Origin: Chloroflexota bacterium
GTDB lineage: Bacteria; Chloroflexota; Anaerolineae; J036; Brachytrichaceae
DNA: 64,000 bases
NCBI GenBank assembly: GCA_030550095.1
Contig: JAUQQA010000004.1
Span: 1 to 64,000 of the forward strand
Reading direction: 5' to 3'
Below are positions 1 to 64,000 of the stretch, piece after piece. Under the pieces are notes generated by a model. The model saw only the letters and a list, made by a program, of their open reading frames with translations. It ran no database searches and was not told the origin of the DNA. Each line of letters starts with the position of its first letter. Position 1 is the first letter of the stretch. The position numbers and the translations under genes are program-made.

Positions 1-2191
1 CAAGCTCGCGCAGCGCGAGCGCGGGTTGGTTTGTTTGCCCATTCCGTTCTTGGGCAAAGGAGAGGCGCAGTGCACGCTTTGCGCGCGTGATGCCGACGTA
101 GAGCAGCCGCAGCCGCTCAGCGATGTACTCGAGATACGCGCCGCGGATCAGCACACGCACGTCATCCACGGGAAGCTTTGCGTGGAGTTGCTCGAGCACT
201 GTGCGCGCCTCCGCGCGCGGATCGTGCCCGTTGAGAAACCACAGCTGTCCTCGAAACCGCCCCTCAGGATCGTGCGGAAACTCCCACTCGTCCACGCCGA
301 TTAGGTAAACGCGATCCCATTCTAACCCCTTCGCTTTGTGCATCGTCGTCACAGTAACCTGCCCGGGCACTGGCTCAAAGCCACCCTCGATCAACGTGTT
401 GCTGAGGTAACGACGCTGGTTTTCAGCGATCTCGTGCAGCAGCAGCGCTGCATCGGAAAGCTGCGCGGCAGGAGCGTTCACCACGTAGCGCCGCAAGCTG
501 ACCGCGATGCTATGTGCGATGGCAAATTCGTTGTCCTGATGCAACACGTCTTGCGCAACGGTGAGGACGAATTGATCCACTGGCTGCAGACTAGCGCGCA
601 GCCAACGCGCCGCGAGCGTGGTGAGATGGTGCAAGGCGCGCGTTTGCGCCTCGCTGAGCGTCACACTGGGCGGCAGCGCAAGCAAGGCATCTGGGGTTGG
701 GAATAAGCGCTGCTCGATGTGGGCGCTGCGCAACACAGCAGCAAGCGTGCGATCCTCAGCGAAGGGCGCCAACGCGGGCACGCGCGGCGCTACCTCACGC
801 AAAAGCTCAGCCAGCGCATTCTGGCGCGCAGGTGAGGCACAAAACCGCACCACAGCGCCCAATACACGCGCCACATCGCGCACTGGTTGTGCGTTGCGCA
901 ATTGGTCTTGGTAAATCGGTCGCGTGTGGAGTTTTTGCAAATCCGCAAGTTGAGCGACGACTAGCGAGCCGTAGAAGTTAGTCGGCGCCAACACGGCGCA
1001 CGTGCGCTCAGGGTGTTTCAGCACATACTCGGCAGCGCTTTTCGCCACGCGCTTTACTTCATCATCAATGGTCCGAAAGGCGCATGCTGCAACGGCGGGC
1101 TTCTCTGGCGCAGGGTTCTGCTGTGCGTCGCCTGGCGGGGTGGGTTGAATGCGCGCGTGGTCGGAAAGCGCGATTTTGCGCACAAGGATTTCTGGGTGCT
1201 CGCGCGTCGCCCATTCGACGAGCTTGTTCGCAAATGCGATGATGGGATGGGCGCTGCGCCCGCTCACGCTCAACGGCAGCGCGGTCACGTCGGGGCGCTC
1301 GCAAAACTCGCGGAAGAAACGCACGTTGGCGGTGGTGAAAGTGGTCATGATCGCTTGATTCGCGTCGCCGACGCGCACCCAGTTGCCGTGATCGCACGCC
1401 AATCGCTTAAGGATTTCCTCTTGCAGCGGCGTGCTGTCTTGGGCTTCGTCTTCGAGGATGAAGAACCAACGCGCGCCGAGCCGCTTGCGGAAGGCGGCGT
1501 CGTTGTCGAGCGCGCGCACAGCGCCCCACACGAGGTCGTCGAAGTCAACGCGCCCTGCTGCTTGAAGCACGCGCTCATAGCGCTGATAAATTTTCCAACC
1601 CAGCTCGAGGAAGGGCGAGGGATTGCTGTAATCCTGCAACAGCTTTTCCAGCTCCTCAGGGCGCAGGCGCAAATTTTTTGCGAGGCGGATCACCTCTTCG
1701 CCCAGCTCGTATGTTGCCTCGCGCCAACGCTCCAGCGCGTCGTCGCGCTGCTTTGGATCGAGTTCGGGCAGGAAACTCTCCCAGTAGCCGCGCTCGGTGC
1801 TGATCACCCAGCTCACGGCGTCTTGCAGCGTGCGCTGACCGCTCAGCTCGTCGTCGAGGCGATAGTCATCGCTCAAGCCAGCCAGATCAGGACGTTCGCG
1901 CAGGATAGCGTTTGCTAGGCCGTGGAGTGTGAGCACGCGATAGCCAGCATCAGGCAGGTTGCGTGCTCTGAGGCGCTCGCGGATGCGCCTGCGGATGTTA
2001 TCCACCGCGCTGTTGGTGAAGGTCACCACAAGCACCTCGCTTTCTGGCGGCAAGGCAGTCGCGATCAACTCCACAGCAAGCGCGGCTAAGGTGAACGTCT
2101 TGCCGCTGCCAGGCACAGCATTCACAGCAAGCTTGCCCCCACGGTAGGCGACGATGTGTTGCTGCTCTGGGCGCAAGTCGGGTAAGCTCAT
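1..2191 (-). CDS. UvrD/PcrA-type superfamily 1 DNA helicase (3' end cut by window)
   Basis: ATP-dependent 3'-5' DNA helicase of the UvrD/Rep/PcrA group, normally acting in repair, replication restart or with a nuclease partner. The frame is open for 730 codons from ATG 2191 to the window edge. In order I see Walker A (AVPGSGKT, about residues 25-32), motif Ia (TFTNSAVDN, about 55), motif II (DEAQDS, about 248), motif III (VGDANQAI), motif V (TMHKAKGLEWDRV, about 617) and motif VI (LLYVGITRAKR, about 698). All helicase motifs are therefore inside the window and only the C-terminal tail is missing. The start codon overlaps the stop of the upstream Uma2-like gene as ATGA, so the two are probably translationally coupled. 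Any C-terminal nuclease domain would lie outside the window. Confidence 0.93.
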   Translation of the reverse strand, partial: MSLPDLRPEQQHIVAYRGGKLAVNAVPGSGKTFTLAALAVELIATALPPESEVLVVTFTNSAVDNIRRRIRERLRARNLPDAGYRVLTLHGLANAILRERPDLAGLSDDYRLDDELSGQRTLQDAVSWVISTERGYWESFLPELDPKQRDDALERWREATYELGEEVIRLAKNLRLRPEELEKLLQDYSNPSPFLELGWKIYQRYERVLQAAGRVDFDDLVWGAVRALDNDAAFRKRLGARWFFILEDEAQDSTPLQEEILKRLACDHGNWVRVGDANQAIMTTFTTANVRFFREFCERPDVTALPLSVSGRSAHPIIAFANKLVEWATREHPEILVRKIALSDHARIQPTPPGDAQQNPAPEKPAVAACAFRTIDDEVKRVAKSAAEYVLKHPERTCAVLAPTNFYGSLVVAQLADLQKLHTRPIYQDQLRNAQPVRDVARVLGAVVRFCASPARQNALAELLREVAPRVPALAPFAEDRTLAAVLRSAHIEQRLFPTPDALLALPPSVTLSEAQTRALHHLTTLAARWLRASLQPVDQFVLTVAQDVLHQDNEFAIAHSIAVSLRRYVVNAPAAQLSDAALLLHEIAENQRRYLSNTLIEGGFEPVPGQVTVTTMHKAKGLEWDRVYLIGVDEWEFPHDPEGRFRGQLWFLNGHDPRAEARTVLEQLHAKLPVDDVRVLIRGAYLEYIAERLRLLYVGITRAKRALRLSFAQERNGQTNQPALALREL

Positions 2192-2691
2192 TTCTCCACC
2201 AACCCCCACCACTCCAGCATGGTCAACAAGCGTGGCTGACGGCGCAGCCAGATCACAGGCAACGCAAGCGGCACAATCGCTGCTGAATGGTAAATCCCTT
2301 TTGCGTCTGGCGGGATGAGATCGTAGTGCCAGTTGGCATCGGCTTGGTAAAACGCAGCGCGCCCGCGATCCGCATCCACTTGCCAATACTCAAGCACGTG
2401 CGCGGCTGCGTAACGCGCGCGGAGCTCCGCGCGCTCTGCTTCTGGCACACGGCTGTGTAACACATCTATCGCCAGCGGCACGGGACAATACACGGCATCA
2501 GCTTTAGTGTGTGCGCGCTCTGCATCTGAGAGGTAAACCACATCAGGGGTAAGCACCTCGCCGTTGGCGTGGATCACCGCGCCGGGTCCGAGCACGGCAC
2601 CGAGTTCGTATGCCTCGACGACAGCAGTGAGCAACGCGATCAGCCAAGCGCGCTGCTTTGCCTGCAACACGGCAAACGGGTTAGGGGTCAT
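2188..2691 (-). CDS. Uma2-family (DUF820) endonuclease-like protein
   Basis: Uma2 proteins belong to the PD-(D/E)XK nuclease superfamily. The characteristic order is visible: a PDVVYLS strand, then a hydrophobic strand (PLAIDVL), then RYAAAHVLEYWQVD, the counterpart of the family's K..LY..aGV.EYW signature. The protein is 167 aa from ATG 2691; an ATG at 2727 would add 12 residues and overlap the upstream gene by 14 bp, and neither start has a clear ribosome-binding site. Two catalytic positions look altered: the usual Glu of the second strand is Asp, and the Lys four residues before the conserved Tyr appears to be Leu. It may therefore be a weak or inactive nuclease. The stop overlaps the helicase start by 4 bp. 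Confidence 0.75.
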   Translation of the reverse strand: MTPNPFAVLQAKQRAWLIALLTAVVEAYELGAVLGPGAVIHANGEVLTPDVVYLSDAERAHTKADAVYCPVPLAIDVLHSRVPEAERAELRARYAAAHVLEYWQVDADRGRAAFYQADANWHYDLIPPDAKGIYHSAAIVPLALPVIWLRRQPRLLTMLEWWGLVEK

Positions 2692-2713
2692 GTGCGGCGC
2701 GGAGTGTAGCGCG

Positions 2714-3481
2714 CTACGCCAAGCCATGCGCGCGCATTTGCTGCACGCGCGCTAAGGCAACTGCACGCGCTTGCTCGGCAAAATCCACGCGACGCGAGGC
2801 GTAAATCACCGTGTGGGCGGCGACCACGAGCGCGCCCACGCCAGCGCGCGTTTTGCCCCATTGCGCAAGCGACTGCCAATCGAGATCGCGCGCTTCGGTG
2901 CGGATGAGCAACACTGCATCTGGCGCAGCGGCGCGCAAGGCGCGCAACCCTTCTGCGTCTGCGTGTGCCGTTGCAACACCGACCGCAGCCGATGCCTCGC
3001 CCGCAAGGAAAGGCTCAAGCATCTGTGGGGCTGTGAGGAGCGAATCCGTCCAAAAGAACACGCCCTTGTCCCGCGCGCTGAGGAAAGGCGCCAGCGCAGC
3101 CGAGGAGGCACAAGCCGCCACGGTTACGGCGTCGGCGCGGAACGCCTCGAACGCGCCGCGAGCGTAGGCAGGCGCATCGTGTGCAGAGCCGGCAAAAGCG
3201 CCGTCGAAGATCAACACAGCATCCTCGGGGATCAGCCGCACGATGCGCTCGAGCGCCACCATCCCCGCTGCACCCTCAGCGAGGTAAAAGGCAGGGTTCA
3301 CCACGTAGGCGCAGGCGAGATCAGCCGTTGCCTCAACGATCGCGCGTGCGAAGGGCAACATTGGCTCGTCGTAAGGCTGCACAGGCAGCGGCGTATGCGC
3401 AGTGAGCACGTCCAGCGCAATGCCCAGCCACGAACCCCGCTGCTGCTGGGCATGTCGCAGCTTCTCCCAAAAAGGTTTCAT
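2714..3481 (-). CDS. Orotidine-5'-phosphate decarboxylase-like protein (PyrF type 2 fold) lacking catalytic residues
   Basis: The 255-aa protein keeps the overall layout of type 2 OMP decarboxylases: FWEKL at the N-terminus, LGIALD (Asp24), AYVVNPAFY (58-66), FDGAFAGSA (92-100), YARGAFEAFRADAVTV, and a C-terminal AARTVIYAS-like strand. The catalytic positions are replaced. The Lys of AYKPN is Val60, and the DxKxxD motif reads D93-x-A-x-x-G, so both the catalytic Lys and the second Asp are gone. The NPYLG phosphate loop is AACASS. It is unlikely to decarboxylate OMP. The start ATG 3481 is chosen because a TACAAT box lies 7 nt upstream; a longer version from 3526 would run through the divergent promoter. 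It is the first gene of the leftward unit with Uma2 and the helicase. Confidence 0.8.
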   Translation of the reverse strand: MKPFWEKLRHAQQQRGSWLGIALDVLTAHTPLPVQPYDEPMLPFARAIVEATADLACAYVVNPAFYLAEGAAGMVALERIVRLIPEDAVLIFDGAFAGSAHDAPAYARGAFEAFRADAVTVAACASSAALAPFLSARDKGVFFWTDSLLTAPQMLEPFLAGEASAAVGVATAHADAEGLRALRAAAPDAVLLIRTEARDLDWQSLAQWGKTRAGVGALVVAAHTVIYASRRVDFAEQARAVALARVQQMRAHGLA

Positions 3482-3488
3482 CGCGCCG

Positions 3489-3494
3489 ATTGTA
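3489..3494 (-). promoter_or_regulatory. -10 box of the PyrF-like gene, leaderless type
   Basis: TACAAT on the minus strand ends 7 nt before the ATG at 3481, so transcription should begin at or next to the start codon. No convincing -35 box was found. Confidence 0.6.
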
Positions 3495-3517
3495 TGAACA
3501 TCAGCGCTGCATACAAT
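3489..3517. promoter_or_regulatory. Inverted repeat spanning two divergent -10 boxes
   Basis: ATTGTATG at 3489-3496 and CATACAAT at 3510-3517 are perfect 8-bp arms around a 13-nt spacer, in the 65-bp gap between the PyrF-like gene and npdG. Each arm contains a TACAAT -10 box for one of the two directions, so the symmetry may simply be two divergent promoters, or it may also be a dyad operator. Confidence 0.55.
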
Positions 3518-3546
3518 CACCCTCACTCACACACAAAGGAGCAACC

Positions 3547-4191
3547 ATGAAAATCGCAGTTCTTGGAGGCACAGGCAAAGAAGGCTCTGGGCTGGCATTG
3601 CGCTGGGCGCATGCTGGGCACGCGGTAATCATTGGCTCGCGCGATGCTGACAAAGCCAAGCGCGCGGCTGAGGAACTGAACCAAATGCTGGGTCAGCCAC
3701 GGGTGCAAGGCATGGACAACCTCAGCGCAGCTCAGGCGGCTGAGGTGGTGGTGCTCAGCGTGCCCTACGCCGCGCATCTCGACACGCTCAACGCCGTGCG
3801 CTCGGCGCTGGCGGGCAAAGTGGTGATTGACGTGACCGTGCCGCTCGACCCGCAGGATATTACGCGCGTCCGCGTGCCTCCTGCTGGTTCGGCTGCAAAA
3901 GAAGCCCAAGCCGCTGTGCCCGAGGCGCACATCGTCGCTGCTTTTCAGAACATCTCCGCCACTCACTTGAAAAAACTCGATGCCGTCATTGACTGCGACG
4001 TGCTTGTATGCGCCGACGACGAAGCGGCGCGGCGCGTCGGCATGCAACTGGCGCAAGATGCAGGGATGCGCGCCTGGGACGCTGGCCCGCTGGATAACGC
4101 TGTGGTCGTCGAGGGGCTGACGCCGATCTTGCTCGGCATCAACAAACGCCACAAGGTCAAAGGGGCAGGCATTCGCATCACAGGCGCGTGA
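3547..4191 (+). CDS. npdG: NADPH-dependent F420 reductase (F420H2:NADP oxidoreductase)
   Basis: Transfers hydride between NADPH and coenzyme F420 in the cytoplasm. The 214-aa protein begins with a Rossmann motif, MKIAVLGGTGKEGSGLALRWA, followed by the GSRD segment that reads the NADP 2'-phosphate. VVVLSVPYAAH and the KVVIDVTVPL strand follow, then AAFQNISATHLKKL and the C-terminal TPILLGINKRHKVKGAGIRITG typical of Fno/NpdG. The start ATG is preceded by AAAGGAG six bases upstream, and the TACAAT at 3512-3517 gives a normal leader. The next gene, cofE, makes the polyglutamate tail of F420, which supports the assignment. Confidence 0.9.
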   Translation: MKIAVLGGTGKEGSGLALRWAHAGHAVIIGSRDADKAKRAAEELNQMLGQPRVQGMDNLSAAQAAEVVVLSVPYAAHLDTLNAVRSALAGKVVIDVTVPLDPQDITRVRVPPAGSAAKEAQAAVPEAHIVAAFQNISATHLKKLDAVIDCDVLVCADDEAARRVGMQLAQDAGMRAWDAGPLDNAVVVEGLTPILLGINKRHKVKGAGIRITGA

Positions 4192-4199
4192 GAGCGCAT

Positions 4200-4946
4200 A
4201 TGGTGCTGCTCCAGCCAGTGCTCGGGCTGCCTTTGGTGCGCAGCGGTGATGATCTCGCCGCGCTGCTTGCTGCGCCGCTGCGCGCGCTCCAAGCCCGCGA
4301 GGGCGATGTGCTTGTCGTCGCGTCGAAGGTCGTTGCCAAGGCTGAAGGGCGCTTTGTGGACCTGCGCACGGTCGTCCCCTCACGCGAGGCGCAAGCGCTT
4401 GCTGAGCGCACGCACAAAGACCCTCGCTTGGTTGAGGTGATCTTGCGTGAGTCGCAAGCGGTGGTGCGCGCCGCGCCAGGCGTGTTGATCACGCGCCACC
4501 GCCTTGGGTTCATCTCGGCGAACGCGGGCGTGGATCACTCCAACGTGAGCGAAGACGCGCTCATCGTGTTGCTGCTTCCACACAACCCCGATGCGAGCGC
4601 GCGCGCGCTGCGCGCTGCGCTGCATACGCAGCTCGGCGTTTGGCTCGGCGTGGTGATTGCCGACAGCCACGGTCGCCCGCACCGCTTGGGCACAGTGGGA
4701 GTTGCGGTGGGCGTGGCGGGGGTGCCAGGCGTTGAGGATTGGCGCGGGCGCCCTGACCTGTTCGGCTACCGCTTGCAACACACGGAGATCGGTTTTGCCG
4801 ACATGGTGGCGAGCGCAGCGACGTTAGTGATGGGGCAAGCAGCAGAAGGCGTGCCTGCAGTGCTGGTGCGCGGCTTGTCATTCACGCCGCGCGAAGGCAG
4901 CGCCGCGGAGATCATCCGCCCACCTGCGCTCGATCTGTTTTTGTGA
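4200..4946 (+). CDS. cofE: Coenzyme F420-0:L-glutamate ligase
   Basis: Adds gamma-linked glutamates to F420-0 using GTP. The 248-aa protein has the CofE pattern: VLVVASKVVAKAEGR near the N-terminus, the GFISANAGVDHSNV segment (about 103-116) with the conserved Asn/Asp residues, VVIADSHGRPHRLGTVGVAVG, and WRGRPDLFGYRLQHTEIGFAD. It is a stand-alone ligase without the nitroreductase domain of actinobacterial FbiB. An alternative GTG at 4188 would overlap the npdG stop as GTGA; ATG 4200 lies 8 nt after that stop. Either way the two F420 genes form one transcription unit. It converges with ruvC, leaving 5 bp. Confidence 0.9.
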   Translation: MVLLQPVLGLPLVRSGDDLAALLAAPLRALQAREGDVLVVASKVVAKAEGRFVDLRTVVPSREAQALAERTHKDPRLVEVILRESQAVVRAAPGVLITRHRLGFISANAGVDHSNVSEDALIVLLLPHNPDASARALRAALHTQLGVWLGVVIADSHGRPHRLGTVGVAVGVAGVPGVEDWRGRPDLFGYRLQHTEIGFADMVASAATLVMGQAAEGVPAVLVRGLSFTPREGSAAEIIRPPALDLFL

Positions 4947-4951
4947 TCTCA

Positions 4952-5431
4952 TCATCCCCACCGCCGATGGTGCAGGTGCGTGATCGCCACGGCGAGCGCG
5001 TCAGCAGCGTCATCAGGCTGCGGGATGCTCGGCAAACCAAGCAACAACTGCACCATGCGCTGCACCTGTTGCTTATCAGCTTGTCCGTAGCCAGACACCG
5101 CTTGCTTGACCTGCAACGGCGTGTATTCCGCGATGGGCAACCCCGCCTGGTGGAGCGTGAGCAACACCACGCCGCGCGCCTGCCCCACGCTCATCGCGGT
5201 GCGCGCGTTCGTGGCGAAGAACAGCGCCTCGATCGCGGCAGCGTCTGGCTGCCACGCTGCGATGAGCGCTTGAAGCTGCTTGTGCAGCGCTGCCAGCCGC
5301 TGCGCGAGTGGCTCACCTTTTGGCGTTTCGATCACGCCGTAGGCGAGCGCCTCGAGCGAGCCATCGCGCCGTTCGTGCACCACGCCGTAGCCGCTCGTCG
5401 CCAAACCGGGGTCAACGCCTAAGACGATCAC
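4952..5431 (-). CDS. ruvC: Crossover junction endodeoxyribonuclease RuvC
   Basis: Resolves Holliday junctions as a dimer together with RuvAB. The acidic active-site residues are present: Asp in VLGVDPGLATSGYG, Glu in AAAIEALFFATN, and the DDAADALAVA pair near the C-terminus. With the GTG at 5431 the protein is 159 aa, the usual size. An upstream ATG at 5455 would add MPLVCSSA, but those codons lie in the 3' arm of the stem-loop assigned as the yebC terminator, so the GTG is preferred. ruvAB are not in the window. It is last in the leftward series rny-yebC-ruvC. Confidence 0.92.
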   Translation of the reverse strand: MIVLGVDPGLATSGYGVVHERRDGSLEALAYGVIETPKGEPLAQRLAALHKQLQALIAAWQPDAAAIEALFFATNARTAMSVGQARGVVLLTLHQAGLPIAEYTPLQVKQAVSGYGQADKQQVQRMVQLLLGLPSIPQPDDAADALAVAITHLHHRRWG

Positions 5432-5447
5432 CGCTGATGAACAAACA

Positions 5448-5476
5448 AGGGGCATGGCGGTTCACCCCATGCCCCT
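5448..5476 (-). terminator. Stem-loop between yebC and ruvC
   Basis: AGGGGCATGG (5448-5457) pairs perfectly with CCATGCCCCT (5467-5476) around a 9-nt loop. On the minus strand it is followed by TTGTTTGTT, a moderate U-rich tail. It could end yebC transcripts or only reduce read-through into ruvC. Confidence 0.55.
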
Positions 5477-5499
5477 GCTTGCGCGCGCTGCAACGAAGC

Positions 5500-6246
5500 T
5501 CACGCTGCCACTTCCTCGGCGGGCACTTGCAGGTTGTGGTACACCTGCTGAACGTCGTCCATCTCCTCCAGCGTCTCGATCAGGTTGAGCACCTGCGCTG
5601 CTTTGTCTTTGTCGAGCTCGATGTAGCTGCTGGGCACCATGGACAGCTCGGCGCTGGCGAGTTCGTAACCCTTCTTCAGCAGTGCCTCGCGCACGTCGCG
5701 GAACGACTCGACGCTGGTGGTGATCTCGATGGCTTCGTCGCCGATGTTGATGTCCTCAGCGCCAGCTTCGAGCGCGATCTCGAACACGTCGTCTGGGTTG
5801 ACCTTGTCGGTGCGCTCGATCACGATCACGCCCTTGCGCGAGAACTGCCACGAGACGGCAGCGCCGTCAAATTGTCCGCCGGCGCGCGTGATGATGCGCC
5901 GCAACTCGGCAACGGTGCGGTTGCGGTTGTCCGTCAGCACCTGAATCAGCGCTGGCACTTTGTGCGGCAAGTACACCTCGTAGGTGATCTCCTCGAGCGT
6001 TTCTGCGCCCTCGCCACCTTGACCGGAAGCGCGTGCGATGGCGCGCTCGATGTTCTCTTTTGGCATGTTCGCGGCACGCGCGCGGTCAATCGCCAAGCGA
6101 AGGCGGAAGTTCGCATCTGGGTTGGGTCCGCCTTCGCGGACGGCGACGATGATCTCGCGCGAGAGGCGCGTGAACAAAGCGCCGCGCTTTGCGTCGTTGG
6201 CGCTCTTCGCGCGCTTAATCGTTGCCCACTTGCTGTGACCCGACAT
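5500..6246 (-). CDS. yebC: YebC/PmpR-family protein
   Basis: Members are described as DNA-binding regulators and, more recently, as translation factors that help ribosomes at proline stretches. The 248-aa protein starts with the family signature MSGHSKWATIKRAKSANDAKRG and carries the acidic NPDANFRLRLAIDRARAANMPKENIERAI region, the GGQFDGAAVSWQF segment and a C-terminal EMDDVQQVYHN motif. Length matches the family. The ATG 6246 is preceded by GAGGTG. Proximity to ruvC is common in bacteria. Confidence 0.95.
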   Translation of the reverse strand: MSGHSKWATIKRAKSANDAKRGALFTRLSREIIVAVREGGPNPDANFRLRLAIDRARAANMPKENIERAIARASGQGGEGAETLEEITYEVYLPHKVPALIQVLTDNRNRTVAELRRIITRAGGQFDGAAVSWQFSRKGVIVIERTDKVNPDDVFEIALEAGAEDINIGDEAIEITTSVESFRDVREALLKKGYELASAELSMVPSSYIELDKDKAAQVLNLIETLEEMDDVQQVYHNLQVPAEEVAA

Positions 6247-6327
6247 GGTTGCTCACACCTCGACTCTCAAAATCCGCTGCGCCATGCACGGCGCCTGCGA
6301 TCCTCTTCGTACGCGTAGGCTTTAATT

Positions 6328-7875
6328 TTACTTCGCATATTCCACCGCGCGCGTTTCGCGCACCACCGTCACCTTGATCTGTCCGGGGTAGTCCATGGTC
6401 TCTTCGATGCGCCGTGCGATGTCGCGGCTAAGCTGGATGCAGGCGAGGTCGTCGAGCGCTTCGGGCTTGACGATCACGCGCAGCTCGCGCCCAGCTTGGA
6501 TGGCGTATGCTTCAGCAACGCCCTTGAAGCTGCGCGCGATCTCCTCAAGCTGGCGCACGCGCTGCATGTAGCTCTCGAGCGTCTCGCGGCGAGCGCCGGG
6601 GCGCGAGCCGCTGATCGCGTCGGCGATCTCGACGATGACCGCCTCGATGGTCTCCTGCGGCACGTCGTGATGATGCGCCTCCACGCAGTGGATCACCTTC
6701 GGGTTGATGTTGTGGCGGCGCAGCAGCTCCACGCCGAGTTGCACGTGCGTGCCCTCGCTCTCGCGGTCGAGCGCCTTGCCGATGTCGTGCAGCAAGCCGG
6801 CCATCTTGCACACCTTCACATCCGCTTTCAACTCCGAGGCGAGCAAGCCGGCGATCTTCGCCGTCTCCACGGCGTGATAGAGTTGGTTTTGCCCGTAGCT
6901 GGTGCGGTACTTCAGGCGCCCGAGCGTCTTGATGATCTCGCTGGGCAAGCCAGGGACGCCAGCCTCAAGCGCGGCGCGCTCGCCTTCTTCGGCCATGATG
7001 CGCTCCACTTCTCGGCGCGCGTCTTCAAGCGCCTTCTCGATGCGCGAAGGGTGGATGCGCCCGTCGCGCACGAGCGCCTCGAGCGCACGGCGGGCGATCT
7101 CGCGGCGCACAGGGTCGAAGCAAGAGATCGTGACGGCTTCAGGTGTGTCGTCCACGATGATGTCCACGCCAGCGATTTGCTCAAACGTCTGCACGTTGCG
7201 CCCGTTGCGCCCGATGATGCGCCCCTTGGCTTCTTCGCTGGGAAGCTCGACGACCGTCACGGCGCGCTCCGCGACCACCTCCGTGGCAACGCGCTGCATG
7301 GTCTCGACGATGATGCGGCGCGCGCGCTGCTCGGCGGTCTCGCGCGCCTCTGCTTCGACCTCGCGGATGATGCGCGCCATGTCCTGCCGGGCGCTCTCGC
7401 GCACCGCGTTGAGCAACTCCTCGCGCGCTTGCTCGCGCGTCATGTTGGCGACTTCTTGCAGCCGCTGCTCAAGCGCGGCGAGCTTCTCGCGCTGGAGTTT
7501 ATCGATCTCCGCCTCGCGCTTATCGAGCTGGGATTGGCGCTGGTTGAGCTGGCGCTCGCGCTTCTCGTTGCGCTCGCGCATCTGCTCCAACTCCTCGCGC
7601 CGTCGCTTTAGGCGATCTTCTTCGCGTTGGAGCTCTGCGCGGCGATCTTTGAGTTCCCTCTCAAAGGCTTCGCGCTCGCGCAGGATCTCGTCTTTGGCTT
7701 CGATGAGGATTTGGCGCGCTTTGGCTTGCGCCTCGCTCAAGGCTTTCTCGGCTTGGGCGCGCAGCACAGCGCCTTCATCTTTTGCCTGACGCCTTCCGAC
7801 GCTATACGCAACCCCTCCGACGACAGCGGCGATGAGCAACCCAATGATGACTTCCGTTATCAAACGTGCTTCCAT
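6328..7875 (-). CDS. rny: Ribonuclease Y
   Basis: Membrane-anchored endoribonuclease that starts mRNA decay. The 515-aa protein has one N-terminal transmembrane helix (about residues 5-25, ITEVIIGLLIAAVVGGVAY), a long charged coiled coil (about 30-190) rich in Glu, Arg and Lys, a KH domain with GRNGRN (about 220), and an HD phosphohydrolase domain with the catalytic HDIGKALDRE (about 365). All expected parts are present and the length is normal. Upstream is a hairpin that covers the ribosome-binding site. recX precedes it and yebC follows on the same strand. Confidence 0.96.
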   Translation of the reverse strand: MEARLITEVIIGLLIAAVVGGVAYSVGRRQAKDEGAVLRAQAEKALSEAQAKARQILIEAKDEILREREAFERELKDRRAELQREEDRLKRRREELEQMRERNEKRERQLNQRQSQLDKREAEIDKLQREKLAALEQRLQEVANMTREQAREELLNAVRESARQDMARIIREVEAEARETAEQRARRIIVETMQRVATEVVAERAVTVVELPSEEAKGRIIGRNGRNVQTFEQIAGVDIIVDDTPEAVTISCFDPVRREIARRALEALVRDGRIHPSRIEKALEDARREVERIMAEEGERAALEAGVPGLPSEIIKTLGRLKYRTSYGQNQLYHAVETAKIAGLLASELKADVKVCKMAGLLHDIGKALDRESEGTHVQLGVELLRRHNINPKVIHCVEAHHHDVPQETIEAVIVEIADAISGSRPGARRETLESYMQRVRQLEEIARSFKGVAEAYAIQAGRELRVIVKPEALDDLACIQLSRDIARRIEETMDYPGQIKVTVVRETRAVEYAK

Positions 7876-7879
7876 GTCG

Positions 7880-7903
7880 CCTCCACCTGGTGCTTAGGTG
7901 GAG
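7880..7903 (-). promoter_or_regulatory. Hairpin sequestering the rny ribosome-binding site
   Basis: CTCCACCT (7881-7888) and AGGTGGAG (7896-7903) form a perfect 8-bp stem with a 7-nt loop. On the rny mRNA the 3' arm contains the GGTGGAGG Shine-Dalgarno sequence, which ends 4 nt before the ATG. Folding would therefore block ribosome entry. Confidence 0.6.
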
Positions 7904-7971
7904 CGCAGAGAGGGATGAAGTCGTTGGTGCTTGCGAACGCGATGCTCAGCGTCTCAGACACCCCGCAACGC

Positions 7972-8622
7972 TTACTCCTCCACAGATGGCGCTTCATCCG
8001 CTTCCCCAGACTCCACCGTCGCCAGTACGTGTTCGATTGTGTCGTAGTCAAAACCGCGTCTTGCTAACCATTGGCTGAGGCGTCTTCGGCGCTCGAGCGG
8101 CGCAAGGGCGCGGAGGCGTGGCAAGCGTGTGCGGGCGAGTTGCAGCGCTATCACCTCATCGTCGGGCATAGCGCGCAGTGCTGCTTCGATCTCGGCTTCG
8201 TCCACTCCCTTTCGGCGCAATTCTTGAGCCACCAAGCGGCGGCTGCGCGGACGCGTGCGCGCTCGGCTTTCTGCCCAGCTCTGAGCAAAAGCAGCATCGT
8301 CCAATAGCCCCACCGCGCGCAAGCGCGCCACGACGCGATTGATCGCATCCTCAGTCATGCCCGCACGTTCGAGCCGTTGGCGCAGTTCAGCAATTGAGCG
8401 CGGGCGGAACGCAAGCAACCTCAGCGCGCGCTGCTGCGCTTCCTCTTCGCGATCTTGGGCACGCAGCGCGGCGATTTGCTCGTCGCTCAGAAATTGCCCA
8501 ACGCGCAACGTGATGGCGCTGGAAAGCGGCAAGCCAAAAGCGAAGTGCCCGTCCAGGTACACGCTCACTCGCCCATTGCGTCCTCTTCGTTGCGCTTTGA
8601 GCGCCGTGATCGTGCCTGCCAC
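7972..8622 (-). CDS. recX: RecX-family RecA regulator
   Basis: Modulates RecA filament activity. The 216-aa protein shows three RecX-type helical repeats: RALRLLAFRPRSIAELRQRLERAG, then INRVVARLRAVGLLDDAAFAQSWAESRARTRPRSRRLVAQELRRKGVDEAEI, and a last repeat with LSQWLARRGFDYDTIEHVL. An extra N-terminal segment (GRVSVYLDGHFAFGLP) is typical of longer RecX proteins. The start is GTG 8622, supported by TACAAT placed 7 nt upstream. It heads the leftward group with rny; recA is not in the window. Confidence 0.9.
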   Translation of the reverse strand: MAGTITALKAQRRGRNGRVSVYLDGHFAFGLPLSSAITLRVGQFLSDEQIAALRAQDREEEAQQRALRLLAFRPRSIAELRQRLERAGMTEDAINRVVARLRAVGLLDDAAFAQSWAESRARTRPRSRRLVAQELRRKGVDEAEIEAALRAMPDDEVIALQLARTRLPRLRALAPLERRRRLSQWLARRGFDYDTIEHVLATVESGEADEAPSVEE

Positions 8623-8629
8623 GCGTGCA

Positions 8630-8635
8630 ATTGTA
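8630..8635 (-). promoter_or_regulatory. -10 box of recX, leaderless type
   Basis: TACAAT on the minus strand lies 7 nt before the GTG start at 8622. This placement both supports the GTG as the real start and predicts a leaderless mRNA. Confidence 0.6.
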
Positions 8636-8687
8636 GTGCAACCTTAAAGCGCCTTTAGGGATGTCAGTAAGCCGAGTGGGGGTGCGG

Positions 8688-10109
8688 CTACCCAGCCAGC
8701 AAGGTGCGCGGGTCGGTCACCACGCCCGTGACGGCGCTCGCCGCAGCTGTGAGCGGTGAGGCCAGCAGCGTGCGCCCGCCCTTGCCTTGGCGCCCCTCAA
8801 AGTTGCGGTTGCTCGTGCTGATGGCGTACTGCCCTGGCTCAAGCTGGTCGCCGTTCATGGCGATGCACATGCTGCATCCTGCTTCGCGCCATTCTGCCCC
8901 TGCTTCGATGAAGATTTTGTCCAGTCCCTCGCGCTCTGCTTGGCGTTTCACCTGTGTGCTGCCAGGGACCACGAGCACGCGCACGCCGGGCTTCACCTTG
9001 CGCCCTTTGAGGATCTTGGCGGCCTCACGCAGATCGCTGATGCGGCTGTTCGTGCAGCTCCCGATGAACACGACGTCGATCGGATGCCCAAGCAGCGGCT
9101 GATTGGGCTTCAGGTCCATGTAGGCAAGCGCCTTTTGGAGCGCTGTCTTCTGCGCTGGGTCGCTCAGCGTGTCGGGGTCGGGGATGCGTCCTGTGATCGG
9201 CATGCCCATGCCGGGGTTGGTGCCGTAGGTGATCATCGGCTCGAGGGTGCTAGCGTCGAGCGTGATCTCAGCGTCGTAGGTGGCGCCTTCGTCGGTGGGC
9301 AACGTGCGCCAGTAGGCGAGCGCGCGGTCCCATGCTTCGCCTTTTGGCGCATATTCGCGCCCAGCAAGCCACTCAAAGGTGGTGTCATCGGGGGCGATCA
9401 TCCCTGCGCGGCTGCCGCCCTCGATGCTCATGTTGCAGATGGTCATACGCCCTTCCATCGAGAGCTGGCGAATCGCCGAGCCGGTGTACTCGAACACGTA
9501 GCCCGTGCCCACGCCAACGCCATACTTGGCGATCAGCGCCAAAATGATGTCCTTGGCGGTGACGCCAGGCTTCAGCGTGCCGTCAATGCGCACGTTCATC
9601 GTCTTCGGCTTGCGCTGCAACAAGCACTGCGTCGCAAGCACCATCTCCACTTCGCTCGTGCCGATGCCGAAACCAAGTGCGCCAAAGGCGCCGTGGGTTG
9701 CGGTGTGGCTATCGCCACACACGATGGTCATGCCGGGTTGTGTCAGGCCAAGCTCCGGACCGATCACGTGCACGATGCCCTGCTTGTCTGCGCCTTGGCG
9801 GATGCCGAAGAGCGTGATGCCGTTTTCGGCGCAGTTGCGCTCTAGCGTCTCGATTTGCTTTGCGGCAAGTTCGTCGAGGATCGGCAGGCTGCGGTCGTAG
9901 GTTGGGATGCCGTGATCCATCGTGGCGAAGGTGCGATCGGGGCGGCGCACCTTCAACCCACGGCGGCGCAGCCCCTCGAACGCCTGCGGCGAGGTAACCT
10001 CATGGATCAGGTGGAGGTCAATGTAGAGCACCGCGGGCCCGCCAGGTTCTTGGGCGACGACATGCGCATCCCAAATCTTCTCAAACAGCGTGCGTGGTCG
10101 GTCGGTCAT
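8688..10109 (-). CDS. leuC: 3-isopropylmalate dehydratase large subunit
   Basis: Aconitase-family [4Fe-4S] enzyme that isomerises 2- and 3-isopropylmalate in leucine synthesis, together with LeuD. The 473-aa protein has [57 protein letters not shown] (first cluster Cys) and [14 protein letters not shown] (the other two cluster Cys), then [22 protein letters not shown]. Length is normal. leuD is not adjacent, so the small subunit must be encoded elsewhere. Its promoter has TAGAAT 8 nt before the ATG. Confidence 0.96.
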
Positions 10110-10117
10110 GATTTTGC

Positions 10118-10123
10118 ATTCTA
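10118..10123 (-). promoter_or_regulatory. -10 box of leuC, leaderless type
   Basis: TAGAAT on the minus strand ends 8 nt before the leuC ATG at 10109. There is no Shine-Dalgarno sequence in the gap. Confidence 0.6.
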
Positions 10124-10171
10124 CGGAAAAGCGCCTTGCGCGTGCAGCAGGGTGTATGACAGGCTAAATGC

Positions 10172-10208
10172 AGAGCGATGAGCAAGCGTGTTCGCTGCCC
10201 ATCGCTCT
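10172..10208 (-). terminator. Probable terminator stem-loop after yceI
   Basis: AGAGCGATG (10172-10180) pairs with CATCGCTCT (10200-10208), 9 bp around a 19-nt partly structured loop. It sits between the yceI stop and the leuC promoter. The U-tract is poor, so it may act only partially. Confidence 0.45.
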
Positions 10209-10236
10209 TGACCAATGCTGATTTCGCGCGACGCGG

Positions 10237-10764
10237 CTACTTGCTTTGCTCTGTGAGTTCGAGGCTAATGTGAACCTTGACCTCTTTGCCCACAAGAAGC
10301 CCTCCTGTCTCCAAGGGCATGTTCCACGTCAAGCCCCACTCTTCGCGGTTGAGCGTAGTGTGCGCCTCAAAGCCCGCATTGGTGGTTCCCCAGGGGGTCT
10401 TTGCTTTTCCGAGGAACTCAACCTCAAGCGTGACTGGGCGCGTGACCTTGCGGATGGTCAACTCGCCGTGGAGGCGCGCCGTGTTTTCGCCTGTGCGCTC
10501 CACACGCGTGCTCTTGAACGTGATCAATGGATGATTGGCTGCGTCGAGGAAGTCCGCTGATTTCAAGTGCGCGTCGCGCTGGGCGTCGTCAGTGTTGATG
10601 CTATCGGCTGCAATCTCAACGAGGACGCTTGTCTTCTCGGGTTCCGCCTCGTTGAACTCCACATGCCCGCTGAACTTCTCGAACCGACCGCGGACGGTGC
10701 TGATCATCAGGTGTCGCACGGCAAAGCCGATGTTTGAGTGTGCGTGATCAATGACCCAAGCCAT
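10237..10764 (-). CDS. YceI-family polyisoprenoid-binding (lipocalin-like) protein
   Basis: YceI proteins form a beta-barrel that binds long isoprenoid chains. The 175-aa protein has the family motifs WVIDHAHSNIGFAVRHLMISTVRGRF at the N-terminus, AADSINTDDAQRDAHLKSADFLDAANHPLITFKS in the middle, and GELTIRKVTRPVTLEVEF. There is no signal peptide, so it is likely cytoplasmic. The start ATG 10764 has GGGAG upstream; a longer frame from 10836 would have no family similarity. It is divergent from a TetR regulator at 10855, which is a plausible controller. Confidence 0.92.
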   Translation of the reverse strand: MAWVIDHAHSNIGFAVRHLMISTVRGRFEKFSGHVEFNEAEPEKTSVLVEIAADSINTDDAQRDAHLKSADFLDAANHPLITFKSTRVERTGENTARLHGELTIRKVTRPVTLEVEFLGKAKTPWGTTNAGFEAHTTLNREEWGLTWNMPLETGGLLVGKEVKVHISLELTEQSK

Positions 10765-10840
10765 GATGTGCTCCCATAAGCGGATTTGTGTCCACTTTTT
10801 AGCAGAGAGTTCATTCCCAAGCTCCCCTCTCAGCATGCGC

Positions 10841-10846
10841 TAAACT
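10841..10846 (+). promoter_or_regulatory. -10 box of the TetR gene, leaderless type
   Basis: TAAACT ends 8 nt before the ATG at 10855, with no Shine-Dalgarno sequence between them. Confidence 0.5.
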
Positions 10847-10854
10847 GGTGAGCG

Positions 10855-11499
10855 ATGCGCCGAGCGCGTGGAGAAGCGGCAACCTTAACGTTGGTGACGG
10901 GGGGAAGAACAGAACGCGCGGACGCTGCTGCGAACCGTCGGCGGATTCTGGAAGCGGCTGCGCGCTTGTTCGCAGAGCGCGGGGTGGAACGGGTGACCAT
11001 GGTGGATGTAGCGCGCGCGGCGGGTGTTGGTCAAGGGACGTTGTACCGTCGTTTCCCATCCAAGGGAGCGCTCTGCCTTGCGTTGCTCGATGAGCAAATG
11101 CGTGATTTCCAGGCGATGGTGCTCAGCCAACTCAGCGCAATGGCGCAGGAGAACGTGCCCTGGATGGACCGCTTGGGGTGGTTTTTAGAGGCATTGGTGC
11201 ACTTCCACGCAACTCACATCCCGTTGCTGAGCGCAGCGCAACATGAAGTGCCACAGCCAGAAGAGTTTATCGCCTCAGCACCATTTCATTGGGAGCGCAT
11301 GACGGTGATTGGGTTGTTGCGTGAGGCGGCGCGCCATGGCGAGATCGCGCCAGCGCAAGACTTGCGCTTGATCGGCGATTTGCTCCTTGCGCCCTTGCAC
11401 CCGGAGGTGTTCTACTTTTTGCACGCCTCGAGCGGCTACACGCTTGAGCAGTTGAGCGCTGCGTTGCGGGCGAGCGCCCTCGCGCTTGCGCGTGCTTAG
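10855..11499 (+). CDS. TetR-family transcriptional regulator
   Basis: The 214-aa protein has an N-terminal TetR helix-turn-helix: RRRILEAAARLFAERGVERVTMVDVARAAGVGQGTLYRRFPSKGAL, about residues 26-70. The C-terminal ligand-binding half is helical and includes WFLEALVHFHATHIPLLSAA. The ligand is unknown. It is divergent from yceI and could regulate that gene or itself. Its stop codon overlaps the convergent BNR-repeat gene by 4 bp (TTAG). Confidence 0.9.
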   Translation: MRRARGEAATLTLVTGGRTERADAAANRRRILEAAARLFAERGVERVTMVDVARAAGVGQGTLYRRFPSKGALCLALLDEQMRDFQAMVLSQLSAMAQENVPWMDRLGWFLEALVHFHATHIPLLSAAQHEVPQPEEFIASAPFHWERMTVIGLLREAARHGEIAPAQDLRLIGDLLLAPLHPEVFYFLHASSGYTLEQLSAALRASALALARA

Positions 11500-12341
11500 C
11501 TCCCGCGGTATACCCACAGCCCTGTTTCTGCCGTGCCCACCACTAGCTGCTGCGCCAGTCGAGCGATGCAGACAGCATCCACGATATCGTCGAGGTGCTG
11601 GGTTGTGCCCTCGCGCATGATGAAAACCCCCTGCGTTGTGGCAAGGCAGCCGGGGAGCAGCGCGTTGATCGTCGTCGCTTCTGGAACGACGCGCGCCCAC
11701 GTTTGAAAAGGCGCATCGGCAATCCATGCGCCCGCGCCCTCGCTGCCCACCCACACGCGCATCCCTTCGATGTTGTCTTCGACAGCCAGCGTGGTGAGCG
11801 GTGATCCATGGAACGGGAGCGCAATTTCACGCCAAGCGCGCCCGCCGTTGTAGCTCACGAACAAACCAGTTTCAGCAGCGGCGAAGACAAGCTGATCTTC
11901 GGCGAAGCGCGGCGAGACCGCCACAGCGTTGATGCTGAGGTCAAGCAAGCCATGGTTCCAGGCGTACCACGTCGCGCCGTGAGTGGTGCTGCGCAGCACG
12001 CCGTCTTGAGCAGTAGCGGCGAAGGCTGTGCCGTCCTGGTCGAAGGTCGGCGAAAGCGCCAAGCCCAATACCGCCCCCTCGAGTGGTGTGCGTGCCAGTT
12101 GCCAACTTTCGCCGCCATCTGTTGAGCGCGCGATGTGCTCTGCTGAGCCAACCAGGATGGTTGAGGGGGTGGCGGCAACCGCAGTGAGAGCGACGTCGTG
12201 GAGGGCGGGCGCTGCCTCTTCCCATGTGCCGTCGGCGCAGTAGCGCCACAGGCCGCGATCGGTGGCTGCGAGGCACGTGTGCGCGTCGAGCGCATGCAGC
12301 GCGAAGATGCGCGCGGGGTCGGCGAAGTGAACCCAGGACAT
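11496..12341 (-). CDS. BNR/Asp-box beta-propeller protein
   Basis: A 281-aa protein with repeated blade-like segments, such as IARSTDGGESWQLARTPLEG (a classic Asp box), LRSTTHGATWYAWNHGLLD and LFVSYNGGRAWREIALPFHG. No signal peptide or membrane segment is apparent, so it is probably cytoplasmic or leaderless-secreted. Such propellers occur in sialidases, Vps10-like and photosystem-assembly proteins, but none of the sialidase catalytic residues can be claimed here; the function is unknown. The gene starts 6 bp after the dehydrogenase stop and is presumably cotranscribed with it. Confidence 0.75.
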   Translation of the reverse strand: MSWVHFADPARIFALHALDAHTCLAATDRGLWRYCADGTWEEAAPALHDVALTAVAATPSTILVGSAEHIARSTDGGESWQLARTPLEGAVLGLALSPTFDQDGTAFAATAQDGVLRSTTHGATWYAWNHGLLDLSINAVAVSPRFAEDQLVFAAAETGLFVSYNGGRAWREIALPFHGSPLTTLAVEDNIEGMRVWVGSEGAGAWIADAPFQTWARVVPEATTINALLPGCLATTQGVFIMREGTTQHLDDIVDAVCIARLAQQLVVGTAETGLWVYRGS

Positions 12342-12347
12342 GCGCGT

Positions 12348-13325
12348 TCAGGCAATGTCCAGCAGCACCTTGAGCACGCCGGGGCGCTGGGCATGTTCGA
12401 GCGCCTGGTGTGCGGCTTCGAGCGGGTAGCGCGCATGGATGAGCGGCAACACATCCACCCTGTGCTGCTCTAGCAGCCGCAACGCCGCTGCGAAGGGTCC
12501 ACAACGCGAACCGACGACAGTGATCTCGTCCACCACCACCATGGTGAGGTTCACCTGGGGCAGGCCTTGATAGGTGCTTTTGAGCACAAGCGTGCCGCGC
12601 GGGCGCAGCAGTTGGCGCGCGTGCTCAAACCCAGCAGGCGAGCCGGTGCATTCCACAACGACATCGTAGCTGCGCAACGGCGCTTGCTCAACGAAGCGCG
12701 TCGCGATGCCGCGCGCGCGTGCGAGCGCCAGCTTGTTCTCGTGCTTGCCGATCACAGTGAGGTCGCACGGGGAGGCTGCTGCGATCACCTGCGCGCAGAG
12801 CAAGCCGAGCTTGCCATCCCCAAGCACTGCAACGCGATCGGTGGGGCGCAGGTGCACCTGCTCGAGGATTTGGCAAGCTGCTGCGAGCGGCTCGACGAAC
12901 ACTGCCTCGTCATCGCTCACGCCCTCGGGCACGCGGTGCAGGTTCACGATCGGCAACACGGTGTAGTCCGCAAAGACGCCATCGCGTCGGTCAATGCCGA
13001 GGGTGGTGCGCGTCGGGTCTTGGGCGCGCTCGGCGTAAGTGCGCGAGAGGGAGTCGCAGGAGACGCAGTTGATCTCGCCGACCACGCGGTCGCCAACAGC
13101 GACGTGCGGCGGCGGGCAATGGGGCGCAGGATTCAGCGCCTCCACCACGCCCACGAACTCGTGCCCAAGCACACCCCGAAACCCGAAGTAGCCTTTCAGG
13201 ATTTCGAGGTCAGTGTTGCAGATGCCCGCGCGCACGACGCGGATCAAAGCCTCGCCAGGCGGCGGCTCGGGCTTGGGATAATCCCCGCGATAGGTAAATG
13301 TGTCGGCGACGACCCAGGCACGCAT
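12348..13325 (-). CDS. Zinc-type medium-chain dehydrogenase/reductase
   Basis: A 325-aa MDR-family oxidoreductase. It has the catalytic-zinc part (ICNTDLEILKGYFGFRGVLGHEFVGVVE: Cys, His and Glu), an AVLGDGKLGLLCAQ Rossmann motif, and VVVECTGSPAGFEHA. The substrate is unknown; related proteins oxidise polyols or threonine. The structural-zinc lobe, normally four Cys, reads CVSCDSLSRTYAERAQDPTRTTLG, with only two Cys, so that zinc is probably absent. TATCAT on the minus strand (13335-13340) lies 9 nt before the ATG and is a likely -10 box. Confidence 0.85.
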   Translation of the reverse strand: MRAWVVADTFTYRGDYPKPEPPPGEALIRVVRAGICNTDLEILKGYFGFRGVLGHEFVGVVEALNPAPHCPPPHVAVGDRVVGEINCVSCDSLSRTYAERAQDPTRTTLGIDRRDGVFADYTVLPIVNLHRVPEGVSDDEAVFVEPLAAACQILEQVHLRPTDRVAVLGDGKLGLLCAQVIAAASPCDLTVIGKHENKLALARARGIATRFVEQAPLRSYDVVVECTGSPAGFEHARQLLRPRGTLVLKSTYQGLPQVNLTMVVVDEITVVGSRCGPFAAALRLLEQHRVDVLPLIHARYPLEAAHQALEHAQRPGVLKVLLDIA

Positions 13326-13334
13326 AGCGCGCTG

Positions 13335-13340
13335 ATGATA
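13335..13340 (-). promoter_or_regulatory. -10 box of the dehydrogenase gene
   Basis: TATCAT on the minus strand is 9 nt before the ATG 13325, placing the start of transcription within about 2 nt of the codon. Confidence 0.4.
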
Positions 13341-13376
13341 CCGAAGCTGTGTGGTGCGCCTTCGCGGGCGAGTGCG

Positions 13377-16300
13377 TCAGCGCGGCGTGATCTCGAAGCG
13401 CGCGCCCTCGCTGCGCCCGAATATCTCAGGGAAGTAGCTTAGCTCGGCAGCCGCGGGGATCACTTGGAACACGCCTGCGAGGCTCGGCCTGAATTGGTAG
13501 GTGTATTCGTAAGTGCCGGCGGGCAAGAAGGACGCAAAGGCCGCGACGCGATCATCGTAAATCTCACTGCGGCTAAACCACCACCAACCCCAGCCCAGCT
13601 CGCCGAAGGGATCCTCACCCACGCGGCGCAACCACTCCGGCTCAATAAGCTGCTGAGCAGTGCGTAGCGTGGGGTTGATCGCTTCGGCGCCTGCGGGCAA
13701 GTAGTCCACCAGCCGCACAAAGTAGGCATCCATAGGGACGACCAACGTGAGGCGCACGCGGACGTTCTCGCCAACGCGCGCGCTGGTGATCGCAGGACAC
13801 GGCTGATCGGGCTTGGGCTTGCAGTCGGCGCTTTCGTACTTGCGCGCGACGAACAAGCCGCGATTCACTGCGGGAGCTGAGGCAGCGGGCACGAAAGCGC
13901 GCAGATGCGCTGTGTAGTAGAGCTTGCCTGGGCCAGTTCCGCGCTCGATGCTCAGCGCGTTGGCTGCGTTGGCGATCAGCTCGGCAAGCGGAACGCGCGC
14001 TGTTTGCGTTTCTCCGCTAGGCGCTTGTCCGCTGAGGAGCGGACGACCGTTGAGGGCGACGCGCCAAGCAAAGTCGGCGTTTTGCTCGCCGCTGTGCACG
14101 ATCCACGCCGCGAAGGCGTTGATCGCCCAATCGGTCTCCTGGACGCTTTCCCAAGCATCGCCCTCGCGCGCGGCGATGAGCCAGCGCACCACGTTGGTGT
14201 TGAGCGCGCTTTGTGGGTCGAGCTGCGCCAACGCATAAAGGATGATTGCTGTGCTGCGAGTGTCGCTGTAGAGGTTTTCCCAGTCGCGCGTGCGCTCTTG
14301 CCAGTATGCGCCTGTGGCGCTGAGCAGCGCAGCGCCGCGCAAGTTGGCGAGCAGCGTTTGAATGCGCGGATCGTCTGCCTGCACGCGCGCGAGCGCCAAC
14401 GCGAGCAACGCCTGCGCGTAATAGCTGAGCTTGTCGCGCTGCTCGTAGAGCAAGCTCAAGCGTCCGGGGTCAGGACGCCCGGCTTCGCCCAGCGCGAACA
14501 GCAACAGCGCTTCGCGGTTAGCAGCGTTGGTGCTGGGCAAGAAGCGCTCTTGAGAAAGCTGCGTGCTGAGGAATCCGAGCCCACGTTCCAGCACGTTGCT
14601 ATCCACCAAGAAGCCTGCTTGCGCAGCGCGCGCCAACGCAAGCAACACGTGCGCCGAAACGACGGGATCGCTTTGACCGACGGCGACATCGCTCCACCAC
14701 GCCCAACCGCCATCGAAGCGCTGCGCTGCGTAGAGGCGCTGCAAAGCGCCGCTCACTACCTCTACATCGGCAGGTTGGTTGCGCGCTTTTGCCAGCGCCA
14801 AGGCGACGTTGAGGCGGCTTGCCGTCCAGTCCACGCTCTCGTAGGGGTAGGCTTGCAACGCGCGCGCGCTGCGCAGGGCCACCTCGCCCAAGCTGGTGTC
14901 CACGCGCACCATGAGGTCGCCGCGGCCTGTGTTTAGGCGCGGCGGCAGCGGGATCAACTCGAGGCGGCGTCCTGGCTCTTCCAGATCGCCACTGGTTGCG
15001 ACGGTCTCCGGCGCCGCATAGCGCACGATGGGGATGCCGCCCTCCTCGGCAGTTTCGAGCGTCGGGCGCGCGCTGTCGCTGTAGCCCCCGCCGGTCGCGG
15101 TCATGGTGATGAGGCTGCTTGCGCCTTCTTCGACGCGCATTTGCCATTCGACGCGCGCAGCGCCATTCGCGGGCACGCTCACCTGCTGCACAGGTTGACC
15201 GCCCACGAGGGTGAGGTTGGTCGAAGCGATCGCAACTTGGGCGTCGATCGGCGCTGCGGTGTTGTTGTTCACCACTGCGGCGAGCGTGATCACGTCGCCG
15301 ACCGTGAAGAAGCGCGGCGTGACGGGGCGGACGAGCAACGGCTTGGTGCTTTGCACTTCGCGCGTCGCTTCGCCCACGCGCGTATCGGGCGTGATCGCGC
15401 GCGCGATGAGCACCCAGGTGGTGAGGTTATCTGGCAGCGTCGTCTCCACGCGCGCGCGCCCTTCGGCATCGGTGCGCAGCCGCGCTTCCCAATAAGCGGT
15501 CTCGCGGTAGTCGCGCCGCGTGAGGGACAAGGTCAGCGCTTGCGCCAAACCACCGCCTCCGCCCTTGCGCGCTGCTAGAAGGGGCGCTTCTGCCATCACC
15601 TTTGCGGTGATGCGGTCCACGCTCACGTTGAGTGAATCTGCCGTGAACACGCCCAAGCCGCGCTCGCCATAGAACGCCTCAAGGATGGGTGGCGCGTTTG
15701 GCTCGACGAGGGAAAGCACAGCTTTGTCCACCAGCGCCACGCTCAGCTCAGCCTGAACAGGCATGCCGCTTGCGTCAGTGACGCGCAGATCGAAAGTTGC
15801 GCGCTCGCGCGGGGCATACGTCTCGCGATCGGGCGTGAGGGTGATGTTCAGCGTGAATGGCGTTGGGTCAACGCTGAGCGCCGCATAGCCGAGCTTGAAA
15901 GCAGGCAACGGGTTGGTGGCGTCCACGCCTTTCACGAGCAGCACCGAGACAAAGACGTTCGGCGCGAAGTCCGTGGTGATGGGGATCTCGAGCACGTCGC
16001 TGTTGCTGAACAGCGTGACCGTGCGCCGTTGCAAGATGTTGCCGCGCTCGAGGGTAAGCAGCGCCTTCACCGCGCCTTGGAACGGCGAGGGCACCAAGAT
16101 GCGCGCAACCTCGCCGACGGCGTAGCGCTCTTTGTCTGGCTTTAGCTCGATGCGGTCGTTGTTCTCCACGCGCCAGCCGATGTAAGTGCCCGGCTCGGCG
16201 ACGTACACCGAGAGCGCCGCGTTGACGAGCCGAAAGCGATGCTCGCCGCCTTGCTGCGCGACGAACACGGCGACCGCGCGCCCGTCGGCGTCCGTCGTGA

Positions 16301-19300
16301 TTGTGAGCTGCGAGACTTCAGTGTCGCTCGGCGTCGAGGTGTAGTACAAGCCGCCGGCGGGGTCTTCTTGCTGCACCGTGAACCACTCGCGGCGGCTGAA
16401 GACGAGCGTCCCCGTCTGCCCAAAGAGCGGCTTGCCTTCCCAGTTCACCGCGATCACGTTCACTGTGATCGGTTCGCCCACCTCGAAGACGAATCGGTCC
16501 GTCGCTAGCCCGAAGTACACGCGCGACTTGTGCGCCACTACGCTGCGCCGCGCGGAGACGCTCTGGTCGTTGAGATCGGTGACCGTTGCCTCGAGGATGA
16601 AGCGCGTTGCCGTGCGGCGCTTGCTCAGGTCGGCAGGCAACGTCACGACGAGTTTGCCTTGCGCGTCTGTGCGCCCTTCGCCGTCGGCAACAGGCTCAGG
16701 GAAGCGGAACGGCGGGATGATCCGCCCTAGCGTTGGCTCGAAGAAGAGGTCAGGATCGCCAAACTCGTAGCGCCCTGGGCCGCGGTAGCGGTCGAAGAAG
16801 AAATTTTCGGCGAGCAACACCCAGCGCACTTGCGCATTGGCGACAGCGCCGCCGAAGAAATAGCGGCTCTCGAGCGTGAATTGCATGGTCTCGCCATCGA
16901 AGTAATCCGCCTTATCGGCAGTGATGTTCACCTCGAACTCTGGCAGGCGATATGCTGCAACCTCAAACGAGAGGCCTGCGTACTGCGCGCAAACTCCCTC
17001 CATCATCTCACTGGCAGCCTCGCGCTTAGGGATGCACACCTGCAAGAAGTAACTGCCCGTCGCTGCGCCGTTATCAATGGCGAAGTCGCCGCTAAAGCCG
17101 CCGATTTCGTCTAAGGGCAAGCTGCGTTTGAGCACTTGTTGACCGCTCGCGTTGCTCACCACGACCTCGACGCGATCCACGTCGGGCAGGCGGTAGCGCG
17201 CATCATCATCAAGACGCACGAAGCCGCGGAAGTACACGCGCTGCCCAGGGCGATACACTGGTCGGTCAGTGAAAAGATAGACCTGATACGCCTCAGGGTA
17301 ATAGCGCGCCGACAACCCGAAGTCGTACGGCGAGATGCCGCGCGACATGGTGTTCCACGCCAGCCCAAAGGCTCCACCAGGTTGCCCAACGACGGCATAG
17401 AGCGGCCCCTGTGCCTGTGCGCCCTGCGGCAGGTCGAAGGGCGCTTGTCCCTCTTCACCAGCCTGGCTTGCGGTTGTGGCGCTCGCCAGCTCGACGAATT
17501 GGGCGGCAGGCTCAGAGGACAGATCGCGGTTGCCGCGAATGCTCACCGGCAAGCCGCCGATGGGTTGACCGCTGCGCAGATCCGTTACCCACACCACGCC
17601 GTTGCGCGCGCCGACCTTGAGCGCGACGTGTAGGTTGCTCACGACCAACACGTGGCGCAGCGGTTGAAAAGCGCTGTCGAGTCGGCGCAGCTCTGGCGCG
17701 CTCACTGTGAGCAAGTACACCCCTGTGGGCAACGCGCCGCCAGCTTCATCAAGCAACACGCGCCGCACAAAGGCTTGGTTGAGCGCGCTCTCAACGCGCT
17801 CGGTCCATGCGCGGCGCACCTGCTCAGGCTTCGGGCGGAAGTTGCGCAGCGCTTCAAACGATCCTGGCGCGCCCGTGAGTTGGTAAAACTCCTCAAGCGA
17901 GAGCACCGCCAACTCAAACTCCAACTGGGTGATGTTGCGGTGCAGGATGGCGAGCTGGGTAGGGCGATTGGCGTCGTAAACGCCGACGAGGCTCTCGGTT
18001 TGCAAGTCCACGAGCGGCGCCAGCGCGCGCGTGGTGAAGCGCAGCTCGGTGTCTTTGCCCAGGGGCACGCCGTACTTGTCTGTGATTGCGCCGCCGATGC
18101 GCACGCGGTACACCGTGGAAGGCGCGAAACGCACACCGAGGAAGAACTCGTTGTTGAACGGGTCGTAGTAGCTGTACACGCCGGTGAGCGTGACGGGCGG
18201 CTCAAAGGTGAGGTTCGGCAGAATGGTCTCGACGGAGATCGGCGCGCTGAAGCGCACGCTGAAACCTCCTTCGGGGTCATGTTGTGGCTCGCCATCTGCT
18301 GGGCGTGTGCTCTCCACGGCGGGCAAGGGGATCGTTGTGAAGGTGGACTCTAAGCCTTCGCGCGTGCTTCCTTCGCCGAACGCTGCGCGAACCCCTGGGC
18401 GGATGCGCACGGTGTAGGTCTGACCGCGTTGGTAGTTCTCTTCGGGGATGAAGGTCAACGCTTCGCCGCTTGGCGCTGCGCTCAGCGAGGGCGGGGGCGC
18501 GATGAAAGCCGGTTGTTTGGCTGGCGGTGTCGTCGGTGCTTCTTGAGGCTCGTCTGACCACACGAAGCGCCCGCGCACGGGTGGCTCGATGCTGAACGCG
18601 GCTTCGGCTGAAGCGTGGTCAACTTTCTGGCTAAAGGTCACCGTGATCGGCTGGCGCAAGTCCACGCTGCGCTGGCCGTTGGGCGGCGTGATCGTCTTCA
18701 CCACAGGCGCTGCCACGCTGAAGCTCCAGGCATACTCTGCATCAAGCAGCGCGCCGGTGGTGTCTTGCAAGCCAGCGGGGACGCGCGCGCGGTAGGTGGT
18801 GCCTGCGCGGAGCGGCTGGCTAGGTCGGAAGAGGTACACGCTGGTGTTCAGCCACTGGCCACGCCCTTCCACAGGAGGATCGAGCACGAGCGGCTGCGGC
18901 AAGCTCGCTTGCTCATCCAACAGCGCGAGCGGCACCACGGGGCGATTGAACAACACCGTGATGGTGGCGTCGGCGGCGACCTCGCTGGCGTTGGCAGGCG
19001 GGATGGTTTGAGCGACGGCAAGCGCGCCGACGGTGGTGAGTTCGAACGTTTCGGCGCGCGCGAGCGCCTTGCCGCTCTTGCTGCGCGCCTCGGTGGAGAG
19101 TGAGACAAGGTAGCGCGTGGCAGGCTTCCAGCCCTCTGTCGGTCGGAAAATGGCTACGTTGTCGCTGCTCCAGGTTAGCTCGCCTTGTACAGAAGCGCCT
19201 TCTGCTGTCTGCACACGCAGCGCGCGCGCCACCGATGCCCGGTCCATCGCCTGATCGAAGAGCAACTCAAGCGCGGCGTCGGGAGGCAGCTCCTCGCCGC

Positions 19301-19538
19301 GCAGCGGCTTGCGGTCGAGCAGGATTGGCTCGTCCAGGCGCTGCGGCTGTGGGAAGGATTCGGGCGTGGTGAGTACGTTCAGCGTGACTTGAGGAGTTGG
19401 CACAGGCGAGGGTGTGGGCGCAGGCACACCACACGCTGCAAGCGTGAGCAAGCTCGCGCTGATGAGCAGGGGGAACGACCAACGGGCGCGGCGCTGTGCA
19501 TGTGCGTGCGCGTCGCGCTGAAGAGGCTGCGTGCGCAT
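13377..19538 (-). CDS. Alpha-2-macroglobulin-family lipoprotein without thioester
   Basis: A 2053-aa exported protein. The N-terminal signal sequence ends in LTLAACG, a lipobox with Cys36. Several Big_5-type Ig-like domains follow (about 60-450; repeats such as [34 protein letters not shown]). Then come the macroglobulin MG domains ([15 protein letters not shown], about 770), an alpha-2-macroglobulin core ([22 protein letters not shown]) and the alpha-helical thioester domain. Where thioester-bearing relatives have YPYGCxEQ, this protein reads [12 protein letters not shown] (about 1563), so the Cys-Gln thioester is lost, as in the YfaS-type class. Such proteins may trap or inhibit proteases. 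The usual partner PBP1C is not here. GGAGG precedes the ATG, and GATAAT lies further upstream. Confidence 0.93.
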   Translation of the reverse strand: [2053 protein letters not shown]

Positions 19539-19635
19539 GTTAGGAAGACCTCCTCGAGCTTACAGGTGATTATCTTCTGAATTGTGAAGACGGCTTGAAC
19601 GTGACGTTGGTTCCCGTTGGGCGCATGCCACGCGC

Positions 19636-21477
19636 TCAGTTGCGGCGCGCAGCCGCCCACTCGGGCGCTGTCTCGGCAAGACTTCCGTTGTGCACGCTCG
19701 TTTGCGCAGTGACCAATTGGTAATACAGCCCGCGTTGCGCCATCAGCGCCGCATGATCGCCACGCTCAACGATCTGCCCCTCGCGCATCACGAAGATCAC
19801 ATCCGCATCGCGCACCGTGCTGAGGCGATGCGCGATGATGAACGCAGTGCGCCCCTTCAGCAGCACGCGCAGCGCCTGCTGGATGTGCTGCTCGGTCTGG
19901 GGGTCAACGCTCGAGGTGGCTTCGTCGAGGATCAAGATGCGCGGGTCGGCAAGCAATGCGCGCGCGAAGGAGAGCAGTTGGCGCTGCCCCAGCGAGAGGC
20001 GCGCGCCGCGCTCCTCGACTTGATAGTCGTAGCCCTCGGGCAAGGTGCGGATGAACGCATCTAGCCCCACCGCGCGCGCCGCAGCTTCAATCTCGGCTTG
20101 AGTGGCATCGAGCTTGCCATAGCGGATGTTGTCGCGGATCGTGCCGCTGAACAAGAACGGCTCCTGCAACACAAGCGACACTTGTTGGCGCAACGAGGCA
20201 AGCGTCACCGTGCGCAGATCGTGACCATCAACCAGCACACGCCCCTCGGTAGGATCGTAGAAGCGCATGAGCAAGTTGATCAGCGTTGTCTTGCCGGCGC
20301 CTGTAGGCCCGACGATGGCGACCGTTTGCCCTGGGGCTACGCGGAAGCTCACGCCGCGCAGCGCGTGGCGTCCCTCGCGATCGTAGGCGAAGTGCACGTT
20401 CTCAAAGACCACCTCGCCGCGAATGGGCGGGAGCGGCTTAGCGTTGGGCGCATCTTTGATCTCTGGCTCGGTGTCGAGGAACTCAAACACGCGCTCGGCG
20501 CTCGCCATGGCACTGAGCACCATGGAGTACACGCGGCTAAGCGCGCTGATCGGCGCCCAGAAGCGCCACAGGTAGTTGATGAACGCGGCGATCACGCCGA
20601 ACGAGGTGTAGCCCTCGATGACTTGGATCGCGCCGACGACGATGAGGAGCGCCGAGCCGAGCACGCCGATGAAGTCGAACAGCGGCCAGATCAGGTTGTC
20701 CAGCCGCACTGCGCGCACGTTCGCCTCGCGGTTCCACTGGTTGATGCGCATGAAGCGCTCGAGGTTTTTCGCTTCGCGCCGAAAGGCTTGCGTCACGCGC
20801 ATCCCGTTGATGCTCTCGTTCAAGTTCGCGTTTAGGTTCGAGGCGCTGCGGCGCACGTTGCGCCATGTGGTCTCCACGCGCGTGCGCAGCGTGCCAAACA
20901 CGAGGTACAGCAGCGGCATCACTGCGAACGACGCAAGCGCCAGCGGCGCATTGATCGCCAACATGATGATCACAATGCCGAGCAAGCTCAGTCCCTCGGC
21001 GAGGATCATCGTTAGCCCGCCGTTGAGCAGCTCGTTGATCGCGCCGATGTCGCTGGTGATGCGCGACATGATCTTGCCCACGGGGCGGCTGTCGTAGAAG
21101 CGCAGGCTGAGCTTCTGGATGTGCGCGAACAGCTCCGCGCGCATGTCGTGCATCACGCCCTGACCGATGCGGTTGATGCGGTCAATGCGCGCGTAACCTG
21201 CCCACCACCCCAGCAGGCGCAGGAGCATCATCGCGCCGATCAGCGCGATGACCAACGGCACGTTGCCCTTTAGCGCGCCCTCATCAATGAGCAAGGCGAT
21301 GAGCAGCGGCTCTGCAAGGTTGGCGACGGTGGTGATCAAAATGAAGCCGGCAACGATCAGCAATTGCCGCCGATAGGGCACGAGATAGCGCAACATGCGC
21401 CGAAAGTAGGCGTAGTTGAAAGGCCGCTCCTGCGGCTCTTGCTCCAATGCTTCCTCGAAGGCTTCGTATGTGGTCAT
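19636..21477 (-). CDS. ABC exporter, fused permease and ATPase
   Basis: A 613-aa half-transporter of the MsbA/lipid and multidrug export type. The N-terminal half has six membrane segments (such as LLIVAGFILITTVANLAEPLLIALLI and VPLVIALIGAMMLLRLLGWWAGY). The ATPase half has Walker A (IVGPTGAGKTTL, about 390), Q-loop (VLQEPFLFSGTI), signature (LSLGQRQLLSFARALL), Walker B (RILILDEATSSVD) and the H-loop (FIIAHRLSTVRDAD). Note that the signature reads LSLGQ rather than LSGGQ. It would work as a homodimer or with another half-transporter. It lies between a GNAT gene (20 bp upstream) and the macroglobulin gene. Confidence 0.95.
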   Translation of the reverse strand: MTTYEAFEEALEQEPQERPFNYAYFRRMLRYLVPYRRQLLIVAGFILITTVANLAEPLLIALLIDEGALKGNVPLVIALIGAMMLLRLLGWWAGYARIDRINRIGQGVMHDMRAELFAHIQKLSLRFYDSRPVGKIMSRITSDIGAINELLNGGLTMILAEGLSLLGIVIIMLAINAPLALASFAVMPLLYLVFGTLRTRVETTWRNVRRSASNLNANLNESINGMRVTQAFRREAKNLERFMRINQWNREANVRAVRLDNLIWPLFDFIGVLGSALLIVVGAIQVIEGYTSFGVIAAFINYLWRFWAPISALSRVYSMVLSAMASAERVFEFLDTEPEIKDAPNAKPLPPIRGEVVFENVHFAYDREGRHALRGVSFRVAPGQTVAIVGPTGAGKTTLINLLMRFYDPTEGRVLVDGHDLRTVTLASLRQQVSLVLQEPFLFSGTIRDNIRYGKLDATQAEIEAAARAVGLDAFIRTLPEGYDYQVEERGARLSLGQRQLLSFARALLADPRILILDEATSSVDPQTEQHIQQALRVLLKGRTAFIIAHRLSTVRDADVIFVMREGQIVERGDHAALMAQRGLYYQLVTAQTSVHNGSLAETAPEWAAARRN

Positions 21478-21496
21478 CGTCTGAGTCGAGAAGTGA

Positions 21497-22018
21497 TTAG
21501 CTAGGTGGGGGTGTTTGGAACACTTGCACCACGCCTTGCCAGCGCGCGTTGTTCACGCGGTGCTCCTCGAAGTCACCTGCGTAGTTGCGGATCACCGTGC
21601 GCCAGAATTGCTGCGCGGGGACGTTTGCCTCAAGCTCGCCCACTTCCCAGGTGCCAGGGAAGCGGCTGAAGACGCGATGGGCGAGCCAAGTGCCGTGTCC
21701 TTGCCGGCGGTACTTGCGCAAGATGAAAAACTCCTCCATGAGCCAGTGCACATGCGCCCCGGGCGCGATGAAGCTGCCGCGCCCAACCCACGCGAAGCCC
21801 GCCCAACGTCCTGAGACGCGCAGCAAGAACAACCAGGTGTCCTGGTCGCCGTTCTGCTGCCATGCGTTGAGAAAATGGGCATCGGTATAGCGCCCATCTT
21901 CGTTCACGTCGGCGTTGGTCATCGGGCTGAAGTCATAGCAGTAAAGCTCAAACAGCGCGCGCACCACGTGTCGCAGCGCACGCGTTACGGGCACGAGCTC
22001 GCGCTCAGCAGCGATCAT
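21497..22018 (-). CDS. GNAT-family acetyltransferase-like protein
   Basis: A 173-aa protein with GNAT features: a WLFLLRVSGRWAGFAWVGRGSF strand region, EEFFILRKYRRQGHGTWLAHRVFSRFPGTWEV (the acetyl-CoA loop RxxGxG) and NVPAQQFWRTVIRNYAGDFEEHRV at the end. The acceptor is unknown. The ATG at 22018 overlaps the tauE stop as ATGA, which fixes the start; a much longer frame runs upstream out of phase over tauE and is not real. Confidence 0.85.
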   Translation of the reverse strand: MIAAERELVPVTRALRHVVRALFELYCYDFSPMTNADVNEDGRYTDAHFLNAWQQNGDQDTWLFLLRVSGRWAGFAWVGRGSFIAPGAHVHWLMEEFFILRKYRRQGHGTWLAHRVFSRFPGTWEVGELEANVPAQQFWRTVIRNYAGDFEEHRVNNARWQGVVQVFQTPPPS

Positions 22019-22794
22019 CCGAGCACCAGGCGCAACGCGGCAATCGCGGCGAGGCTCAGCGCAGCAGCATTGAACCACGCTTGCGGCACGCGCGGCAGCA
22101 CCCAGCGCCCTGCGAGCACGCCGAGCACAATCATGGGCAACAGCGCAAAGTCGAACAGCAGCCCGCGCGTGGTGAACAACGCCCGCGCTGGATCGAGCGC
22201 TGTGAGCGCAGCGTAGATCGGCACCTTTGCCGCGTTGAAGATGAGGAAAAACCACGCGGTGGTGCCGATGAACGCGAGCTTGGGCAACTGTAGCGCCGTG
22301 AGATAGACGGTGAGAATGGGACCGGCAGCGTTGGAGACGGCAGTGGCGAATCCCGCAGCGCTGCCTGTGAGGGCGACGCCGAGTTTGCTGTGCGGCTGCA
22401 ACGAGGCGCTCAACGCTGCGCGCGCAAGGTTCAAGCCGAGCATGATCAACACCAGCGCGCCGATCACGCGGTTGACCTGATCGCGCCCTTGCGCGTCCTC
22501 GCCGAGGAGCAACAACGCACCTGCGCCGATGCCGATCCCTAGCGCCACCCACGGCGCCAAAGCGCGCAATGTGTCCCAGCGCGCGTGCTGGCGATACCAC
22601 ACCACGGCAAACACATCGGCAACGAGCAGCAGCAAGAGCGTCGCGCCGACGCCTTCACGGCGCTCAAACACAAGCGCCATGAGCGGCACGACGAGCACAC
22701 CCGCGCCCGGGATGCCCGTCTTCGAGACGCCGATCAACCATGCCGCGAGCGCGCCGAGCGCCCACTGAGTTGCTGAAAACGAGGATAGGGGCAT
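22015..22794 (-). CDS. TauE/SafE-family membrane transporter
   Basis: A 259-aa integral membrane protein of the sulfite exporter TauE/SafE family, with about eight hydrophobic segments and the repeated internal pattern LIGVSKTGIPGAGVLVVPLMAL and SAAGFATAVSNAAGPILTVYLTALQL. Family members are thought to export sulfur-containing anions; the substrate here is unknown. The start ATG overlaps the asnS stop by one base (TAATG) and the stop overlaps the GNAT start. Confidence 0.88.
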   Translation of the reverse strand: MPLSSFSATQWALGALAAWLIGVSKTGIPGAGVLVVPLMALVFERREGVGATLLLLLVADVFAVVWYRQHARWDTLRALAPWVALGIGIGAGALLLLGEDAQGRDQVNRVIGALVLIMLGLNLARAALSASLQPHSKLGVALTGSAAGFATAVSNAAGPILTVYLTALQLPKLAFIGTTAWFFLIFNAAKVPIYAALTALDPARALFTTRGLLFDFALLPMIVLGVLAGRWVLPRVPQAWFNAAALSLAAIAALRLVLG

Positions 22795-24170
22795 TAGGGG
22801 TAGATGCGGTTCAGTAGGCGCGGGAACGGTGAGGCTTCGCGCACGTGATCGATCCCGCAGATCCACGCCACCGTGCGCTCTACACCCAAACCAAAGCCGC
22901 TGTGGGGCACGCTGCCGTAGCGCCGCAGGTCAATGTACCAGCGATACGCTTCGAGGGGCAACCCTTGCTCGCGGATGCGTTGCTCGAGCAGCGCTGCGTC
23001 GCTGATGCGCTCGCTGCCGCCGATGATCTCGCCGTAGCCCTCGGGCGCAAGCAGGTCAGCGCTCTTGCAGATCTCCGGGCGATCGGGGTAGGGCTGCATG
23101 TAAAACGCCTTCACCGCAGTGGGGAAGCCTGTGACGAAGACAGGGCGATCGAAGAGCTGTGTCAACACTGTCTCGTGCGGGCTGCCGAAGTCCATGCCCC
23201 ACGTGATGTCAAGCAGCGCTGGGTCGGGGATGTCTTGCAGTGGCTCGCCGTCGCAGTTGAGCACGGTCTCGCCGCGCTGCAAGCGCGCCTGCACATCTTT
23301 CAGCCGCTCCAGCGCCTCGTCGTAGGTGATGCGCGGGAATGGCGGCTGCACGCGCTCCAGCTTGCGCGTGTCGCGCCCAAGCAACTTGAGCTCGTTCGCG
23401 TTCTCGCGCAGCGCAGTGTGCACGAGGTGCGTCACGAACTGCTCCTCGATCTCAAGCAGTTGATCGAGGTCGCAGAAGGCGATCTCCGGCTCCACCATCC
23501 AGAACTCGGTGAGGTGGCGGCGTGTTTTGCTCTTCTCGGCGCGGAACGTCGGACCGAAGCAGTACACGCGCCCGAACGAGAAGATCGTCGCCTCGTTGTA
23601 GAGCTGCCCGGTTTGCGCAAGGTACGCCTTCTCGCCGAAGTAGTCCACCTCGAAGAGCGTGGTGGTGCCCTCGGCTGCGCTCGGGGTCAAGATGGGCGTC
23701 GTTACCTCGAGAAAGCCGTGCGCGTCCAGCCAAGCGCGGATGGCGCGCATGACGGTGGCGCGCACGCGCAGCACCGCCCACTGGCGCGAGGAACGAATCC
23801 ACAGGTGGCGATGGTCCATCAAGAACTCCACGCCGTGCTCTTTGGGGCCGATGGGATACTCCTCGGCGCGATGCACAACTTGGAGCGTCTGCACGTCTAG
23901 TTCGTAGCCGCCAGGAACGCCAGGCGCGCGCGCGTCGGCGCGCACGGTGCCCGTGATGATCAAACTGCTTTCGAGCGTGAGCTTATCGGCGATGGCGAAC
24001 AGCTCGTCGCCGACGTTGGGACGAAACACCACGCATTGGCAAATGCCGGTGCCATCGCGAACTTGCAGGAAAACCAACTTGCCCTTGCTGGTGCGGTTGT
24101 AGAGCCAGCCTTGAAGCGTGACGGTCTCGCCGACAAGCCGGGGCAAGTCTTGGATGCGCGCGAGGGTCAT
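22794..24170 (-). CDS. asnS: Asparaginyl-tRNA synthetase
   Basis: Charges tRNA-Asn with asparagine. The 458-aa class II synthetase has an N-terminal OB-fold anticodon-binding domain (about 1-120; [26 protein letters not shown]), then motif 2 in [25 protein letters not shown] and motif 3 in [47 protein letters not shown] precedes motif 1. The start is ATG 24170 (MTLARIQD). TACAAT 7 nt upstream rules out the longer frame. It heads a tight leftward unit with tauE, the GNAT gene, the ABC exporter and the macroglobulin. Confidence 0.96.
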
Positions 24171-24177
24171 GCTGTGA

Positions 24178-24183
24178 ATTGTA
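24178..24183 (-). promoter_or_regulatory. -10 box of asnS, leaderless type
   Basis: TACAAT on the minus strand is 7 nt before the ATG at 24170, preceded by GCA. Confidence 0.6.
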
Positions 24184-24222
24184 TGCGGGCGAGTGGGGTA
24201 AACTTGGCGCGCCCAGCAGTCC

Positions 24223-25005
24223 ATGCAGCTCCTCGACGCGATCCGCCAGCACACGCAGCACATTGCACAGCGCCTCCAGGCAGAGGGCGCGTTGCACCCA
24301 GCGCACTCAGATGCTGATCGTCATCGCGCTTTCGCCGAGGTGTTGCTGCGCCCAATGCTGCCAGCGCGCTTTGGGATTTTCTACGGTCGAGCTTTTTCCG
24401 CCGACGATGAGACGACGCGCGCCGATCTCACGCTGATCTACGATGCGCTCTACGCGCTGCCCCTAGGCGGGCGGCAGTTAGCCTGCGAGTACGTCTATGC
24501 GGCATTTGACGTGCGCGCCTATCTAGACGAGGCACAACTCGCCGAGGCATTGCTCAACATCGCCTCGCTGAAGCGACTGCGACGCGCAAAGGCTACTGCG
24601 CACGATGTCTCACCAACGCACCACTTGGGTATTTTCGGCGCGCGCTATGCGCAGCTCTCCGACGATCAGCTAAACCCCTATCTCGGCTACATCCTTGCCG
24701 ACGAGGCGGAGGACGCGCGCAAGCTGCATCAGCAGCTTAAGGCGCTGGTCGAGTCAGACACGTTGCGCCCCGAGCACACGCCCGATGCTATCGTGTGCCT
24801 GCGTGGCGGGTGGATGATCGCACGGCAAACGCTCTCAGGTGCGCTCTCTGTGCCGCGCAGCAGCTTCGCCAAGTTTGGCATTTGGCAAGCTGGCAACCAG
24901 TTGCTCACCTTGCTCTACGTGTTGCTCAACCTGAGCCTCTCGCAAATCCAACTGCGCGGCGTGGACCTGATGCGCGTGCTGGAGACGCTCACCCACAGGC
25001 ATTAG
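24223..25005 (+). CDS. DUF6602-like protein, possible nuclease-fold remnant
   Basis: A 260-aa protein resembling the uncharacterised DUF6602 family: [27 protein letters not shown], then [10 protein letters not shown], then [33 protein letters not shown]. In related proteins the second block is QxDIxIYD and the third is EVKTxL, a pattern that looks like a PD-(D/E)XK core. Here Glu-x-Lys is Asp-x-Arg, so nuclease activity is doubtful. The second half is helical and contains [13 protein letters not shown]. It is divergent from asnS with TAAACT at 24199-24204 as a possible -10 box, and it is alone on its strand. Confidence 0.55.
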
Positions 25006-25016
25006 GCGATCGCGTC

Positions 25017-27056
25017 TCACGGGCGTGTCATCTTCACCACCACGTCACGCATGATTGACCCATCAGGGTTGAGCACACGCGCTTTGAAGCGCCACTCGCC
25101 GTCGTTGTTGTCCACCTTGACCAGCAGGGCGTTGTAGCCTTTCTTCAGCGTGATCGGCGGCAGGTCAATGTCGCGAGTGTCATCAGGCATGTAACGGCTG
25201 ACCTTGTTGCGCCAGATCAGCTCGCCGTTCAGCCATGCCGCAATGCCGTCGTCGGAGTTCATGCCGAGCAGCCCTTTGCGCTCTTCGGGCACCACAATCC
25301 ACACAAACGCATACGCGACGCTGCGGTAGGAGGGCGAGAGGTAGCGTTTGAGGTCCACGTTGCGCGAGGGCGTGTGGATCGCCCACGCGCGCTTGTCGGA
25401 TGGCGTGGCGATGTAGCGCGCCTCGCTGTTAGGCAACACATCGTCCTCGAGCGCGCGCCATGGATAGCTGCCGTTCAACCACCACGAGCGGATGTAGCCG
25501 TCGCTCGGCATGGGATAGAGGCGGATGCGCTTCTTCGCGCTGCGTCCTTCGGCGTCGGTGGCTGTGAACGTCGCCTCGAGGTAGCCTTCGTCGCTGAGGT
25601 CGCTCGGCATCGGGAGCACAGCGGTTAGCCCTTCGGACTCGAGCACCACGCGCGTTTGATCTGCCTCGTGGCGTGTGACGCGCCACTGCGTGCGCACAGC
25701 CTCGCGCGCTGCGCCGCGCAGGCGAATGAACTGACCACCCAAGAACGTGTCGCCATCATGCGGGCTGAGGATGCGCACGCTGGGGCCGAGCTTAGGCTTG
25801 GTCTCCGTGATCGTCGCCAGGGGGCGCAAGGGGTTGCCCTCGTAGGTGATGCGCACCAAGCCGCGCGAGAAGATGGAGAGGTACCACAACGCGCCGTCGG
25901 GTCCGAATTGGATGTCCACCGGCTCGCCCATGTTCTCGGCGAAGACGAGCGTTTCCTTGAAGCGCCCTTGCGCGTCGAGCACCGTGCGCCAGAGTTTCTG
26001 CGTGGAGTAGTCACCCCAGAAGAAGTTGCCCTTCATCTCCGCAGGAAAATGATCGCCGGTGTTGAAGTCGCCAGCGGTGACTGAGGCGTTTTGGTTGTTG
26101 TGGTGATACGTGTGCGCTTTCGGCGTGCTCGTCTTCGCGTTCACACCCTGACATACGGGGTCGCGCTGGAAACGCGGCACGTCCACCGGACCTTCGACAC
26201 AGGGCCAGCCGAAGTTGGCACCCGGCGTTGCGATCATCAGCGACTCGTAGGTGTTCCAGCCCACATCGCCGACGTAGGGGAGCTGGGTCTCGGGGTGCAG
26301 CGCAAAGCGGAACGGGTTACGAAAGCCATACGCCCAAACGCGTGAGCGCGCGCTCTTCGGGTTTTGCGGGTCGAAGAACGGGTTGCCTGGCACACCCTCA
26401 CCTGTGCGTGGGTCAATGCGGATGATCTTGCCTTGCAAGTTGTCAATTGCTTGCGCCTTGAGCGCGAGCTGACCGGGGTCTGCGGAGAGCGCGCCCTCGC
26501 CCATGGAAGCCCAAAGGTACCCTTGGCGGTCGAACTTAAGCGTGCCGACGGAGTGGTTCTGCGTGTAGCTCCAATGGTCATCAAGCAACACAAAGGCGCT
26601 CTCTGGGTCCGCCACATCGCCCTCGACGGTGTAGCGCACCAAGCGCCCACGGCGTGGGCCGTCCGAGTCTTTTTCCTCGCCTGGCGCGTCCCACGTGTAG
26701 AACAGGTAGATCCAACCGTTCTCCGCGAAGTTCGGGTCGAGCGCCATGCCGATCAAGCCGCGGTCAACGAAGTTGTTCACCTCGTCTGTGATGTCGAGGA
26801 GCGGTTGGGCATAGGTGATGCCATCTTTCCATATCTTCACGCGCCCGGCTTTCTCAGCGATGAAAATGCGCCCGTCGGGGGCAAAGGCGAAGGTGGTGGG
26901 CCACTCCAGCCCCCCAACGATGACCTCGGCTTTGAAGCCGGGGGGTAAGACCTCAGCGTGCGGTGGGCGGGCATGAGCGGGCGCTGTGAGGATGAGCGCG
27001 GCGCTCATCGAAGCGATCAGAAGCCAGTGCGTTGCGCGGCGCATAGCGGCGTTCAT
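25017..27056 (-). CDS. Secreted PQQ-type sugar (aldose/sorbosone) dehydrogenase with C-terminal beta domains
   Basis: A 679-aa exported protein with a Sec signal peptide (MNAAMRRATHWLLIASMSAALILTAPAHA). The six-bladed propeller of soluble glucose/sorbosone dehydrogenases covers about 35-410: GLEWPTTFAFAPDGRIFIAEKAGRVKIW, VDRGLIGMALDPNFAENGWIYLFYT, LDDHWSYTQNHSVGTLKF, GKIIRIDPRTGEGVPGNPF and RVWAYGFRNPFRFA. PQQ and calcium are cofactors in studied relatives. The C-terminal 250 residues form beta-rich domains, one with carbohydrate-binding character. The ATG begins 1 nt after the stop of the preceding frame (TAAGATG), so it depends on translation of that frame. Confidence 0.88.
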   Translation of the reverse strand: MNAAMRRATHWLLIASMSAALILTAPAHARPPHAEVLPPGFKAEVIVGGLEWPTTFAFAPDGRIFIAEKAGRVKIWKDGITYAQPLLDITDEVNNFVDRGLIGMALDPNFAENGWIYLFYTWDAPGEEKDSDGPRRGRLVRYTVEGDVADPESAFVLLDDHWSYTQNHSVGTLKFDRQGYLWASMGEGALSADPGQLALKAQAIDNLQGKIIRIDPRTGEGVPGNPFFDPQNPKSARSRVWAYGFRNPFRFALHPETQLPYVGDVGWNTYESLMIATPGANFGWPCVEGPVDVPRFQRDPVCQGVNAKTSTPKAHTYHHNNQNASVTAGDFNTGDHFPAEMKGNFFWGDYSTQKLWRTVLDAQGRFKETLVFAENMGEPVDIQFGPDGALWYLSIFSRGLVRITYEGNPLRPLATITETKPKLGPSVRILSPHDGDTFLGGQFIRLRGAAREAVRTQWRVTRHEADQTRVVLESEGLTAVLPMPSDLSDEGYLEATFTATDAEGRSAKKRIRLYPMPSDGYIRSWWLNGSYPWRALEDDVLPNSEARYIATPSDKRAWAIHTPSRNVDLKRYLSPSYRSVAYAFVWIVVPEERKGLLGMNSDDGIAAWLNGELIWRNKVSRYMPDDTRDIDLPPITLKKGYNALLVKVDNNDGEWRFKARVLNPDGSIMRDVVVKMTRP

Positions 27057-27057
27057 C

Positions 27058-27672
27058 TTAGCGCCTCACAGGCACGTGGACAAGTTCATCGTCCCACGGT
27101 GTTCCATCGGCACGCGTTGCCTTCGCGCGCGTTCCTTGCGCGTCGTACCAGCCGATCCGCAACTGCACCGTTTCGGGCGGCAGGGCAAAAGCGCGTGTCT
27201 CGCGCACCAGCTCGTCGGGTCCCCATAGCGAAGTGGGGTATTCGCCCCCAAATGGGGGTGCGTCTTGCTGCGCGATGAGCTGCCCAGAAGCGTCGAGCGC
27301 GTGGATGAACAACGTGTAATCCTTGGTGAGCGTGCGCGCGGCGTACCAGGTGAGCGTGATCGCTTGAGTGCCAGCGTTCACTTCGAGCAGGTGAAGAGCA
27401 CCATCGAAGATCGCAATCGGCGGCTTCGTCGGCGCTGGCGTGGGCGCGCCTTCGATCTTGACACGATCGATCAGCAGCGCGCGCTCTGGGGCGTTGCGGA
27501 TCGGTGCGCGGATTTCGCGGTGCATTTCGTCAGTGTGGAGAAGCTGTAAGCTTAGCTGCAAACGGGCAGCCCCTGGTTTCGTGCTTTCGGGTACGCGCAG
27601 CTCGTATTCGTCGCGGAAGTAAGCGCCGGGTTGCCAAGCGCGAGTGGCGAAACGCCCTTGATGCGGAATCGC
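27058..27672 (-). pseudogene. C-terminal continuation of the membrane glycosyltransferase, beyond an in-frame TAG
   Basis: These 204 codons are in the same frame as the glycosyltransferase that ends at TAG 27675-27673. Reading through gives GRIAER-stop-AIPHQGRFATRAWQPGAYF, a smooth continuation of a beta-sandwich domain. A second copy of the same domain follows: LTWYAARTLTKDYTLFIHALD, then AQQDAPPFGGEYPTSLW. When the two copies are aligned, the stop falls at the Asp position of the second copy. The fragment has internal ATGs but no ribosome-binding site, so independent translation is unlikely. The next gene starts 1 nt after its stop, as in an intact operon. Confidence 0.8.
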
Positions 27673-29283
27673 CTAGCGCTCGGCGATGCGCCCCTCGTCG
27701 AGCCGAACAAGCTCGAGCACGGTTGCGTAACTTCGCTCGGGCATGGCTCGGAGTGCGCCCCAGTACACCACCACGTTCAATGTCTCACCTGGACGGGCGC
27801 GCCGTCTTGTGACCTCAGCGTGAATAAGCTCAATGCGATCATCGAAGACGGTGTAATCCGTACCGCGCGGAAGGTTGAACGTGGTGATGAGCGTCTCGCG
27901 GTCGAAGGTGACTGGTGGCGTGTAAGCAGGTCGGATCACCATGAACGGCGTCGCTATCGCCAGCGCGAGCATAAGCACAACGAAGATCGTTGCCAGCTTC
28001 GTGCTCAGCGCCACCCATCCCAGCGCCACCAGCAGCGCGATCGGGAGCACGCCGGGCATGATCAAGCGCGCGTTTTCCGTGCCCACGTAGCGGCTCAGCC
28101 ACAAGCCGAACATCACCAGCAACACGCCGAGCCACGCCATCAGCAACGCTAACGCGGTTCGGCTCACCAGCAGCGCTTGTTGGCGCAGCGCTGCTCGCAC
28201 AATGCCTGCCACTGCCGCGATCAGCATGAGGGCAAACGCCGCGTCCACCCAACGCGGGAAATGCAGCTCGATGCCTAAGTTGCCCCAAAACGAGGTAAAC
28301 CACAGCGGCAGCGTCTCGACCACCTCGAACAAGGTGAGCGGTGGATCGCGTTGCAGAGCGGCGTTCGCGCGCTCCACTTGTTCCCAAGCCAGCGGATGCC
28401 CGTAGCTCACCCAGTTCCACACCAACCATCCGCTGCTCACCAGCACCGCGCCGACGAGGACCCACGCGACGCGTTTAAGCACAACATGCAAGGCAGGCAA
28501 CGTGCCCTGCTGTGTAGGAAGCCCCGCCGCCAGCAAGGCAGGCACGAACAAGCCTATGCCTTGTAGCTTGCTCAGCAGCGCCAACCCCACCAATGCGCCG
28601 AGCACCAAGTAGGCGCGATCGTGCACTGTGGCGCGCGTTGCCATGCGCACCAGCCAATAGCCCACGGCCGTTGCAGCGAGCGTGATCGCGATGTCGTTAG
28701 TGACAGTGCTGCTGAGGCTAATGAACTTGGGGTTGAAGGCGACTGCAGCGGTGGCGATCAATGCGGCGGGTGTGCGCATAGCTGGCACAAAGAGCAAACG
28801 CGCTGCGGCGTAGATCAGCAGCAGCGTGAACACGCCAAGAAGGGTCGAAAACGCGCGCGCAGCACGCACCGCCCACACCGCGCCGCGGTAGGGAAAGCGC
28901 TCAGCGTCAGTGTGAAGATATTGCTGGCGCACGCGCGTGTAGTCCTTGCGCCCAAGCGGATCCGTGTTGAGTTTGTCAAGGAACCAATCCGCGTTGAGAT
29001 TCTGAAGCGCGCCAAGGTTGCTGCGGTCGAACGGCGCAATCACGAGGGCGACGAGCGCGTAATACAGCGCGGGTTGCGTGACCTCATGAAAAGCGTGCTG
29101 ATCGAAACGCGGCTCGGGCAACGTCTTGTGTTCTGCGATGAGGTGCGCGTAGTGGAAATGCGCGCCTTCATCGGGCGCCTCGAAGATGGGCAACGACACG
29201 TTGTACGCGAGCGAGAGCGCCACGAATGCGGCAAGGATGAGCACCAACAAGCGCGGCGCAGCAAGCGAGTTGACGCGGTTCAT
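27673..29283 (-). CDS. DUF2142/GT39-like membrane glycosyltransferase (interrupted by in-frame amber)
   Basis: The 536-aa part before the stop has about ten membrane segments and the family loop FEAPDEGAHFHYAHLIAEHKTLPEP near the N-terminus, which carries the acidic residues of lipid-phospho-sugar glycosyltransferases. The C-terminal part turns into a soluble beta domain (VVVYWGALRAMPERSYATVLELV) that is cut by TAG at 27675-27673. The intact gene would be 741 codons, ending at 27058. It would transfer sugars from a polyprenyl carrier to an exported acceptor; the acceptor is unknown. The ATG overlaps the stop of the upstream lipoprotein gene as ATGA. Confidence 0.85.
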   Translation of the reverse strand: MNRVNSLAAPRLLVLILAAFVALSLAYNVSLPIFEAPDEGAHFHYAHLIAEHKTLPEPRFDQHAFHEVTQPALYYALVALVIAPFDRSNLGALQNLNADWFLDKLNTDPLGRKDYTRVRQQYLHTDAERFPYRGAVWAVRAARAFSTLLGVFTLLLIYAAARLLFVPAMRTPAALIATAAVAFNPKFISLSSTVTNDIAITLAATAVGYWLVRMATRATVHDRAYLVLGALVGLALLSKLQGIGLFVPALLAAGLPTQQGTLPALHVVLKRVAWVLVGAVLVSSGWLVWNWVSYGHPLAWEQVERANAALQRDPPLTLFEVVETLPLWFTSFWGNLGIELHFPRWVDAAFALMLIAAVAGIVRAALRQQALLVSRTALALLMAWLGVLLVMFGLWLSRYVGTENARLIMPGVLPIALLVALGWVALSTKLATIFVVLMLALAIATPFMVIRPAYTPPVTFDRETLITTFNLPRGTDYTVFDDRIELIHAEVTRRRARPGETLNVVVYWGALRAMPERSYATVLELVRLDEGRIAER

Positions 29284-30251
29284 TGCGTGAGCCAGCGGAA
29301 CAAGTTGCGCGCGTAAGTGCGGTTATCGTGTTGGTCGAGATCGGAGCCGGGTCCTGGACCGTTGTGGAAGGTGTTGCGGTCGCAGGTGCCTGCCAGCTTG
29401 CCTCCCGCAGCGTTCTCGCGTACCCAGGTGCATACCACGCGATCGCCGGGCAGCAGCCGCGCCTCTTCTTCGGGGCGAATAGCGCAACCGCTGCGCATCA
29501 GCGGCGAGCAGAGCGCAAGCACCTTCACAGGGTCGCCAAGCACTTGCACCCGCACGATGAATTGGCTCGCGCCTTCCACGCCGAATGCGCGCACGCCTTC
29601 GAAGATGGGGTGCAACGTCTCCACATCGGTGATCACGGTGGCAGGTTGGAAGTTGTCTGGCAGCACCTCGACACCGAATTGGCGCAGGAAGCGGTTGTCG
29701 CTCTCCCAGTTGTTTGGTCCGTACTGGAAGTCGGCGTACACCAAGACGCGCCCGCCGCGCTCGTAGTAGGCAGTGAGTGCCGCTACCTCAGCATCGGTAA
29801 GCAGGCGCTCGTTTGAGCCAAGCACTACAAGCCGGTAGGGCGAAAGGCGCTCAACCGTGAGCGCAGTTTGCGGCGTGAGGATCAATTCGTCCACCTGCAA
29901 GCCGAGGTCGCCCTCAAGCACTTCGATGCGCAGGCGCGTGAAGCTCTCGGGCTTGCTGCCGTCGTCATACACGCGCGAGTGGGGATAGCCGCTCTCAGGG
30001 ATGTGATCGCCGTTGACGAACAACACGCGCCAGCGCGGCGCAGAGGGCTGTTGCACAGCAGGGCTCACCCCTACGAAGGGAAGGAAAAGTGGCTGCGTGA
30101 GTGGCGTCTTCCCTACGACGCTCGGGCTTGGGGTTGAAGGCGCCTGCGCTGGCGCGGGTGGGGAGAGCGTTGCCTGCGGTTGGGCGCCACACGCGCTTAG
30201 CAACACGCCTAGCGCCCCCGCCAACGCTTGCTTGGCGAGTTTGCGTCCCAT
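29280..30251 (-). CDS. Lipoprotein with GATase1-like/DUF4350-type domain
   Basis: A 323-aa protein with a lipoprotein signal ([21 protein letters not shown], Cys21), a Pro-rich linker, and a Rossmann-like domain: [12 protein letters not shown], then [38 protein letters not shown] (about 170-210), then [11 protein letters not shown]. This pattern resembles class I glutamine-amidotransferase-like folds that lack the catalytic Cys. The function is unknown; it may bind or sense a ligand outside the membrane. TATACT on the minus strand (30262-30267) is a near-consensus -10 box 10 nt before the ATG. It is followed by the glycosyltransferase with a 4-bp overlap. Confidence 0.75.
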
Positions 30252-30261
30252 CGCGCCGCAG

Positions 30262-30267
30262 AGTATA
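30262..30267 (-). promoter_or_regulatory. -10 box of the lipoprotein operon
   Basis: TATACT on the minus strand, 10 nt before ATG 30251. It predicts a leader of about 3 nt. Confidence 0.5.
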
Positions 30268-30295
30268 GCCAGCACCCAAGGCGCCTTCTCGTCGC

Positions 30296-30301
30296 TACAA
30301 T
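30296..30301 (+). promoter_or_regulatory. -10 box of the luciferase-like gene, leaderless type
   Basis: TACAAT ends 8 nt before the ATG at 30310. The divergent lipoprotein -10 box is about 30 bp away. Confidence 0.6.
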
Positions 30302-30309
30302 CCAACCTC

Positions 30310-31365
30310 ATGGACGCAGCAACCGCTCCCGCTTCAAAACCGCGCCTTGCGCTTTACATGCAAGACAAGCATCCGCTCGCCTATGAGCTGGAGATGGCGG
30401 AGTATGCCGAAGCGCATGGCTTCAGCGAAATTTGGCAAGCCGATACGCGCCTCGCGCGGGATTGCATCGTGATGATGAGCGCCTTCCTCACGCGCACCAA
30501 GCGCCTGCGCATTGGCAGTGGCGTGCTCCCCATCTGGACGCGCAACGCAGCGGTGATCGCTGCGACATGGAGCACGATGTGGGAGCTTGGCAAGCAGGTC
30601 AGCGGCGATCCCGATGCGCCTAGCCGTGTGATGTTGGGGCTTGGCGCGTGGTGGGAGCCGATCGCTAGCCGCGTCGGTGTGAAGCGCGAGAAGCCACTCC
30701 AAGCCATGCGCGAGTACGTCGAGGCGATCCGCCAACTATTCACCATGGAAGAAGTCACCTATCAAGGCGAGTTCGTCAAGCTCGACCGCGTGCGGCTGGA
30801 TGTGGTCTTTGGCGACACGCGCCCGCGCGACATCCCGATCTACATCGGCGCCACGGGTGACAAGATGCTAGAACTCGCCGGCGAGATCGCTGACGGCGTA
30901 GTGCTGAACTACGTGGTGAGCGTGGACTACATCAAGCGCGCGGTCTCGCTCGTCGCCCAAGGCGCGGCACGCGCAGGTAAAACGCTCGATCAAGTGGATC
31001 GCCCAGAGCTGATCGTGTGCGCGCTCAGCGATGAAGATCCCAAGGCTGCTTACTTCGAGGCGAAAAAGCTTGTGGCGTACTACCTGGCGACCGAGCCGCA
31101 CATCATGAAAGCGAGCGGTGTCCCTGCCGACCTGATCGCCAAAGTGCAAAGCGTGATGGGATGGCCCGCGACAGAAGCAGAGTACATCGCTGCTGCAAAG
31201 GTGATCCCCGACGACGTGCCGCGCATGCTCATGGCGGTGGGCACGAGCGCGGAGTGCGTCGCCAAGGTGCGCGAGTACGTCGCCGCGGGCGTCACGTGTC
31301 CGATCCTCTACCCGCTGATGGACGACATTAAGGCAGTGGTGGACGCCTTTGCAGGCGCGTTCTGA
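30310..31365 (+). CDS. LLM-class (F420-dependent type) oxidoreductase
   Basis: A 351-aa TIM-barrel flavin/F420 oxidoreductase. It shows [39 protein letters not shown] (N-terminal strands), [62 protein letters not shown] and [28 protein letters not shown]. The arrangement matches methylene-tetrahydromethanopterin-reductase-like enzymes that use F420, and F420 genes are present at 3.5-5 kb. The substrate is unknown. Its 3' end overlaps the convergent transglutaminase gene by 38 bp. A longer N-terminal frame is rejected because of the promoter at 30296. Confidence 0.9.
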
Positions 31366-33646
31366 GCGCTGCGAGTGCAGCGTGTCCTGGCAGGTGCGCA
31401 GCCCAACGCTGCCGCAGCGCCTGCCGTAGCACAGGCAGCATAACGGGGAGCCACCGGTCGGCGTCAGGAGCGGCAGGATGGTGAGCGTTGAACCGGTAGC
31501 GCACGTATTGCTCGGTCAGCTCGGTGATGAGCGGCGCAATGGCAGGAAGTGCGCGCGTGAGCGCAGCAGCTTGCTCGAACGGCGTGTAATGGGCGCGATA
31601 CAAGCCCAGCCACTCCGCGTAGCGCAGCATCACGCCGTACGCGCGCGCAACAGAAGGCAAGCCACCTAAGCCCCTGGTCTCCACCCATTGCCACCCTTGG
31701 CGGAAGATCATGGCGCCGCCACCCAAGAGCGCTAAGAGCGCCACCCCCCCGATCAGCGCAAACGGCATCGCCGTTCGGCTTGGCGTGGGAGTGCTTCTTG
31801 CAAGCGTCGGCGTGGGGAACGGGGTTGAGGTGGGCGCGGGTTGCATCGCCGCCGCGGAGGGCACAGACGTTGGTGTGGGCACGGGGGTGGGTGTTGCAGT
31901 CGGCGCTGCTTCTTCTGGAGAGGCAGCAAGCACTTCTTCGACGCGCGGAATGGGCGGCTGTCCTGCCGTCGGCTCGAATTCCACCCAACCGTACTCTGGG
32001 AAGAACACCTCGACCCACGTGTGGCTATCGCGTGCTTGGACGCGATAGGTGAGCGTGTCTGCGGCAAGGTCATCGAGGAGAAGTGTGCCCTGGGCGTAGC
32101 CGACAGCGAGGCGAGCGGGCACGCCCACGCTGCGCAGCATCATCACCATAGCCGTCGCGTAGTACGTGCAGTAGCCGCGGCGCGCGTGGAAAAGAAGGTA
32201 GTCGCTTGCCTCGATGTCAGCGGGCGGCTCGGGCAGCGCTTCGTCGTAGGCGATGTTCTCGCGGAGCCAGCGCTCGACCGCCTCAGCCTTGTCGAACGGC
32301 GTTGTAAACCCGCGCGTGATGTTGGCGGCAAGGTCGCGCACGCGCTCAGGCACCTGCGGCGGCACTTGCAAGTAGCGCTCCATCACCCAAGCTGGGTAAC
32401 GCGTTGACGCACGGCGCAGCTCGCTGATGCTCGCGCGGCTCACCGAACCTTCAGCCTCATAACGGCTCCCAGTTTGGATCGGAGCAAGTGCGCGGAGTTG
32501 CACAACAGCGGCGGTGCCTTCGCCAACGGATTCGATGAGCCGCTGTGCCTCGGCTGCGACTCCAAGCGGCTGCCCCGGCGTGAAGAACGTGTCGCTGGTG
32601 CGGAACGTGCGGAACGTGGCACGCACGCGCTCGCGGGCAGCGTAGGCGGGCAATCGCAATGCAGCGCCAGGCTGGAGCACCGTGTTTTGCGTGTTGTGCC
32701 AAGCGCGCCCGTCGTAGAAGTCGAAACTCGTGGCGCGCCAGTAATAGCGCGCAGGCGGCGCCGTCACCTCCATCACCAGCGCGGAGGACAACGCACGCGG
32801 CCCGCTGAGCACAAGCGCACCCTCATAGCGCTCAGCAGGCTGATTCACCGTGCTTGGGGCGCTGGTCTGCAAGGTGCTCAGGCGTTGGCTGAGGCGCTCC
32901 ACGGCTTCGCGCGCGGCGTGGAGGAATGCTTGAGAATCGGGGATAGGTGGCGCGACGCCTAAGCGCCATCCCACCACGCCACTGAGGAATGCCATGCCCA
33001 CACTTGCTGCCGCCACCCACATCCCCAATGAGCCAGAGGCACGGTGCGGCGTGCCGAGCCACTGCGTTGCGCGCGCGATGAGCTGCGTGATACCTAACCC
33101 AAGGAGCGCGCCGAGCAAAAACACAGCGAGGAAGGGCGCCATGTTGCGCGCGCCAGCGTAGTAATACACGTTGGCAAGCAAGGTCGTGCCCAGCAACAAG
33201 ATCGCTTGCCCAACGCGCTGGTGGCGCAGCGCCTGCCATGTGGCGCTATAGCCCAAAGCCCACAGCAACGCCGAAAGCACCACGATGAACACCACGGCGT
33301 CGCGGATGTTCTCGCCTTGGCTCAGCGCGCGTACCCAGCGCCAGAGCGCCTCGATGATGAAGAGCACGCGCGCGCGCCACTCGCCCATGGCTGCGACTTG
33401 AGGGTGGTTGCCGCCGATCAGCGCGACCACAAACGCGCCGTACACAGCCGCGAAGCAGTGCGCAGTGAGTGGCGCAAACGAGCTATAAGCAAGCGCGGTG
33501 CCAGCCAGCGCGCTGAGGGCTGCGACGATGAAAATGGAGGTAGTGTGTGCCTCCCACTCCGCAGCCACGATGCTGCCGCCCGTCGCGGCGAGCATCAGCA
33601 TCACCGCGAGGAGCAACAGCGGGTCGTAACGCCTCCGAGCGCTCAT
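31328..33646 (-). CDS. TgpA-like membrane transglutaminase-fold protein
   Basis: A 772-aa protein with seven or so N-terminal membrane segments, an external region, a transglutaminase core (about 455-560) and a C-terminal membrane helix ([21 protein letters not shown]). The core has the catalytic triad: Cys in [30 protein letters not shown], His in [21 protein letters not shown], and the acidic residue that follows. A Pro/Thr-rich linker (about 600-640) separates the core from the last helix. Such proteins act on the envelope side and may be proteases or peptide cross-linkers. The ATG 33646 overlaps the lpd stop by one base (TGATG). Confidence 0.9.
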
Positions 33647-35091
33647 CAAATGTGGATCGGCTGCCCCAAGATGCCGTGCGCCGCTTCCATGAGCGATTCG
33701 CTCAAAGTGGGGTGCGCATGCACGGCGCGCGCGATCTCCTCAGTGGTTAGCTCTGCCGACTTCGCTAACACAAACTCAGGCAGAAGCTCGGTCACATCAG
33801 GACCGATGCAGTGTACGCCGAGCACCTCGCCATACTTCGCGTCGGCGACCACCTTGACGAAGCCATCGGTGTTGTTGAGCGCGAGCGACTTGCCGTTGGC
33901 GCGCAACGGGAATTTGCTCACCTTCACCTCGTAACCGCGCTCGCGCGCTTGGGTTTCGGTCAAGCCCATGCTGGCAACTTGAGGATGCGTGTAAGTGCAG
34001 CGCGGCATAGCTTCATAGTTCAGCGTGGGCACGTGCCCTTGATACTTGCCCATTGCCGCAGCGATCGCCTCGGCAGCGACGATGCCCTGCGCCGAAGCAA
34101 CGTGCGCCAAGCGCAACTTGCCCGTCACGTCGCCGACAGCGTACACGCCAGGCACGTTGGTTTGCATCCGCTCGTCCACCTCAATGTAGCCGCCCTTGTT
34201 CAGCGCCACACCGATCTTCTCCAAGCCAATGCCGCTCGTGTTCGGCGCGACGCTCACAGCAACCAACACCCACTCCGCAGCGACGCTTTGCCGCTGGCCG
34301 CTGGCGTCCTCATAAAACACGCTCACCTCGCGCTCGCTCACTTTCGCATCTACCACCTTCGCGTTGGCGATCGTCTTGATGCCCATGCGGTTGAACGCGC
34401 GTGTGATCTCAGCGCTGATCTCCTCGTCTTCGAGCGGCATGATGCGCGGCAATGCCTCGAGCACGGTCACCTCGGCACCATAGGCGTGGAAGATGTAGGC
34501 AAACTCCATGCCGATCGCGCCAGAGCCAATGATCACCATGGACTTTGGCACGCGCTGCACCTCAAGCAATTGGCGATACGTAAACACGCGCACGCCATCT
34601 GGCTGCAAAAACGGCAACGTCACTGGGCGCGCGCCAGTGGCGATGATCACGTTGCGCGCGTTGAGGCGTTGCTCCTCGGCGCGGTGCTCCACTAACACTG
34701 TGTTTGGCGTGAGCAGCGAGCCTTCGCCGGGATATACGCGGATGTTGTTCTTCTTCATCAGGAACTCAACGCCGCGCACCAAGCGCGTGCTTACCTCGCG
34801 GCTGCGCTTGTAGGCCTTGGCGTAGTCCACGCGCAAGTTGTCAAAGCTGATGCCGTAGGTCTCGCCGTCCTTCACCAGCTCGACGATCTCGGCGTTGCGC
34901 AGGAGCACCTTCGTAGGGATACACCCCCAGTTGAGGCAAATGCCGCCGAGCTGATCGCGCTCCACAAGTGCCACCTTAAGCCCGAGTTGCGCGGCACGGA
35001 TCGCCGCCACGTAGCCGCCAGGTCCAGCGCCCAGCACCACCACGTCGTATGTCGGCGCCGCGTTGGTCTGCGATACCGGTGCGGATGTCAT
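33646..35091 (-). CDS. lpdA: Dihydrolipoyl dehydrogenase
   Basis: FAD enzyme that reoxidises dihydrolipoyl groups of the pyruvate and 2-oxoglutarate dehydrogenase or glycine cleavage complexes. The 481-aa protein has an FAD motif (VVVLGAGPGGYVAAIRAAQLG), the redox disulfide GGICLNWGCIPTK, an NAD-binding motif (MVIIGSGAIGMEFAYIFHAYGAEVTVLE), the second FAD motif (VYAVGDVTGKLRLAHVASAQG), and the C-terminal His-Glu pair in AVHAHPTLSESLMEAA. No E1 or E2 genes are nearby. Its start is leaderless, with GATAAT 7 nt upstream. Confidence 0.95.
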   Translation of the reverse strand: MTSAPVSQTNAAPTYDVVVLGAGPGGYVAAIRAAQLGLKVALVERDQLGGICLNWGCIPTKVLLRNAEIVELVKDGETYGISFDNLRVDYAKAYKRSREVSTRLVRGVEFLMKKNNIRVYPGEGSLLTPNTVLVEHRAEEQRLNARNVIIATGARPVTLPFLQPDGVRVFTYRQLLEVQRVPKSMVIIGSGAIGMEFAYIFHAYGAEVTVLEALPRIMPLEDEEISAEITRAFNRMGIKTIANAKVVDAKVSEREVSVFYEDASGQRQSVAAEWVLVAVSVAPNTSGIGLEKIGVALNKGGYIEVDERMQTNVPGVYAVGDVTGKLRLAHVASAQGIVAAEAIAAAMGKYQGHVPTLNYEAMPRCTYTHPQVASMGLTETQARERGYEVKVSKFPLRANGKSLALNNTDGFVKVVADAKYGEVLGVHCIGPDVTELLPEFVLAKSAELTTEEIARAVHAHPTLSESLMEAAHGILGQPIHI

Positions 35092-35098
35092 GCCAGGG

Positions 35099-35104
35099 AT
35101 TATC
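35099..35104 (-). promoter_or_regulatory. -10 box of lpdA, leaderless type
   Basis: GATAAT on the minus strand ends 7 nt before the ATG at 35091. Confidence 0.55.
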
Positions 35105-35132
35105 TCAAGACTCGTTCACGACAGCCGAAATG

Positions 35133-35169
35133 AAAAAGTGCCTTGCCAGCCCTGCTAGCAAGGCACTTT
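35133..35169 (-). terminator. Rho-independent terminator of the thioredoxin-like gene
   Basis: AAAGTGCCTTGC (35135-35146) and GCAAGGCACTTT (35158-35169) form a perfect 12-bp stem with an 11-nt loop. On the minus strand the stem ends in a run of five U. It lies about 20 bp after the thioredoxin-like stop codon and just before the lpdA promoter. Confidence 0.85.
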
Positions 35170-35187
35170 GCGCCTTGGCAACCTCGC

Positions 35188-35736
35188 TCAAGGCAAAACA
35201 GCCGAGCTCACCTTGCAGTTCCTGCCGCCTGCCACGCTGCGCGCAAGGTTTATCACCTGCTTCTCCGAAGACCATCCAAGCTGCACCCGCTGGATCGTCC
35301 CGCGTGGCGAGATGAACACAGTGGTCGGCACACCACTCACGCGGTAAGCGTCTGCGATGGCGTCGTTGTGTTGACGCACGATGCTGAACGAAATGCCATG
35401 GTGCTCCGCGTAGGCTTTCACGACCCCCTCATCGTCGTCCCAAATATTGATGCCGATGAACACCACGCCGCGCTTGCGCAACGCGCGATGCGCTGCGACC
35501 ACAGAGGGCGTCATCTGCTCGCAGTAGGGACACCACGTTGCGAAGAAATACAACACCACCCCACAGCCCTTCAGCTCGCTCAACTGCACAGCGCGCCCAC
35601 TCATATCGAGCGCCTGGAAGCCCGGTGCAGGCTCCGAAGGCTGAGCGAACGTAGGTGTAGCAACGGCAAGAGCAACCACGAAACTCAGGGCAACCAAAAG
35701 CCCCTTGTTGAAGGGAAAGCGTGAAAAACGGTTCAT
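35188..35736 (-). CDS. Secreted TlpA/thioredoxin-like redox protein
   Basis: A 182-aa exported protein. The signal peptide is MNRFSRFPFNKGLLVALSFVVALAVATPTFA; the mature part has a TlpA-type thioredoxin fold with the CxxC active site in YFFATWCPYCEQMTP (about 75-90) and the cis-Pro in VSGVPTTVFISPRG (about 145). It would act on exported disulfides or heme/cytochrome maturation. The ATG 35736 has GGAGG upstream and sits in a leadered transcript; longer upstream frames have no homology. The gene is single and ended by a strong terminator. Confidence 0.9.
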   Translation of the reverse strand: MNRFSRFPFNKGLLVALSFVVALAVATPTFAQPSEPAPGFQALDMSGRAVQLSELKGCGVVLYFFATWCPYCEQMTPSVVAAHRALRKRGVVFIGINIWDDDEGVVKAYAEHHGISFSIVRQHNDAIADAYRVSGVPTTVFISPRGTIQRVQLGWSSEKQVINLARSVAGGRNCKVSSAVLP

Positions 35737-35898
35737 GAGGTAACACCTCCCGCGCGTGTAGTGTTGTGGCGGAGTGTATAGGGTGCTGCACCTCAGTTGC
35801 ATGACGCTGCGCTGAGAATTTGCCCCTCGTTTTCTGCCTGAGGAGGAGGGAGCAGAAGTGAGTAAGATCAAAGCAATCCAGCAATCACGGAGGTTGCT

Positions 35899-37800
35899 AT
35901 GACCGAGATCACAACCGTTGCGACCCAGGCACAGCAGGTGTTTCACCCCTCACCCGAGGTCGTCGAGCGCGCGCGTATTAAGAATTGGGAGGCGGTCAAC
36001 GCGCAAGCGTCTGCCGACCCGCTCGGCTTTTGGGCAGAGCGTGCAAGCGAGCTGGAATGGTTCCAACGCTGGGAGAAGGTGCTCGACGACTCAAACAAGC
36101 CGTTCTACAAGTGGTTTGTGGGCGGCAAGTTCAACATCGTGCACAACGCGCTCGACCGCCACATGAAGACATGGCGCAAGAACAAAGTAGCCTTCATCTG
36201 GCAGGGAGAGGACTTCAGCGAGCGCATCATCTCCTACGGCGAGCTATACCGTGAAGTCAATCGCTTTGCGAATGTGCTCAAGTCGCTCGGTGTGAAGAAA
36301 GGCGACCGCGTCACGATCTACATGGGGCGCGTCATCGAGTTGCCTGTGGCGATGCTTGCGTGCGCCAAGATCGGCGCGGTGCACTCCGTGGTGTATGGCG
36401 GCTTCTCGGTAGAGGCACTACGCGGGCGCATCGCCGACTCGCAAAGCAAAGTGCTCATCACTTGCGACGGCGCCTACGTCAACGGCAAAGTGGTGGAGCT
36501 GAAACGCATCGTGGACGAAGCGCTCGCGCCCGGCGACCTGCCTGTTGAGAAGGTCGTGGTGTACAAGCGCACGGGGCGCGAGATCGGTTGGGTGGAAGGG
36601 CGCGACCTTTGGTGGCACGAATTGATGAAAGACGCAAGCCCCGTGTGCGAGACCGAGGTGATGGACGCCGAGGATCCGCTCTTCATCCTTTACACCTCTG
36701 GCTCCACTGGCAAGCCTAAGGCGCTGCTGCACACGCATGGCGGCTATGCGGTGTACACCTACACCACCTTGCGCTACGTCTTCGATGTGCAGGACGACGA
36801 CCGCTACTGGTGTGCCGCCGACCCCGGCTGGATCACGGGACACTCGTACATCGTCTATGCGCCGCTGATGAACGGCGTCACCAGCATCATCTACGAGGGT
36901 GGGCCTGCCTATCCCGAGCCTGATCGCTGGTGGCGCATCGTCGAGCAGTATGGCGTGACCATCCTTTACTGCGCGCCAACCGCCATTCGCGGCTTCATGC
37001 GCTTCGGCGGGGAGTGGCCCAAGAAGCACGACCTCAGCAGCTTGCGCTTGCTCGGAAGTGTGGGCGAGCCAATCAACCCCGAGGCGTGGTTGTGGTACTA
37101 CCACAACATCGGCGGTGGGCGTTGCCCGATCATGGACACGTGGTGGCAAACGGAGACCGGCGGTTTCATGATCACGCCGTTGCCTGTCGTGCCTCTCAAG
37201 CCTGGCAGCGCCACACGCCCGTTCTTCACCATCAAAGCCGAAGTGGTGGACGACCACGGCAACCCCGTGAAGCCTGGTGAGGAAGGCTACCTCACCATCA
37301 CCACACCGTGGCCCGGCATGGCGCGCACGATCTTCGGCGATCCCGACCGCTACGTGCAAACCTACTGGTCGCGCTACCCTGGGCGCTACTTCACAGGCGA
37401 CAGCGCGCGCGTGGACGAAGATGGCTACTTCTGGATCATCGGGCGCGTTGATGATGTGATCAAGGTCAGCGGTTATCGCCTCGGCACGGCTGAGATTGAA
37501 AGCGCGTTGGTCTCGCACCCAGCAGTCGCAGAGGCAGCCGCAATTGGCTTGCCGCACGAAATCCGCGGCAACGCGATTTACACCTACGTCATCCTGCGGG
37601 CAGGCTACGAAGGTACCCCAGAGCTGGCTGAGGAACTGCGCCAGCATGTGGGCAAAGTGCTCGGTCCAATCGCGCGTCCTGAGAAGGTGGAGTTCGTCAC
37701 CAAGCTGCCGAAGACGCGCAGCGGCAAGATCATGCGCCGTGTGCTGAAAGCGCGCGCGCTTGGCTTACCCGAGGGCGACCTCACCACCCTTGAGGAGTAA
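35899..37800 (+). CDS. acs: Acetyl-CoA synthetase
   Basis: Activates acetate to acetyl-CoA through acetyl-AMP. The 633-aa protein has [19 protein letters not shown] (phosphate loop), the acetate-pocket region [55 protein letters not shown], and the C-terminal [10 protein letters not shown] with the lysine that is reversibly acetylated in studied enzymes. Length is normal. GGAGG lies 7 nt before the ATG. The 162-bp gap upstream, toward the thioredoxin-like gene, holds both promoters; I see no clear operator there. Confidence 0.97.
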
Positions 37801-37842
37801 CGCGCGCTCGCTTATCCTAGTCGAACAATCGAGGTAGATTGC

Positions 37843-38484
37843 ATGAGCACCATCACACGCGAAGCGATTCTCGCTTGGTTGCGCGCCTACGCAGAAGTCA
37901 TCGCTGAGCAAAAAGACTTCCTCACCCAACTTGACATGGCGATCGGTGATGGCGATCATGGCGCCAACATGCACCGCGGCATGCAAGCCGTGCTGAGCAA
38001 GCTCAACGACGTTGCAAACCAAGACATCGGCACCATCTTTAGAACCGTCGCCATGACGTTGCTGAGCACGGTTGGCGGCGCCAGCGGGCCGCTCTACGGC
38101 ACGTTCTTCTTGCAAATGGCAAGCGTCGCCAACGGCAAGACAGCGCTGACGCCCGCAGAGTTCAGCGAGGCGCTGAAGCGCGGCATTGACGGCATCGTAG
38201 CTCGGGGTAAGGCAGCTCCTGGCGAGAAGACCATGATTGACGCGCTGTTGCCCGCCTTCGAGGCGTTGAAGTCGAGCCTCGACGCGGGAGCGAGCTTTGC
38301 GGAAGCCGTGCGCGCCAGCGCTGCCGCAGCTGCTGCCGGGCGCGATGCCACGATCCCCATGGTGGCGAAAAAGGGACGCGCCAGCTACCTCGGCGAGCGC
38401 AGCGCGGGTCACCAGGACCCCGGCGCCACCTCCTCGCATTTATTGCTTGAGACCGCAGCTCGCACACTGCCTGAGGCGTCCTAG
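37843..38484 (+). CDS. dhaL: Dihydroxyacetone kinase ADP-binding subunit DhaL
   Basis: In the PTS-linked pathway DhaL carries ADP that is rephosphorylated by DhaM and used by DhaK on dihydroxyacetone. The 213-aa protein has the magnesium/ADP motif MAIGDGDHGANMHRGM (about 28-43), STVGGASGPLYGTFF, and RASYLGERSAGHQDPGATSS near the C-terminus. All metal-binding Asp residues are present. The preceding gene is acs and the following is DhaM; no dhaK lies in the window, which is unusual because dhaK normally precedes dhaL. Its TAG stop is followed directly by the DhaM ATG. Confidence 0.93.
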   Translation: MSTITREAILAWLRAYAEVIAEQKDFLTQLDMAIGDGDHGANMHRGMQAVLSKLNDVANQDIGTIFRTVAMTLLSTVGGASGPLYGTFFLQMASVANGKTALTPAEFSEALKRGIDGIVARGKAAPGEKTMIDALLPAFEALKSSLDAGASFAEAVRASAAAAAAGRDATIPMVAKKGRASYLGERSAGHQDPGATSSHLLLETAARTLPEAS

Positions 38485-40881
38485 ATGGTCAGCCTGGTGC
38501 TTGTTTCGCACAGCCGCGCCCTTGCCGAGGGCGCGGCTGCTTTAGCGCGCGAGATGGGCGGCGATGTGCCCATCGCGCTCGCTGCTGGGCTTGACGATCC
38601 ACCCGGTGCCATCGGCACTGACGCAATGAAGGTATTAGCTGCTATCGAGCAGGTCTATTCTGAGGATGGCGTTGCAGTGCTGATGGATCTCGGTAGCGCC
38701 GTGCTCAGCGCTGAGACGGCGCTTGAGTTCCTCGACGAGGAACGCCGCGCGCGCGTGCGATTGTGCAACGCGCCTTTCGTCGAGGGCGCGATTGCGGCTG
38801 CAGCCCAGGCACGCATAGGCGCCTCGCTTGAGCAAGTGGTTGCAGAAGCAGAAGCGGCAGGGCGCGACAAGGGCATTGCGCCACAACAGCCCAGGTCACC
38901 CCACGAGGTCGCGGAACCCACTCCGCTTGCCGTGCCACCAGAAGGCACGTTGAAAGCACAGTTCACGTTGCCTAACGTGCTCGGCATCCATGCCCGACCC
39001 GCAGCGCGCATCGTTCAGATGCTCAGCACGCTGCAAGCCGAGGTCACGGTGCGCAACGTGACGCTAGGCAGTGCACCTGCAAACGCGCGCAGCCTCAACG
39101 CGCTTCTGCTGCTTGGCGCGCGCAAAGGACACGTTGTTGAAGTAAGCGCCGCTGGTCCAGATGCCGCACGCGTCTTAGACCAGTTCCAAGCGCTGATCGC
39201 GGAGAACCTCGGCGACCCACCAGAGGAAGGAGCAACCACAGGCGTTGTCTTAGCCGCGGTGCCCGAAGGCGCGCTGAAAGGCATTGCTGCATCACCTGGC
39301 GTTGCAATGGGGAAGGCGCACTGGCTACACCGCGCGACGCCGCAAGCACAGGCAGAAAGCCACGCCAACACCCCCCGCAATGCTGCTCACGAACGCCAAC
39401 GCCTGGAGCGCGCGCTGGCTCAAGCGCGTGAGCGCATCGCAGCGCTGAGCGAACACGTAGCGCGCGCACACGGCGCGAGCGCAGCAGCTATCTTCCAAGC
39501 ACACCTCTCCCTTCTCGACGATCCAGCACTCCGCGCCGAAGCCGAGCGCGCCCTCAGCGAGGGCTTCTCGGCAGAACAAGCGCTCCAGCGCGCAGCTGCG
39601 CAGCTTGCCGAGCCGCTTGCGCAGTCGGAAGATGCGCTCTTGCGTGCGCGCGCTGCCGACGTGAACGATGTAGTTCAGCAGGTGTTAGCTCAGCTTGCGC
39701 CCTCTGCCCTAGAGGAGCACCAACTCTCAGCAGACAACACGCCGCTTGTGCTGTGCGCTGAGGCGTTCGCGCCCTCTGAAGTAGCACGCTTACCAGCAAA
39801 CGTTGTTGCGCTTTGCGCAGTGGGCGATAGCGCCGTGAGCCATGCAGCGATCTTGGCGCGCGCAGCGGGTGTGCCTGCGGTGTTTGGCGTAGGTGAAGCG
39901 CTGCGCACAGTTGGCGATGGACACACCCTTATCGTTGACGGCGACGGTGGTTTTGTGCTCGCCGCCCCTTCTGCCACACTGCAAGCACACTACGCAGAGC
40001 GCCTTGCGCAGCGTGATCAGCAGCGCCGTGCTGCACAACAAGCCGCGCATCTCCCTGCACAGACGCGCAGCGGCAAGCGCGTCGAGGTTGCCGCCAACAT
40101 CGGCAGCTTAGAGGACGCGCAGCGAGCGCTCGAGCAGGGCGCGGATGGGGTTGGCTTGTTTCGCACAGAGTTCCTGTTTCTGGACCGCACAGCGCCACCC
40201 GACGAAGAGGAACAGTATCATGCTTACCGCGCCATTGCCGCGTTGCTACAAGGTCGGCGTCTGGTGGTGCGCACGCTGGACGTAGGGGGTGATAAGCCAT
40301 TGGCTTGGCTAGCGCTGCCCAAGGAGAACAATCCGTTTCTTGGGCTGCGCGGGCTGCGGTTGTGCTTGGCGCGTCCCGAAGTCTTTCAGGTTCAGCTACG
40401 AGCGTTGGCGCGTGTGGCGTGTGAGTTCCCGTTGCACGTGATGTTCCCGATGGTGAGCACGCTGGAAGAATGGCGTGCAGCGCGCGCGATGTGGGAGGAA
40501 GTTGCGGCGCCGCTCGGTGCACGTGCGGCTTTGGGGATCATGGTAGAGACACCAGCCGCTGCTTTGCAAGCAGAACTGTTTGCGCCTGAGGTGGATTTCT
40601 TCTCGGTGGGCACCAACGACTTGACGCAGTACGTCTTCGCAGCGGAGCGCGGCAACCCAGCTCTAGCGCATCTCAACGATGCGTTTCATCCTGTGGTGCT
40701 TGCGCTGATCGAACGTGTGTGCCAAGCAGCACATGCGCACGGCAAGTGGGTGGGGGTATGCGGAGAGCTAGGTGCTGACACGCGTGCAATTCCCGCGCTG
40801 GTTGCGCTCGGCGTGGACGAATTGAGCGTGGCGCCAGCGGCGGTTGCACGCGTCAAACAGACCATCCGCGCATTGCCCTAG
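38485..40881 (+). CDS. dhaM: Multiphosphoryl transfer protein: DhaM EIIA - HPr - Enzyme I fusion
   Basis: A 798-aa protein that passes phosphate from phosphoenolpyruvate to DhaL. Order: a mannose-family EIIA domain (about 1-130, with LVLVSHSRALAEGAA, His9), an HPr domain (about 150-240, with LGIHARPAARIV, active His), and Enzyme I (about 255-798). Enzyme I has the phospho-His loop GDSAVSHAAILARAAGVPAVFG, the PEP-binding FLGLRGLRLCLARPEVF, and GIMVETPAAA, FFSVGTNDLTQYVFAAERGNP and WVGVCGELGADTRAIPALVALG with the catalytic Cys. Every expected active residue is present, so no separate HPr or EI is needed. The start is contiguous with the dhaL stop. Confidence 0.94.
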   Translation: MVSLVLVSHSRALAEGAAALAREMGGDVPIALAAGLDDPPGAIGTDAMKVLAAIEQVYSEDGVAVLMDLGSAVLSAETALEFLDEERRARVRLCNAPFVEGAIAAAAQARIGASLEQVVAEAEAAGRDKGIAPQQPRSPHEVAEPTPLAVPPEGTLKAQFTLPNVLGIHARPAARIVQMLSTLQAEVTVRNVTLGSAPANARSLNALLLLGARKGHVVEVSAAGPDAARVLDQFQALIAENLGDPPEEGATTGVVLAAVPEGALKGIAASPGVAMGKAHWLHRATPQAQAESHANTPRNAAHERQRLERALAQARERIAALSEHVARAHGASAAAIFQAHLSLLDDPALRAEAERALSEGFSAEQALQRAAAQLAEPLAQSEDALLRARAADVNDVVQQVLAQLAPSALEEHQLSADNTPLVLCAEAFAPSEVARLPANVVALCAVGDSAVSHAAILARAAGVPAVFGVGEALRTVGDGHTLIVDGDGGFVLAAPSATLQAHYAERLAQRDQQRRAAQQAAHLPAQTRSGKRVEVAANIGSLEDAQRALEQGADGVGLFRTEFLFLDRTAPPDEEEQYHAYRAIAALLQGRRLVVRTLDVGGDKPLAWLALPKENNPFLGLRGLRLCLARPEVFQVQLRALARVACEFPLHVMFPMVSTLEEWRAARAMWEEVAAPLGARAALGIMVETPAAALQAELFAPEVDFFSVGTNDLTQYVFAAERGNPALAHLNDAFHPVVLALIERVCQAAHAHGKWVGVCGELGADTRAIPALVALGVDELSVAPAAVARVKQTIRALP

Positions 40882-40891
40882 CTGCGGCGTC

Positions 40892-42265
40892 TCAAAACGC
40901 GCCGCGTCCTTTGATCACCGCAGGGATGGTGCGCAGCAAGATGAAGATATCGAGCCAAAGGGAGTAGTTGCGGATGTAGTAGAGGTCATCCTCCACATGC
41001 TCGTGCATTGGGCGCTCACTGCGGCCGTTGATCTGCCACCATCCGGTCATGCCAGGGGGCACAGCGAAGCGACGACGCTGCCAAGGTTGGTAACGTTCGA
41101 CCAGCCAGGGGAGCTCAGGGCGCGGGCCGACCAGGCTCATCTCGCCTTTTAGCACGTTGAAGAGCTGCGGCAGTTCATCGAGGCTGAAGCGCCGAAGCCA
41201 ACGCCCAAGCCGGGTCACGCGCGGGTCATTGCGGCGTTTGTGTGGCACGCCGCTGGGTGGCTGCTGTGGTGCATCAACGTACATCGTGCGGAACTTGTAC
41301 ATGCCGAACGGGCGTCCGCCCTCGCCGATGCGCTCTTGCTTGATCAGCGCTGGGCCTGGCGAATCGAGGCGGATGAGCACGCCGATCAGTAGCATGAGCG
41401 GCGCAGTGACCACAAGCGTGAGCGAACCGATGATGAGGTCCATCAGCCGCTTGAGCGCGCGGTTGAAGCTGTCGTCGAGTGGCGAGTGACGCAGCCGCAG
41501 CAGTGGTACGCCGTTTAGGTCCTCGACGCGCGTGGTGAACCAAGCAAGGTCAAGCACGTCAGGCACCAGGCTGATCTGCACAGGGAAAGGTTCGAGGGCT
41601 TGGACGAGAGCCAACAACTGGTTATAGGCGCTGCGCCGTAGCGCGAAGATCACCTCAGTCACGCTACCTTGGCTAACGAGGTTTGTAAGATCCTGGGTGC
41701 TCCCGACAACAGCAAAGCCTTCGAAGCTACCGCTTGGAGCCAGCGCGTCATCCACGAAGCCAATCACATGCACCTTTTTGCCGGTCTTGCTAAGCTGCCG
41801 TGCAATGTTCAAGCCGAGCGACGTTGCACCCACAATCAGCACCGAACTGGGCTTGGTGTTGCGTGCTCTCAACGCATGGTGAACCGAGTGGGTCATCAAG
41901 AGAAAGGCAAAACTAAGCCCACTAAACAACAAGAACTTCTGAGGTGGTAACACTTGCGGGAAAAAGTAGAGAAAGCTTGCAACCAGCACAAGTGCAAGAA
42001 AGTTTGCTTTAAACAGAGCACGCAGCTCTTCGAACAAGGTTGAGCTGCGAATCCAACACGAATCACCACGCACCAGAGCAAGCCCCCAAAACAGTCCAAC
42101 CATTGCGTACAGCCCCCACTCCACCGTTAGCGCTCCTCTGTCTAGCGAGGGTTGTGCGTAAACGGCCAAGGACAATGCCAGAAGAACAAGAGCTAAGTCA
42201 AAGAAGAACAAACCGACGCTCCAACGGTTAGCCCGATGCTGGTATGTGGTGTTACCCTGTTCCAT
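40892..42265 (-). CDS. Undecaprenyl-phosphate sugar-1-phosphate transferase (exopolysaccharide initiation)
   Basis: A 457-aa polyprenol-phosphate hexose-1-phosphate transferase of the WcaJ/PssA type that starts polysaccharide synthesis at the inner membrane. About four N-terminal membrane helices are followed by a nucleotide-binding-like domain (SVLIVGATSLGLNIARQL), another membrane helix (ALKRLMDLIIGSLTLVVTAPLMLLIGVLIRL), and the bacterial sugar-transferase domain with KFRTM, RRFSLDELPQLFNVLKGEMSLVGPRPE and the end WWQINGRSE. The donor sugar cannot be told. The promoter is at 42357-42385. Confidence 0.93.
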   Translation of the reverse strand: MEQGNTTYQHRANRWSVGLFFFDLALVLLALSLAVYAQPSLDRGALTVEWGLYAMVGLFWGLALVRGDSCWIRSSTLFEELRALFKANFLALVLVASFLYFFPQVLPPQKFLLFSGLSFAFLLMTHSVHHALRARNTKPSSVLIVGATSLGLNIARQLSKTGKKVHVIGFVDDALAPSGSFEGFAVVGSTQDLTNLVSQGSVTEVIFALRRSAYNQLLALVQALEPFPVQISLVPDVLDLAWFTTRVEDLNGVPLLRLRHSPLDDSFNRALKRLMDLIIGSLTLVVTAPLMLLIGVLIRLDSPGPALIKQERIGEGGRPFGMYKFRTMYVDAPQQPPSGVPHKRRNDPRVTRLGRWLRRFSLDELPQLFNVLKGEMSLVGPRPELPWLVERYQPWQRRRFAVPPGMTGWWQINGRSERPMHEHVEDDLYYIRNYSLWLDIFILLRTIPAVIKGRGAF

Positions 42266-42356
42266 AGGTTGTCATTTCGGGTAAAGCGAACTTCTTTGCG
42301 TTCCCCCCTAAGTGCAGCGATGCGCAACTGCGAAGACATCGGGAGGTGCTGTCTGG

Positions 42357-42385
42357 ATTCTAGTGCTCATAGGAGCACGCGACAA
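42357..42385 (-). promoter_or_regulatory. Promoter of the sugar-phosphate transferase gene with dyad in the spacer
   Basis: On the minus strand TTGTCG (42385-42380) and TAGAAT (42362-42357) are separated by 17 bp, a good sigma-70 spacing. The spacer is almost filled by the inverted repeat GTGCTC-ATAG-GAGCAC (42363-42378), a possible operator. The leader to the ATG would be about 84 nt. Confidence 0.55.
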
Positions 42386-42469
42386 GGTTGAGCAAACGAT
42401 TTCAAAGAGCATTTGCACGGATTCGTGCTGGTACTGAGTCGGCACTACCTGCAAAAGCTGCTCCACCCG

Positions 42470-42475
42470 TAGAAT
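42470..42475 (+). promoter_or_regulatory. -10 box of the polysaccharide deacetylase gene
   Basis: TAGAAT ends 11 nt before the ATG at 42487, giving a leader of about 4 nt. It supports ATG 42487 over the longer frame that begins at 42388. Confidence 0.5.
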
Positions 42476-42486
42476 CCCTCCACGCG

Positions 42487-43341
42487 ATGACCGGAAAGCA
42501 ATGGTCGCGACGGTGCTTTCTTGCATTAGCAAGCGCAGCACTGCTCAGCGCGCTGCGTGCGCGATCATCGTACGCACAACGGCTGCCGCCCGAGGACGAC
42601 CCACGCGCACTCCTCCGCCCAACACCACGACCGCGCCCGCCTTTGCGCGCGCGTGTGCCTATTTTGATGTATCACTACATCTCTGCGCCGCCTACGCCCA
42701 ACGACCGCCTGCGCTACAACCTGAGCGTGCCGCCTGCGGAATTCGAGCTGCACCTCGACATGCTCCAACGCTTAGGATACACCACCATCAGCCTCTACGA
42801 CCTCTACGCGCATCTCAAAGACGGCGCGCCGTTACCGCCAAAGCCCGTTGTGCTCACTTTCGACGACGGCTACCTCGATGCCTACACTGAGGCCTTCCCA
42901 CGCCTCAAGGCACGCAAGATGACCGGCACATTTTTCATCGTCACGGACTTCATCAACTTTAGAAACCCAAACCACCTCACCTGGGCAATGGCACGCGAGA
43001 TGGCAGAAGCCGGGATGAGCATTGAGCCACACTCACGCACGCACCCCGACCTGCGCAACCGTAGCCACAATTTCCTCGTGTGGGAAATCTTGGGTCCCAT
43101 CGAGCAGATCACCTACTACGCCTATGGCGAGCGCCGCCGCCCGCGCTTCTTCTGCTACCCATCAGGGCAGTATGATGATCACGTCATTCGCTTTCTCAAA
43201 ACAGTGGACATTTGGGCAGCAGTGACCACACAACCTGGTCTGGTGCACACGCTACAAAACGCGTACACATGGTCACGTCAGCGCGTGCTGCCTGGGATGA
43301 ACGCTAAGCAGTTCGCCCGCTTACTTGGAGAGTCGGTGTAA
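42487..43341 (+). CDS. Exported polysaccharide deacetylase (NodB-type)
   Basis: A 284-aa protein with a twin-arginine-like export signal (SRRCFLALASAALLSAL) followed by a Pro-rich segment. The NodB deacetylase domain has ILMYHYISAPPTPNDRLRY, the metal and catalytic Asp pair in VVLTFDDGYLDAYTEA (about 120), FFIVTDFINF, and the metal His in IEPHSRTHPDL (about 180). It probably deacetylates an exported amino-sugar polymer. The neighbouring divergent gene starts polysaccharide synthesis, so both may serve the same polymer. Confidence 0.9.
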   Translation: MTGKQWSRRCFLALASAALLSALRARSSYAQRLPPEDDPRALLRPTPRPRPPLRARVPILMYHYISAPPTPNDRLRYNLSVPPAEFELHLDMLQRLGYTTISLYDLYAHLKDGAPLPPKPVVLTFDDGYLDAYTEAFPRLKARKMTGTFFIVTDFINFRNPNHLTWAMAREMAEAGMSIEPHSRTHPDLRNRSHNFLVWEILGPIEQITYYAYGERRRPRFFCYPSGQYDDHVIRFLKTVDIWAAVTTQPGLVHTLQNAYTWSRQRVLPGMNAKQFARLLGESV

Positions 43342-43355
43342 AAAGCAAGCCCGCC

Positions 43356-45170
43356 ATGCCCATTCGCATCTTGCCCGATGAAGTCGTGGCGCGCATCGCT
43401 GCTGGCGAAGTCGTGGAGCGGCCGGCCTCTGTTGTGAAAGAGCTGGTGGAGAACGCAATTGACGCCGGCGCCAGTGAAATCCGCGTGGAGTGCCTCGAAG
43501 GCGGCAAGCGGCTAATCCGCGTCACGGACAACGGCAGCGGCATTCGCAGCGACGAAGTGGCGCTTGCGTTCGCGCATCATGCCACCAGCAAGTTGCGCTC
43601 AGCAGACGACCTCGCCGAAATTCGAACGCTAGGGTTTCGCGGCGAGGCGCTCGCAAGCATCGCGGCAGTAGCGCAGGTGACGTGTCTCACGCGACATGTT
43701 GAGGAGAACCTCGGCACACTTGTGCGCCTCGAGCAGGGGCACGTGGTGAGCGAGTCACGCGTGGGGCGCGCACCAGGCACGACGATGACCGTCGAGCACC
43801 TCTTCGCCGCGGTGCCTGCACGCCTCAAGTTCCTCAAGACCACCCAAACTGAGCGCGGTCACATTGACGCGCTGCTCACTCGCTACGCCCTCGCGTACCC
43901 GCACATCCGCTTTGCGTTGCTCCACGAAGGAAAACTTGTGTTTCAGTCGAGCGGCAATGGCAACTTACGAGATGTGCTTGTGGCGGTGTACGGCGCCGAG
44001 ATGGCAGCGAACATGGTGCCCGTGGAAGGCGAGCACGACGCGATGCGCGTGTGGGGCTTCGCAGCGTTGCCTTCGCTCGATCACGCGAACCGCAGCAAGA
44101 TCACACTCTTCGTGAACGGGCGACCCGTGCAAGACGCCAAGCTCGGCTACGCCGTGATTCAGGCGTATCACACGCTGCTGATGACCGGGCGCTACCCCAT
44201 TGCCGTTATCATGGTGCAGCTCCCGCCGAGCGAGGTGGATGTGAACGTGCACCCCGCGAAGGCGGAGGTGCGCTTTCGCGACCCCGATGCAGTGTTTAGC
44301 CTGGTGCAGCGCGCCGTGCGCAAGGCGTTGCTCGACCATCTCCAGCCCACGCCGATTCACCTTTCGACCTCATCACGCATCCCGCAACCGCCCGAGGAAC
44401 GGATTGAGTCCGCCGAGCAGCGAACCGCTGCACCTGCATCTCCTGCGCAAGCGTTACCCACAGCCCAGCAACCTCCGCTGCGCGGCAGCGAGGCGTGGGA
44501 ACAGGTCGGCATCCCTAAGCAAACACAACGTCCGCCGGAACCGACGCATGACGCCCTTAGGCTTCCCGGTGTGCGCGCCGAGGTGAATGCACTGCCGGCG
44601 CTGCGCGTGCTCGGGCAGCTGGCGCAAACTTACATCCTCGCCGAAGGGCCAGAGGGGCTTTACCTGATTGACCAGCACGCTGCGCACGAGCGCATCCTAT
44701 GGGAGCGCTTGTTGGCGCAGCGCGAATTGGGCGCAGTGGAGTCGCAGGCGTTGCTCGACCCGGTTGTGGTCACGCTGCCCATGGAGAGCGCGGCGCTGCT
44801 CGAGGAAAACGCGCCGATGCTGCGCGACCTCGGCTTCGAGGTCGAACCCTTTGGGAACAACACGTTCCTCGTGCGCAGCGTGCCAGCCATCATGATCCAA
44901 GACGACATCAGCGCTGCAGTGCGCGAGATCGTCGCCGATCTTGAGAGCAACGAACCTGTGCTGCGGCGAGAGCTTGAGGCGCGCGTGTTGCGGCGCGTGT
45001 GCAAGCGCATGGCCATCAAAGCGGGGCGTGTGCTTTCGTTTGCTGAGATGCAAGCGCTGGTGCGCGACCTCGAGGCGTGCGAGTCGCCGCGCACGTGCCC
45101 TCACGGGCGCCCCACCATGATTCATCTCGGGTTGACGCAGCTGGAGAAAGCGTTCGGTCGTTTGGGCTAA
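43356..45170 (+). CDS. mutL: DNA mismatch repair protein MutL (endonuclease type)
   Basis: Couples MutS mismatch recognition to strand excision. The 604-aa protein has a GHKL ATPase head: VARIAAGEVVERPASVVKELVENAIDAGA, VTDNGSGI, IRTLGFRGEALASIAAVA and the HPAKAEVRFRD segment. A Pro/Gln-rich linker (about 330-410) joins the C-terminal domain, which has DQHAAHERILWERL (about 440), the metal-binding motif of MutL endonucleases, plus RVCKRMAIKAG and CPHGRPTM. mutS is not in the window. Its last four bases overlap the convergent HAD gene. Confidence 0.96.
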   Translation: MPIRILPDEVVARIAAGEVVERPASVVKELVENAIDAGASEIRVECLEGGKRLIRVTDNGSGIRSDEVALAFAHHATSKLRSADDLAEIRTLGFRGEALASIAAVAQVTCLTRHVEENLGTLVRLEQGHVVSESRVGRAPGTTMTVEHLFAAVPARLKFLKTTQTERGHIDALLTRYALAYPHIRFALLHEGKLVFQSSGNGNLRDVLVAVYGAEMAANMVPVEGEHDAMRVWGFAALPSLDHANRSKITLFVNGRPVQDAKLGYAVIQAYHTLLMTGRYPIAVIMVQLPPSEVDVNVHPAKAEVRFRDPDAVFSLVQRAVRKALLDHLQPTPIHLSTSSRIPQPPEERIESAEQRTAAPASPAQALPTAQQPPLRGSEAWEQVGIPKQTQRPPEPTHDALRLPGVRAEVNALPALRVLGQLAQTYILAEGPEGLYLIDQHAAHERILWERLLAQRELGAVESQALLDPVVVTLPMESAALLEENAPMLRDLGFEVEPFGNNTFLVRSVPAIMIQDDISAAVREIVADLESNEPVLRRELEARVLRRVCKRMAIKAGRVLSFAEMQALVRDLEACESPRTCPHGRPTMIHLGLTQLEKAFGRLG

Positions 45171-45886
45171 GCACCGAGCGGCTCTGCCCACTCGCGCGTC
45201 GGGATCAGCGCTAGCACCTCGCGCAGCCGCTTCACACGGCGCGTGTAGTAGCGCTCGAACACATCGCGTGGGTCCACCAAGATCGCGTCCATGCCGATGT
45301 TCAGCGGGCCCACCACGTCGGCAAAGAAGTTGTCGCCGATGTAGATCGCCTCTTCGGGGTCCAAGCCGCCCGCCAGCTCGAGCGCGCGGTAGAAGATGCG
45401 CGGGTCAGGTTTGTAACAGCCAGCCTCGCCCGCAGAAAGCGTGAAATCAAAGAACGCCTCAAAGCCATACTGCGCCACGATCGGCTGCAATGGCTCTTCG
45501 CGGTTGGAGACCAAGCCGAGGATGTAACCTGCCTGCTTGAGCTGCGTGAGCACGGGGCGCGTATCGGCGAACACCACATCCTGCGGCTCGTAGTGCTCGA
45601 AGAAGTCTTGGATGCGCTGCGCGCAGTCCTCGCAATTGCGCACGTTCATCGCGTTGAGCAGGATCTGGTTGTAGTTCACCCAAAAGCTGCGCTTGTCGTA
45701 GCGCGCGAGGTCCACATCGGCTTGTGCGCTTGCCCAGTAGCGGTGTGCCTCGCGCTCGCAGATTTTGATCTGTCGCTCGGTGAGCTGAATGCCCACGCGA
45801 CCCGCATACTCGACAAACGCCTCGAAGCCTTCAGGCTGGTTCGCCCGCAAGGTTCCATCCAGGTCAAAAATCACGGCTTTGATCAT
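45167..45886 (-). CDS. HAD-family hydrolase
   Basis: A 239-aa phosphatase of the haloacid dehalogenase superfamily. It shows motif I (MIKAVIFDLDGTL), motif II (LGLVSNREEPLQPIV), motif III (CYKPDPRIFYRALEL) and motif IV (AIYIGDNFFADVVGPLNIGMDAILVD). An alpha-helical cap lies between motifs I and II. The sequence resembles nucleotide or sugar phosphatases of the YjjG/Gph type, but the substrate is unknown. ATG 45886 is used because TACACT (45898-45903) lies 11 nt upstream on the same strand. Confidence 0.88.
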   Translation of the reverse strand: MIKAVIFDLDGTLRANQPEGFEAFVEYAGRVGIQLTERQIKICEREAHRYWASAQADVDLARYDKRSFWVNYNQILLNAMNVRNCEDCAQRIQDFFEHYEPQDVVFADTRPVLTQLKQAGYILGLVSNREEPLQPIVAQYGFEAFFDFTLSAGEAGCYKPDPRIFYRALELAGGLDPEEAIYIGDNFFADVVGPLNIGMDAILVDPRDVFERYYTRRVKRLREVLALIPTREWAEPLGA

Positions 45887-45935
45887 GGCTGTCGTGCAGT
45901 GTAGCAGCCTTGGCGTGGCACAATTGCAAGCCGCC

Positions 45936-46778
45936 GTGAACCTCATTCGACCCGACGACCTTGCGCTTGTTGTGGATGCGCGCGGCAAGGCTCACGTGAT
46001 CAAACTGCGACCTGGCGCGCGCTTCGAGACCCATCACGGCTTCATACCCCATGACGCGGTGATCGGACAACCATGGGGGTGTGTAGTTGAATCCTCGCTT
46101 GGGCATCCGTATCTTTTCGTGCAGCCAAGCATCGCTGACCTCATCACACACATCAAGCGCAGCTCACAGGTGATCTACCCAAAGGACAGCGCCTACATCC
46201 TGATGCGCCTCAATGTGCGCCCGGGCGCGCGCGTGTTGGAGTGTGGCTGCGGCAGCGGCGGTTTAACAACAGCGCTGGCGAGCGCCGTAGGACCCACAGG
46301 ACACGTGTTCTCGCAAGATGTGCGCGAGGATTTCATCGCGCTCGCGCAGCGCAACCTCGAGCGCGTCGGCTTGGCGCAACGCGTCACCTTCTTGCGCGGC
46401 GACTGCGCGCAGGGCTTTCTCGTGTCTGAGCCAGTGGACGCCGTGTTTTTGGATCTGCCCGCGCCGGAGTTGTGCGTGGCGCAGGCGCGCGCCGTGCTCA
46501 AGGACGGCGGCTTCTTCGGCTCGCTGGTGCCCACGACCAACCAGGTTGTCAACCTGCTGCGCGCGCTTGAGCGCGCCCGCTTTGGCTTACTTGAGGTGGA
46601 AGAGCTCCTGCTGCGGCGCTACAAGCCTGTGCCTGACCGATTGCGCCCGCAAGATCGCATGGTGGCGCACACAGGCTATCTGATCTTCGCGCGCGCGATC
46701 GTCACCGCATTGCCCCAAGCACAACCCACCCAAGAAGACGACGATGCACACATGGACGCACCAGACGAGACAACGTAA
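45936..46778 (+). CDS. trmI: tRNA (adenine-58-N1)-methyltransferase
   Basis: A 280-aa class I SAM methyltransferase of the TrmI family, which methylates A58 in the T loop and helps thermostability. It has an N-terminal beta domain (ALVVDARGKAHVIKLRPG), the PKDSAYILMRLNVRPGARVLECGCGSGGLTTALA SAM-binding region (GxGxG), DVREDFIALAQRNL and VDAVFLDLPAPELCVAQARAVLKDGG, with the catalytic Asp in FLDLPAP. The start GTG 45936 (VNLIRPDD) is uncertain; ATGs further upstream would overlap the divergent HAD promoter. metH follows after a terminator. Confidence 0.85.
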   Translation: MNLIRPDDLALVVDARGKAHVIKLRPGARFETHHGFIPHDAVIGQPWGCVVESSLGHPYLFVQPSIADLITHIKRSSQVIYPKDSAYILMRLNVRPGARVLECGCGSGGLTTALASAVGPTGHVFSQDVREDFIALAQRNLERVGLAQRVTFLRGDCAQGFLVSEPVDAVFLDLPAPELCVAQARAVLKDGGFFGSLVPTTNQVVNLLRALERARFGLLEVEELLLRRYKPVPDRLRPQDRMVAHTGYLIFARAIVTALPQAQPTQEDDDAHMDAPDETT

Positions 46779-46907
46779 ACAATGCCCCAGCATGACCTTA
46801 CCAGACACCGCCAACATCTCCAGCCCTGGACCAAATGTCGCGTTCCTCGCAGCCGCGTCTACGTGCCCATCGTGCGCCGCTAGCGGCAAAATCCCCCGCC
46901 ATGGACT

Positions 46908-46950
46908 TTCAACACCCGAGGTGGGCAACCTGCCTCGGGTGTTGAACTTT
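46908..46950 (+). terminator. Rho-independent terminator between trmI and metH
   Basis: TTCAACACCCGAGG (46908-46921) and CCTCGGGTGTTGAA (46933-46946) form a perfect 14-bp stem with an 11-nt loop, followed by CTTTCT. It should end trmI transcripts before the metH promoter. The rest of the 206-bp gap holds nothing I can identify. Confidence 0.75.
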
Positions 46951-46971
46951 CTCCCCAAACGGTCAGCGCAC

Positions 46972-46977
46972 TAGAAT
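46972..46977 (+). promoter_or_regulatory. -10 box of metH, leaderless type
   Basis: TAGAAT ends 7 nt before the ATG at 46985. With so little leader there is no room for a SAM or cobalamin riboswitch in front of metH. Confidence 0.6.
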
Positions 46978-46984
46978 TGCCGCT

Positions 46985-49900
46985 ATGCCAGGCAAGCCGC
47001 CGTTGATCGCGTTGCTCAACGAGCGCATCCTCATCTTGGATGGCGCCATGGGCACGATGATCCAGAGTTACAAGCTGAGCGAGGAGGATTACCGCGGCGA
47101 GCGCTTTCAAGATCACCCCGTCGAGTTGCTCAACAACAACGAGGTGCTCAATCTCACGCGCCCCGACATCATCCTTGACATTCACCACCAATATCTCGAA
47201 GCCGGCGCGGACATCATCGAGACCAACACGTTCAACGCACAAGCAATCAGCCTTGCCGACTTCGAGATGACCGACCCCGCGCTGATCCGCGAGATCAACC
47301 TTGCCGCAGCGCGGCTCGCGCGCCAGGCAGCGGACGAATATACGCGGCGCGACCCGAGCCGCCCGCGCTACGTCGCTGGCGCGATCGGTCCCATGAACCG
47401 CACGCTCTCGCTCAGCCCCGATGTGAATGACCCTGGCTTCCGCGCGGTGACGTTCGACGAGGTCATGCGCGCCTACTACGACCAGGCAAAGGCGCTGATC
47501 GAGGGCGGCGTGGACCTCTTGCTTGCGGAGACCACCTTCGACACGTTGAACCTCAAAGCCGCGCTCTATGCTATTCAAACGCTCTTCGCCGAAGGCGTGC
47601 GCCAGGTGCCAGTGTGGGTGAGCGTGACGATCACCGACCAAAGCGGGCGCACGTTGAGCGGTCAGACGCTGGAAGCGTTTTGGGCAAGCGTCCACCGCAT
47701 GCCGCTGCTCGGCATGGGGTTGAACTGCTCGTTGGGCCCGCATGAAATGCGCCCCTACATCGAGACAATGGCAAAGGTGACGCAAACGTATGTCTCGTGT
47801 TACCCTAACGCTGGATTGCCCAACGCCTTCGGCGGGTACGACATGCCGCCGGATGTCTTCGCTAGCGCGATGGGGGAGTTCGCGCACAACGGCTGGCTGA
47901 ACATCGCCGGCGGCTGTTGCGGCACCACGCCCGCACACATCGTCGCCGTGCGCGAAGCGGTGAAAGGCGCTAAGCCCCACGTGCGCAACCGCCCTTCGCA
48001 TCGCACCTACTTCAGTGGCTTGGAGCTGGTGAGCCTGGAACCAGCGCAGCCGCCCACAGAAAGCGCAGCATCAACCCAGCCCACAGGTGGCGCTGCCTCC
48101 AGCTTTTTGATCATCGGCGAACGCACCAACGTCACCGGCTCGCCCAAGTTCGCCAAGCTGATCAAAGAGGGCAAGTTTGAGGAAGCGTTGAGCATCGCGC
48201 GCCAACAGGTGGAAAACGGCGCGCACATCCTCGACGTGAACTTCGATGAAGCGCTGCTGGACGCAGAGGCAGCAATGACGCGCTTCCTCAACCTGCTCAT
48301 GGCAGAGCCGGACATCGCCCGCGTGCCAATCATGATTGACAGCTCCAAGTGGAGCGTGATCGAAGCTGGGCTGAAGGCACTACAAGGCAAGTGCATCGTG
48401 AACTCGATCTCGCTCAAAGACGGCGAGGCGGTCTTCAAGCAACGCGCAGAGATCATCAAGCGCTTCGGCGCTGCGGTGGTGGTCATGGCGTTCGACGAGC
48501 GCGGACAAGCCGACACGTTTGAGCGCAAGATCGAGGTGTGCCAGCGGGCTTATAACATCCTCGTCAACGAGGTCGGCTTCCCGCCTGAGGACATCATCTT
48601 CGACCCCAACGTGCTCACGATCGCCACGGGCATCGAAGAGCACAACAACTACGCCGTGGACTTCATCCGCGCGGTGCGCTGGATAAAGGAAAACTTGCCC
48701 GGCGCGCGCACCAGCGGCGGCATCAGCAACCTCTCGTTTAGCTTCCGCGGCAACAACAAAGTGCGCGAGGCCATGCACAGCGTCTTCCTCTACCACGCCA
48801 TTCGCGCCGGGCTGGACATGGCGATCGTCAACGCCGGTCAGCTTGCGGTGTACGAGGAGATCGAGCCAACGCTGCGCGAGCTGGTGGAGGACGTGGTGCT
48901 GAACCGCCGTCCCGACGCCACCGAGCGGCTCATCGCCTACGCCAACGCCATGCAGAAAGAGACCAGCGCCCAGGCGAACGAAAGCCAAGCACTGGCTTGG
49001 CGCACGCTGGACGTGGACGAGCGCCTCAAGCACGCGCTGATCCATGGCATCACCGACTACATCGAGGCCGATGTGCTCGAGGCGCTGGAGCGCTACGGCG
49101 AGCCGCTCAAGGTGATCGAAGGGCCGCTGATGGCGGGCATGAACATCGTCGGCGATCTGTTCGGCGCGGGCAAGATGTTCCTCCCGCAGGTAGTGAAAAG
49201 CGCGCGCGTGATGAAAAAAGCCGTCGCTGTGCTTGAGCCATACCTCCTCGCACAAAAAGCCGCTGGCAACAGCGGCAGCGCGGGCAAAATCGTCATCGCC
49301 ACCGTGAAGGGTGACGTGCACGACATCGGCAAGAACATCGTCAGTGTGGTGCTCGGCTGCAACAACTACGACGTGATCGACCTGGGGGTGATGGTTCCAG
49401 CAGAGAAGATCCTCAAAACCGCGCGCGAGGTGGGCGCCGACCTCATCGGGCTGAGTGGGCTGATCACGCCCTCGCTCGACGAGATGGTGCACGTGGCGCG
49501 CGAGATGGAACGCGAAGGTTTCACCGTGCCGCTGCTGATCGGCGGCGCAACCACAAGCAAGGCACACACCGCGCTGAAGATCGCGCCCGTCTATTCACAC
49601 CCCGTTGTGCATGTGCCCGATGCCAGCCGCGCTGTCGGCGTGGTTGGCGCGCTGCTCAACCCAGCGCTGCGCGATCAGTTCATCGCCCAAAATGCCGAGG
49701 AGCAGCGCCAGCTGCGCGAGCAGTTGGGGCAACCTGAGCGCAAATCCCTCCTGCCACTCGCGGAAGCACGCCGCCGCAGGTTCATCTGGACCCCAGAGAC
49801 GCACGACTTCACCAGCGAACCCGCTTTCATCGGCGTGCGCGTGATCGAACCGCAGCACATGCCGCTGCGCGAGCTGGTGAACTACATTGACTGGACGCCC

Positions 49901-50797
49901 TTCTTCGCAGCATGGGAGCTTGCCGGGCGCTTCCCACAAATCCTTGACGATCCCGTAGTCGGCGAACAGGCGCGCAAGCTCTATGCCGACGCACAGGCCC
50001 TGCTCCACCGCCTGGTGCAAGCAGACCTCAACACGCGCGCCGCACGACATCGCACAGGGGCTCACGACGAAACACCGCCCAACACGCTCTATGCGCGCGC
50101 CGTGTACGGCATTTTCCCCGCCAACAGCGTGGGCGACGACATCGAGGTGTATGCAGACGAATCACGCAGCCGCGTGCTGGTCACCTTCCACATGCTGCGC
50201 CAGCAAATGGACAAAGGCACGCGCGAGGGCGCGCACAACCTTTGCCTAGCGGACTTCGTAGCGCCAAAAGAGAGCGGCGTGGTGGACTACATCGGCGCGT
50301 TTGTGGTGAGCATCCACGGCGCACAAGCCATGGCAGAAGCGTTCAAAGCCCAAGGCGACGACTACAACGCTATCCTCATCGAAGCGCTCGCCGATCGGCT
50401 TGCCGAGGCGTTCTCCGAGCGCCTGCACAAACAAGCCCGCGACGACATGGGCTACGGCTTGAGCGAAAACTTCACCAACGAAGACCTCATCGCCGAGAAG
50501 TATCGCGGCATTCGACCAGCGCCGGGGTACCCAGCTTGTCCCGACCACAGCGAAAAACGCCTCATTTGGCAATTGCTCGACGCAGAGCGCAACGCGGGCG
50601 TGAAGCTCACGGAGAGCTGTGCCATGTGGCCTGCCAGCAGCGTGAGCGGCTGGTACATCTTCCATCCGCAAGCGCGCTACTTCGGCATCGGCAAGATCGG
50701 GCGCGATCAGCTTGAAGATTACGCACAGCGGAAGGGAATAAGCGTGGAGGAAGCCGAACGATGGTTGCGGCAGAACTTGCTAGAGGAAAGAACATGA
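46985..50797 (+). CDS. metH: Cobalamin-dependent methionine synthase
   Basis: Makes methionine from homocysteine using methyl-tetrahydrofolate and B12. The 1270-aa protein has all four modules. The homocysteine domain starts with [11 protein letters not shown], with zinc Cys in [11 protein letters not shown] (about 247) and [12 protein letters not shown] (about 312). The pterin domain has [15 protein letters not shown] (about 380). The B12 domain has [21 protein letters not shown] (His about 779) and [14 protein letters not shown]. The C-terminal activation domain has [15 protein letters not shown] and [17 protein letters not shown]-like residues. Length matches the family, so B12 must be acquired or made. 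It shares a 4-bp overlap with the next gene. Confidence 0.97.
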
Positions 50798-52230
50798 GGA
50801 CCTTGCTCATCATGCTCACAGCCCTTCTCGTTACGAGCGCTCTTTCAAAACCAACAGCACACGGCCAAAGCAGCGCTCTAGGCACGAAGTCCGCCTTTGG
50901 CATCGAATCCAATCTTCCCATTCTGCCCGAAAGCCCCCTTTATGCTCGCGTTGCCTCGCTGGGCACAGGCTGGGTGCGTCTGAACGGCCGCATTTCGTGG
51001 CGCAAGCTACAACCACTCCCCGACTCACCCATCGCGTGGGCATCTTTGTCAGAGTTCGAGCGCGAGTTGAAAGCGTTGCGCGCCCTAGGCGCGAAGCCGA
51101 TCGTTGTAGTGGACGATCATCCCCTCTGGGCAACACTCGGCAGAGCAGGCGCAGATGGGAAGCCATCGCATTGCGACGCGCTCAAAGACGAAGCATTTGA
51201 GGCATTCGGTCGCTTCCTCGCTCAACTTGCTGCTCGCTATGCTGCGCCAGAGTTCAACGTGCACGATTGGGAATTGGGGAATGAGCCTGATGTTGACCCT
51301 CGTCTTGTGCCAAGCACCAGCGCATTCGGCTGCTGGGGAGATGTGAGCGACCCCTTCTATGGAGGCGAACGCTACGGGCGAATGCTGAAAGTGGTCGCGC
51401 CCCTAGTGCGCGCAGCCAACTCAAAAGCGAGAATTTGGATCGGCGGATTGCTGCTCAACTCGCCAGGCATTGATGAGGGCGAGGGCAAGGGAAGCCCTGG
51501 GCGTTTCTTCGAGGGCATTCTGCGCGCAGGCGCAGCCGATGCTTTCGATGTTGTCCCCTTCCACGCATACCTCGGCTACGCGGAGGACGCACAAGGGAAT
51601 CCCATTACTTTGGATTACGACTACGCATTCGGATCAAGTCCACAGATCGCTTGGTCACAGATGCAAGCGCAGAGCTTTGTTGCCGCAAAGGCAGCCTTTC
51701 TGAAGCGCGTTATGCAGCAGTACGGGGTGAATAAGCCGCTTTTCCTCAACGAAGGCGGTTTCCACTGTCGCTTGCCTTCGTGCGAATCTCCCAACTCCCC
51801 GTTCTATGAAGTGCAAGCAAACGCCGTTGTGCACGCAAGCGTGCGCACGCTCAGCGCTGGGATCAGCGGCTACATCTGGTACACGCTGGAAGGACCAGGA
51901 TGGCGGAATGGCGGGCTACTCGATCGCAACCAACGCCCACGACCCGCGTTCAACGCTTACCGGTTCTTGTCCTCCCAGCTTGGGAACGCGCGCTTCTTGA
52001 GCAAAAGCCAAGAGTCCAACATTGCCCGGTATCGCTTCCGGAGCCGCTCGCGCCTTTTTGAGGTTGTTTGGTCAATTGATGGGGTGCCTCGCACGCTTCG
52101 CGTCCCTTCGAGCCAATATACGAGCGTGGTTGACCGAGAAGGCAGGTCCCTCTCGCCCAGACGGGAGGGCAACGACCTGGTGATCGAAGTGAGCGCTCGA
52201 CCTGTGTACTTGATAGGCGCTCTTCGTTGA
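50794..52230 (+). CDS. Secreted glycoside-hydrolase-like (clan GH-A) protein
   Basis: A 478-aa exported protein with a signal peptide ([18 protein letters not shown]). The sequence fits a TIM-barrel glycosidase: [49 protein letters not shown] (candidate acid/base Glu after Asn, about 165) and [14 protein letters not shown] (candidate nucleophile Glu, about 330). Late strands end in [18 protein letters not shown]. The pattern resembles GH39 or GH5-like enzymes, but the family and substrate are undetermined. The ATG at 50794 overlaps the metH stop (ATGA), an odd pairing of functions. It converges with the FecR gene leaving 5 bp. Confidence 0.75.
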
Positions 52231-52235
52231 GCCGC

Positions 52236-53471
52236 TCAACGCACGCGCTGCACGGCAAACGTGATGTTCCCAGCGGGGTCTGTCGCCGTGATCGTCACTG
52301 TGTCGCCTTGCAAGACAAAGGTGAAGTCAAACGCGCCGCGCGCATCTGTGGGGACGATCTGCCCGTTGATGCGCACCACAGCGCCAACCTCAGCTTGCCC
52401 TATCACGCGCACTTGCGCCCCGCTGCGACTTACGCGCTCGATGCGCAACGCAGGGTTCGTCATATCCACGACGACCTCTATCGGCAGCGAGCGCGCACTG
52501 CGACGGCCATCAGGTGCCAGCTGCTCAAAGGCAAGAAGCTGCACTCCCTCCGGCAAGGTGAGCGTACCACTTAGCACACCGCCAGCATCAGCGCGCAACG
52601 TGCCGATTACGTTGCCGTGCTGACCGTCATAGGCGATCAGCGTCGCCCTGGGGTAGAGGAAAGCTTGCAGCTGCAACGTGCGCGTGTTTACCAACACGCG
52701 ATCAGGCGACGCCGAAGCGATGCGCACGCGCGGCACTTGCAACTCGACAGTGAGCGGTTGCGAAGTGGAGAGCACTGCTTGCTCACCCGTGATCACCTCG
52801 GCGCTCCCAAGCGCTGTGCGCACGCTGACGATCCCCTCGTCCGTGAATTCGCGCGCGGTGTTCTTGTCTAGCACGTGGGCGCGGAACACTGTGCCCCGAA
52901 CCTGCATGAGACCTGCGCGCGTCTCGAGGTGAAAGCCTGCCTCGCGTGCTTGGGGGGCAATGACGTTCGTCAGCTCCCCTGCGTCGAGAAAAAACGCGTT
53001 GCGCCCCAACACGCGCACATGTGCACCGGGCGCTGCAAAGAGCGTAGAGCCATCCGCAAGGGTCACTGTGACCGATCCCGCCGCTGTGAATTCATCGCCT
53101 ACAGCCAAAGGGAACCCCCTCAACGGGCGCACTTCTTGATCGAGCCACCAACGCACGCCAAGCGGTCCTTGCCTTTGCTCACGCAGAGCCGCCGTGCCGT
53201 CTATCACTGCACCGCTTGGCGCGCGCGTGCCGCCAAAGAGGAGGTAAAGGCTCACAGCGAGGCTTAACACAGCAAGCGCAAGCCCTACGCGCAGAGCAGG
53301 CACCCAGCGTCTCCGCTGCCGCAGCGCGGCGCTCTCGGCTACAAGCGCGCGGCGCACGCGTGCGCGCTGCTGCGGCGAAAGTCCCTCCACGCGCTGCGCC
53401 GATTCAGCCAGCGCGCGCTCCAGCGCCTCTGGAGCATCCCAGCGCGATTGCGGCTGCGATGTTGGTTTCAT
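52236..53471 (-). CDS. FecR-domain membrane protein with C-terminal Ig-like region (probable anti-sigma partner)
   Basis: A 411-aa protein. A cytoplasmic N-terminal segment (about 1-55) is followed by one membrane helix (VPALRVGLALAVLSLAVSLYLLFG) and an external part. The FecR-like domain covers about 110-260 (LAVGDEFTAAGSVTVTLADGSTLFAAPGAHVRV, then LETRAGLMQVRGTVFRAHVL). The C-terminus has beta-sandwich repeats ending in RINGQIVPTDARGAFDFTF. In studied systems FecR-type proteins transmit a surface signal to an ECF sigma factor. It follows the sigma gene after 3 bp, so the pair form an operon. Confidence 0.82.
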   Translation of the reverse strand: MKPTSQPQSRWDAPEALERALAESAQRVEGLSPQQRARVRRALVAESAALRQRRRWVPALRVGLALAVLSLAVSLYLLFGGTRAPSGAVIDGTAALREQRQGPLGVRWWLDQEVRPLRGFPLAVGDEFTAAGSVTVTLADGSTLFAAPGAHVRVLGRNAFFLDAGELTNVIAPQAREAGFHLETRAGLMQVRGTVFRAHVLDKNTAREFTDEGIVSVRTALGSAEVITGEQAVLSTSQPLTVELQVPRVRIASASPDRVLVNTRTLQLQAFLYPRATLIAYDGQHGNVIGTLRADAGGVLSGTLTLPEGVQLLAFEQLAPDGRRSARSLPIEVVVDMTNPALRIERVSRSGAQVRVIGQAEVGAVVRINGQIVPTDARGAFDFTFVLQGDTVTITATDPAGNITFAVQRVR

Positions 53472-53474
53472 GAG

Positions 53475-54071
53475 CTACTCCTCGCTGCTGAGCAACGCGC
53501 GCAAAGCAACCCTGCCTTGCGTGATCAACCACTCCACCTTACGATGTTTGAGCCGCATGGTTGCGGCAACTTCCTCGACGGATAGACCCATCACATAGCG
53601 CAGCACCAACGCTTGCCGCTGCTCCAGCGGGAGCTTGCCCAATGCCATGCGCACTGCAAGCGCGTCGGCTGAAGGGTCTGCCTCATCTGAGCCTGCAACG
53701 CGTGGTCTTGGCGACAAACTTTCCTCTCTGTGAGTGAACGGTGCGAGGAAGCGCCGCAGGACACGCTGTCGCCGAAGCCAATCCGCAGATTTGTGATGCG
53801 CAATGCGCAACAGCCACGTGCTCACGCGAGACTCGCCCCTGTAGCGGGCAGCATTGCGCAGTGCAGCGAGGAAGGTCTCCTGCACCACATCGCCGAGGTC
53901 ATCCTCAGAAATGTCGGGCACAACGTGGCGCACGTAGCGACAAATCGCGGTCTCGAACATGGCGAAGAACGCGCCCGCAGCCTCCTCGTCACCTGCAACC
54001 ATGCGCTGGAGCAGAGCGCGCGCTGTAATCTCAGCTTCTTGTGCGCTATCACTTTGATAGTCGTCTGCCAT
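53475..54071 (-). CDS. ECF-family RNA polymerase sigma factor
   Basis: A 198-aa sigma-70 family protein. Region 2 is AAGAFFAMFETAICRYVRHVVPDISEDDLGDVVQETFLAALRNAARYRGESRVSTWLLRIAHHKSADWLRRQR; region 4 is ALGKLPLEQRQALVLRYVMGLSVEEVAATMRLKHRKVEWLITQGRVALR. The ATG 54071 has AGGA six bases upstream and is preferred; a GTG at 54125 would add 18 residues but starts within the leader. The neighbour is a FecR-like protein. Upstream are a TAGAAT box and a palindrome. Confidence 0.92.
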   Translation of the reverse strand: MADDYQSDSAQEAEITARALLQRMVAGDEEAAGAFFAMFETAICRYVRHVVPDISEDDLGDVVQETFLAALRNAARYRGESRVSTWLLRIAHHKSADWLRRQRVLRRFLAPFTHREESLSPRPRVAGSDEADPSADALAVRMALGKLPLEQRQALVLRYVMGLSVEEVAATMRLKHRKVEWLITQGRVALRALLSSEE

Positions 54072-54131
54072 GCGCGTTCCTGCAAAGCAAGCGTTGCCGT
54101 TTTTAAGCTCGTGCTCACTCAGCACAGGCTT

Positions 54132-54151
54132 TGAAACAGTGTTTCATTCTA
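54132..54151 (-). promoter_or_regulatory. Sigma-gene promoter -10 box and overlapping palindrome
   Basis: TAGAAT on the minus strand (54151-54146) is the likely -10 box. The dyad TGAAAC-AGT-GTTTCA (54132-54146) covers the predicted transcription start, a position where a repressor would block initiation. The leader to ATG 54071 is about 68 nt. Confidence 0.45.
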
Positions 54152-54177
54152 CGGGCAACGCGCTTTCCCTAGCAGCG

Positions 54178-55749
54178 CTACGTTGCCTTCGCAAGGGGTT
54201 GATCGCTTAGTCGCGGCCCAGACTCCGCGAAAGCACGGCGGGCATCCACCGTGAGCAGGATCACCAAGCCAACTACAAAGAAAAACACCACGGAGAGAAT
54301 CGCTGGGCGCAGGTTGCCGAGGGTCTGGTTTACCGCGCCAAAGAGGAAAGGACCCAACCAAGAGGTGCCGCGTTCGCTGATCTCGTAAATCGAGAAGAAC
54401 TCTGCTTCCTTATCTTGGGGGATCATCTGCGCGAACATGCTGCGGCTGATGGATTGCGAGCCGCCCAGCACCAGCGCGATGAAGAACCCCAGCACCCAAA
54501 ACTCGAACTCGGCGCGCGGCAACCCGAGCACGGTGGATGCGAAATCGCGCATGCCCAGATAGGCATACACAACCACTGCCGTCCAAATCAGCAAACTTGC
54601 CACCAAGGCACGCTTGCTACCCAAGCGCTCTGCGAGCCGACCGAAGAACAGCGCGCCGAAGAACGCGACAAACTGAATCATCAAGATGAGCAGCGTGAGC
54701 CGCTCCGTGGGGACGCCTAAACCACCACGCGCCACAGGCGCTGCAGCAAACAGCGCCGAGACGGCGATCACCGTCTGGATGCCGTCGTTGTAGATGAGGT
54801 ACGCGAGCAAGAACCTAGTAGTTTGCGGCAGGGCGCGCCGCTTGCGCCAGAGGAACAAGCCGATCATCGCGATCGGTCCGAGCGCAGCGGCAAACACCCA
54901 CTCAGTCGAGAGCTGCAGCGCGTTCACCACAGGCACCCACGCGAACACCAACAGCGGCGAGAGCAAAAGCACAGCGATGAGCCGCGCGGGCAGTCCAGTC
55001 GTGTTGCTCAGCTGCTTAAAGGCGATGCCCAGCACAGTCTCGCCTGGTGGCAGCGCGCGCGCAGCGTGGCGCGGGCGCAATGTGCGCCACGTCCAGAACG
55101 ACCAACCAAACCACCAAATCCCCGCAGAGGCTAAGTTGAGGCGCACAGCGGCGGCGCTATCCAGCCCAAAGCGCTCCCGCTGAAGGAACAGCAACAGATT
55201 GAGCAGCAACAACAGCCCGCCGCCTAGGTACCCCATCGCCCAACCAAACGCTGAAACGCGGTCGCGTTGATCGGCACTCGCAATGTCGGGCAGATAGGCG
55301 TTGTAAAACACGATGGCGGCGCCAAAAGCAAAGTTCGCAACGATGAACAACACGCCGCCCAACCACCACAAATCGCCCTGCACGAAGAACAGCAACGTCG
55401 TTGCGAGGGCGCCGATGGTGGCAAACAAGCGCAACAGAAACTTGCGACGGTGGGAGTAATCGGCAATCGCGCCCAACACGGGCAAGAACCCTGCTTGAAA
55501 CACGACCGAGAAGGCAATGCAAAACGGTAGAAACGATTCGGGCGCGACCGGCAATCCGAAGAAGCGCGCTTGACCATCTGGGCTTGTCCGTGCCGCTGCG
55601 GCGACGAGGCTCGAGAGGTACGGACCGAGGAACACTGTGCCGACCGTGGTGCTAAAGGCGCTGTTTGCCCAGTCGTACATCGCCCAGCCCCGAATCTCGC
55701 GCGGGTCGTTCACCAGCGGTCGAGCATCACGAGCGAGAGCAAGGCGCAT
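54178..55749 (-). CDS. MFS transporter of the UMF1 (Atg22-like) family
   Basis: A 523-aa membrane protein with twelve hydrophobic segments. The N-terminal IRGWAMYDWANSAFSTTVGTVFLGPYLSSL is the UMF1 signature; FLPVLGAIADYSHRRKFLLRLF is the MFS loop 2-3 motif; ALVLGGSQSISRSMFAQMIPQDKEAEFFSIYEISERGTSWLGPFLFG lies near the C-terminus. Substrate unknown; yeast Atg22 exports amino acids from the vacuole. ATG 55749; another ATG lies 22 residues later (MYDWANS). Likely single-gene transcript. Confidence 0.9.
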   Translation of the reverse strand: MRLALARDARPLVNDPREIRGWAMYDWANSAFSTTVGTVFLGPYLSSLVAAAARTSPDGQARFFGLPVAPESFLPFCIAFSVVFQAGFLPVLGAIADYSHRRKFLLRLFATIGALATTLLFFVQGDLWWLGGVLFIVANFAFGAAIVFYNAYLPDIASADQRDRVSAFGWAMGYLGGGLLLLLNLLLFLQRERFGLDSAAAVRLNLASAGIWWFGWSFWTWRTLRPRHAARALPPGETVLGIAFKQLSNTTGLPARLIAVLLLSPLLVFAWVPVVNALQLSTEWVFAAALGPIAMIGLFLWRKRRALPQTTRFLLAYLIYNDGIQTVIAVSALFAAAPVARGGLGVPTERLTLLILMIQFVAFFGALFFGRLAERLGSKRALVASLLIWTAVVVYAYLGMRDFASTVLGLPRAEFEFWVLGFFIALVLGGSQSISRSMFAQMIPQDKEAEFFSIYEISERGTSWLGPFLFGAVNQTLGNLRPAILSVVFFFVVGLVILLTVDARRAFAESGPRLSDQPLAKAT

Positions 55750-55801
55750 GGTTGCAGAAAGCGTATTGCGTCTGTGTTAAGCCTAGGTCAACCTGCGGCG
55801 C

Positions 55802-56293
55802 TTAGAACTCTTCATCAAGCTCAGAGAGCAGAAGACGCTTGTTTTGCAACCAACGCGGCGTTTCTTCCTCGCGCAGACGCCGACGGGCGGGACGCCGTTG
55901 CTTGCGCTCGGGCGCACGTGTCTGATTGGAGCGCGTTGGCGCAACCTGCGCCCTCCCTGGTTGATGAGCGCGCGCTCCGGGCGTATGTGCTGGTGGTGGA
56001 GTGGCAGGGCGTTGAGAGGCTGTGCGTTCTGAGGCTGGGCGCGGCTCCTTCGGGCGCGCGAGGTCAATGCGCACAGGGCGATTGTCGAGGAATTTCCCGT
56101 TCAGTTGCTGCATAGCTTGCTGCGCTGCTTCGGGAGTGCTCATCTCGACGAAGCCGAACCCTTTAGAGCGATTGGTCGCGCGGTCGGTGACGATCTCCGC
56201 TGAACGCACCTCGCCCACCGTTGCGAAGAAGGCGCGTAACGTCTCAACAGTCGTCGTGTAAGACAGGTTGCCTACATACAAGCGGCTGGACAT
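55802..56293 (-). CDS. RRM-domain RNA-binding protein
   Basis: A 163-aa protein with one RNA recognition motif (about 1-80): RNP2 LYVGNL and RNP1 KGFGFVEM, with the strand pattern of glycine-rich bacterial Rbp proteins. The second half (80-163) is basic and disordered, rich in Pro, Arg and Ala, ending in an acidic helix (LLLSELDEEF). Such proteins in cyanobacteria are cold-induced and have long leaders. The gene here has a 261-bp gap upstream with a terminator-like hairpin. Confidence 0.92.
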   Translation of the reverse strand: MSSRLYVGNLSYTTTVETLRAFFATVGEVRSAEIVTDRATNRSKGFGFVEMSTPEAAQQAMQQLNGKFLDNRPVRIDLARPKEPRPASERTASQRPATPPPAHTPGARAHQPGRAQVAPTRSNQTRAPERKQRRPARRRLREEETPRWLQNKRLLLSELDEEF

Positions 56294-56554
56294 TGCTCGT
56301 ACCCAAAATCAAACTGGAGCTGGCTTGTAGGACGAAAGGGGGAAACCGTAGCGACCGAAAGGACCTCCGAAAATCACTAAACAAAAACGCCTGCGCACAG
56401 GCAGCGCAGGGCATCATCCTGAAGCAGACCATGGGCGCAAGAGGCGCCTCGCCGCAAGAGCCAAGTTTTACACCAAGCCATCAGCCTCTATGCTTCAACG
56501 TGGACTATAGCATAAGCAACGATTTTTCGCACTGTCTTGCAAAGCTGCTCTCGC
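56294..56554 (-). promoter_or_regulatory. Leader region upstream of the RRM gene
   Basis: This 261-bp gap between glyA and the RRM gene has no coding frame. On the minus strand it contains, in order, a TATAGT-like -10 box near 56505, the hairpin with U-tract at 56380-56412, and a purine/pyrimidine-rich stretch near the RRM start. The heptamer CGAAAGG occurs twice on the plus strand (about 56332 and 56356). Function unknown. Confidence 0.35.
56380..56412 (-). terminator. Terminator or attenuator hairpin upstream of the RRM gene
   Basis: CCTGCGC (56390-56396) pairs with GCGCAGG (56404-56410) around a 7-nt loop. On the minus strand it is followed by CGTTTTTGTTT, a good U-tract. It lies 140 nt after the glyA stop and about 85 nt before the RRM start, so it may end glyA transcripts or attenuate the RRM gene. 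Confidence 0.65.
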
Positions 56555-58315
56555 TCAAATCACCGCTACGGGCCCCGGCAGTGGTGCCTCTGGGTGCGCC
56601 TCGTCGAAGATCACATAGCCATCGCTCAGGGCGCGCCACCACTGGCGCAGCGCTGTCGCCTGTGCAGCGGGTGCCTCAACCACAAACCCTTCCGCCTCAC
56701 GACGCACGGTGACGGCAAATAGAGGCGCGCGATTGCGCCCCAACGCCGTCGCCTGCTTCTGCGCCCCAAACGCCAGGTCGGAGACAGGCTTGTCAAGCAC
56801 AGCGTCGAGGAAGGCAGCCGCTTGCTCGCCGCGCACAAGCAAGGTTGGTTTGCCATTGCCGACGTGCCACACATGCGGGTAGCTGAGCGAAGGCAACTGC
56901 ACGTCGCGCCCAGCCTTCTGCACCAACTCGCCAACTCGGCGCGCGCCTTCGCGCAGCGCGTCGAAATCCACACGCGCCGAGTAGGTCACACTCTTCGCGC
57001 CTTGGACGGTGAAAGGCTTTGCCGTCCGCAGCACTTGCGCAACGATATCAGCAATGGTGCGCATGTCCTCCTCGCGCAGCCCGCGCTGCGTGACCCACGG
57101 CGTGCCGAAGCGCAGCGCGCTGGGGTTAGCGGCGTCTTTATCACCAGGAATGGTGTTGCGGTTGCAGACAATGCCGATGAGGTCGAGGATGCGCGAGGCA
57201 ACGTTGCCCATGAGCGGCACGCCGTTGTGCTGCGCAATGGATTTGCAATCGAGCAACACCATGTGCGTGTTGGTGCCGCCGTGTACCACGCGCAAGCCGT
57301 TTGCCTTGAACCCCTCACTCAGCGCCACTGCGTTGCGGGCAATTTGCTGCTGAAGCGCCTTGAATTGGGGCGTTTTGGCGATCTTGAACATCGTCGCCAT
57401 CGCGGCGATCTTGTTGAAGTGTGGCCCTCCTTGCAAACCCGGGAACACAGCTCGATCGATCTTCTTGGCGATCTCGGGGTCTGTGGTGATGATCACCGCG
57501 CCGCGCGGACCCATCAGCGTCTTGTGTGTAGTGAAGACCGTGACGTGCGCGATGCCCACAGGGTTGGGGTAAACACCCGCCGCTGCCATGCCTGCCGTGT
57601 GCGCGATGTCCGCCATGAGGTAAGCGCCGACGCTATCGGCGATGGCGCGAAACCGCTCGAAGTCGGGCGCCCATGGATACGACGTGAAACCTGCAATGAT
57701 CATCTTGGGGCGCTCGCGCTGCGCGATCTCGTAAATCTCCTCGTAGTCCAGCAGCTCGGTCTCAGGGTTCACGCGATAGTGCACGACGCGCTGTCGGCGT
57801 CCCGTGATGTTCACTGGGCTGCCGTGCGAAAGATGCCCGCCGTGCAACAGATCAAGCGTCATGACGGTATCGCCTGGCTGGGTGAGCGCTTCGTAGATCG
57901 CCAAGTTTGCCACTGCGCCACTCAACGGCTGCACATTGACGAAGAGCTGCTCTGGCGTCATGCCCGGCGGGCAGAACACCTCCGCCGCGCGACGTTGCGC
58001 CAAAGCTTCGACCAGGTTGCAGTACTCCACGCCCTTGTAGTAGCGCCGATCGGCGTTGCGGCGATAGAAGGGCAGTTGGCGTTCGTAGTCGAGGATCGCC
58101 TCTTCAGGCAAGCCGATCGTCGCCGCGTGGGGATACCCCTCCGCGTAGATGTTTTGAAACACGGAGCCTTCTGCCTCGCGCACCGCAGCAGGCACATAGG
58201 ACTCGCTGGCGATCATGATCAGCTTGTCGAGCTGGCGCGCGTGCTCAAGCTGGATTAGCTCAGCAACCTCAGGGTCCACTTCCGCAAGCGTGCCGCGAAT
58301 GAGAAAGTCGCTCAT
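56555..58315 (-). CDS. glyA: Serine hydroxymethyltransferase with C-terminal GcvT-like extension
   Basis: PLP enzyme that interconverts serine and glycine and feeds one-carbon units. The 586-aa protein is about 160 residues longer than typical GlyA. The catalytic core (1-470) has LIMIASESYVPAAVREAEGSVFQNIYAEGYP, a 25-residue insertion before RRYYKGVEYCNLVEALAQRRAAEVF, DIAHTAGMAAAGVYPNP, and the PLP lysine in VTVFTTHKTLMGPRGAVI. The last about 110 residues (LLVRGEQAAAFLDAVLDKPVSDLAFG, then APLFAVTVRREAEGFVVEAPA, then RQWWRALSDGYVIFDE) resemble the folate-binding part of GcvT-type proteins. TAGAAT lies 12 nt before the ATG. Confidence 0.93.
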   Translation of the reverse strand: MSDFLIRGTLAEVDPEVAELIQLEHARQLDKLIMIASESYVPAAVREAEGSVFQNIYAEGYPHAATIGLPEEAILDYERQLPFYRRNADRRYYKGVEYCNLVEALAQRRAAEVFCPPGMTPEQLFVNVQPLSGAVANLAIYEALTQPGDTVMTLDLLHGGHLSHGSPVNITGRRQRVVHYRVNPETELLDYEEIYEIAQRERPKMIIAGFTSYPWAPDFERFRAIADSVGAYLMADIAHTAGMAAAGVYPNPVGIAHVTVFTTHKTLMGPRGAVIITTDPEIAKKIDRAVFPGLQGGPHFNKIAAMATMFKIAKTPQFKALQQQIARNAVALSEGFKANGLRVVHGGTNTHMVLLDCKSIAQHNGVPLMGNVASRILDLIGIVCNRNTIPGDKDAANPSALRFGTPWVTQRGLREEDMRTIADIVAQVLRTAKPFTVQGAKSVTYSARVDFDALREGARRVGELVQKAGRDVQLPSLSYPHVWHVGNGKPTLLVRGEQAAAFLDAVLDKPVSDLAFGAQKQATALGRNRAPLFAVTVRREAEGFVVEAPAAQATALRQWWRALSDGYVIFDEAHPEAPLPGPVAVI

Positions 58316-58327
58316 GGGCTGCGTGGC

Positions 58328-58333
58328 ATTCTA
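58328..58333 (-). promoter_or_regulatory. -10 box of glyA
   Basis: TAGAAT on the minus strand, 12 nt before the ATG at 58315, predicting a leader of about 5 nt. Confidence 0.5.
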
Positions 58334-58393
58334 GCACGCGGGGCCGACGCGCTTGTCCCTACCAGCGCTGCCCACCTCAAAGCGCATTTTGCA

Positions 58394-58399
58394 TACAAT
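58394..58399 (+). promoter_or_regulatory. -10 box of the glyoxalase-fold gene, leaderless type
   Basis: TACAAT ends 7 nt before the ATG at 58407 and supports that start over an upstream in-frame start at 58353. Confidence 0.6.
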
Positions 58400-58406
58400 C
58401 CCCGTC

Positions 58407-58757
58407 ATGCCTGTCATCGGCATCAGCTACGTCACGGTTTGGTCTAAGGACCTCGCGGCAAACCGGCACCTTTTCGCAAACGTGTTGGAAATCCCCATCG
58501 CGTACGAAGACGAGAACATCGTCGCCTTCGAGACGGGGAGCACGTTGCTCGTCCTGCAACGCGCCACCGGCGCAGATGCCGAGCTGGACGGGACGTTGCA
58601 GTTCGGCTTGAACGTCTCACAGATGGACGCGATCGTCGAGGCGCTGAAGCAGAACGGCGTGCAGCTAGAGCTGGACCGCGAGGAGCTTGGGCTTGAGCAA
58701 CGGGTGACGGTCCTGCGCTTGCCCTCGGGGCAGCGCGTGGAGCTGGTCGGCACATGA
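58407..58757 (+). CDS. Glyoxalase/bleomycin-resistance-fold (VOC) protein
   Basis: A 116-aa single VOC module. It has ISYVTVWSKDLAANRHLFANVLEIPIAYEDENIVAFETGSTLLVLQRA and ends with VTVLRLPSGQRVELVGT, where the Glu is a typical metal ligand. The small size suggests it acts as a homodimer. The substrate is unknown. The stop overlaps the next gene by 4 bp (ATGA). Confidence 0.85.
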   Translation: MPVIGISYVTVWSKDLAANRHLFANVLEIPIAYEDENIVAFETGSTLLVLQRATGADAELDGTLQFGLNVSQMDAIVEALKQNGVQLELDREELGLEQRVTVLRLPSGQRVELVGT

Positions 58758-60184
58758 GCACGCTGAGCTTGCGGTTGAGGCGTGCTGCACTAGGCGCGTT
58801 GCTCATGCTCGCGGGTTGCGCGTTTTCCCCAGGCGAGCTGGAGCCTGTGCAGCTCATCGCACCGCCGACGCTTCAACCCTCGCCCACGCCGCCACCGCTA
58901 GAGCTTTCCACGGCGGCGCTCGTGCGTCAACGCGCGCAGGTCATCGTCGGCATTCGCTACGACGCGCCCCCTCTGGCACGAGTGAATGCCGAGGGCGAGC
59001 TTGAGGGCTTCGAGGTGGACCTTGCGCGGGCGCTGGCGCGGCGCTGGCTGGGCAGCGAGCGCAACGTGCGCTTTGTGCCCGTCACCAGCCGATCAGCATT
59101 GCAAAAGCTGCAACGACGCGAGATCGACCTCGCCATGGGCGGCATGGTGCACACCCGCGAGGGCGAGCTGAGCGCCGATTACTCTTTGCCGCTCACGTTA
59201 GACGGCGAAGCACTCCTAATCCGCGCAGGCACCTTTGCGGATTTCGCCGGCCTCGCGCGCCGCACAGTGGATTACATTGACGTTGCCTCCACCTTCGCGC
59301 TGCGCGACGCTCAGATCGCTAACGGCATCACCATCACACTGCGCCGGCAGAACAGCTACCGCGCAGCGGTTAACGAACTCCTCGCGGGCAACACCGACGG
59401 CGTTGCCGGGCGTTGGCGCCGCTTGCGCGCAACTGCCGCAGGCGATCCTGCGCTGCAGGTGCTTACGGTCTTCACCCAAGAGCCGATCGCCATTGCGCTG
59501 CCGCCAAACGATTCGGCATGGGCGAACTTGGTGAACATCACACTCAGCGCGCTCATGGAAGACGGCACCTTTGCCCAGCTCTACACGCGCTGGTTTGGTG
59601 AGCCGCCGTTGGGCAACGTCGCACTCCCGCGTTTGACCCCACTCCAGCTTGTTGATCTGCCAGAGCGCCGCACACTACGCGATCCGCTGCGCACCGTGCG
59701 CGCGCGCGGCAGCATAGTGGTCGCCTTTGCTCCCAACGCAGCCCCGTTCGCGGCTGCAAACGCGCAGGGAGCACCAGAGGGGTTCGAGGTGGACGTGGTG
59801 CGCGAGCTTGCGCGGCGGTGGTTCAACAATCCGTTCGCGGTGCAATTCATCGCGCGTGAACCGGCGCAGTTGAGCGCCGTGCTAGCAAATGGCGAGGCAG
59901 AGATCGCCCTCGGCGGCTTGGCGCGCGATGGTTACAACGAACTGGTGATGGACTTCAGCATGCCGCTGTATCAGTCGGGGCAAGACCTCATCGCGCTCGG
60001 GCTGCCCGAGAACGCTTCCACTTGGCGCGACGTGGTGAACCTCACCCTGCAGGAGATGCTCGACGACGGCACCTTGCTGCGCTTGTTGCGTCGGTGGTTT
60101 CCTGCTGCCCCGCCGACGTGGTTTGAGCGCTTACCTGGGCAAGTTGAAGAAAGCCGACTGCTGTTCAACACGCTAGCGCCCTAA
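58754..60184 (+). CDS. Lipoprotein with two tandem SBP_bac_3 solute-binding domains
   Basis: A 476-aa exported lipoprotein: signal with lipobox LMLAGC (Cys22) and a Pro-rich linker to about residue 55. The first family 3 solute-binding domain (about 60-285) has VIVGIRYDAPPLARVNAEGELEGFEVDLARALARRW and IDLAMGGMVHTREGELSADYSLP. The second (about 310-460) has SIVVAFAPNAAPFAAANAQGAPEGFEVDVVRELARRW and AEIALGGLARDGYNELVMDFSMP. Both lobes look complete. Family members bind amino acids for ABC import; no permease or ATPase is next to it. It converges with the photolyase gene, overlapping by 4 bp. Confidence 0.88.
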   Translation: MSTLSLRLRRAALGALLMLAGCAFSPGELEPVQLIAPPTLQPSPTPPPLELSTAALVRQRAQVIVGIRYDAPPLARVNAEGELEGFEVDLARALARRWLGSERNVRFVPVTSRSALQKLQRREIDLAMGGMVHTREGELSADYSLPLTLDGEALLIRAGTFADFAGLARRTVDYIDVASTFALRDAQIANGITITLRRQNSYRAAVNELLAGNTDGVAGRWRRLRATAAGDPALQVLTVFTQEPIAIALPPNDSAWANLVNITLSALMEDGTFAQLYTRWFGEPPLGNVALPRLTPLQLVDLPERRTLRDPLRTVRARGSIVVAFAPNAAPFAAANAQGAPEGFEVDVVRELARRWFNNPFAVQFIAREPAQLSAVLANGEAEIALGGLARDGYNELVMDFSMPLYQSGQDLIALGLPENASTWRDVVNLTLQEMLDDGTLLRLLRRWFPAAPPTWFERLPGQVEESRLLFNTLAP

Positions 60185-61674
60185 TTCGCGCGCGCCTTGC
60201 AGCGCTCGAAGCGGCGCAGGATTTCCTCTTTTTGGGCGCTGTGGTCCACGATTGGCGCGGGGTAATCCTTGCCGATCACGCAGCCAACTGCCTCCTGCAA
60301 CGAGGGCGGCATGCGCTGAGGAGCGTGGATGTATTCATTGGGCACACGCGCCAACTCTGGAACCCAACGCCGAATGAACGCGCCTTCTGGGTCGAAGCGC
60401 TCGCTTTGCAGGGTGGGGTTGAAGATGCGGAAGTAAGGCTGCGCATCCGTGCCCGTGCTAGCCGCCCACTGCCAACCACCATTGTTGGCGGCAGGGTCGC
60501 CATCCACCAACTTTTGCATGAAGTGGCTTTCCCCCAGCCGCCAATCCAGCCAAAGGTCCTTCACGAGAAACGAAGCAACGATCATGCGCGTGCGGTTGTG
60601 CATCCAGCCTGTCTGGTTGAGCTGGCGCATCGCTGCATCCACAATGGGGTAGCCTGTTTGCCCTTCGCGCCAAGCGCGAAAGCGCGTCGCGTCTAGCTCG
60701 GGGTTGCCGCTCCCCCACGTCATGGCGTCGAAGGCGCGGTTGAAGTTTGCGCGATCGGCGTGGGGGAAGTGGAACAGAATGTAGATGTAGAACTCGCGCC
60801 AGATCAGCTCGCTGATCCAAGCATCGGCGCCTTCTTTTTTGGCATCGCTGGACGCGGGCGAAAAGCTGCGCGGCGCAGGGAAGGCGTAGCTCAGCGTCGC
60901 CACAGCTTCGGCGTAACACTGGCGCGGCGAGATCGTGCCAAAGCGCAAGTGTGGCGAGAGGCGCGAGGTGCCCTCGATGGCTGGAAAGTCGCGCTGCACA
61001 GCGTAGGCGCGCATCGCGCCGCTCTCCTTGAAGTGCTGGAGGAGCCGCCATGCCTCGGGTTCACCGCCCTGGGGCAGTGTTTGCGAGATTGTGAATCCAA
61101 GCGCCTCCGCCGTCGGGATAGCGATCTCCGCGATGTTGAGCGGCGGCACAGGGGCTAACCGCGCAGGCTTGCCTTGCGGTTGTGGAGGATCAACACTTAA
61201 GCGGTGCAGCCACGCCTTCTTGAAAGGTGTGAACACCGTGTATGGCTGCCCGTTCGCTGTGAGCAGCTCATCTTCCTCGAAGATGACGAGGTCTTTGAAC
61301 GAGCGCACGCGCACGCCAGCCGCTTCGAGCGCGCGCTGCACCTGCCGATCGCGCGCGCGGGCGCGCGGGGTGTAGTCGCGGTTGAAGTACAGCGCATCGG
61401 CTTGGGCGACGCGCGCGAGGCGCACCAACACGTCGCCCGGAGCGCCGCGCAACACAACCAAGCGCGAGCCAAGCGCGCGCAAGCTTGCGTCGAGCGCCGC
61501 CAGGCTCTCGAGCAGGAACTGGACGCGCGCCGGTGCCACATCACGGCCGCGCAGTAAGGCGTCGTCCAGCACAAACACAGGCAGGACCTCGCCCTCAGCG
61601 TCTCGCGCTGCTGCCAAGAGCGCCGTGTTGTCGGTCACGCGCAAGTCGCGCCGAAACCAGTGGATGATGCGCAC
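60181..61674 (-). CDS. Cryptochrome/photolyase-family protein (probable CPD photolyase)
   Basis: A 497-aa flavoprotein that uses blue light to split pyrimidine dimers. The N-terminal antenna domain begins RIIHWFRRDLRVTDNTALLAAARDA; the FAD domain has SRLSPHLRFGTISPRQCY, ISELIWREFYIYILFHFP, and the FAD/Trp region WMHNRTRMIVASFLVKDLWLDWRLGESHFMQKLVDGDPAANNGGWQWAASTGTDAQPYFRIFNP. The start is GTG 61674, chosen because TATCCT lies 8 nt upstream; a longer frame adds a non-homologous segment. Length is typical. It overlaps the convergent solute-binding gene by 4 bp. Confidence 0.93.
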   Translation of the reverse strand: MRIIHWFRRDLRVTDNTALLAAARDAEGEVLPVFVLDDALLRGRDVAPARVQFLLESLAALDASLRALGSRLVVLRGAPGDVLVRLARVAQADALYFNRDYTPRARARDRQVQRALEAAGVRVRSFKDLVIFEEDELLTANGQPYTVFTPFKKAWLHRLSVDPPQPQGKPARLAPVPPLNIAEIAIPTAEALGFTISQTLPQGGEPEAWRLLQHFKESGAMRAYAVQRDFPAIEGTSRLSPHLRFGTISPRQCYAEAVATLSYAFPAPRSFSPASSDAKKEGADAWISELIWREFYIYILFHFPHADRANFNRAFDAMTWGSGNPELDATRFRAWREGQTGYPIVDAAMRQLNQTGWMHNRTRMIVASFLVKDLWLDWRLGESHFMQKLVDGDPAANNGGWQWAASTGTDAQPYFRIFNPTLQSERFDPEGAFIRRWVPELARVPNEYIHAPQRMPPSLQEAVGCVIGKDYPAPIVDHSAQKEEILRRFERCKARAN

Positions 61675-61682
61675 GGCGCGCG

Positions 61683-61688
61683 AGGATA
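61683..61688 (-). promoter_or_regulatory. -10 box of the photolyase gene, leaderless type
   Basis: TATCCT on the minus strand ends 8 nt before the GTG at 61674 and supports that start. Confidence 0.45.
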
Positions 61689-61729
61689 CCCAAGTGCTGG
61701 AGCGCGGCTGAATCGCGGCTGAGCTTGAG

Positions 61730-62170
61730 CTACTCGGTGCGAATGAGCACCATAGCCGCGGACGCAGCGCCCGCAGCCACAAGCACCGCGATCTGTGTGC
61801 CCAATGCCGCCCCCGTGATCACGGTGACCAACGCTGAGGCCCACGCCACGCCAACAGAAATCAACTTAATCGGCACAGGTAACGTGCGCCGCTCAATGAA
61901 GCGCAAAGCCGTGCGCACAGGCTTCTGAAGCCAGCGCCGCGTGATCACCCAACGATACAGGCGCTCTGAGCTGCGGATGTAGCACAGTAGGGTGACCACG
62001 ATGAACGGCGTGGTCGGCAAGCCTGGCAGAAGCGTGCCCAGGATGCCCAAGCCGAGCGCCACCGTTCCCACCACGATCAACACGGCGCGCTTCACCGCGC
62101 TTAGCGGGCGATACACCACCGCATCCACCGTTGTCGGCTCGGAAGTTTGGGATTGTGTGATCATCGTCAT
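61730..62170 (-). CDS. DUF454 (YbaN-family) inner-membrane protein
   Basis: A 146-aa protein with the YbaN pattern: AVLIVVGTVALGLGILGTLLPGLPTTPFIVVTLLCYIRSSERLYRWV, then RWLQKPVRTALRFIERRTLP, and two C-terminal membrane segments. Four hydrophobic segments in total. The function of the family is unknown. The ATG 62170 has GGAG upstream. It is divergent from the MerR-like gene. Confidence 0.85.
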   Translation of the reverse strand: MTMITQSQTSEPTTVDAVVYRPLSAVKRAVLIVVGTVALGLGILGTLLPGLPTTPFIVVTLLCYIRSSERLYRWVITRRWLQKPVRTALRFIERRTLPVPIKLISVGVAWASALVTVITGAALGTQIAVLVAAGAASAAMVLIRTE

Positions 62171-62200
62171 CGCTCCAACATTGCTTTGCTCAAATTCGCT

Positions 62201-62206
62201 TAGACT
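62201..62206 (+). promoter_or_regulatory. -10 box of the MerR-like gene, leaderless type
   Basis: TAGACT ends 8 nt before the ATG at 62215 with no Shine-Dalgarno sequence between. Confidence 0.5.
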
Positions 62207-62214
62207 TGTTTTCT

Positions 62215-62853
62215 ATGCGGAAGCGTGCTGCACCAGAAGGCGAGCACTGGCTGAGCTTGCGCGCAGCGGCACAACGCTTGGGCGTTCACCCCGTCACGCT
62301 GCGCCGTTGGGCAGATAGCGGGCAAATCGCGTATATGCTGACGGCGGGTGGGCACCGGCGCTTTGCAGAGTCGGAATTGGAGCGTTTTGCCCGCGCCCAC
62401 ACCATGCGCCAAGCGCGCACCGCGCTGCCCACGCTGTGGGCGGAGCAAGCGCTGAGCCACGCGCGCGAGCAACTCGACACGGCGCGCTCGGAGCAATGGC
62501 TGGCGAGCCTGGACGAAAAACGCCGCGAGCAATACCGCCAAATCGGTCAACGGCTGATGGGGCTGACGCTGCAATACCTCTCCGCTGACGACGGCGAGCA
62601 CTTGCTGGAAGAAGCACGGCAGATCGGGCGCGACTACGCGGAAGCAAGCTTGCGCATCGGCCTGCCGCTCTCTGAGGCGCTGCAAGCCGCGATTTACTTC
62701 CGCGACCGCATGTTGGAGGCCTCGCTGGCGCTCACCGAGCGCGCGCCCGTGCGCGCTGGCGACAACGCGCGCCTTATCCTGCGGCTGAACGCGCTGTTGA
62801 ACGCCGTGCAGATGGGCGTGGTGATGCATTACCAAGCCCAAGGGCGCACCTAA
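62215..62853 (+). CDS. MerR/excisionase-type DNA-binding regulator
   Basis: A 212-aa protein with an N-terminal winged-helix of the MerR/HTH_17 type: LRAAAQRLGVHPVTLRRWADSGQIAYMLTAGGHRRFAESELERF (about 15-60). The C-terminal half is all helical (RIGLPLSEALQAAIYFRDRMLEASLAL) and resembles sensor domains of RsbR-type proteins; ligand unknown. It may regulate the divergent DUF454 gene or the photolyase. Light- or B12-sensing MerR regulators often sit near photolyases, but no B12-binding motif is present. It overlaps convergent hemH by 4 bp. Confidence 0.8.
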   Translation: MRKRAAPEGEHWLSLRAAAQRLGVHPVTLRRWADSGQIAYMLTAGGHRRFAESELERFARAHTMRQARTALPTLWAEQALSHAREQLDTARSEQWLASLDEKRREQYRQIGQRLMGLTLQYLSADDGEHLLEEARQIGRDYAEASLRIGLPLSEALQAAIYFRDRMLEASLALTERAPVRAGDNARLILRLNALLNAVQMGVVMHYQAQGRT

Positions 62854-63923
62854 GCAAGCACCGGCGCAGGGTTGGGGATCGTGCGGCAGAGCGGGTTCGT
62901 GCAGCCGCTACACCGACGCGCATACAAGGGCGTCGCTGTGCGCCGCTGCTGCACGAAATCAGCGACGATCTCCGCCAAAGCGCGCACGAAGCGCGGTCGA
63001 TCGTTGAGCGCTGGCGCTCGCCGAAACTCGCTGATGCCCACCGCGTGGGCAAGTTCTGCATACTCGCGGTCAATCTCGAACAACGTCTCAATGTGATCGC
63101 TCACAAAGGCGATCGGCACCACGAGCACGCGCCGCTTGCCCTGCGCGCCGAGCGCACGGATGACGTCTTCGGTCTTCGGCTCCAGCCACTTCACAGGACC
63201 AACGGCGGATTGATACGCGAGGACGTGGGGGTTGGGCACGCTCAACGCGCGCATCACAGCGCGCACGCTCGCTTCGATCTCGCCGGGGTAACTATCGCCG
63301 CGGCGCACCACGCGCATCGGCAATGAATGCGCGCTGAACAGCAGCACCACCTCGTCGCGGTGCTCTGGCGCGAACTGCATTAGCCCCTCGCGCACCGTCT
63401 CCGCCATCGCTTCGATGAACGCGGGATGGTCATACCAGCGGTCAATCACGCTCCAACGAAACGCATCCGCAAGCCCGAGTGCGTTCAGCGCGCGCCATAG
63501 CTCGTTGAGGCTTGAGCCGGTGGTTGTGCAAGAGTACTGTGGGTAGAGCGTCAGCACAATGGCTTGCTGTACACCGTCCGCGTGCATTGCACGCAGCGCG
63601 TCGGCGCTGAAGGGCGGCGCGTAGCGAAAGGCAATGTAGAAGCGGTGGGGAGCCGTCTGCGGCGAAAGCGCGTCGAGCCAACGGATCATGCCCTCACCTT
63701 GGAGGCGCGTCCAGTGCAACAGCGGCGAGCCGCCAATCGCTGCATAGTTGCGCCGCACGCGCGGCGTGCGCAGCCGCGCGATCAGCTTGCCCAACAACGA
63801 CTGAAACGGCAACGGGATGATCTCGGGATCGGCGAACAAACGCTCCAGAAACCCCTGCACGTCATCGGGTGTGGTGGGGCCGCCTAGGTTGAGCAGCACA
63901 ATGCCAGTGCGAACGTCGCCCAT
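62850..63923 (-). CDS. hemH: Ferrochelatase, [2Fe-2S] cluster type
   Basis: Inserts iron into protoporphyrin (or, in some bacteria, coproporphyrin) to make heme. The 357-aa protein starts GIVLLNLGGPTTPDDVQGFLERLF; it has IGGSPLLHWTRLQGEGM, the catalytic-His region LFSAHSLPMRVVRRGDSYPGEIEASVRAVM, and a late Glu-rich helix FVSDHIETLFEIDREYAELA. Four cysteines match the metazoan iron-sulfur ligands: Cys132 in YPQYSCTTTGSSLN, and Cys338, Cys341 and Cys346 in RRCSGCTNPLCR. The -10 box TAGAAT is at 63945-63950, 21 nt before the ATG, so the mRNA has a leader. Confidence 0.92.
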   Translation of the reverse strand: MGDVRTGIVLLNLGGPTTPDDVQGFLERLFADPEIIPLPFQSLLGKLIARLRTPRVRRNYAAIGGSPLLHWTRLQGEGMIRWLDALSPQTAPHRFYIAFRYAPPFSADALRAMHADGVQQAIVLTLYPQYSCTTTGSSLNELWRALNALGLADAFRWSVIDRWYDHPAFIEAMAETVREGLMQFAPEHRDEVVLLFSAHSLPMRVVRRGDSYPGEIEASVRAVMRALSVPNPHVLAYQSAVGPVKWLEPKTEDVIRALGAQGKRRVLVVPIAFVSDHIETLFEIDREYAELAHAVGISEFRRAPALNDRPRFVRALAEIVADFVQQRRTATPLYARRCSGCTNPLCRTIPNPAPVLA

Positions 63924-63944
63924 GGCTTCTTAACCTGGAGCGAC

Positions 63945-63950
63945 ATTCTA
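63945..63950 (-). promoter_or_regulatory. -10 box of hemH
   Basis: TAGAAT on the minus strand, 21 nt before ATG 63923. The 50 bp beyond it to the window end are noticeably AT-rich and hold no gene that I can see. Confidence 0.45.
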
Positions 63951-64000
63951 GATTGGCTGCTTGGTTACTTTTAGTGACTTTTGTAATGTTTTGATAAGTA

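Follow-up and report, generated by a model that had tools for sequence, protein, structure and literature searches.

Background

OMP decarboxylase (OMPDC, PyrF), which catalyses the final reaction in the synthesis of uracil nucleotides, is nearly universal and a textbook example of a highly proficient enzyme. In yeast OMPDC the tetrad variants D91A, K93A and D96A are without detectable activity and K59A loses 1e5-fold, removal of the phosphate gripper lowers kcat/Km from 1.1e7 to 0.037 per M per s, and phosphate contacts provide much of the interaction energy with OMP (PMC12874384). Human OMPDC gives the same picture for tetrad and gripper (PMC12631982). Dead homologs of biosynthetic enzymes are described in eudicots: PDX1.2, homologous to a biosynthetic barrel enzyme but itself non-catalytic, is kept by its lineage and regulates vitamin B6 synthesis (PMC6829848), and a catalytically dead homolog in indole biosynthesis of core eudicots is retained for its metabolic role in a living pathway (PMC12727527). 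A literature search made mostly outside subscription journals returned no paper naming both 'orotidine' and 'pseudoenzyme' and no relevant report on PyrF pseudoenzymes or moonlighting; two papers that combine pyrF with moonlighting deal with pyrF-deleted one-hybrid strains and were set aside.

The gene considered here lies in a 64,000-nucleotide window (contig JAUQQA010000004.1, positions 1 to 64,000) of a Chloroflexota genome of the order Thermoflexales (G000, 97.4% complete), a group of bacteria from hot springs and sediments, as yet uncultured. It was compared across 28 genomes of the order, all of one family; Candidatus Roseilinea belongs in this order (PMC8446752). Its product resembles type-2 OMP decarboxylase (TIGR02127/PF00215) in fold, descent, syntenic position in relatives and the retention of Asp24 and Asp93; it differs in having no tetrad lysines, no second Asp of DxKxxD and no gripper, in scoring below both profile cut-offs, and in belonging to a genome without a pyrimidine pathway. 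The likeness to the eudicot proteins lies in the keeping of a dead homolog, however G000 holds no catalytic PyrF homolog at all, and across the family the pathway is gone or run by a foreign fusion protein.

The Protein and Its Lost Active Site

The ATG at 3481 agrees with the ortholog starts, and an open GTG is also found 15 codons upstream. The protein scores 64.9 bits against TIGR02127 (E 6e-18; curated cut-off 110.6, not reached) and 15.8 bits against PF00215 (cut-off 27, not reached), and its best PDB match by sequence is 4mjz (E 4e-24); by these scores its likeness to type-2 PyrF is far above chance. AF2, supplied with 11 orthologs, predicts a complete eight-stranded barrel (pLDDT 85.8, pTM 0.86), for which Foldseek ranks OMP decarboxylases first (4mjz, E 9e-17, TM 0.79). 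The (beta/alpha)8 barrel of the OMPDC superfamily is thus present, as the initial annotation, made from the DNA letters and their translations, had supposed in describing a type-2 PyrF fold with replaced catalytic residues. Coordinates are collected in Table 1.

Table 1. Features of the proposed pseudoenzyme locus, in window coordinates
Feature	Position	Strand	Evidence or remark
Gene for the putative PyrF-derived pseudoenzyme, 255 aa	2714..3481	(-)	ORF translation, profile search, AF2, Foldseek
Asp24 codon (= Asp37 of yeast OMPDC, ribosyl contact)	3410..3412	(-)	kept in 11/11 damaged orthologs
Residues 31-40, PLPVQPYDEP, loop after beta-1	3362..3391	(-)	P31-L32-P33, D38, E39, P40 invariant; L32, P33, D38, P40 family-specific
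Val60 codon, replaces first tetrad Lys	3302..3304	(-)	translation, ortholog alignment
Residues 69-82	3236..3277	(-)	E69, E78, R79, R82: no variation among degenerate orthologs, rare in PyrF of other Anaerolineae
D93-G-A95-F-A-G98, eroded DxKxxD, first Asp alone left	3188..3205	(-)	translation, ortholog alignment
Residues 195-202, site of lost gripper loop (GxGAQGGD where the site is intact)	2876..2899	(-)	
His223 codon, replaces phosphate-gripper Arg	2813..2815	(-)	ortholog alignment
Residues 228-230, ASR, conserved loop after beta-8	2792..2800	(-)	A228, S229 invariant
Uma2-family gene, directly behind the pseudoenzyme gene	2188..2727	(-)	14-nt overlap
UvrD-type helicase gene, third in the same-strand run	5..2191	(-)	4-nt overlap; kept behind the pair in G015

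Re-reading of the translation returned the residues given in that annotation, namely Val60, D93-x-A95-x-x-G98 and AACASS. Three of the four tetrad positions (V60, D93, A95, G98) are replaced. AACASS had been labelled the phosphate loop, and here the letters hold while the label does not: residues 122-127 follow beta-4 in the model, at the position of SPYxGS in family members with an intact active site. The real phosphate gripper consists of the loop after beta-7 and an Arg after beta-8, both of which are gone, and the annotation's point is strengthened by the loss of the loop together with the change of R223 to His. As three tetrad residues and the gripper are missing, decarboxylation by this protein is not expected.

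An ortholog with a damaged active site is found in 11 of the 28 family genomes; all 11 have open reading frames and match TIGR02127. Conserved homologs without catalytic residues, as expected of a pseudoenzyme, extend across species. In every damaged ortholog D24, Y59, D93 and T120 are unchanged; they sit at the barrel mouth. Among the nine strongly changed orthologs, Asp24, Asp93 and Thr120 are kept in 9/9, with Lys60 retained in 3/9, Lys95 in 2/9, Asp98 in 1/9 and Thr102 in 0/9, and the gripper Gln and Arg in 1/9 and 4/9, respectively. Depending on the lineage, the Lys95 position carries Ala, Pro, Arg or Thr. G001 and G002 keep both lysines, their last Asp has become Glu, and the gripper loop is lost. 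The gripper Arg is kept in the copies of genera g2 and g3. Residue 223 is His in G000, G015, G014, G017, G016 and G022, all pyrimidine auxotrophs from at least three lineages, and the His in these lineages is possibly convergent.

Loss of Pyrimidine Synthesis

The initial annotation had suggested looking for a second, intact pyrF; G000 has none. A PF00215 search of the genome found no second PyrF, as the single further match, a candidate until inspected, turned out to be PdxS. No match above cut-off to pyrB, pyrC, pyrD (type-1 model) or pyrE was found in G000, G014, G015, G012, G017, G022 or G024, and the joint absence of four genes from each of seven fairly complete genomes is no assembly accident. 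The lack of another pyrF is explained by the loss of the entire de novo pathway, and is for that reason no argument for activity of the 255-residue protein.

In G016, pyrC, pyrD and pyrE are absent, and pyrB (G016:C76:2119-3024) is full length and interrupted by one in-frame TAA; it is a fresh pseudogene that marks a recent loss of pyrimidine synthesis. The uracil salvage gene upp is present in all eight of these genomes. G024 has lost pyrB, pyrC, pyrD and pyrE with the pyrF motifs (L043:7327-8187) still intact, and represents a first or intermediate stage of loss. In a control of 200 genomes of the class, 14 of the 15 pyrE-less genomes among those listed outside the family had no trace of pyrF, against 0/5 inside it (Fisher p 4e-4, kinship ignored); 17 further pyrE-less genomes stand outside those listed, and a very diverged pyrF copy could escape the search.

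Descent and Repeated Loss of the Active Site

Where the active site is intact, as in G010, G021 and G025, pyrF is followed by pyrE and pyrD, and a PMT-like gene precedes the intact pyrF in G013 and G021. That PMT-like gene also stands immediately ahead of the damaged pyrF of G012 and G017, where pyrE and pyrD are gone. By this synteny the damaged copy is an old, vertically inherited ortholog in its native place. G001, G003 and G006 (genera g2 and g3) carry an intact PyrF-PyrE fusion, related to those of other Anaerolineae, and the damaged native copy elsewhere in the genome. The loss has therefore two settings: lineages without pyrimidine synthesis, and lineages whose native PyrF was displaced by the fusion.

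On the rpoB tree the damaged copies belong to g1 with g5 (100/99), to g2 and g3 nearby, to G017, and to G016 with G022 (100/99), and four losses of the Lys95 equivalent are required. A gene tree of native copies only gives three degenerate groups, G017, G016 with G022, and the rest. By these trees the damage arose at least three times (gene tree) or four times (rpoB tree). Monophyly of all damaged copies in the gene tree was put down to long branches and shared losses, since the native-only tree returns G017 and G016/G022 to their relatives and an AU test allows a genus g7 clade.

Selection on the Damaged Gene

Under a codon model, dN/dS is 0.062 for G000-G015, 0.088 for G001-G002 and 0.23 for G016-G022, with omega = 1 rejected for all three pairs; for the older pairs omega is approximate, as their dS approaches saturation (1.1-2.5 by regional estimates). 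Close relatives with an intact site have an omega of 0.02-0.06. Because G000 and G015 share V60, A95 and H223, their divergence falls, by parsimony, wholly after the loss. In neutral simulations with one substitution per site, both frames remained open in 0/2000 runs for the two older pairs, and in 169/2000 for the young pair G016-G022. Read from these codon comparisons, the damaged gene is maintained by purifying selection. The annotated pseudo-enzyme that keeps its barrel outside any pyr operon is thereby borne out, and in addition it is conserved across species and under selection. As the catalytic residues are lost yet the gene is selected, the protein must do some other job.

Family-Specific Residues and the Model

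A residue was called family-specific if its conservation among intact members of the family reaches 90% or more and it is rare in other Anaerolineae PyrF. L32, P33, D38, P40, P43, A45, E69, E78, R79, R82 and S229 are kept in 9/9 strongly changed orthologs. Taken overall, family-specific against substrate columns give a merely suggestive difference (Mann-Whitney p 0.07), and the signal lies in the named sites. Family-specific sites concentrate in the N-terminal 92 residues, the slowest-evolving part of the protein; the middle is fast-evolving, and the stretch from beta-4 to beta-7, loops included, differs greatly in length and sequence from one ortholog to another. The model, read with the known geometry of this fold, puts the invariant loops on the catalytic face of the barrel. 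Its confidence is lowest in the conserved loops 27-38 and 226-231, which may order upon binding; alternatively, the low confidence may only reflect a shallow alignment. The family-specific residues could be fold-stabilising instead.

A scan of about 85,000 species genomes with the motif DEP[ML][LV]PFAR gave 22 confirmed loci, which correspond to genomes of the Thermoflexales family under study; where a record is named, the name is Thermoflexales, Roseilinea or a broader one (Chloroflexota or uncultured MAG). At 216 residues, the ortholog of G003 (L035:8012-8662) seems to have lost one beta-alpha unit of the barrel; its model shows seven strands but is of low confidence (pLDDT 67.8) and serves as no more than a hint.

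What the Protein May Do

That the active site is lost, the pathway lost or replaced, the damage repeated and the gene under purifying selection can be read from the sequences themselves. The explanation that we consider rather probable is that the protein is a pseudoenzyme derived from the native type-2 OMP decarboxylase of Thermoflexales, with a putative second function, probably partner binding, that is older than the loss of decarboxylation and outlives it. The native PyrF would already have had this second, non-decarboxylating function before the losses, since intact and damaged copies have the family-specific residues fixed in common; it would reside in the N-terminal half and, on one barrel face, in the loops that follow beta-1, beta-2 and beta-8, which most likely offer a binding surface to another protein. 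Decarboxylation would later have become dispensable, either through salvage of uracil or through the acquisition of a PyrF-PyrE fusion, so that the second function alone was kept and the region from beta-4 to beta-7 became free to change or shrink.

The main rival is a new enzyme, in which the half-pocket of D24, Y59, D93 and T120 and the loops after beta-1, beta-2 and beta-8 would bind and convert another compound. These four residues are kept at the barrel mouth in every damaged ortholog and the catalytic face is also where the invariant loops are found, so a remodelled small-molecule or enzyme site fits as well as a protein surface, and the OMPDC fold does host other reactions, those of KGPDC and HPS. 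We give this rival about one chance in a handful, as the variability of beta-4 to beta-7, the barrel of G003 that seems short of one unit and the lack of shared metabolic neighbours all speak against it. That the gene is instead a dying relic, on its way out after its pathway, would agree with the loss of the pathway from the same genomes, with the fast-evolving middle of the protein and with the youngest cases, G016 and G022, whose omega is well above that of intact close relatives. Against it, all 11 frames are open, omega is 0.06-0.09 long after the loss, the family-specific blocks are invariant, and G001, G003 and G006 retain the copy alongside a replacement that looks functional. A relic is accordingly judged improbable.

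The initial annotation had thought of a ligand sensor, and a sensor of pyrimidine supply that still binds UMP or a related nucleotide would suit genomes that depend on uracil salvage and a protein that keeps Asp24. A sensor of the old ligand finds no support in the deep orthologs, which have lost the ribosyl contacts Lys60 and Thr102, the gripper for phosphate and most of the substrate positions; given the weight of the phosphate contacts in yeast OMPDC (PMC12874384), and as salvage genes are not adjacent, this role is very unlikely. Hardly credible at all is an OMP decarboxylase working with other catalytic residues: the protein is the only PyrF homolog in its genome, but pyrB, pyrC, pyrD and pyrE, which would supply its OMP, are all absent, and tetrad and gripper are lost. 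Mere decay and residual decarboxylase activity are both disfavoured.

Returning to the partner-binding pseudoenzyme, its wider form has in our estimate an even chance of being right: the Thermoflexales OMP decarboxylase would be a moonlighting protein that has had a partner-binding function on its family-specific surface from the stem of the family, and has shed catalysis at least three or four times independently, even where a foreign PyrF-PyrE fusion displaced the enzyme. An unnoticed role of PyrF in this group is indicated, and the repeated loss of catalysis from a protein that is itself retained amounts to a natural experiment in which its two functions come apart. Such genes should not be named pyrF, nor taken as a sign of pyrimidine prototrophy.

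Gene Neighbourhood

The nuclease-like and helicase neighbours of the initial annotation are indeed a Uma2-family gene and a UvrD-type gene on the same strand, but this context is limited to the genus and absent from the orthologs of other genera. Of the neighbours, Uma2 alone recurs in each of the three species of the genus (69-78% identity; L038:1561-2094 and L039 from about 2750 in the congeners); it is still present in G014, where the wider neighbourhood differs, and the helicase follows in G000 and G015. Gene neighbourhoods across genera have no partner or metabolic neighbour in common. The usual motif of the Uma2 family is EVLS; the neighbour here reads IDVLHS, and its nuclease site may be altered. 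The divergent neighbours at 3550-4946 (+) encode an NADPH-dependent F420 reductase (npdG) and an F420-0:glutamate ligase (cofE), which indicates F420 use in the lineage.
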